Positions 1 through 25,922 of a DNA stretch of 25,922 nucleotides are shown in pieces. The DNA lies in the IMG/VR virus record IMGVR_UViG_3300021335_000076, positions 1 to 25,922 of that record, one strand, 5' to 3'. The translations under genes were made by a program, and so were the position numbers. How positions within the stretch are numbered: the stretch's first letter is position 1; each line of letters starts with the position of its first letter. This DNA comes from a virus. The notes beneath the pieces were generated by a model, which saw nothing but the letters and a program-made list of their open reading frames with translations, had not been told where the DNA came from and did no database searches.

Positions 1-90
1 CTACCCGTTGGCCACGCCTTCACCCACCTCGCCTACCTCAAGGACTTGAACTTCAAAAGAGAGCAAGCCAGTAAGAACCGCATCGCATGA
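1..90 (+). CDS. 3' end of tail-assembly-chaperone-like gene (wrap-around fragment)
   Basis: This is the last 29 codons and TGA stop of the gene seen whole at 24560-25263; the nucleotide sequence is identical there. It is cut by the window edge. The frame in use here is the -1 frame of that gene, ending in residues ...FKREQASKNRIA. Its TGA overlaps the ATG of the next gene (ATGA at 87-90), the same coupling seen all along this phage. That overlap supports this as the true C-terminal frame. Confidence 0.75.
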   Translation, partial: LPVGHAFTHLAYLKDLNFKREQASKNRIA

Positions 91-749
91 TTACATTCAA
101 CAACATCGTCTCCAAGTTTCAGGAGTTTTGCGACGACCACTTCTTCATCAAGACGTTCTCGTATGGCTCGCCCTCGGACGTGGACTTGGAGAAGTTCGAA
201 CAGTACCCGCTCCTTCACTTGGTGTACACGGGTGGGGATTACAACTCACCGAAGGCCAAGACCTACAACCTCGAAGTCTACATCTTGTCTTTGCCTCCCT
301 CGAAGGCGGACAAGGTGGAATATCAAAAGGAGAACATCTCCAACGCCGAGCAGGTGGCCGAGGACATCTTGGCCGACATCCAGAACGGAGGCAACATCTT
401 CCAGTTCGGGTTTCACTACGACCTCGTCAACGCCTCGGTGACACCTTTGGAGGAGTCGCAGAGCAACGCCCTTGCTGGGTGCTTGCTTGACATCGCTATC
501 TCGGTTCCCTACACCTACGACTCGTGCAACGCTCCACTCACAGGCGTTGAACCCGAAGGCAGCACGACGCCATCGTTCAAGGCGCGGGGCCTTCTCCGGG
601 TGCGTGAACTGGACGGGTCGCCTGACGTGTTGAGCGTGGCCACCATCAACGTGCCCAATGGCTCCCTTGTAGACGACGGCGACGGGGAAATCACCTTGAC
701 CTTTGGAGGCGATGCAGACACCGCCGAGAAGGTACACTTCCCGGTCAGG
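1..749. repeat. Diverged terminal direct repeat, left copy
   Basis: Bases 1-749 match 25174-25922 at a constant offset of 25173. The first 127 or so bases are identical. After that there are roughly thirty differences, nearly all at third codon positions, and a 6-base in-frame insertion in the right copy (two extra glycines near the end). The repeat joins the end of the chaperone-like gene to the start of the fiber gene, so it reads as wrap-around of a circular or circularly permuted phage genome. The synonymous pattern indicates real strain variation and not base-calling noise. A true tandem duplication cannot be excluded from the window alone. Confidence 0.9.
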
Positions 750-1760
750 AATGACGAAGGGGCCACCATCCCCGCAGGGACGCCCTTGTATTCGCGTGGT
801 GAGATAGGAGGCAGTGAACGCATCTTGGTTGGCATCGCCGATGCAAGCGACCCGGCAAAAATGCCCGCAATCGGCATCGCAGAAACGGAGCTCACGACAA
901 CCGCAAGCGGCAAGGACGGGTTCTGCATCATGACGGGAACCTACAACACCAACCTCTCAGGGTTCACAGGACTCGAAGAGAACGACGTTCTTTACGTGGA
1001 TGCAGGGGGCGGCTTGACCAAAGACAAACCCACGGGCACGAACCTCATTCAAAACGTGGGCATCGTGCTCAAGACCAACGGCACCATTTGCCAAGGTCTC
1101 AAGGTTTCGTGCATCGGGCGGACCAACGACGTGCCCAACCTTCCTGACGGAAAGTTCTTCATCGGCTCGGGTACAAACACCACGGAGAGCGACTACGGCC
1201 TACCTACAACCGCACCGAACAACGGAGAGACCCTCGTATATAACGACGTCACCGACGCCTTCGAGGGCGGCTATCCTACCTCGTCCGGGCAGGTGTCGAC
1301 GCTCAGTCTTTCTACGACCAATTCAGTTTCAACGAGTGCTCCACTCTTCCCCGTGCGTTGGGGCCGGGTCTCTGACGGGACTTTGACTTTTACGCCTACC
1401 ATGAGAGCGGGGTTGGTCATGGGTGTTCCGATTGAAGCAAACGGCCAGACCATCACTTCTCTACCCGTTACACCGGGCTCAACGGTCTCAGTCGACTTCT
1501 CGATTGAATGTAACGCGCCCATTGGGACGCTGGCTACGGTCACGATGGGGAGTAAGGTGGGATGGTTTGCCGACTTCACGAACATCGGAACTGTGATACC
1601 AGCGGACGGAACCTATAACACCGTCTCCATCGTAGAAGAAGACGTTGTCGTGGAAGCCGTGGCGCTGGCTAATTCGTTCCAATTTAACATCGGAATACTT
1701 GCCGGAGGCCCGGTTTTATTTCGCAACGCTCAATGTACAATCACCGTGAACCATGCCTGA
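87..1760 (+). CDS. Tail-completion domain fused to a fiber-like protein
   Basis: 557 residues, starting at the ATG that overlaps the upstream stop. Residues 1-150 resemble the tail-completion/terminator-like protein of Bacteroidota siphoviruses (N-terminal NNIVSKFQEF, then alternating strands and helices). From about residue 155 it becomes a beta-rich, Gly/Thr/Asn-rich fiber-like protein; the segments PVRNDEGATIPAGTPLYSRG and NLPDGKFFIGSG are of a type I know from fiber or decoration proteins of aquatic phages. The last 150 residues or so (from about 1290) show less C-ending codon use than the N-terminal part, which may mark an exchanged receptor-binding tip. A virion surface or tail role is inferred; the exact position in the particle is unknown. 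A second, diverged copy begins at 25260. Confidence 0.7.
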   Translation: MITFNNIVSKFQEFCDDHFFIKTFSYGSPSDVDLEKFEQYPLLHLVYTGGDYNSPKAKTYNLEVYILSLPPSKADKVEYQKENISNAEQVAEDILADIQNGGNIFQFGFHYDLVNASVTPLEESQSNALAGCLLDIAISVPYTYDSCNAPLTGVEPEGSTTPSFKARGLLRVRELDGSPDVLSVATINVPNGSLVDDGDGEITLTFGGDADTAEKVHFPVRNDEGATIPAGTPLYSRGEIGGSERILVGIADASDPAKMPAIGIAETELTTTASGKDGFCIMTGTYNTNLSGFTGLEENDVLYVDAGGGLTKDKPTGTNLIQNVGIVLKTNGTICQGLKVSCIGRTNDVPNLPDGKFFIGSGTNTTESDYGLPTTAPNNGETLVYNDVTDAFEGGYPTSSGQVSTLSLSTTNSVSTSAPLFPVRWGRVSDGTLTFTPTMRAGLVMGVPIEANGQTITSLPVTPGSTVSVDFSIECNAPIGTLATVTMGSKVGWFADFTNIGTVIPADGTYNTVSIVEEDVVVEAVALANSFQFNIGILAGGPVLFRNAQCTITVNHA

Positions 1761-1947
1761 ACAATTTGAATGGACCGACGCAGAGAAGGCGTCAACGACA
1801 GGAAAGGAGCAACTCGAAATGTTCGAGCGGCTCGTCGACTTCGTCAACGCACGCCTCGCGGAAATCAAAGCCCTACAAACCGAAGTGACCGACGTCAAAG
1901 CCGACGTGGACCAAATCAAAAACGACACACCTAAAACCTCCAAATAA
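1753..1947 (+). CDS. Small coiled-coil protein, unknown function
   Basis: 64 residues, overlapping the fiber gene by 8 bases. It is charged and helical with a heptad-like stretch (residues 20-57, rich in E, K, L and V), so a short coiled coil is likely. It has no signal peptide or membrane segment. It sits between the fiber gene and a single-span membrane protein, so it could be a fiber attachment or assembly factor, or a soluble partner in lysis. I do not recognise a named family. Confidence 0.6.
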   Translation: MPEQFEWTDAEKASTTGKEQLEMFERLVDFVNARLAEIKALQTEVTDVKADVDQIKNDTPKTSK

Positions 1948-2102
1948 TGGAATTTTTTACAGAACACTGGGCAGAAATCGCCCTCGCCGTTATCGCCCTT
2001 GCTGGCACAATCACCGGGCTCACGGAATCGACTGAAGACGACAAAATCGTGGACGTCCTCCGCCGCATCGTGAACGCTATCGTATTCGGCAACGCGAAGT
2101 GA
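1947..2102 (+). CDS. Single-span small membrane protein (holin candidate)
   Basis: 51 residues, starting at the ATG in TAATG (1945-1949) and ending at a TGA overlapped by the GTG of the next gene. After a short acidic/aromatic N-terminus, residues 10-25 (EIALAVIALAGTITGL) form one hydrophobic segment, followed by an amphipathic charged tail ending in NAK. Small proteins of this look are common in tail modules of Bacteroidota phages. A holin role is only one possibility, because the endolysin is 12 kb away and has its own membrane-protein neighbours. Confidence 0.6.
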   Translation: MEFFTEHWAEIALAVIALAGTITGLTESTEDDKIVDVLRRIVNAIVFGNAK

Positions 2103-2659
2103 AGACCGACGACTTCGACAAGGTGCTCAAGGAGTTTGCCGAAGAGGTAAACCTTGCAGCCAAACGCACACTCGGCTCACGTAAGATTGGAAAGAACCGG
2201 TCCTATGGTGTCGCGTCGCGTTCCTTGCAGAAGTCACTTGAATACAAAATAGGAGACGGCAAGGTGGAGTTCGGTTCGCCACTCCCCTACGCCGCCTTCA
2301 TCCATTGGGGCGTGAACGGAACCAGACGGAACCGCAACGCCCCCTTCTCTTTTGGCAGTAAGCAACCACCTCTCGAACCCATCATGAATTGGATGAAAGC
2401 CAAAGGCGTCAAGCCCCGCGACAAGAGCGGCAAGTTCATTGCCAAGGTTGGGCCAAAGGGTGGGGACCGCGTCAAGAGCGCGGCCTTCATGATTGCGCGA
2501 AGCATCAAGCGGAACGGAATCCACGGCCTCAAATACTACTCCGTGGCCCTTGAGAGCATCGTGCCACAATTCACCGACAAGATGGGCGAAGCCCTTGTCA
2601 AAGACCTCCTCTCCTCCCTCTCCTTCAAGACGGGGAACATCACCGTGAAACTCAAATAA
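2099..2659 (+). CDS. HK97 gp10-like tail-completion protein
   Basis: 186 residues, GTG start overlapping the preceding TGA (GTGA). It has a basic N-terminal helix, a central YAAFIHWGVNGTRRNRN segment resembling the FIxxG region of HK97 gp10-like neck/tail-completion proteins, and a long C-terminal helical part with GIHGLKYYSVALE. In siphoviruses such proteins help close the tail end or join the tail to the head. Length fits the family. Position beside the two large tail proteins agrees. It is about 11 kb from the portal and connector genes. Confidence 0.7.
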   Translation: MKTDDFDKVLKEFAEEVNLAAKRTLGSRKIGKNRSYGVASRSLQKSLEYKIGDGKVEFGSPLPYAAFIHWGVNGTRRNRNAPFSFGSKQPPLEPIMNWMKAKGVKPRDKSGKFIAKVGPKGGDRVKSAAFMIARSIKRNGIHGLKYYSVALESIVPQFTDKMGEALVKDLLSSLSFKTGNITVKLK

Positions 2660-2660
2660 A

Positions 2661-3908
2661 ATGGCCGCAAGAATCTTTGACGACCCCGGCTTTGACGTTC
2701 GCCCCGCTGGGCAACCGCTTATCTTCTCCATCGACGACACAGGCACCACGCCCGACAGGTTTGTGGTTATCGTGAAACGTTCCAACGTGTACACGGGAGG
2801 TACGCCCGTTCATGTGGCCAAATTCTACCTCACGCCCAACACGGAAGGGGTGGCCTTCTTTGACCTCTCACCCATTGCCGAAAGTATCTTGGAGTTCCCT
2901 TTGAAGGCGGGCAGTACCGTTGTCCACAAGACGGCGACACTTGCCGATGCAATGGACGGCCTTACCATGCAGCGTTTTCAAGTGCAGGTGGCACGATACA
3001 ACAACGGCACCGAAGGCAGCGTGGACGACACCGAAGAGGTCATTGTAACCAACGGCACCCAACAAATCGCCGACGGCCTCCATCCGAGTTTCAACGACTA
3101 CCTATGGGGCAACGACGTCGGGTTCTTGACTGAACGCCCCGTTGTCTCGAACGTCATCACACACCGGGCACGACGTGACGAAGATTTAGTGGTCAGCTTC
3201 ATTGACGGAGACGACATCGGAGAGGCACGGGCGGGTACCTATGACCTGAGGCAAACATACGTCTCAACGACGGGAACAACTTTTACGCAAGTCGTGGGCA
3301 TATTGCCGACCGGAACCGACGTGACGGAGATGCTTCTACAAATCCCCATAGGCGGGCCCAACCTTGAGGCCAACTACGCATCAATCCCGTTCACCTTGGA
3401 AGATACCGCCTACATCGACACCTTTCTCTACCGCAGTGACACCCCCGGACAAATAGGCAACGCCTACCGCGTGGTCTTTGACGACACGAGAGGGTGCCGA
3501 AACACGGCGACACAGGTAGCTTGGTTGAACACCAAGGGCGGGTGGGAATACCTCCGTTTCGACTCACGGGCGCCCAAACAAATCAGCGTCGAAGGCAAGA
3601 CCTACCGCAAGACAATTGGCACCTACGGCGAGGCGACGTTCTCCTTTGACCCGGCAGGTAGTCAATACGACACCTTCGCCAAAACAGGGAAGGAGCAATT
3701 CACCCTACAAGAAAACTTCTTTGACGCGGGCGAGCGTGCCCTCTTGGACTCGCTTATGAAGTCGCGCCTCGTACAAATTCGTCGCATGGACGAGGACGTA
3801 TGGAAGCCCGTCACCGTCAAGACCAACTCCCTCACCATCCAGCCCGCCGGGTCGCAGTTCTACAACGTGTCCCTCACGGTTGAAATCGCCCAAGACGTCC
3901 GATGTTAA
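2661..3908 (+). CDS. Distal-tail-like structural protein
   Basis: 415 residues, beginning one base after the previous stop. The beta-rich sequence has the segment AWLNTKGGWEYLRFDSRAPK (residues about 288-307), the N-K/R-G-G-x-E/D-Y-x-x-F arrangement typical of a tail protein widely found in Bacteroidota siphoviruses. The C-terminal part (LQENFFDAGERALLDSLMKS, then a strand-rich end) fits the same protein. I infer a distal-tail/baseplate adaptor because it directly precedes the large baseplate-like gene and lies upstream of the tape measure. It overlaps the next gene by 7 bases, which implies coupled translation and roughly equal supply. Confidence 0.65.
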   Translation: MAARIFDDPGFDVRPAGQPLIFSIDDTGTTPDRFVVIVKRSNVYTGGTPVHVAKFYLTPNTEGVAFFDLSPIAESILEFPLKAGSTVVHKTATLADAMDGLTMQRFQVQVARYNNGTEGSVDDTEEVIVTNGTQQIADGLHPSFNDYLWGNDVGFLTERPVVSNVITHRARRDEDLVVSFIDGDDIGEARAGTYDLRQTYVSTTGTTFTQVVGILPTGTDVTEMLLQIPIGGPNLEANYASIPFTLEDTAYIDTFLYRSDTPGQIGNAYRVVFDDTRGCRNTATQVAWLNTKGGWEYLRFDSRAPKQISVEGKTYRKTIGTYGEATFSFDPAGSQYDTFAKTGKEQFTLQENFFDAGERALLDSLMKSRLVQIRRMDEDVWKPVTVKTNSLTIQPAGSQFYNVSLTVEIAQDVRC

Positions 3909-6148
3909 GACTCGTCATAAACAACAAGGACGTCGAACTCTACGAGAACGCACCCGTCAATCTCAAGTTCCAGTTTTCCGACGTCGAGAAAATCAACAAC
4001 CCGCTGGCGAGCTACTCGCAGTCCTTCCGGGTTCCGTTGACTCAAAACAACGTCGACATCTTTGGCCACCTTGACCAAGTGACGGAGGTGGGAGGGTTGG
4101 ACTTGAGGCAGCGTTTGTCGGCTCAACTCTTGTCCGATACCTACCCCATCCTCGACGGGTTCGTTCAGGTGAAGGCCGTGTACCTCACCAAGGAGATATA
4201 CCCCGAGGTCGAGTTGGTTTTCTTTAGTAGCGCGGTGGACTTCAAAAGCGAGCTCGAAGGGTTGTATCTCTCTGACCTGAATTTGAACTCACTCAACCAC
4301 GACCTCACCCTCACCAACGTCCAGTTGTCTTGGCTTGGAAATCTCGACTACATCTACGGAATTGTCGACACTGGGCAGAACTGGACGGCCGACACTTTTG
4401 GGACTGAAGACAGTCCCTTGTCTTTGCCTCAACTGACTTTGTTCGTAAAAGCAAAAGCATTGCTCGACAAGATATTCAGCGAGGCCGGGCTTACCTACGA
4501 AAGCACGTACCTCGAAGGCAGCGACTTTGACGACCAATTTGTCATGTACGCCAACGGGTCAACCGTGGTCGAATCAAACGACCAATTTCTCGAAAGCGCA
4601 CGGACTACGCTCGCAAGTGACCAAACCATTGCGGCAAGCACAACGGCCATTGTGGACCTTGTAGACAACGGGGTCAATTGCTATGACCAAGGCGGCAACT
4701 GGGACAACCCGTCCAACAAATACACGGTCCCCGAAAATGGCCTCTACAACGTCTACGCACTTGTCGACGTAATCCATAACGGAACCTTCCAGAACAGGGA
4801 CTGGACGGCTCGTGTGGTTGTAGACCCCGCGTCAGGGGGAGCCAATTACAACCTTTGGGAGCAAGACTTTTTTGATTCTATCCGTTGGGACTGGCGGACA
4901 GAACTAAGCCCGGCAAATGGTGGGTATAGTGGCCCGGTCGTTCTCAATGCCAACGACGTCGTGTACCTCGAAATCCAAAACAGGGAGGCCGGCGCAACCC
5001 TGACCGCTGAAGCAAACAACAACTTCTCCTCAGGACGCCGGACATCTTTCGAGGTGGCGGCGGTTTCTCCTTTGGGAGGGTACGAGGTCAACGTAGCGGC
5101 AAGCGCCCCGAAGATGCTGCAATTCGACTACCTCACCTCTTTGCAGAAACTCTACAACCTCGTCTTCATCCCAGACGAGCTCAAGCCCGGACACTTCCGC
5201 ATTGAGACGTTTGAGGACTATATGTCCTCCGGCGACACGAAGGACTGGAGCTCGAAGGTGGACTATGGCAAAGACGTTGTTATCAAACCGACCACGGACC
5301 TCCAAGCGGCTCAATATCGTTGGACGTACTCAAGCGGCAAGGACTTTGTGACAAAGACTGTGGAGGAATCTTTAGGCCGCGTCTACGGCCAATATGAGGT
5401 GACGGACACGGGCAACGAGTTTGCCACGGGAACAAATGAGGTTAAGACCAAGTTCGCCCCGTACCTCTTGAGTTTGGTGCCCAACTCACCGACGCCTATT
5501 CTTCGACTCATCACACAAGACGGAAAGGCCATCAAAGACCCAGCGCCACGCATTGCCTACTACGCTGGGCTTGGTGACACCTTTGGAAGTTTGGACATCC
5601 TGAACGAGTCGGGCACGCAGTTTACAATGACGCAAATCCCGACCATGTCCAATTACAACGTCCCCCAACCTGACCCGGGAGACAACGACCTCAACTACGG
5701 CATGGAGCCCGCGATGTACCCTATTTCGGCCCAACCCGCCAACACCTTGTACTTCCGATTTTGGGCTACCTATGTCTTGGAACTCTACTCAACCGAGGCC
5801 CGCGTTTTGTCGTGCAATATGAACCTCACCGAGGCCGACTTGCAGTCGTGGTCCTTCAACGACAAAATCTATATCAAAGACACCTACTACCGCATCCTCT
5901 CGATTAGCTACGACGCCAACGCACCGGGCACGGCGCAGGTGGAACTCATCCGCAAGTTGGACGACATCGAGGTGTGCGCCGATACGCCCACGGGCCTCTT
6001 GTCAAACTCCGACATCGTGACGTTCAACAACTCGCCCATTGACTACGGCTCGGAGGCGTGCTGCGTCTTGTACGGCTACGACTGGCGAATCAACAAACTC
6101 ACCCAGGACGCACGTTGCCACGTGAACACCCAACAACTTGACATCTAA
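3902..6148 (+). CDS. Large tail/baseplate protein with a jelly-roll-like insertion
   Basis: 748 residues. The N-terminus (LVINNKDVELYENAPVNLKF, then FSDVEKINNPLASYSQSFRV) is the signature of a large tail protein of Bacteroidota siphoviruses that probably acts as the tail tip or hub. Residues about 245-393 look like an inserted C1q/TNF-type jelly roll: CYDQGGNWDNPSNKYTVPEN followed by GLYNVYALVDV and repeated strands. Such domains often bind sugars or proteins, so this could be a host-contact module. The flanking sequence resumes the tail-protein pattern (LQKLYNLVFIPDELKPGHFR). Its stop overlaps the next ATG (TAATG). Confidence 0.65.
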   Translation: MLRLVINNKDVELYENAPVNLKFQFSDVEKINNPLASYSQSFRVPLTQNNVDIFGHLDQVTEVGGLDLRQRLSAQLLSDTYPILDGFVQVKAVYLTKEIYPEVELVFFSSAVDFKSELEGLYLSDLNLNSLNHDLTLTNVQLSWLGNLDYIYGIVDTGQNWTADTFGTEDSPLSLPQLTLFVKAKALLDKIFSEAGLTYESTYLEGSDFDDQFVMYANGSTVVESNDQFLESARTTLASDQTIAASTTAIVDLVDNGVNCYDQGGNWDNPSNKYTVPENGLYNVYALVDVIHNGTFQNRDWTARVVVDPASGGANYNLWEQDFFDSIRWDWRTELSPANGGYSGPVVLNANDVVYLEIQNREAGATLTAEANNNFSSGRRTSFEVAAVSPLGGYEVNVAASAPKMLQFDYLTSLQKLYNLVFIPDELKPGHFRIETFEDYMSSGDTKDWSSKVDYGKDVVIKPTTDLQAAQYRWTYSSGKDFVTKTVEESLGRVYGQYEVTDTGNEFATGTNEVKTKFAPYLLSLVPNSPTPILRLITQDGKAIKDPAPRIAYYAGLGDTFGSLDILNESGTQFTMTQIPTMSNYNVPQPDPGDNDLNYGMEPAMYPISAQPANTLYFRFWATYVLELYSTEARVLSCNMNLTEADLQSWSFNDKIYIKDTYYRILSISYDANAPGTAQVELIRKLDDIEVCADTPTGLLSNSDIVTFNNSPIDYGSEACCVLYGYDWRINKLTQDARCHVNTQQLDI

Positions 6149-6321
6149 TGAAAGACCCCCAGCATATAACCTCGGCCATCATGCTCCTACAAATGGAGAA
6201 GGTGAGGAAGCCCCTTCCGTGGTGGCTCGTCCCTCTTGACTTGTTCTTGGCTGGCCTCTACCTAATCGGGTTTGCGGCGGCTTGTGTTGCACTCCTTTAC
6301 CTCGTGGTGTCATGGCTATAA
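6148..6321 (+). CDS. Small single-span membrane protein
   Basis: 57 residues. The start is the ATG of TAATG at the end of the baseplate gene; the stop lies 10 bases inside the tape-measure gene. Residues 24-57 (PWWLVPLDLFLAGLYLIGFA and on to VVSWL) form one long hydrophobic segment, preceded by a short N-terminus with several lysines and arginines. Topology is likely N-in. It sits in the tail operon just before the tape measure. No family recognised; it could be a membrane contact or lysis-related peptide. Confidence 0.6.
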   Translation: MKDPQHITSAIMLLQMEKVRKPLPWWLVPLDLFLAGLYLIGFAAACVALLYLVVSWL

Positions 6322-8027
6322 CACGGCAACAAATCATTCTTGAAGTCGATGCGGACACAGGCGAAGTCCTGAAAGCAACGAACGACCTCCAAAAGAACAT
6401 GGAGGGTGTGGCCGACGCTGCGAACGATGCAGCCGAGGCGACGGAGAGTATAGGCACGGCGGGAAGTAAAGCGGGCGGCGCCTTGAAGCAAGGAGCCGGG
6501 GCGGGGGTTTCCGGCTTCAAAGCCCTGAAGACTGCCATTGCCGCAACCGGTTTGATTGGCTTGGCAATTAAGGTTTTGCAACCCATCATCGAGGCGTTCT
6601 TGGAAAACAAGAAAGTCGCGGATGCCTTTGGGGTGGCCCTCTCTGCGGTTGGTGTTATCGTCAACGACATCGTAGGGTTTGCAGTTAATTTGGGCGAGAA
6701 GTTGTTTGAGACATTCAGCAACCCCAAGCAAGCTCTAATTGATTTCAAGGACGCAATCGTTGAGAACATTGTCAACCGCATCACCGGGCTTCTTAACCTA
6801 TTGCCAAGTTTAGGCGAAGCCATCTCTTTGGTATTTGATGGAGAGTTTGGAAAGGCGGGCAAAGTTGCTGCCGATGCGGTCGCACAAGTTGCCTTGGGCG
6901 TCACGGACTTCACCGATAAGGTCACCGATGCGGCCGTTGCAGTTGCACAATATGCCAGCGACACGGCCGACGCAGTTTCAGAGGCGACGGCGTTGGAACG
7001 CTCGTTGCAAGCGTTAACCGATGCCGAGAGGGACTTGGCCGTACAGACGGCACAAAGCCGAGCCGAGGTAGAAGAGCTGAAGCGCCAACGTGACGACGAG
7101 CGCTTGTCGATTGAGGAACGTATTGCAGCAGCAGAAAAAGCGGCCGCCATCGACAAGGCCATTGCGGACGAGAACGTACGCATCCAAGAGGAAAAAGCAA
7201 ACCTCTTGCGTGAAGAAATCCGCTTGCAGGGCGAAACGGAAGAGCGGTTAAATTCTTTGGCCGAGGCCGAGATTGCCGCAGCCGATGCACGGGGGGCGAG
7301 TGCAGCCGTTCAGACCGAGTTGCAAACGTCTTTGTTTGGATTGAATCAAGAGGTCATTGCCCAACAAGAGGAACAAGCGGCGCTCGAAGCTGAACAAGCA
7401 CAAGCCGACTTGGACGCTTTCCTTGCAAACTTGCAAAAACAGAAAGAAGCCAAAGACAAAGCGACGGCGGAAGACAAGAAACGATTAGAGATTGAAGCGG
7501 CAGCCGAACAAGCGGCAGCAGAGCAAAGGGTGGCACTCCGTGACAATGCCTTGGTCGCCATTGGACAACTTGCGAGCGCATTTGCTAAAGACACCGAAGC
7601 CTCCCAGAAAAAGGCGTTCAAAATCAACAAGGCCATCCAGCTCGCACAAGCGACAATTGAAACCGCTCGAAGTGTGCAAGCGGCCTACTTGAGTCAATTG
7701 TCAATCCCGACACCTGACGCGCCAATTCGTGCGGGTATTGCTGCGGGTATTGCCGGGGCATCCGGCGCGGCGCAAATTGCCATTATCGCCAAAACCAAGT
7801 TTCAAGGTGGTGGCGGCACGCCTCCGTCAAGCCCTAGCTCGTCCGGTGGTGGTCTCGGTGGAGTAACTACGCCCGCAGGAGCCGAAACACAAGCTCCACA
7901 ACTGGACCTCGGATTCTTAGGCGAAGGCGCCGGACAGACCGGACCACTTCAGGCGTATGTCGTCTCCGAGAACGTCAGCAACGCGCAACAAGCAAATCAG
8001 AAAATCCAAGAACAAGCCTCATTATGA
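6312..8027 (+). CDS. Tail tape measure protein
   Basis: 571 residues from the ATG at 6312. An earlier in-frame ATG at 6282 would add ten Cys/Pro-rich residues and a longer overlap, and is less likely. The N-terminus is polar; residues about 75-190 hold several long hydrophobic or amphipathic helices (AIAATGLIGLAIKVLQPIIE, GVALSAVGVIVNDIVGFAVN). Residues about 230-460 are a long Ala/Glu/Gln-rich coiled coil. The end is Gly/Ser/Pro-rich. This build is typical of tape measures, which set tail length and help eject DNA. At the usual 1.5 angstrom per residue the tail would be roughly 85 nm. Its stop overlaps the protease start (ATGA). Confidence 0.8.
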   Translation: MAITRQQIILEVDADTGEVLKATNDLQKNMEGVADAANDAAEATESIGTAGSKAGGALKQGAGAGVSGFKALKTAIAATGLIGLAIKVLQPIIEAFLENKKVADAFGVALSAVGVIVNDIVGFAVNLGEKLFETFSNPKQALIDFKDAIVENIVNRITGLLNLLPSLGEAISLVFDGEFGKAGKVAADAVAQVALGVTDFTDKVTDAAVAVAQYASDTADAVSEATALERSLQALTDAERDLAVQTAQSRAEVEELKRQRDDERLSIEERIAAAEKAAAIDKAIADENVRIQEEKANLLREEIRLQGETEERLNSLAEAEIAAADARGASAAVQTELQTSLFGLNQEVIAQQEEQAALEAEQAQADLDAFLANLQKQKEAKDKATAEDKKRLEIEAAAEQAAAEQRVALRDNALVAIGQLASAFAKDTEASQKKAFKINKAIQLAQATIETARSVQAAYLSQLSIPTPDAPIRAGIAAGIAGASGAAQIAIIAKTKFQGGGGTPPSSPSSSGGGLGGVTTPAGAETQAPQLDLGFLGEGAGQTGPLQAYVVSENVSNAQQANQKIQEQASL

Positions 8028-8965
8028 GAATCGTAGAACTTATCATTGACGAAGACGCGGAGCTGTACGGCATCGACGCCATCTCCCTCGTTGACCGTCC
8101 AGCCATCGAACTCGACTTCATCGCCCTAAAAGAGGCGCGGGTCGACTTTGCCGAAGCCGACACCGACAAACGCATTTTGGTTGGGCCTGCCCTTGTACCC
8201 GACAAACCCATCTACCGGAAGAACGGCGAAGACGAGTTCTACGTCTACTTCTCGAAGAGCACCGTCCGCAAGGCCGCCGAACTTTACCTCAAGCACGGAA
8301 ACCAAACCAACCACACCCTCGAACACGAACACAACATCAACGGCCTGACCGTTGTCGAGTCGTGGATGGTCGAGGACAAAGAGAAAGACAAGAGCCGCGT
8401 GTATGGTCTGGACGTGCCCGTAGGTACGTGGATGGTTGCGGTGAAGGTGGACAACGAGGCCATCTGGCAAGAGTGGGTCAAGGAAGGCAAGGTCAAAGGC
8501 TTCTCAATTGAGGGCTACTTCGTCAGGAAGATGAAGAAGAACGCAGAAGACGAGATGTTGTCTGAGCTGGCCAAAGCAATCGTCAAGCGCGACGCCCGCA
8601 CCAAGTCAGGCACGCGGGTTGTCATGGAGTCATTCAGCGACTACCCTGAAGCGGTAAGCAACAACGCCAAGCGCGGCATCGAACTAAACGAGAAGGGGGG
8701 CAACAAGTGCGCCACGCAAACGGGCAAGGTCCGAGCGCAGCAACTGGCCAACGGCGAGCCCGTGTCTTTGGAGACGGTCAAGCGCATGGCGTCATACCTC
8801 GCACGAGCCGAGGAATACTACGACCCCTCCGACACGTCCGCGTGTGGGACTATCTCTTACCTCTTGTGGGGTGGCAAGGCCGGAAAGCGTTGGGCCGAGT
8901 CCAAGTTGAAAGAGCAACTCTTTGAGGCGTTGAAAAAAGAACTCAACGGCCTTCAGGATTCTTGA
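8024..8965 (+). CDS. XkdF-type prohead serine protease with C-terminal extra domain
   Basis: 313 residues. Residues 45-170 match the XkdF-type phage serine protease pattern: conserved histidines H101 and H103 in HTLEHEHNING, the ESWMVEDKEKDKSRVYG stretch, VGTWMVAVKV, and the likely nucleophile S161 in GFSIEGY. It would mature the prohead by cutting scaffold and capsid protein N-termini. Residues 200-297 are a second small domain (YPEAVSNNAKRGIELNEKGG, then CATQTGKVRA and YYDPSD...CGTISYLLWGG), a module I know from Bacteroidota phage head proteins, function unknown. The neighbours, scaffold-like protein and capsid, fit a protease role. Confidence 0.75.
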   Translation: MRIVELIIDEDAELYGIDAISLVDRPAIELDFIALKEARVDFAEADTDKRILVGPALVPDKPIYRKNGEDEFYVYFSKSTVRKAAELYLKHGNQTNHTLEHEHNINGLTVVESWMVEDKEKDKSRVYGLDVPVGTWMVAVKVDNEAIWQEWVKEGKVKGFSIEGYFVRKMKKNAEDEMLSELAKAIVKRDARTKSGTRVVMESFSDYPEAVSNNAKRGIELNEKGGNKCATQTGKVRAQQLANGEPVSLETVKRMASYLARAEEYYDPSDTSACGTISYLLWGGKAGKRWAESKLKEQLFEALKKELNGLQDS

Positions 8966-8996
8966 CTTAAAACACTCATTGAAAAAAACGGCATCC

Positions 8997-9890
8997 ATGA
9001 CCATCAAGGAACGAGTACAGGAAGTCTTCAACCGATTCAACGTGAACCTCGAAGTCGAGGACAAAGTACGTGTGGATTTGGCCGAGGCTGCCTTGGAAAA
9101 CGGTACCGTCATCTATACCGACGCGGACGACTTCGCAGAGGGAGAAGACGCTTACATCATCAACGACGAAGGTGAACGCATCCCACTCCCTCCCGGAGAG
9201 TACACCTTGGCCGATGGCGGCAAAATCTCAATTGGAGATGTTGGCAAAATCAATAAGGTTGACAAGCCCGGAGGAGGTGACGCCAAAAACGAAGGCAAGC
9301 CCGACGCCAAAGGCGTTGACGGCAAGCCGAACATTGATTCAACCAAGCCAATCAAGCGCAAAGAGGCACCAGTACAGGAAACGCCAGCCGACCCACCTCC
9401 CAAAAAGCCTGCGCCAGCAAAGAAAAAGAAACTCGCTGAAGAAGAACAAGAAGACATGAATGTACAATTGAACGAAGAGCAGGTTTTGGCCTTGCTCGTT
9501 GAGCGTTTTCCCGACTTGGGCGAAGAGCTCGCCGCACAAATCGCCGCAGCCGTGGCCGAAGTTTACGCCGTCCCTGTAGAGGAAGAGGTTGAAGAGCCCG
9601 TGGTTGAGGAAGCCCAAGAGGAAAAGGAAGAAATGACCGAGACACCCGAAGCGGTTGAAGAGGTCGAGGTAGAGGTGGAGTTGAGCGAAGCCAAGCCGGA
9701 AAAGACCGAGCTTGAATCACTCAAGGAAGCCGTTGCCGAAACCAACGCCCGGTTGGAGCAGTTGCAAAAGTTCGCCGCGAATGGTGGATTGAAGCACAAG
9801 GCACCAACCAAGAAGGTCGAAAAAATCGACCTGACCAAAATGACAATCGAAGAGCGCGTCCGCGCCCTTGCAAATCAACTCTCTAAATAA
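8997..9890 (+). CDS. Scaffold-like capsid assembly protein
   Basis: 297 residues from ATG 8997, preceded by an A-run. A TTG at 8979 would add six residues. Residues 20-85 carry the LENGTVIYTDADDFAEGEDA...PLPPGEYTLADGG pattern seen in a Bacteroidota phage protein placed between protease and capsid. Then come a Pro/Lys-rich linker (100-155), a helical segment beginning about NVQLNEEQVLALLVERFPDL, a very acidic Glu/Val stretch (190-225), a coiled coil and a basic end. Acidic, helical, low-complexity and directly before the capsid gene all fit an internal scaffold. An in-frame ATG at 9456 could give a short form, as in lambda-type nested scaffolds, but that is speculative. Confidence 0.65.
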   Translation: MTIKERVQEVFNRFNVNLEVEDKVRVDLAEAALENGTVIYTDADDFAEGEDAYIINDEGERIPLPPGEYTLADGGKISIGDVGKINKVDKPGGGDAKNEGKPDAKGVDGKPNIDSTKPIKRKEAPVQETPADPPPKKPAPAKKKKLAEEEQEDMNVQLNEEQVLALLVERFPDLGEELAAQIAAAVAEVYAVPVEEEVEEPVVEEAQEEKEEMTETPEAVEEVEVEVELSEAKPEKTELESLKEAVAETNARLEQLQKFAANGGLKHKAPTKKVEKIDLTKMTIEERVRALANQLSK

Positions 9891-9896
9891 TTCAGC

Positions 9897-10826
9897 ATGG
9901 CTGATATGACTTTCACCACGAGCAACTACGCAGGGACGGCCGCCGTTCCTTTCGTTGCTCCCGCAATTTTGAGCGCAGATACCATCGCGAACGGGTACTG
10001 CAGCGTTTTGGAAAACGTTCGTTACAAGACCAACCTCCGCAAGATTTCTGGCGGCACGGTTGAGGCCCGCTCATGCGACTTCGCGGCCAACGGTTCTTTG
10101 GACATCTCTGATGTGCAATTGACCCTGACCGAGTTGCAAGTGAACGAGGAAATCTGCAACCACGAGCTCGCTCAGACTTGGGCAGCCGAGCAGATGCGCG
10201 GCAACTACGCCGCCGTTCCAGGTGACTACGAGCAGTTCTTGGCTCAGTACGTGGCCGCTCGCGTCGCAGAGGACGTCGAAAAGAACATCTGGTCAGGTAA
10301 GTACAACAGCACCACCGGCGCAACAACAGGCGGCGGCGCAGGTACTTTGTTTGATTCAATTATGAGCGCATACGTTGCTGGTGCAGGAACTCACGAAACA
10401 ACCGTGACGGGTGCGTTTACAAACGCAACCATCGACGACCGTCTTGCTACCTTGGTGGCCGACTTGCCAGACGCTTTGATTGGCGACCCAAATACGAAGA
10501 TTTACATGAGCCGTAAGTCTTTCCAGCTCTACTTCCAGTTCTTGGCCGCAGGTGACAACAACCCAGTGTTGGCGACTCAGATGGCGAAGTTCTACTTGGG
10601 CTACGAAATCATCACGCCCGCTGGTTTCCCTGACGACACGTTGTTGGCCTCTCGTGTGGACAACTTGTACTTTGGAACCAACGTCTTGACTGACCACGTT
10701 GAAGCACGCTTTATTGACCTCCGCAACACAACCGGAGCTGACCTCACTCGCATTCTCATGATGTTCGACGGAGGTACTCAGATTGTGGACGAGGCTTCTG
10801 CCGCTTGCGTCCGTCGTTCAGCCTAA
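9897..10826 (+). CDS. Major capsid protein (HK97-fold type)
   Basis: 309 residues, 6 bases after the scaffold gene. The sequence has the feel of an HK97-fold shell protein: N-arm, then ENVRYKTNLRKISGGTVEAR, a helical spine part (EQFLAQYVAARVAEDVEKNI), Gly/Thr-rich loops, and a C-terminal domain with PNTKIYMSRKSFQLYFQFLA and NLYFGTNVLTDHVEARFIDL. Codon use is strongly biased to a few codons, as expected for the most abundant protein. It follows protease and scaffold and is followed by a very stable hairpin and then the tail tube gene. Identification is by context and pattern, not by a database hit. Confidence 0.8.
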   Translation: MADMTFTTSNYAGTAAVPFVAPAILSADTIANGYCSVLENVRYKTNLRKISGGTVEARSCDFAANGSLDISDVQLTLTELQVNEEICNHELAQTWAAEQMRGNYAAVPGDYEQFLAQYVAARVAEDVEKNIWSGKYNSTTGATTGGGAGTLFDSIMSAYVAGAGTHETTVTGAFTNATIDDRLATLVADLPDALIGDPNTKIYMSRKSFQLYFQFLAAGDNNPVLATQMAKFYLGYEIITPAGFPDDTLLASRVDNLYFGTNVLTDHVEARFIDLRNTTGADLTRILMMFDGGTQIVDEASAACVRRSA

Positions 10827-10843
10827 TAACTAACCGAGACAAC

Positions 10844-10863
10844 GGGGGGCCTTCGGGCTCCCC
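10844..10863 (+). terminator. UUCG-tetraloop hairpin after the capsid gene
   Basis: The sequence forms an 8-bp stem (GGGGGGCC with GGCTCCCC, one G-U pair) closed by a cUUCGg tetraloop, one of the most stable RNA loops. No T run follows, so it is at best a partial terminator. It may instead protect the 3' end of capsid mRNA or set the capsid to tail-tube ratio. Confidence 0.65.
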
Positions 10864-10888
10864 TGCCTCTCCCTAAACCTAAAAAAAC

Positions 10889-11428
10889 ATGGCTTGCGAT
10901 TTAACATTGACAGGACGCGGTGTAGGGTGTAAGGACGCCCTCGGTGGAATCAAACGCATCTACGTTGGAGAGTGGGAAGACGGCATCTGGGAAGACATCG
11001 CCTCCGGTGAAGTTGCCGGATTGAGCGGCACCAACACCCTGACCGTTTTTACTTACGACATGACGCGCGGGTCTGGTTCCTTGAACCAAACCATCACTTC
11101 CGACCTTGCCGCAGGTACGGTCTTCTTTGACCAAGTTTGCTCCGTGACATTCAACAAAGCTTCCGCTTCTGACATCACAGAAATCTCCAATCTTGTCAAA
11201 GGCCGTATGGCCGTCTTGGTTGAGGACAACAACGGCAACTGGTTTGTCATGGGACACCAAAACGGCGTCGAAGTTTCAGGCGGAACGGCCCAAACGGGGA
11301 CCGCTGCCGGCGACCAAAACGGATTCACCATTGAGTTCAGCGCACAGGAGGTAGCACCCGCACCATTCTTGGCCTTGACTTCAGGCGCACCAAGTGACAC
11401 AGACATCACCGTCACGGCTGCACCGTAA
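10889..11428 (+). CDS. Major tail tube protein
   Basis: 179 residues with an A-rich leader (TAAAAAAAC before ATG). The middle and end follow the pattern of Bacteroidota siphovirus tail tube proteins: DLAAGTVFFDQVCSVTFNKA, then ISNLVKGRMAVLVEDNNGNW, FVMGHQNGVEVSGGTAQTGT and GDQNGFTIEFSAQEVAPAPF. It would polymerise into the tail tube around the tape measure. It is flanked by two hairpins, the UUCG hairpin upstream and a full terminator downstream, which suggests a separately tuned, abundant transcript. It lies about 3 kb after the tape measure, the reverse of the usual order. Confidence 0.8.
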   Translation: MACDLTLTGRGVGCKDALGGIKRIYVGEWEDGIWEDIASGEVAGLSGTNTLTVFTYDMTRGSGSLNQTITSDLAAGTVFFDQVCSVTFNKASASDITEISNLVKGRMAVLVEDNNGNWFVMGHQNGVEVSGGTAQTGTAAGDQNGFTIEFSAQEVAPAPFLALTSGAPSDTDITVTAAP

Positions 11429-11475
11429 GACTGCGAAAATACCGGGCCACCTTAGGCCGTTATTGTTACAAGGAG

Positions 11476-11503
11476 GGGGAGGGCGTTGGCCTTCCCCTTT
11501 TTT
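11476..11503 (+). terminator. Rho-independent terminator after the tail tube gene
   Basis: A 9-bp stem (GGGGAGGGC with GGCCTTCCCC, one G-U pair, loop GTTG) is followed directly by six T (11498-11503). This is a standard intrinsic terminator and ends the tail-head transcript 11 bases before the next start codon. The portal operon downstream therefore depends on read-through or on a promoter I could not see. Confidence 0.85.
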
Positions 11504-11513
11504 ATTTTGACCT

Positions 11514-11915
11514 ATGATTCACCTCGTCCCAAATAACGACCCCAACATCATTTACGTGACGCCGTTCGAGTCGCGTAAGTTCCTCGCCGCGTTTACGGAC
11601 TATCTTTTGGTCTTGACAAATCAAGCCACCGAGGAGACGCATATTTGTATTCTCAACGTCCAAGTCGACAACGAGAGATATACCAAGGCCGACGTCCCAA
11701 CAAACAACGACGACGGCGTGAATGGCGAGGTTCTTATCACCGAATCGGGCCTCTACACCTACACCATCTACGGCCAAAACTCTGACAGCAACCTCGACCC
11801 TACCGACGCGGTGGTGGTGGGGGTGTGTGAGGTGGGCTCGTGCAAGGTGAGCGACGAGGCCGCGTGGACAATCCCGAACGTCACAATCCCCGACAACGTC
11901 ATATATTACGAATGA
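11514..11915 (+). CDS. Minor structural protein, beta-rich, unknown role
   Basis: 133 residues. It is strand-rich with an N-terminal YVTPFESRKFLAAFTDYLLV, a central NVQVDNERYTKADVP and a C-terminal YGQNSDSNLDPTDAVVVGVC region. Small proteins of this look sit near portal genes in Bacteroidota phages and may be decoration or neck proteins. There is no signal peptide. It starts just after the terminator T run, with an ATG preceded by TTTTGACCT and no Shine-Dalgarno site. It precedes the portal by one base. Function inferred only from place and fold style. Confidence 0.6.
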   Translation: MIHLVPNNDPNIIYVTPFESRKFLAAFTDYLLVLTNQATEETHICILNVQVDNERYTKADVPTNNDDGVNGEVLITESGLYTYTIYGQNSDSNLDPTDAVVVGVCEVGSCKVSDEAAWTIPNVTIPDNVIYYE

Positions 11916-11916
11916 C

Positions 11917-13587
11917 ATGGAATTACTGAAGCTGCAAGAATACCAAGAGCGGTCGTACGCCGAACGTCCATCAAATCAAGGGTGGGTGTCTTATGGCGAC
12001 GACAACCTCTTCCCTCAATATCTGATTGACCTATACAAGTCCAGCGCGACGCACAATGCGTTGTGCACGTCAATTGCCTACATGATTTTTGGCGACGGCG
12101 TACAGGCCGACACGCTGGACGCGCGTTTGAAGATTGAGGAATGGGGCTTGCAAGACGAAGTCAGAAAGGCGTGCCTTGACCTAAAGATTCAGGGCGGGTT
12201 CGCACTTGAGGTGGTGTACTCAATCGACCGAACAACTATTTCAAAGGTTCGCCACTGTCCATTTGAGAACATCCGGAGCGCAGAGGTAGACGAAGACGAG
12301 AAGGTCAACTACTTCTACTACTCAAAGGATTGGGCCGACAAGCGTGAAGAGCCGCAGTTGGTTCGCGCCTTTGACCCATCGGACGCCGTAGAGCATCCGG
12401 TCCAAATCTTGTTTGTCAAGCCGTTCTCTCCGGGTTCGTACTACTACCCAAAGCCCGACTACATCGGCTCAATTGACTATATCGAGCTAGACAAAGAGAT
12501 TGGGAAGTATCATATAAACAATATCAAGAACGGGTTGGCCCCTTCGTTTACGATTCACTTCAAGAACGGAGTCCCAGCTCAGGAAGAGAGACGACGCATC
12601 CGCAACGACATCGAGCGCCAATTGGCCGGGGCCACGAATGCGGGCAAGTTCATTGTGACCTACTCGGACTCTCCCGACCGCAAACCAGACTTCGAGCCGT
12701 TCCCGCTTTCAGATGCCGACAAACAATATCAGTTCCTTTCCACCGAGGTGTCCGACAAAATCATGGTTGGTCACCGTGTGGTGTCTTCGGCTATGTTTGG
12801 AGTTAAGACGGCGGGACAACTGGGCAACACCCAAGAACTCGAAATCGCCTCCGAGTTGTTCGACCGCCAAGTCATCAAGCCTTATCAACGAATCGTAAAG
12901 GACGCCCTTGAAAGCATCTTCACGGCAGCAGGGGCACCGACCGTTGTCTCGGTCGAAGAAGTGCCGCCTATGGAGCCCGTAGAGGTCGAGATGAGCGAAG
13001 ACGTAGAGTTGAACCTTGCGTGCGACTATCTTATCGAGATGGGCGAGGAGCTCGACGAGGAATGGGAGTTGATTGACGCCCGCCGCGTGGACGTAGAAAC
13101 CGAGGCCACACAAGATGCCCTCTGGAACTTCGCCCGAGTGCCGTCAGGCAAGCCCCAAGCCAAGTCAGACCAAGACAACGAACTCGTGAAGGTCAGATAC
13201 GCCTACATGCCCAAAGTAACGGGCAAGAACGGCAACGAATCGCGGGACTTTTGTAAGCGCATGGTGGCCGCTGGCGACCGCGTATGGAGGAAAGAAGACA
13301 TCGACGCCGCTTCCAATCGTGCCGTGAACCCCGGATGGGGGCCAAATGGCTCTGACACATACGACCTCTTCCTCTACCACGGGGGCGGGTCGTGTCAGCA
13401 CTTCTGGGAGCGTCGTACCTACCTCCGCAAGAACAACAAGAAAATCAGCGTCAACCGCGCCCGCAAGATTTTGCGTGAAGCAGGGTTGGAACCGCTGCCG
13501 ACAAATGACCCGCGCGTTGCCAAGCCCACCCGTGAGCAAACGAACCGCGGCTTTCTCGAACCCAAGAACTGGACAACACCCGTATAA
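11917..13587 (+). CDS. Portal protein with appended C-terminal domain
   Basis: 556 residues. The first 340 or so are portal-like: WVSYGDDNLFPQYLIDLYKS, SATHNALCTSIAYMIFGDGV, ENIRSAEVDEDEKVNYFYYS, GKFIVTYSDS and the long helix around VKTAGQLGNTQELEIASELF. Twelve such subunits would form the DNA gate at the head vertex. Residues about 415-535 are an added domain: YAYMPKVTGKNGNESRDFCK, VWRKEDIDAAS, NPGWGPNGSDTYDLFLYHGG, HFWERRTY. The latter motif occurs in other Bacteroidota phage head proteins and may act in head morphogenesis. Residues 330-360 are very acidic. It lies downstream of the capsid gene, not upstream as usual. Confidence 0.8.
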   Translation: MELLKLQEYQERSYAERPSNQGWVSYGDDNLFPQYLIDLYKSSATHNALCTSIAYMIFGDGVQADTLDARLKIEEWGLQDEVRKACLDLKIQGGFALEVVYSIDRTTISKVRHCPFENIRSAEVDEDEKVNYFYYSKDWADKREEPQLVRAFDPSDAVEHPVQILFVKPFSPGSYYYPKPDYIGSIDYIELDKEIGKYHINNIKNGLAPSFTIHFKNGVPAQEERRRIRNDIERQLAGATNAGKFIVTYSDSPDRKPDFEPFPLSDADKQYQFLSTEVSDKIMVGHRVVSSAMFGVKTAGQLGNTQELEIASELFDRQVIKPYQRIVKDALESIFTAAGAPTVVSVEEVPPMEPVEVEMSEDVELNLACDYLIEMGEELDEEWELIDARRVDVETEATQDALWNFARVPSGKPQAKSDQDNELVKVRYAYMPKVTGKNGNESRDFCKRMVAAGDRVWRKEDIDAASNRAVNPGWGPNGSDTYDLFLYHGGGSCQHFWERRTYLRKNNKKISVNRARKILREAGLEPLPTNDPRVAKPTREQTNRGFLEPKNWTTPV

Positions 13588-14154
13588 ATGGCACTCACCG
13601 CAGAAGTTCTCTTTGTCAACCCGGACTACATGAAGCGTATGACCCAGCTCAACGGCGGGGTGGAAGATGCGGTCATGGTTCCGGCCATCATTTTGGCACA
13701 AGACAAATACATTCAACAGTACCTCGGAACTGACCTTTTGGACAAGCTGAAAAACGACATATCTGGTGACACACTGACGGGCGACTACGAGACTCTCGTG
13801 GACGACTACGTTAGAAAGGCGACGGTGTGGTGGAGCATGGTTGAAATGTTGCCCAACTTGTATGTCAAACTTGACAACGGCGGCCTCGTCATTCGCACGG
13901 CGGAGAACACTTCGGCAATTGGCGAGGACGACTTGCACCGCGAAATCGAGAACGCACGTCAGAACGCGCAATTCTACACCACGCGCCTTGTGGAGTATCT
14001 CTGCAACAACTCGTCACTCTTCCCAGAGTACAAGAGCAACACAGGCCCCGACATGAGCCCAGAGACGCAGGTGTACTATCAAAACGGAATGACCATTTCA
14101 GGTGGACACGACCGCGTCGACCCTGACTTGGCCCGCAAAATCTTCTACGATTGA
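13588..14154 (+). CDS. Head-tail connector-like protein (DUF6712-type)
   Basis: 188 residues, starting right after the portal stop. The N-terminus (LTAEVLFVNPDYMKRMTQLN) and helix-rich body (AIILAQDKYIQQYLGTDLLD, DDYVRKATVWWSMVEMLPNL) fit the helical connector/adaptor proteins found next to portal genes in Bacteroidota phages. It would bind under the portal and close the head. Its stop overlaps a TTG that may start a tiny next gene. The family assignment is from memory of the pattern. Confidence 0.7.
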   Translation: MALTAEVLFVNPDYMKRMTQLNGGVEDAVMVPAIILAQDKYIQQYLGTDLLDKLKNDISGDTLTGDYETLVDDYVRKATVWWSMVEMLPNLYVKLDNGGLVIRTAENTSAIGEDDLHREIENARQNAQFYTTRLVEYLCNNSSLFPEYKSNTGPDMSPETQVYYQNGMTISGGHDRVDPDLARKIFYD

Positions 14155-14237
14155 CACGCCAAGAGAACATCGTGGCGCTGAAAAAGTGGATGGAGAAGAA
14201 TAAACCGAAGCCCAAACCAAAAGAAAAGAAGCCGTGA
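14151..14237 (+). CDS. Tiny basic peptide, possible gene
   Basis: A 28-codon frame with TTG start overlapping the connector stop (TTGA) and a TGA overlapped by the GTG of the next gene (GTGA). The product would be very basic with a Lys/Pro repeat tail (KPKPKPKEKKP). The double stop/start overlap matches this phage's coupling habit and is the main support. It could also be a spacer with no product. Confidence 0.4.
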   Translation: MTRQENIVALKKWMEKNKPKPKPKEKKP

Positions 14238-14437
14238 GCATTGAAACCCTCTTGAATTTGTTACCTTCCTTGCTGGCGGCAGTTGGGGTGTGGGTGTCTT
14301 TGAATAGCGAGGTGGCCAAACTCAAGGGACGGGTGTACCGTTTGGAGTCTGACCAAGGCAAGATTGAGGCCATGTTGAAGGAGTGCGTCGAAGGCATCCA
14401 CGAGCTGAAGTTGTTGTTGGCCAAAAAGGGACTTTAA
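14234..14437 (+). CDS. Membrane-anchored coiled-coil protein, holin-type candidate
   Basis: 67 residues from GTG 14234. Residues 5-22 (TLLNLLPSLLAAVGVWVS) form one hydrophobic segment; residues 24-62 are a coiled coil (EVAKLKGRVYRLESDQGKIE and on). This anchor-plus-coil build is like XhlA-type and similar small proteins beside phage endolysins. It directly precedes the endolysin with no gap, so a role in lysis timing or endolysin release is likely. A strict holin function is not shown. Confidence 0.6.
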   Translation: MSIETLLNLLPSLLAAVGVWVSLNSEVAKLKGRVYRLESDQGKIEAMLKECVEGIHELKLLLAKKGL

Positions 14438-14794
14438 ATGTACAAGTGGTTCAAGATGTCCGAGTTTGATTCGCCCGACCAACCCGGTTCGGGTGAACTC
14501 ATGGAACCCGCCGTGGTCCAAGCGTTGGACATTGCCCGCGACATCTATGGTTTCCCTATGGTTGTGACCTCTGGTTTTCGCAGCGTGCCTCACAATAAGG
14601 CCGTCGGAGGTAGCCCCAAGTCAAGCCACCTTCTCGGCTGGGCCGTGGACATCGCGGTTCCCAATTCAGAACGTCGGTTCCTCATGCTTGAAGCGTTGTT
14701 AGACGCCGGGTTCCACCGTATAGGCGTGGGCGAGGACTTCCTTCACTGCGACCTCGACCCGATGAAGACGCCGAATTGTCTTTGGGTTTACTGA
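14438..14794 (+). CDS. M15-family peptidase endolysin
   Basis: 118 residues, starting directly after the membrane-protein stop. It has the full core of an M15 (D-Ala-D-Ala/L-Ala-D-Glu type) peptidase: TSGFRSVPHNKAVGGSPKSS, zinc ligands H64 and D71 (SHLLGWAVDIAV) and H103 (FLHCDLD). The enzyme would cut peptide bonds in peptidoglycan at the end of infection. It has no signal peptide or wall-binding domain, so it needs a holin-like neighbour to reach the wall. Length is typical for single-domain phage M15 enzymes. Confidence 0.85.
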   Translation: MYKWFKMSEFDSPDQPGSGELMEPAVVQALDIARDIYGFPMVVTSGFRSVPHNKAVGGSPKSSHLLGWAVDIAVPNSERRFLMLEALLDAGFHRIGVGEDFLHCDLDPMKTPNCLWVY

Positions 14795-14803
14795 AAATAG
14801 CTA

Positions 14804-15649
14804 ATGCACCTTACCCGTAAACACCGCACCGTCCACGCCGTCGACTGCAACGTAGAGCAGCGCAAAGGACAACAACACTTTCTCTTCATCTCGGACATCC
14901 ACTACGACGCCATGAAGTGCGACCGGGAGCGGCTACATCGTCACCTCGAAGAAGCACGAGAGCTGGGAGCGGGTGTCTTCATCTTTGGAGACTTGTTTGA
15001 CCTCATGCAGGGCAAGTACGACCCTCGTGGCAACTACTCCGAACTACGCCCGGAGTACAAGTCTTGCGTGTACGTGGACGAGGTTATCCAAGACGTGGGA
15101 GAGAAGCTGGCCAAGTACGCCGACGTCATCAAGTTCATCTCCAAGGGCAACCACGAAACCAACATCGAGAAGAGAATGATGGTCAGCCCCATTGACCGCG
15201 TGGCCCAAATCCTAAACGCGGCAGGTGGTCACGTTGAAGTTGGAGGGTACGCGGGTTGGTTGGTCGTCCAAGCACACCGCAGCGGGTCGGCCCGCCGTCG
15301 ATTCAATGTCCATTACCACCACGGCTACGGAGGGGGCGCCAAGCGCTCGAAAGGAATCCTCGGAGCGGACATCGACCAAAAGGACTTCCCGGACGCGGAT
15401 TTGATTGTGCGCGGCCACGACCACCAAAAGTGGCACCTCCCCATTACCGTCGACCGCATCACCAACTCCATGAAGTTGGAACAACGCACGGTGCACCACC
15501 TACGCCTCGGCTCATATAAGAAGTTGGGGGATAGGTACGCGGGTTGGGCTACGGAAAAGAACTTCTCGACGCCACGGCTCGGGGGTTGGTGGGGTTGCTT
15601 GGAAGAGCGCCGCGACGACTACGTCTGGACCATCCGGGAGGCGACATGA
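14804..15649 (+). CDS. Calcineurin-like metallophosphoesterase
   Basis: 281 residues. All family motifs are present in order: D31 and H33 in ISDIHYD, D63 in FGDLFD, N116-H117 in KGNHET, H172/H173 in VHYHHGYGGG and H205/H207 in RGHDHQ. These bind two metal ions and hydrolyse phosphoesters. The substrate could be nucleic acid, a cyclic or capped nucleotide, or a phosphorylated lipid or wall precursor; the sequence does not tell. Position between the endolysin and a small membrane protein is odd for a DNA repair nuclease. Codon use matches its neighbours. Confidence 0.8.
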   Translation: MHLTRKHRTVHAVDCNVEQRKGQQHFLFISDIHYDAMKCDRERLHRHLEEARELGAGVFIFGDLFDLMQGKYDPRGNYSELRPEYKSCVYVDEVIQDVGEKLAKYADVIKFISKGNHETNIEKRMMVSPIDRVAQILNAAGGHVEVGGYAGWLVVQAHRSGSARRRFNVHYHHGYGGGAKRSKGILGADIDQKDFPDADLIVRGHDHQKWHLPITVDRITNSMKLEQRTVHHLRLGSYKKLGDRYAGWATEKNFSTPRLGGWWGCLEERRDDYVWTIREAT

Positions 15650-15867
15650 AGCCCGCGTTCCAGATACTCCAAAACTTAGACGTCACGGAGATGTTCAAGA
15701 CGAAAGGCGACCTCAAGAGATGGAGCGCAAAGCGAACCATTGGGGGCGCGATTGTTACCGAAGCCCTTTGGCAAATACACACGCATGGCCTATCTTGGGA
15801 AGGCATCGTCTTGACAGGGGTTGGCATAGCCCCTCTCTGCCTCTCGTTCTTCGAGGGCAAGGGATAG
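15646..15867 (+). CDS. Small membrane protein (holin candidate)
   Basis: 73 residues from the ATG of the ATGA overlap with the phosphoesterase stop. The N-terminal part is polar and basic (NLDVTEMFKTKGDLKRWSAK); residues 33-67 hold one or two hydrophobic stretches (TIGGAIVTEALWQI, GIVLTGVGIAPLCLSFF). It is the last gene before a strong terminator, in the lysis region, so it is a candidate holin alongside the gene at 14234. It resembles small, often unnamed membrane proteins of Bacteroidota phages. Confidence 0.6.
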   Translation: MKPAFQILQNLDVTEMFKTKGDLKRWSAKRTIGGAIVTEALWQIHTHGLSWEGIVLTGVGIAPLCLSFFEGKG

Positions 15868-15888
15868 TGTTTCATTCATCACAGGTTG

Positions 15889-15920
15889 AAGGGTCGCCCG
15901 AAACGTCGGGGGCCCTTTTT
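15889..15920 (+). terminator. Rho-independent terminator closing the late region
   Basis: A long stem pairs AAGGGTC..CCCGA with TCGGG..GGCCCTT (12 pairs with one bulged G and one G-U), loop AACG, followed by five T (15916-15920). It separates the lysis region from the early promoter. Confidence 0.85.
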
Positions 15921-15932
15921 CTTTGCATGTAA

Positions 15933-15948
15933 AAAAAGTTCGCTTTTT
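15933..15948 (+). other. Small A/T hairpin with TTCG loop upstream of the early promoter
   Basis: AAAAAG pairs with CTTTTT across a TTCG loop, ending in five T just before the -33 element. It may be a weak back-up terminator, or the A-run may act as an upstream promoter element. No protein-binding role can be shown. Confidence 0.35.
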
Positions 15949-15949
15949 G

Positions 15950-15980
15950 TTTGGTAGATGGAAAGTTTGTTCTATCTTTG
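15950..15980 (+). promoter_or_regulatory. Bacteroidota-type early promoter (TTTG-N19-TAnnTTTG)
   Basis: TTTG at 15950-15953 and TATCTTTG at 15973-15980, 19 bases apart, fit the -33/-7 consensus of the Bacteroidota primary sigma factor (TTTG, N17-23, TAnnTTTG). It sits between a terminator and the first early gene. Transcription would start near 15985-15990, so the ATG at 15985 would be at or outside the message start and the ATG at 16012 is preferred for the first gene. This is the only clear promoter I found. Confidence 0.8.
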
Positions 15981-16011
15981 GGTCATGAACGAAACACAAA
16001 CCCCCAACACG

Positions 16012-16161
16012 ATGCAAAACAAAAGCACCAAAGGCCGAGACCTCGCCTACGACATCGCCACCCGCCTACGCGGAAACGAGTTCAAAGACATGACCCTCGG
16101 AGAGATTGACGACTTCCGGGCAGAGATGGCCTTGTTTCTTGACCTCAAGAAGGAATGGTAA
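16012..16161 (+). CDS. Small early protein, unknown
   Basis: 49 residues from ATG 16012; the leader is A-rich (GAAACACAAACCCCCAACACG). In-frame ATGs at 15958 and 15985 are rejected because the promoter -7 element ends at 15980. The product is helical and charged (RDLAYDIATRLRGNEFKDMT, then LGEIDDFRAEMALFLDLKKE). First gene of the early operon, so it may act against host functions, but no family is recognised. It overlaps the next start by 7 bases. Confidence 0.55.
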   Translation: MQNKSTKGRDLAYDIATRLRGNEFKDMTLGEIDDFRAEMALFLDLKKEW

Positions 16162-16268
16162 ACGACTTACCAATGGGGGCCCTCTCCGATTGTTGCGGAG
16201 CCCCCACCGACCCAGACGTCCCAATTTGCTCACAGTGCCTTGAATGGTGCGAATACGAATACGAATGA
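16155..16268 (+). CDS. Zinc-ribbon-like micro-protein
   Basis: 37 residues. Two cysteine pairs, SDCCGAP and PICSQCLEWC, are spaced like a tiny zinc ribbon, and the end is acidic (EYEYE). Peptides of this style (CCGAP...CxxCxExC) are frequent in Bacteroidota phages, function unknown. It starts 7 bases inside the upstream gene and ends in an ATGA overlap. Its coding sequence contains an inverted repeat (GGGGGC...GCCCCC, 16164-16206 region) that could slow ribosomes or polymerase. Confidence 0.55.
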   Translation: MVNDLPMGALSDCCGAPTDPDVPICSQCLEWCEYEYE

Positions 16269-16447
16269 AACACGAAACCCTCAAGCCCAACGGAATCTCC
16301 CACACCGTCTACCCTGACCAACCAGCGGAAGACTTCAACGAATGGACGGCCAACTTCACACGACAAGAGCTGGCCCGCGACGCGGACGAGTTCAAGCGTA
16401 AGTTTGACTCCCTGTGGTCTGACTTCAAAAAATCAATTTCCGGATGA
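16265..16447 (+). CDS. Small acidic/basic helical protein, unknown
   Basis: 60 residues from the ATG in the ATGA overlap. An in-frame ATG at 16244 lies inside the upstream gene and is less likely. The N-terminus is polar (HETLKPNGISHTVYPDQPAE); the rest is one long amphipathic helix (FTRQELARDADEFKRKFDSL). No cysteines or membrane segment. Early operon position; no family recognised. Confidence 0.5.
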   Translation: MKHETLKPNGISHTVYPDQPAEDFNEWTANFTRQELARDADEFKRKFDSLWSDFKKSISG

Positions 16448-16674
16448 AACCAACACACAAGACACGCCTTCTTCAGTACCTCGAAGACTACGGAAGCATC
16501 ACAAGCCTTCAGGCTATCCAAGACCTTGGAAACACGCGCCTAGCTGCGACCGTTTGCGACCTACGCAAAGAGGGCCACGACATTGTTTCCTCAGACGTCA
16601 AAGTCCCGACACGGTGGGGGACGCAAACCACTGTCGCCAAATACACGTACTCACGATGCCTCGATTTGAAGTAA
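16444..16674 (+). CDS. Winged-helix DNA-binding protein (HTH_39-like)
   Basis: 76 residues. KTRLLQYLEDYGSITSLQAI followed by QDLGNTRLAATVCDLRKEGH is the pattern of a phage helix-turn-helix/winged-helix domain (PF14090-like): helix, GSITSLQA turn, recognition helix, wing. It probably binds DNA as a small early regulator. Starts in an ATGA overlap and overlaps the next gene by 19 bases. Confidence 0.65.
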   Translation: MKPTHKTRLLQYLEDYGSITSLQAIQDLGNTRLAATVCDLRKEGHDIVSSDVKVPTRWGTQTTVAKYTYSRCLDLK

Positions 16675-17228
16675 CCTACTTTCGAGGCTACGACCACGAC
16701 GACTGGGACAAGGCACAGTTCAACGCGGTCGATGCAGACGAAGCAAAACACAAAGCCCTTGACGTTATCCCACCCGGCCACCGGGTGAAAAGAATTAAAC
16801 CAATCCAAAACACAATGGAACAAACAACCAAAATTCAAAACATCACCCCACAGGGGACGTTCGACTACAACGGAAAGACCTTTCACAAATTCGACGTCAT
16901 TCTCGAAAATGGCATGGTCGGAGAGGTCAACGCAATGACCCCAGACAAGTGGAAGGAAGGTGACGAGTGCGTAGTGAAAGAGCAAAACACCACCAAGTGG
17001 GGACCGCGCTTGAAGCTCGACAAACCCGGCTTCAGTGGTGGAGGTAGCCCAAGTCAAAAAGGAGGCAGCAACAACGACGTCAAAGGCATTGTGGCAAGCT
17101 GGGCCGTGGCTTGTGCGATGCAAGCGGCAGGAGACCCCTTCCAGAAGGACTACGACTCAATCGTGTTGCAACTCGCACGGGTGGCCCTGAGTGCTCGCAA
17201 GGTCATCAAAGACGAAGTGGAGGTCTAA
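16656..17228 (+). CDS. OB-fold-like ssDNA-binding candidate with N-terminal extra domain
   Basis: 190 residues from ATG 16656. Residues 1-50 (PRFEVTYFRGYDHDDWDKAQ, DADEAKHKAL, HRVKRIKPI) look like a small stand-alone phage protein. Residues 54-125 (IQNITPQGTFDYNGKTFHKF, VGEVNAMTPDKWKEGDEC) look like an OB-fold-type domain, then a Gly/Ser linker and a C-terminal helix pair. A second in-frame ATG at 16815, after an A-rich leader (AATCCAAAACACA), would give the OB-like protein alone. So the locus may make two products, or be a fusion of two formerly separate genes. ssDNA binding in replication is inferred from fold style and neighbourhood. Confidence 0.6.
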   Translation: MPRFEVTYFRGYDHDDWDKAQFNAVDADEAKHKALDVIPPGHRVKRIKPIQNTMEQTTKIQNITPQGTFDYNGKTFHKFDVILENGMVGEVNAMTPDKWKEGDECVVKEQNTTKWGPRLKLDKPGFSGGGSPSQKGGSNNDVKGIVASWAVACAMQAAGDPFQKDYDSIVLQLARVALSARKVIKDEVEV

Positions 17229-17428
17229 TGTGGGAGACAGAAACACCAACGGAAGAGGGTTGGTATCTCTGCGCTTGGAAGATGGGTGACGGCTACGTCT
17301 ACGCGGTCGGCAAATGGACGGGGGGTGAATGGTTCACCTCCATGTCCGCCGAGCCTGAAACTTACCAAGCCATCACAGGGCCAGACCAACAAGACAAGAT
17401 GCTCGACGAACTATACGAGAACCAATGA
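17228..17428 (+). CDS. Small Trp-rich protein, DUF551-like
   Basis: 66 residues from the ATG of TAATG. WETETPTEEGWYLCAWKMGD and GKWTGGEWF give a W-x-x-P-x-x-x-G-W-Y/L-type pattern similar to DUF551 phage proteins. Function unknown. It overlaps the next gene start by 4 bases. Confidence 0.55.
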   Translation: MWETETPTEEGWYLCAWKMGDGYVYAVGKWTGGEWFTSMSAEPETYQAITGPDQQDKMLDELYENQ

Positions 17429-17715
17429 GAAGAAATTACAAACCTTGGCTTGAGCACGAAGACAAGATGCTCAAGCAACTAAAAGATAAAGGCGTCACCT
17501 ATGAAGAGGCCGCGGAGATTTTACAACGTAGCGTCGAATCAGTCAGGCAGAGAAAATACCGAAAGGGCTACCTCAGGTCAAACAAGCCAACGACAAAAAA
17601 GACGATTCAGTTTGACCAGAAGGCACCAACAAAAGAGTCCAAGCATATTAAACAGACAAACCCCAATATCGAGGTGACCTTGTTTTGGGGGTTGGTGAAA
17701 TACAAGAAGGCATGA
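17425..17715 (+). CDS. Myb/SANT-like HTH protein
   Basis: 96 residues. Residues 5-48 (PWLEHEDKMLKQLKDKGVTY, EEAAEILQRSVESVRQRKYR) form a three-helix Myb/SANT-like DNA-binding domain: W-x-x-x-E-x-x-x-L..G..Y.E.A..L.RS..SV..R. The rest is a basic, Lys/Thr-rich tail and a short hydrophobic end. Likely a DNA-binding early regulator. Stop overlaps the next ATG (ATGA). Confidence 0.65.
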   Translation: MRRNYKPWLEHEDKMLKQLKDKGVTYEEAAEILQRSVESVRQRKYRKGYLRSNKPTTKKTIQFDQKAPTKESKHIKQTNPNIEVTLFWGLVKYKKA

Positions 17716-17939
17716 AAGACTACATTCGAAAACACTTCGGCTCCCAAAAGCAATGCGCCGAAGAGCTGGGAGTGAGTGAGAAGACCGTGGGCAACTGGAT
17801 GAAGCACAACCCAAGCGGCATCCTAAAGCACGCCCGGCAAATCGTGGAGACCAAGAACACGACCTACCTACAACTTCACGGCGAGGTCGAGTACCGGGAG
17901 CACGAGTTGAAAGAGCTTGAGCCAACACGGGAAACATGA
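17712..17939 (+). CDS. Cro-like HTH regulator
   Basis: 75 residues from the ATG of ATGA; an in-frame ATG at 17685 is less likely. FGSQKQCAEELGVSEKTVGN followed by WMKHNP is a clean helix-turn-helix of the repressor/Cro kind (residues 9-32). The remainder is helical. It could control the early operon. No integrase or second divergent repressor gene is present, so it does not by itself indicate lysogeny. Confidence 0.65.
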   Translation: MKDYIRKHFGSQKQCAEELGVSEKTVGNWMKHNPSGILKHARQIVETKNTTYLQLHGEVEYREHELKELEPTRET

Positions 17940-18721
17940 GGACGGTAACAAGCGTGAGCGGGGGACAGTCCTCCGCTTACATTGCCGCCAACTACCCCAG
18001 CGACTTTCTTGTGTTTGCCTTGGTCTGCATCGAAGACCGACGCTGCACACCCAAAGACGCAAAGTTGGTGCAAATGGTGAGCGACAGAATTGGGCGTGAG
18101 TTCATTGCCACGGCAGAAGACGACACCATCTTGCACACGATTCTCGACTTAGAGCAACATTTGAGCCAAGAAGTGCATTGGGTCGTAGGCAAGCCGTTCG
18201 ACCGCCTAAGAAAAAACAGCCTGCCAAACATTACGTGGAGACACTGCACCGAGCTTATGAAAATTAAGCCGATGTTCAATTGGTGGAAAGCAACCATCGG
18301 AGACCCGGTCAAAATGCAAATCGGGTTTCGAGCTGGCGAAGAGGCACGGGCAAAACGTATGCTTGACAAATGCGACGACAACGGATTGAGGGCATACAAC
18401 AAGAAACCGTGGCAACTGCCGGTTTTCCCCATGATTGACGACAACGTGCGACGCGACGCGGTTGTCAATTACTGGAAAGACAAGCCCGTCCGTTTTGCAA
18501 CTCAGAACAATTGCGTCGGGTGCTTTCACCGCAATCCCTTGACGCTGCGCAAGATGTTTGACTTGCACCCAAACAAGATGCAGTGGTTTATGGACATGGA
18601 AGATATAAAGGGTGCGCAGTGGAAAAGTGAGATGTCGTACAAGGACATCTCCAAACACCGCCCTCAAGTCGAAATCGAATTTGAGGAGTGGGGGTGCGAC
18701 GCTGGATATTGTGGACTATAA
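17936..18721 (+). CDS. PP-loop ATPase of the PAPS-reductase/DndC-like group
   Basis: 261 residues. The N-terminal PP-loop (VSGGQSSA, residues 7-14) marks an enzyme that adenylates its substrate. RHCTELMKIKP (102-112) and MQIGFRAGEEA resemble PAPS-reductase-like phage proteins. Four cysteines form two pairs, C193/C196 (NNCVGCFHRNP) and C254/C259 (CDAGYC), a likely Fe-S or zinc site. Possible jobs are sulfur transfer to a nucleic acid or nucleobase modification; the real substrate is unknown. No partner genes of a phosphorothioate (dnd) or deazaguanine pathway are in the window. Coupled to its neighbour by ATGA. Confidence 0.7.
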   Translation: MRTVTSVSGGQSSAYIAANYPSDFLVFALVCIEDRRCTPKDAKLVQMVSDRIGREFIATAEDDTILHTILDLEQHLSQEVHWVVGKPFDRLRKNSLPNITWRHCTELMKIKPMFNWWKATIGDPVKMQIGFRAGEEARAKRMLDKCDDNGLRAYNKKPWQLPVFPMIDDNVRRDAVVNYWKDKPVRFATQNNCVGCFHRNPLTLRKMFDLHPNKMQWFMDMEDIKGAQWKSEMSYKDISKHRPQVEIEFEEWGCDAGYCGL

Positions 18722-18731
18722 CTTGCAAACG

Positions 18732-18896
18732 ATGAAAGAAACATACTATCACGTCCGAATCGTGCAGTACACTAAGCACACCACTTGGGACGGAAAGAAA
18801 CCGAACGACGAGTGGCTGCCAACCAGCCAAGCGGAATACCATTGTGCCGACTCGAAGGAGGTTTTGTCCAATGTCGAGAAGCATTTGAAAGCGTAA
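18732..18896 (+). CDS. Small early protein, unknown
   Basis: 54 residues from ATG 18732, ten bases after the PP-loop gene and three bases before the initiator gene. It has a strand-rich start (KETYYHVRIVQYTKHTTWDG) and a helical end (DSKEVLSNVEKHLKA). No family recognised. The leader is A-rich (ACTTGCAAACG). Confidence 0.5.
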   Translation: MKETYYHVRIVQYTKHTTWDGKKPNDEWLPTSQAEYHCADSKEVLSNVEKHLKA

Positions 18897-18899
18897 GTC

Positions 18900-19592
18900 A
18901 TGGAAAGAAACTTCAAGGGCGTGTGGATTGCCGCAGAGATATGGTTGGACAAAGACCTGACCTTGGTGGAGAAGGCGTTGCTTGCCGAGATAGATTCATT
19001 CACGGGCAATGGGCGCTCGTTCATGAAGTCCAACGACACCATCCAGTCCGAGTACGGAATTTCCCGGAACACCATCGGACGCAGTTTGCGCAAGCTGGCC
19101 GACCGTGGTTTTGTCGAGGTAACTTTCAATGGACGAGTGCGTTGCGTTACTACCCGTGCAGGCAGCATCCCCAAAATGGGGAGGCAGAGTACCCAAAATG
19201 GGGAGGCAGCATCCCCAAATGATACCTCTACTAATACAAGTAAAAGAACAAAGAACAACACAACTAAAGAGAGGGAGGTGGTCTTGCCTTTCGATTCAAA
19301 GGAATTTGCAGACGCTTGGGACGTATGGATAACGGAGCGCCGCGAACGCGGAACCAAGAAGTACACCCAGCGAGGAGAGCAAGCCGCCCTCCACAAACTC
19401 CAAAACGACTCACAAGGGGACGAGGCCACGGCCATACAAATGATTCACCAAAGCATCGCCAACGGATGGCAAGGTATCTTCCCCCTCAAAAACCAAAAGA
19501 ATGAAACCAAAAGACTTGGCCCTTCGGACGGCTCGCTCATTGCAGAGCATCTCCGACGCCTCGCGAATGAGTCCGGAGAGGGCATGGCGTGA
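18900..19592 (+). CDS. Replication initiator-like HTH protein containing iterons
   Basis: 230 residues. Residues 5-80 are a winged-helix domain (GVWIAAEIWLDKDLTLVEKA, QSEYGISRNTIGRSLRKLAD, RGFVEVTF), as in phage O-type and plasmid-type initiators. Residues 88-107 are encoded by three 22-bp DNA repeats. A polar linker follows, then a C-terminal helical domain (FADAWDVWITERRERGTKKY, ATAIQMIHQSIANGWQGIFP) like those that contact helicase or loader proteins. It should bind the iterons in its own gene and open the origin. No polymerase or helicase gene is present, so it must recruit host enzymes. Confidence 0.7.
   Translation: MERNFKGVWIAAEIWLDKDLTLVEKALLAEIDSFTGNGRSFMKSNDTIQSEYGISRNTIGRSLRKLADRGFVEVTFNGRVRCVTTRAGSIPKMGRQSTQNGEAASPNDTSTNTSKRTKNNTTKEREVVLPFDSKEFADAWDVWITERRERGTKKYTQRGEQAALHKLQNDSQGDEATAIQMIHQSIANGWQGIFPLKNQKNETKRLGPSDGSLIAEHLRRLANESGEGMA
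19161..19220 (+). repeat. Three tandem 22-bp iterons, probable replication origin
   Basis: Units at 19161-19182, 19183-19204 and 19205-19220 (third one partial) begin with GGCAG and share CCCAAAATGGGGA. The first two differ at three bases. Each full unit holds an inverted repeat, CCCCA-AAA-TGGGG (CCCA in the second). The 22-base period is not a multiple of three, so each repeat is read in a different frame; the conservation is therefore at the DNA level. A run of A/T-rich sequence follows (19217-19268). This is the lambda-style layout: iterons and an A/T-rich stretch inside the initiator gene. Confidence 0.75.
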
Positions 19593-20148
19593 AGGCACCA
19601 ATGTACTCGTGGCGTACCGAGAGGCACCCGCAAAGACCGAGGCAACCCTAATCATTTTGTTGAAAGAGACGTTGGGCTACCTCGACTACAACAAAGGCAT
19701 CACCGCCGACCGTGACATCTTGGACGCCGTCCACCATCTCCGCGACACCTTCCCAGCTATGAAGCTCGAAGAATGGGCCATTATCATGCACCGCCTCAAG
19801 ACGGGCGAATACCGCCCCGGATATGAGCGTTTGAAACTTCCCGAATTAGTCGATATATTCAGGCAGTACGAAGGCGAACGAGCCGCCGTCAGGGAGGGCA
19901 ACTGGAACGAGCTGAAGAAGCACGCACCCGACCGCCTGAGCGACGACCAATTGGACGCCCTGTATAAGAACTACAAGAAACGTCGTGAAGCGGAAACCAA
20001 AGAACTCCAAAAGGGGGCAGACATCAAACGAGTCCCGGTCAAGAACGGGCGGTGGGAACACATCCCGTACCCGAACGACAAACCGGAGCGCGATGGTGAA
20101 GAAGGTGGACACGGTGTTCAGCCAGTACGTCCGCCTTCGGGCGAGTGA
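19501..20148 (+). CDS. Replication-associated protein, helicase-loader-like candidate
   Basis: 215 residues from ATG 19501, which has an A-rich leader (CAAAAACCAAAAGA) but overlaps the initiator by 92 bases. ATG 19567 would cut the overlap to 26. Middle part: LGYLDYNKGITADRDILDAV, TFPAMKLEEWAIIMHRLKTG and YERLKLPELVDIFRQYEGER, a pattern I associate with phage proteins placed after initiators (MKxEEWxxxxxRxKxGxY). The end is charged and then Gly/Pro-rich. A helicase-loading role is inferred from order only. Confidence 0.55.
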   Translation: MKPKDLALRTARSLQSISDASRMSPERAWREGTNVLVAYREAPAKTEATLIILLKETLGYLDYNKGITADRDILDAVHHLRDTFPAMKLEEWAIIMHRLKTGEYRPGYERLKLPELVDIFRQYEGERAAVREGNWNELKKHAPDRLSDDQLDALYKNYKKRREAETKELQKGADIKRVPVKNGRWEHIPYPNDKPERDGEEGGHGVQPVRPPSGE

Positions 20149-20479
20149 CCACCGAGGCATGGGCGAGTGCTATACGTGCGGAGCGGTGAGACATTGGACC
20201 GAGGTTGACGCTGGGCACTTCATGAGCCGGGCGTGCATGAGTACTCGATGGCACGCGGAAGGCAATGTCCAATTCCAGTGCAAACGTTGTAACGGCTTCA
20301 GGTCTGGAGAGCAGTACCGGTTTTCTATACACCTTGACCAGCAGTACGGGGAGGGCACTGCGGAGAGCATTATGATTGAGTCCAAGAAGACGCGCAAGTT
20401 TTCCCGCGACGAACTCGAAGCCTTATACCACCACTACAAGAGAAAAGTCGATGAGCTCAAGAGCACGAAGGGACTTTGA
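20093..20479 (+). CDS. NinG-like recombination nuclease
   Basis: 128 residues from ATG 20093, overlapping the previous gene by 56 bases. DTVFSQYVRLRASDHRGMGE, two zinc-type pairs C26/C29 (CYTCG) and C63/C66 (CKRCN), DAGHFMSR (H42) and the long helical end (LEALYHHYKRKVDELK) are the NinG (Rap-like) pattern of lambda relatives. Such nucleases cut branched DNA during phage recombination and replication. Shorter than lambda NinG, but all core motifs are present. Confidence 0.75.
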   Translation: MVKKVDTVFSQYVRLRASDHRGMGECYTCGAVRHWTEVDAGHFMSRACMSTRWHAEGNVQFQCKRCNGFRSGEQYRFSIHLDQQYGEGTAESIMIESKKTRKFSRDELEALYHHYKRKVDELKSTKGL

Positions 20480-20927
20480 CAATTGGTTTTCGGAGCAGTA
20501 CGACGAGTTGGTGTACCTCGCCTCTCGTCTGCACCGTGACGCAAACGACCTTGTGCACCACACCTACCTCGAATGCGAACGACGCATTCACAAAGAGGAG
20601 GTGATAAACAACCTTCCCGGCTACTTCCACCGCGCCATGTTTCACGCCAGCGTGTCAAGCTTTCGCAAGTTGTATCACATCGAGGACGCAACACCTACGA
20701 CCCTCGTAAGCGATTACGACCTGACCGAGATGATACGCAAGGAAGAAGCCCTCATCATGACCAATCACCTGTCATGGTTTGACAGAAACGTTTTGGGGTT
20801 ATATCTTGACGGGTGGAGCATGGCCGAAGTTTCAAGACAAAGCGGCATCCATGTAGACGTCTTATATCAGTCCATCTCACAAAGCAAAAAAAGACTCCGC
20901 CGTGTTATTCGTCAACGCCAAAACTAG
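20451..20927 (+). CDS. Sigma-70-like (ECF-style) protein, late-gene switch candidate
   Basis: 158 residues from ATG 20451; an in-frame ATG at 20376 lies deep in the NinG-like gene. An N-terminal region-2-like helix set (WFSEQYDELVYLASRLHRDA, NDLVHHTYLECERRIHKEEV, LPGYFHRAMFHASVSSFRKL) and a C-terminal region-4-like HTH (SWFDRNVLGLYLDGWSMAEV, SRQSGIHVDVLYQSISQSKK) fit small sigma-like proteins of Bacteroidota phages. It could redirect host RNA polymerase to late promoters, which would explain why the late genes lack the host-type promoter seen at 15950. Confidence 0.6.
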   Translation: MSSRARRDFDNWFSEQYDELVYLASRLHRDANDLVHHTYLECERRIHKEEVINNLPGYFHRAMFHASVSSFRKLYHIEDATPTTLVSDYDLTEMIRKEEALIMTNHLSWFDRNVLGLYLDGWSMAEVSRQSGIHVDVLYQSISQSKKRLRRVIRQRQN

Positions 20928-21291
20928 AGCCGAACGCCTCGCCATCTGCCAAGGATGCGAGCACTACGTGACCACGACCAAGAGTTGTGGACCTCTCGTA
21001 ACCGAAGCCTTCACCGACTCGCCTTTGTGCGGGTGCTATATGCCAGCGAAAACCAAACTCAAGGTGGCATCGTGTCCGCTCGATAAGTGGGAAGCCTTAG
21101 TCAGCTCCGAAGACATCGAGACCATCCGAGAATTTCTAGAACGTGACAACGCAGACCGGACAAAACAGGAACTCAACGTCTTGTCGACCAAATTTCTCGG
21201 AGGACAACGCGCCAGCGGATGCTCCGCCTGTAACAGAAAGCTACTCAAACAACTCAAAGACCTCGTACACGATGCCGATACCCAGCCCTGA
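20902..21291 (+). CDS. Cysteine-rich zinc-binding protein
   Basis: 129 residues with GTG start, overlapping the sigma-like gene by 26 bases. Cysteines C16/C19 (CQGCEHY), C29, C43/C45 (CGCYM) and C58 (CPLDKW) form the CxxC..C..CxCfM.K...CPxxKW pattern common in Bacteroidota phages. A second pair, GCSACNRK, lies near the C-terminus. Probably binds zinc; nucleic-acid or protein contact is possible. Function unknown. Confidence 0.65.
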   Translation: MLFVNAKTRAERLAICQGCEHYVTTTKSCGPLVTEAFTDSPLCGCYMPAKTKLKVASCPLDKWEALVSSEDIETIREFLERDNADRTKQELNVLSTKFLGGQRASGCSACNRKLLKQLKDLVHDADTQP

Positions 21292-21418
21292 ACAAGACGA
21301 AAAGATGACCGAGTTTCTCAACCGCTGCATGAGCGACGAGACAATGGTGAATGAATACAAGAACGAACGACAAAGAATGGCGATATGCGCGAAAGAGTGG
21401 AGCAAAAAGAAAGCATGA
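21272..21418 (+). CDS. Small protein with RCMSDxxM..E..QR.AIC motif
   Basis: 48 residues from ATG 21272. The sequence PIPSPEQDEKMTEFLNRCMS, then QRMAICAKEWSKK, is a motif I know as a short segment attached to prohead proteases or portal proteins of many phages. Here it stands alone in the early-to-middle region, far from head genes. It overlaps the Cys-rich gene by 20 bases and is linked to the next gene by ATGA. Confidence 0.6.
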   Translation: MPIPSPEQDEKMTEFLNRCMSDETMVNEYKNERQRMAICAKEWSKKKA

Positions 21419-21747
21419 ATCCGTGGCTCGTTGTAGGCTACCTGCAAGACGCACCGCGTGGACTATCTGACAGGAACACAGACGTGCAAAAAGTCATCCG
21501 TTTTTGCAAGGTGGTAAGAGTGCCTTGGAAAAAAGTAGTTGGGCCTGTCAGACGTCGTGACTACGTCGAGGCCCGCCAATTAATAAGCAAGTACCTCAAG
21601 GACCAAGGATGGACGTACCGAGAAATTGGACAACTCTTGGGCAAGCGCGACCACTCGACAAGCGTGTACGCAGTCAAGGCCGCAACAAACCTCCTGGACG
21701 TTGACGCACAAATTCGCCTGAAATGGCTCAAACTTTTGCAAGCATGA
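21415..21747 (+). CDS. DnaA domain IV-like DNA-binding protein
   Basis: 110 residues from the ATG of ATGA. Residues 48-95 (RDYVEARQLISKYLKDQGWT, YREIGQLLGKRDHSTSVYAV) match the C-terminal, DnaA-box-binding domain of DnaA: aR-x-i-x-x-y-L, then EIG..lGkRDHST. The AAA+ part of DnaA is absent, so it cannot unwind DNA itself. It may compete with or recruit host DnaA, or bind a phage site. The N-terminal 45 residues have no recognised fold. Confidence 0.7.
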   Translation: MNPWLVVGYLQDAPRGLSDRNTDVQKVIRFCKVVRVPWKKVVGPVRRRDYVEARQLISKYLKDQGWTYREIGQLLGKRDHSTSVYAVKAATNLLDVDAQIRLKWLKLLQA

Positions 21748-21980
21748 CCCTCCGAAAAGTTAAACGTATGCTCAACGAGAGCGACGACTTCTTGGTGTTC
21801 ACACGAAAGGACACCGGGGCCGACGTCGCCAACTTTGGAGTGTTCCACAAAGACCACGACTCGTGGGAGATTCTTTTGAACCTCGCCGTGTCAGATTATC
21901 ACATCAGAGAAACCCTACGCAATGTCCTTAACGCCGCCGACGCTTATAGAGACGAGCAAGCTCAGAACGAGTCCGAATAA
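21744..21980 (+). CDS. Small protein, unknown
   Basis: 78 residues from the ATG overlapping the previous stop (ATGA); an in-frame ATG at 21723 is less likely. The sequence alternates helix and strand (TLRKVKRMLNESDDFLVFTR, then FGVFHKDHDSWEILLNLAVS) and ends acidic. No family recognised. It overlaps the ParB-like gene by 59 bases, so one of the two starts is probably not exact. Confidence 0.5.
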   Translation: MTLRKVKRMLNESDDFLVFTRKDTGADVANFGVFHKDHDSWEILLNLAVSDYHIRETLRNVLNAADAYRDEQAQNESE

Positions 21981-22359
21981 CCCAAGGGCAATCAGGGAAA
22001 ACGCAATGGAGAAACTTATGCTTTCAATTGCCGAAGACCCTGAGTTCATGGAGCACCACGCCATCGTCGTAACACCGGACGGTGAAGTCATAGACGGAAA
22101 CCAAAGGCTACGAGCCTGTGTTGCGTTGGGGTGGACTCACATTCCGGCGTATGTCAGAGACTATGACGAAGAAAAAAAGCGACGGTGGATGTACAAGGCC
22201 AACATCCCGGCCGGAGAGTGGGACTGGGACATGGTCGCCAACAATTCAGACCCGGAAGAGTTGCAGAGCTGGGGTATGAACATTGCGTGGGACAAACCAA
22301 GCGAAGACGAACCAAAAGAACTAAAGCAATGCAAGCACTGCGAGAAGATGATTCCGTGA
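21922..22359 (+). CDS. ParB-like nuclease/DNA-binding domain protein
   Basis: 145 residues. TSKLRTSPNNPRAIRENAME (NPR at 20-22) and TPDGEVIDGNQRLRACVALG (DGNQR at 58-62) are the two hallmark parts of the ParB/sulfiredoxin N-terminal domain. The C-terminus carries a CKHCEK pair. In phages this domain often accompanies DNA methyltransferases and terminases, as here. Role may be DNA binding before packaging or modification. The chosen ATG gives a 59-base overlap; no closer start with the full domain exists. Confidence 0.7.
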   Translation: MSLTPPTLIETSKLRTSPNNPRAIRENAMEKLMLSIAEDPEFMEHHAIVVTPDGEVIDGNQRLRACVALGWTHIPAYVRDYDEEKKRRWMYKANIPAGEWDWDMVANNSDPEELQSWGMNIAWDKPSEDEPKELKQCKHCEKMIP

Positions 22360-22712
22360 CAGGGGGTGACACTCTGGAACCAAAAAAGGCAAACATGGTC
22401 GAGGCCCTCACAAAGGCATTGGGCATCGTGAAGCTTGCTTGTGAGTCGTGTGGCATCTCAAGGAACACACACTACCGATGGCTCAAGGAAGACCCAGCGT
22501 ATAAGGCAGCGTGTGACAACCTCCCCGAGGTCGTGTTGGACTTTGCCGAACACCACCTTCACAAACTCATCTCACAAGGCAACCCGGCGGCCACCATCTT
22601 CTATATGAAGACCAAAGGCAAGGGGCGGGGATATGTTGAGCGCCAAGAGATTGAGGTGGCCGAGAAGAAGCCCCTCTCGTGGTTTGTGTCTGACGACTCC
22701 TCGGTGTCATGA
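22356..22712 (+). CDS. terS: Terminase small subunit
   Basis: 118 residues, GTG start in a GTGA overlap. MVEALTKALGIVKLACESCG, ISRNTHYRWLKEDPAYKAAC and LDFAEHHLHKLISQGNPAAT, followed by ATIFYMKTKGKGRGYVERQE, are the clear pattern of a Bacteroidota phage small terminase: HTH then oligomerising helices. It recognises the packaging site and feeds DNA to the large subunit. The large subunit is not adjacent: a methyltransferase gene lies between. Confidence 0.8.
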   Translation: MTGGDTLEPKKANMVEALTKALGIVKLACESCGISRNTHYRWLKEDPAYKAACDNLPEVVLDFAEHHLHKLISQGNPAATIFYMKTKGKGRGYVERQEIEVAEKKPLSWFVSDDSSVS

Positions 22713-23374
22713 TTGACCTCCGGCACGTCGACTGCATGGAGTACCTCGCCACCTGCGAGGACAACGCCTTTGAGCTTGCCATTGTTGACCCGCCATACGG
22801 ACTGGGAGAAACAAATAAAAAAACCAAACAAAGGGCAAGAGCAAAAACCAGCAAGTGGAAAAATCGCCGTCCGCCAAAGTATGGAGGCAACGAAGAATGG
22901 GACAACGCAACACCTGAACCGCACTATTTTTCAGAGATTAAACGCGTAAGCAAAAACCAAATCATATGGGGCGCAAATCACTTTGGCATGATGCCTCCGT
23001 CAAGTGGCTGGGTTGTTTGGTATAAAAAGAGGTTTGACGAAATAAACGATTTTAGCGACGCGGAATTGGCTTACACAAGTTTCAAAAAAGGGTGTAGGTT
23101 GTTTCACATGGCGTGGATAGGGTTCGGAGCTGTTAATGCAAAGGAAAAGCGCATCCACCCAACCCAAAAGCCCGTCAAGTTGTACGAGTGGCTCCTCATG
23201 AACTACGCAAAGGAGGGCGACCGCATCCTTGACACGCACCTTGGCAGCGGCTCCATTGCCATCGCTTGCCACAACCTCGGATTTGACCTTGTGGGGTGTG
23301 AGCTGGACAAGGAGTACTTTAACGCGGCAAGCACTCGCCTTGAGAAACACAAGCAACAACTACGAATGTTTTGA
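22709..23374 (+). CDS. Orphan DNA methyltransferase (beta-group N6-A or N4-C)
   Basis: 221 residues. The catalytic DPPY (27-30, in AIVDPPYGLG) comes before the SAM-binding motif DTHLGSGS (175-182), with HPTQKP (150-155) between, the order of beta-group amino-methyltransferases. It would transfer a methyl group to adenine N6 or cytosine N4. No restriction gene is present, so it likely protects phage DNA or marks it for packaging. It is coupled by ATGA to terS and by TTGA to terL, so it is co-translated with both. Confidence 0.85.
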   Translation: MIDLRHVDCMEYLATCEDNAFELAIVDPPYGLGETNKKTKQRARAKTSKWKNRRPPKYGGNEEWDNATPEPHYFSEIKRVSKNQIIWGANHFGMMPPSSGWVVWYKKRFDEINDFSDAELAYTSFKKGCRLFHMAWIGFGAVNAKEKRIHPTQKPVKLYEWLLMNYAKEGDRILDTHLGSGSIAIACHNLGFDLVGCELDKEYFNAASTRLEKHKQQLRMF

Positions 23375-24525
23375 GGCAACCCGCCACATACTACCACGTC
23401 AAGAACTCGCCCGCCAAGATTCAAGTTCACCAAGGAGGGACGCGCTCCGGTAAAACGTACTCCATACTCACGGCTCTCATTGAGTTGTGCCACCGAAACG
23501 AGAACTCCGGGGCGGTCATCACAATTGCACGCAAGACCTTCCCAGCCATCCGCGCCTCGGTGATGAGGGACTTTTTCGAGATACTCGAACGGGAGGACAT
23601 CTACGACGTGAACCTGCACAACAAGAGCGAAGCCACGTACATCCTATTCGGCAACATGGTCGAGTTCATCTCCGTTGACCAACCGCAAAAGGTCAGGGGA
23701 CGCAAGCGTGACATCCTATTCGTCAACGAAGCCAACGAGCTGACCTTGGAAGACTGGCGCCAACTCATGCTCCGCACCACCGGGCGTGCAATCATCGACT
23801 ACAACCCCTCGGATGAGTTTCACTGGATATACGACCACGTGTTGACCCGGAAGGACCACGAGTTTTTCAAGACGACCTACAAAGACAACCCCTTCCTCCC
23901 TGAGTCAACCGTGGCAGAGATTGAACGACTCAAGGAAGCCGACCACGACTACTGGCGCGTCTACGGGTTGGGTGAACGTGGGGTCTCCCGTGCGACTATC
24001 CTCACCCATTGGAAGGCGGTGCCACAAGTGCCGGAAGGGTGGCGACTACTCAACCTCGGGTTGGACTTTGGATATACCAACGACCCCACGGCCATCGTCA
24101 AGGTCTACACCGACGGCCACGGCTTCTGCCTCGATGAGGTTTGCTACGCTACGGGCCTGACGAATGCGGCCATCGCCCAAACACTTCGAGACGCCGACAT
24201 CGGAAAAGCGATGGTCGTGGCAGACTCAGCCGAGCCCAAGTCAATTGACGAGATACACGGCCACGGCTTCAACATACACCCAGCTCGCAAAGGCCCAGAC
24301 TCTGTTCGGTCGGGCATCGACTTCCTCCGGTCGCGTCCGCTACTCATAACCGAGCGCAGCGTGAACGGCATCAAAGAACTCCGGAACTACAAATACAAGG
24401 AAGACAAGAACGGACGCCAACTCAACGAGCCCGTCGACGCCTTCAACCACTTCGTGGACGCTTCACGCTACGCCGTGACGTGGAACCAAACGAACCCGAA
24501 CTTCGGCAACTACGCCCTCGGATAA
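23371..24525 (+). CDS. terL: Terminase large subunit
   Basis: 384 residues, TTG start overlapping the methyltransferase stop (TTGA). Walker A is GGTRSGKT (22-29), Walker B ILFVNEAN (115-122) with catalytic Glu, and the nuclease site has D232 (LGLDFGYTNDPTA), D285 (VVADSAEPKSI) and D357/D363 (DAFNHFVDASRYA). It packages DNA into the prohead and cuts it. It is somewhat short at 384 residues, but the ATPase and nuclease parts are complete. Confidence 0.9.
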   Translation: MRQPATYYHVKNSPAKIQVHQGGTRSGKTYSILTALIELCHRNENSGAVITIARKTFPAIRASVMRDFFEILEREDIYDVNLHNKSEATYILFGNMVEFISVDQPQKVRGRKRDILFVNEANELTLEDWRQLMLRTTGRAIIDYNPSDEFHWIYDHVLTRKDHEFFKTTYKDNPFLPESTVAEIERLKEADHDYWRVYGLGERGVSRATILTHWKAVPQVPEGWRLLNLGLDFGYTNDPTAIVKVYTDGHGFCLDEVCYATGLTNAAIAQTLRDADIGKAMVVADSAEPKSIDEIHGHGFNIHPARKGPDSVRSGIDFLRSRPLLITERSVNGIKELRNYKYKEDKNGRQLNEPVDAFNHFVDASRYAVTWNQTNPNFGNYALG

Positions 24526-24559
24526 CTTCAGGAATCAAACCTCTTCAACTCATTCAGAT

Positions 24560-25263
24560 ATGAAGCTGCGCCTCCCCGCCACTTTCCAAGACCTCACCTT
24601 GCGTGACCTTATGACGCTCGAAACGGAAACCGACCCCGTTAAGCGCGTCCATGCCGTCACGGGCCACTCCTTCGCAGAGCTTCGCAAGATGCCCCACAAA
24701 CTCATCGTGGAGGCCAACGCACACCTTGACAACTTGCAAGCCAACGAGGTCGCCCAGCACAAAGAAATCATTGAACTCGGAGGAGTTGAGTACGGCTTTG
24801 TCCCGGACTGGGACGAGTTCAGCGCGGGAGAGTGGATTGATATGGAGACGTATACGGCGGACTTTTGGAAGACGCCGCACAAGGCCATGAGCATCTTGTA
24901 CCGACCACTTGAGAGGAAGTGGGGGGACCGCTACTCCATCAAACCGTACACGGCCAAAGAGGACGCCGACGTGTTCCTCGATATGCCAGCTCCCCTTGTC
25001 GCAGGTGCGTTGCTTTTTTTTTGGAGTACCGAAAAGAAACTACTCAACGCTTTGCAGTCCTCTTTAATTCAGAAGACTCAGGAGGTGACGAGTTTGCTGC
25101 AAAGTGGGGATGGTATCCTGTCCTCTACACCTTGGCCGGTGAGGACATTCTTAAAATGGATGCGGTCACGAAGCTACCCGTTGGCCACGCCTTCACCCAC
25201 CTCGCCTACCTCAAGGACTTGAACTTCAAAAGAGAGCAAGCCAGTAAGAACCGCATCGCATGA
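24560..25263 (+). CDS. Tail-assembly-chaperone-like protein, -1 frameshifted
   Basis: From ATG 24560 the 0 frame runs 220 codons to 25222. Residues 1-154 match a Bacteroidota phage tail-chaperone-like pattern (ATFQDLTLRDLMTLETETDP, HKAMSILYRPLERKWGDRYS, MPAPLVAGALLFF). After T9 (25014-25022) the 0-frame tail becomes Ser/Pro/Thr/Arg-rich and looks unnatural. A -1 shift gives a 234-residue product with a natural end (KWGWYPVLYTLAGEDILKMD, then KLPVGHAFTHLAYLKDLNFK). That frame's TGA overlaps the next ATG, and its last 90 bases also appear at 1-90. Either programmed frameshifting, as in lambda G/GT, or one missing T in this sequence. Confidence 0.65.
25015..25021 (+). promoter_or_regulatory. T TTT TTT slippery heptamer
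   Basis: The 0-frame codons are CTT TTT TTT TGG, so a canonical X XXY YYZ heptamer lies in phase within a 9-T run. Slipping back one base gives TTT TTT TTG GAG. A weak stem, GAGTA (25024-25028) with TACTC (25041-25045), begins three bases downstream; it is too short to be convincing as a stimulator alone. Confidence 0.6.
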
Positions 25264-25922
25264 TTACATTCAACAACATCGTCTCCAAGTTTCAGGAGTT
25301 CTGCGACGACCACTTCTTCATCAAGACGTTCTCGTATGGCTCGCCCTCGGACGTGGACTTGGAGAAGTTCGAGCAGTACCCGCTCCTTCACTTGGTGTAC
25401 ACCGGTGGGGACTACAACTCACCCAAAGCCAAGACCTACAACCTCGAAGTCTACATCTTGTCCTTGCCTCCCTCGAAGGCGGACAAGGTAGAATATCAAA
25501 AGGAGAACATCTCGAACGCCGAGCAGGTGGCCGAGGACATCTTGGCCGACATCCAGAACGGAGGAAACATCTTCCAGTTCGGGTTCCACTACGACCTCGT
25601 CAACGCCTCGGTGACACCCTTGGAGGAGTCACAGAGCAACGCCCTTGCTGGGTGCTTGCTTGACATCGCTATCTCGGTCCCCTACACCTACGACTCGTGC
25701 AACGCGCCCTTGACAGGCGTTGAACCCGAAGGCAGCGATACGCCATCGTTCAAGGCTCGGGGCCTTCTCCGGGTGCGTGAACTGGACGGCTCGCCCGACG
25801 TGTTGAGCGTGGCCACCATCAACGTGCCCAACGGCAGTTTGACCGACGACGGCGACGGGGAAATCACCTTGACCTTTGGAGGTGGAGGTGACGCAGACAC
25901 CGCCGAGAAAGTACACTTCCCA
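25174..25922. repeat. Diverged terminal direct repeat, right copy
   Basis: Same region as 1-749, offset 25173. Identical for about the first 127 bases, then about thirty mostly synonymous changes and a 6-base insertion that lengthens a Gly run. A few amino-acid changes fall in the fiber part (for example Thr to Asp in the residues just before TPSFKARG). The window ends inside it. Confidence 0.9.
25260..25922 (+). CDS. Second copy of the tail-completion/fiber gene, cut by window end
   Basis: 221 codons from the ATG in ATGA at 25260-25263. The tail-completion domain (residues 1-150) is the same protein as at 87, with only synonymous changes seen in that part. The start of the fiber part has a few replacements and two extra Gly residues before the DADTAEKVHFP stretch. 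The truncation is the window edge, not a mutation. It shows the gene continues after the chaperone in the circular map. Confidence 0.75.
   Translation, partial: MITFNNIVSKFQEFCDDHFFIKTFSYGSPSDVDLEKFEQYPLLHLVYTGGDYNSPKAKTYNLEVYILSLPPSKADKVEYQKENISNAEQVAEDILADIQNGGNIFQFGFHYDLVNASVTPLEESQSNALAGCLLDIAISVPYTYDSCNAPLTGVEPEGSDTPSFKARGLLRVRELDGSPDVLSVATINVPNGSLTDDGDGEITLTFGGGGDADTAEKVHFP

Follow-up and report, generated by a model that had tools for sequence, protein, structure and literature searches.

Genomic context of the initiator gene

The DNA analyzed (here termed the window) is an entire 25.9-kb virus record of 25,922 nucleotides, with terminase, portal, tape-measure, and endolysin genes among its ORFs. 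The two ends of the record (1-742 and 25174-25921) were found to overlap by approximately 749 bp at 94.7% identity (32 mismatches and 5 gaps); because of this overlap, the genome is probably a circle or a terminally redundant molecule of about 25.2 kb, with an assembly that merged two slightly different variants. Sequence comparison placed the nearest large terminases in Bacteroides/Phocaeicola phages (about 40%), such that a Bacteroidota host is plausible; genome comparison for the host returned distant relatives only. In agreement with the original prediction that this phage has no replication enzymes of its own, no polymerase, helicase, or primase was detected among the ORFs scanned. Immediately upstream of the replication genes was a PAPS-reductase-like gene (17936-18721; phrog_424, 1.6e-23). 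A 191-aa protein (16653-17228) had no family match and is putatively SSB-like by eye (NITPQGTFDYNGKTFHKFDVILENGMVGEV...). A 120-aa protein (21385-21747) was found to correspond to DnaA DNA-binding domain IV alone (Bac_DnaA_C, 2.2e-9; TIGR00362, 4.2e-9); despite the presence of this gene, the window had no exact DnaA box (TTWTNCACA).

The replication initiator gene and its parts are listed in Table 1. The encoded protein was matched over residues 15-207 by phrog_678, 'replication initiation O-like' (1.8e-17), and 20 relatives were found in IMG/VR. The AlphaFold2 model, which was of moderate confidence (mean pLDDT 65, pTM 0.35), placed helices at residues 12-15, 22-35, 46-52, and 56-68 and the strands of a wing at 72-76 and 81-85 in the first domain; Foldseek searches with this domain returned MarR-type winged helices as weak matches (best E-value 0.015). 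Residues 94-125, whose codons fall in the repeats and in the A/T-rich part described below, were of very low confidence in the model, and the repeat-encoded linker between the winged helix and the helical domain is predicted to be disordered. The ORF that overlaps the 3′ end of the initiator gene occupies, by positional comparison, the slot of the helicase loader or helicase genes in related phages. This 215-aa ORF had no match in Pfam, NCBIfam, the phage collection (tblastn), or PDB folds, including no match to P, DnaC, or a helicase, and its sole PHROG match was weak and to a family of unknown function (phrog_35728). A helicase-loader identity was considered for this ORF, and no family, phage-collection, or fold match was found to back it.

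A tandem repeat array within the coding sequence

The original prediction had placed three tandem 22-bp repeats in the initiator coding sequence, and this array was recovered by TRF and by a repeat search at 19160-19219/19225, spanning codons 88-109. The further claim that each unit carries a CCCCA-AAA-TGGGG inverted repeat was too strong, since the full form is restricted to unit 1, with unit 2 mismatched in its left arm and unit 3 reduced to a half-site, a form that is conserved among the class I relatives (see below). The units were found to start in codon phases 2, 0, and 1, and therefore encode unrelated residues (GSIPKMG, QSTQNGE, and AASPND), as had been proposed. When the codons were shuffled synonymously with the protein kept, none of 300 shuffles reached the tandem score of 7.8 (highest 6.1), while the bare 13-mer with up to three mismatches was not enriched in the window (12 sites vs 8.7 expected). 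What exceeds chance is the tandem array, not the bare 13-mer.

The A/T-rich stretch said to follow the repeats was likewise found, with 67% A+T compared with a window-wide 46%; among all 25,871 segments of this length, just 78 (0.3%) were as A+T-rich. The anticipated GC-skew peak near 19.2 kb did not appear, the skew over the window having no diagnostic peak at this position.

Table 1. Features of the initiator locus, in window coordinates
Feature	Position	Strand	Description
Replication initiator gene	18900..19592	+	230 aa; HTH_36 1.3e-7; phrog_678
N-terminal winged-helix domain	18930..19154	+	residues ~11-85; Pfam HTH_36 at 19-72
Recognition helix	19065..19103	+	residues 56-68 in the model; Asn57 at 19068-19070
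Iteron 1 (putative)	19160..19181	+	AGGCAGCATCCCCAAAATGGGG; full inverted repeat CCCCA-AAA-TGGGG at 19169-19181
Iteron 2 (putative)	19182..19203	+	AGGCAGAGTACCCAAAATGGGG; ACCCA-AAA-TGGGG, one arm mismatch
Iteron 3 (putative)	19204..19225	+	AGGCAGCATCCCCAAATGATAC; left half-site only (CCCCAAATGATAC)
A/T-rich stretch	19214..19265	+	candidate DNA unwinding element; 52 bp, 67% A+T
AATACAA element	19233..19239	+	just downstream of the last iteron; found in many related and distant initiators
C-terminal helical domain	19299..19463	+	residues 134-188 (model); swapped in some relatives
Overlapping downstream ORF	19501..20148	+	215 aa; kept behind the initiator in relatives

Relatives of the initiator and selection on the DNA

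The IMG/VR relatives, about 40 of them distinct, were sorted into three classes by recognition helix and repeat. These included: (i) class I, to which the window belongs, with the helix SRNTIxR and the repeat CCCCAAAATGGGG; (ii) class II, with the helix SRPTVSK and palindromes of the GGAAAGATTCTTTC or CGTAAAATATTTACG type, present as four units (seven in L075), where residue 57 is Pro and several palindrome positions differ at once; and (iii) class III, with the helix APRTVQR and the palindrome TCGCCAAAATGRCGA. Common to all three were the 22-bp period, mostly a GGCAG spacer, and an A/T-rich segment of the TACTAATACA type after the last unit, while the repeat-encoded residues were unrelated between classes (GSIPKMGRQSTQNGEAASPND vs DRKIFTGRGKDSFGQQEKNFPAEGKN). 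The test proposed with the original prediction, that the DNA units persist while the encoded residues drift, was borne out by these sister groups, in which the palindromes differ but the 22-bp framework is retained, and by the near absence of synonymous change in the repeats. Synonymous divergence in the repeat codons was 1.8% (0.018) of expectation in class I (22 sequences), 24.5% (0.245) in class II (11 sequences), and 0.9% (0.009) in class III (7 sequences), with a permutation P-value of 5e-5 in each class, which is the floor of the test. This constraint was found to run on through the A/T-rich part and to reach background only after approximately codon 120-126, among relatives that differ by up to ~40% in protein sequence. 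The opposite case, in which the amino acids are kept and the DNA repeats lost, was not encountered among the ~40 distinct relatives.

The number of units was also variable. The three extra units of L075 (66 bp) leave the reading frame intact, and unit number appears, from these sequences, to change by three where the frame is kept. At L017:920-1565, 44 bp (two iteron units) are missing, with a resulting frameshift and truncated initiator; this loss is either real or an artefact of assembly or amplification. In L018-L020 and others, a different C-terminal domain was found behind the same iterons. Neither C-terminal type is confined to a single iteron class, and helix type and repeat type stay coupled. 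By these computations, the array is selected as DNA and co-segregates with the DNA-binding domain.

Distribution of in-gene repeats in other phages

The collection was scanned for pairs of CCCAAAATGGG with free spacing (12-41 bp between starts). The spacing was found to peak at 22 bp, with 28 distinct ORFs compared with 11 at 21 bp and 10 at 23 bp, a peak that is inflated by those loci of the scan that had originally been fetched by a 22-bp pattern or by protein similarity. The matches included initiators unrelated outside the winged helix. Among cultured phages, Skulduggery, LspM-01, HU1, Cruim01, and GJ44 were found to have in-gene repeats of 22-23 bp at codons 93-118, behind the same domain, and in three of these five a DnaC-like, helicase, or ATPase gene is directly downstream. 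In 12 of 21 tails, an AATAC[AC] element was found behind the final repeat, compared with 2.0 expected from composition shuffles and a maximum of 7 in 2000 shuffles, although the count overstates the significance because the motif had been noticed before it was counted. This element is read in two different frames (L044/L027 vs L023/L108), which again points to a role at the DNA level.

Pairs of GCCAAAATGGC at a start-to-start spacing of 29 bp were observed on large phage contigs (L205, L206, L213, L216, L231, L250, and others), dispersed and at up to seven per 10-kb locus. These pairs seem to represent another kind of repeated element, which may be regulatory.

Correspondence between recognition-helix residue 57 and the iteron

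The winged helices were aligned by profile, and the residue that precedes the conserved recognition-helix Thr (the Asn57 column) was compared with the outer base of the repeat. Among initiators with in-gene CCCAAAATGGG pairs, 28 of 30 have Asn at this position, and among those with in-gene GCCAAAATGGC pairs, 15 of 17 have Arg; the exceptions were L142 (Gly) and L030 (Ser) in the former and L259 (His) and L270 (Lys) in the latter. L155, which has CCCAAAATGGG repeats, was not aligned by the profile. Mutual information between column and iteron base, calculated on 20 representatives clustered at 60% identity, gave a z-score of 11.9 for column 57 and of 2.1 for the next column of the domain. Two families were found to hold both forms, each with the matching residue, and L110 (FPFWSINTIRR, C) and L203 (FPFWSIRTIRR, G) form a near-minimal pair. 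When each combination of 50%-identity cluster and base was counted once, the Asn:Arg counts were 3:0 vs 0:9 (Fisher P = 0.0045), where such clusters are not a full phylogenetic correction. As this correction is incomplete and the repeat core of the set was fixed in advance by the search patterns, the correspondence is a strong lead rather than proof.

The correspondence was also followed outside the discovery set. The 398 genomes of G001's phylum yielded a single CCCAAAATGGG pair (L345, with the fitting Asn) and no GCCAAAATGGC pair. Asn accompanied CCC-type repeats in L345, L351, and L354, L348 (Arg) was found to fit in its right half-sites only, and Lys, Ser, Met, and Asp accompanied other palindromes. 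A code for outer A or T bases was dropped, with too few families available (4 sequences each). Overall, residue 57 matches the outer base of the iteron by computation, and this match is not universal. We consider it reasonably likely that winged-helix initiators follow a readable code, in which the outer base of xCCAAAATGGy is set by the residue in front of the conserved Thr (Asn for C, Arg for G, and perhaps Thr/Ser for A), such that origin specificity would be switchable by one residue and the matching base pair and, since the binding sites are contained in the gene itself, predictable from sequence alone. No description of this helix-iteron correspondence was found in the literature searched, a search that did not reach most subscription journals. 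The kind of origin itself is already known; of interest for testing by a specialist are the pairing of helix classes with iteron classes and the one-residue correspondence.

A proposed replication origin

Comparative sequence analysis thus strongly supports an iteron origin. The repeats are very likely iterons bound by the initiator of their own gene, which together with the A/T-rich stretch would form a lambda O/ori-like origin of replication. We infer that initiator binding, unwinding, helicase loading, and the start of replication would take place at the array. The winged-helix domain would bind the palindromic iterons, which may lie on one face of the DNA, being phased at 22 bp or about two helical turns, and the match of residue 57 with the iteron base supports such binding indirectly; the resulting complex would strain the A/T-rich stretch until it opens; and the C-terminal domain may recruit the host replicative helicase, directly or via the overlapping 215-aa protein.

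Binding sites within the gene could by themselves serve autoregulation, and the repeats might instead be an in-gene operator through which the initiator, or another winged-helix protein, represses its own transcription, with the origin located elsewhere. A MarR/GntR-like winged helix and palindromic sites would suit such an operator; however, in every relative the sites are located at the interdomain linker, ~260 bp from the start of the coding sequence, and are always followed by an A/T-rich stretch with a synonymous constraint of its own. Replication-initiator profiles, moreover, cover most of the protein, and phages of the same layout have helicase or loader genes directly downstream. We regard an operator as improbable.

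Less probable still is that the repeats act as RNA, with tandem mRNA hairpins (CCCCA-AAA-UGGGG) that control translation of the initiator. The constraint on synonymous sites and the capacity of each full unit to form a 5-bp hairpin are consistent with this possibility, yet the AAA between the arms is constrained as much as the arms, and unit 3 is kept as a half-site although unable to form a hairpin. Further, an exact 22-bp period would be purposeless in RNA, and a residue in the DNA recognition helix covaries with the outer base. Least likely is a functionless by-product of short duplication, which a linker predicted to be disordered might tolerate as an insertion: the near absence of synonymous change despite the protein divergence among relatives already refutes it, unless the conservation reflects a recent transfer of this segment alone, and the recurrence of the 22-bp period with other sequences in sister groups and distant phages also speaks against it.

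With replication origin as the preferred reading, the lambda O/ori plan is extended to one group of small phages, probably of Bacteroidota, in which the selection on DNA is shown by comparison. Initiator and binding site travel in one gene, and the specificity of protein for DNA can therefore be followed in thousands of phage genomes as so many natural experiments. The correspondence of residue 57 with the iteron provides a simple rule, open to testing, by which initiators with a common origin can be told; such a rule would indicate between which phages competition for an origin, or mutual exclusion from it, could occur.

Comparison with known systems

Iteron plasmid origins of the RepA/RepE type have initiator-bound direct repeats that adjoin an A/T-rich stretch, as in the layout of the window. 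Plasmid iterons are usually outside the rep coding region, unlike those of the window, and no plasmid Rep family (Rep_3/RepE type) was among the Pfam and NCBIfam matches listed for the window initiator. The winged-helix/DnaD-like initiators of Bacillota phages (e.g., L023, L044, L108, and L110; Bacillus phage vB_BhaS-171 and Staphylococcus phage phiIPLA88) have in-gene repeats of 22-24 bp behind the winged helix and a downstream AATACCA element, several of them sharing the CCCAAAATGGG core and the recognition-helix Asn. Beyond the domain these initiators have little sequence identity to that of the window; their C-terminal domains and hosts are different, and helicase or loader genes are recognisable downstream of them.

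In lambda, the iterons lie in the middle of gene O and are followed by an AT-rich tract; the minimal site is a 19-bp imperfect inverted repeat, and two iterons with the AT tract are the minimal unit for unwinding (PMC7466680). In Stx phages, two extra iterons add 13 residues to O (PMC7466680). The lambda O protein binds DNA through its N-terminus and P through its C-terminus, and has a flexible linker (PMC6022878). The lambda record has four annotated 18-bp iterons in gene O (39034-39118), with starts 20, 24, and 23 bp apart, followed by ACACTATTACAAAAGAAAAAAG. The window resembles this system in the position of the iterons mid-gene, in inverted repeats with an A-tract center (lambda ATCCCTCAAAACGAGGGA, window ATCCCCAAAATGGGGA), in the A/T-rich tract directly after the last iteron, and in the domain order, with the iteron-encoded linker placed behind a DNA-binding domain and ahead of an interaction domain. 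It differs in having a constant 22-bp period, two full iterons and a half-site rather than four iterons, and no recognisable P gene downstream. The likeness to lambda O/ori in the original prediction held for the layout and at the profile level, phrog_678 matching both lambda O (1.7e-35) and the window initiator, and did not extend to the Pfam lambda O family: Phage_rep_O (PF04492) matches lambda O (5.7e-36) and was not among the matches of the window initiator at E-values up to 0.1, HTH_36 being matched instead. We infer that the window initiator works like lambda O at ori and is related to it at the profile level, and do not assign it to the O family of Pfam; the proposed window origin is a further case of a known origin type.
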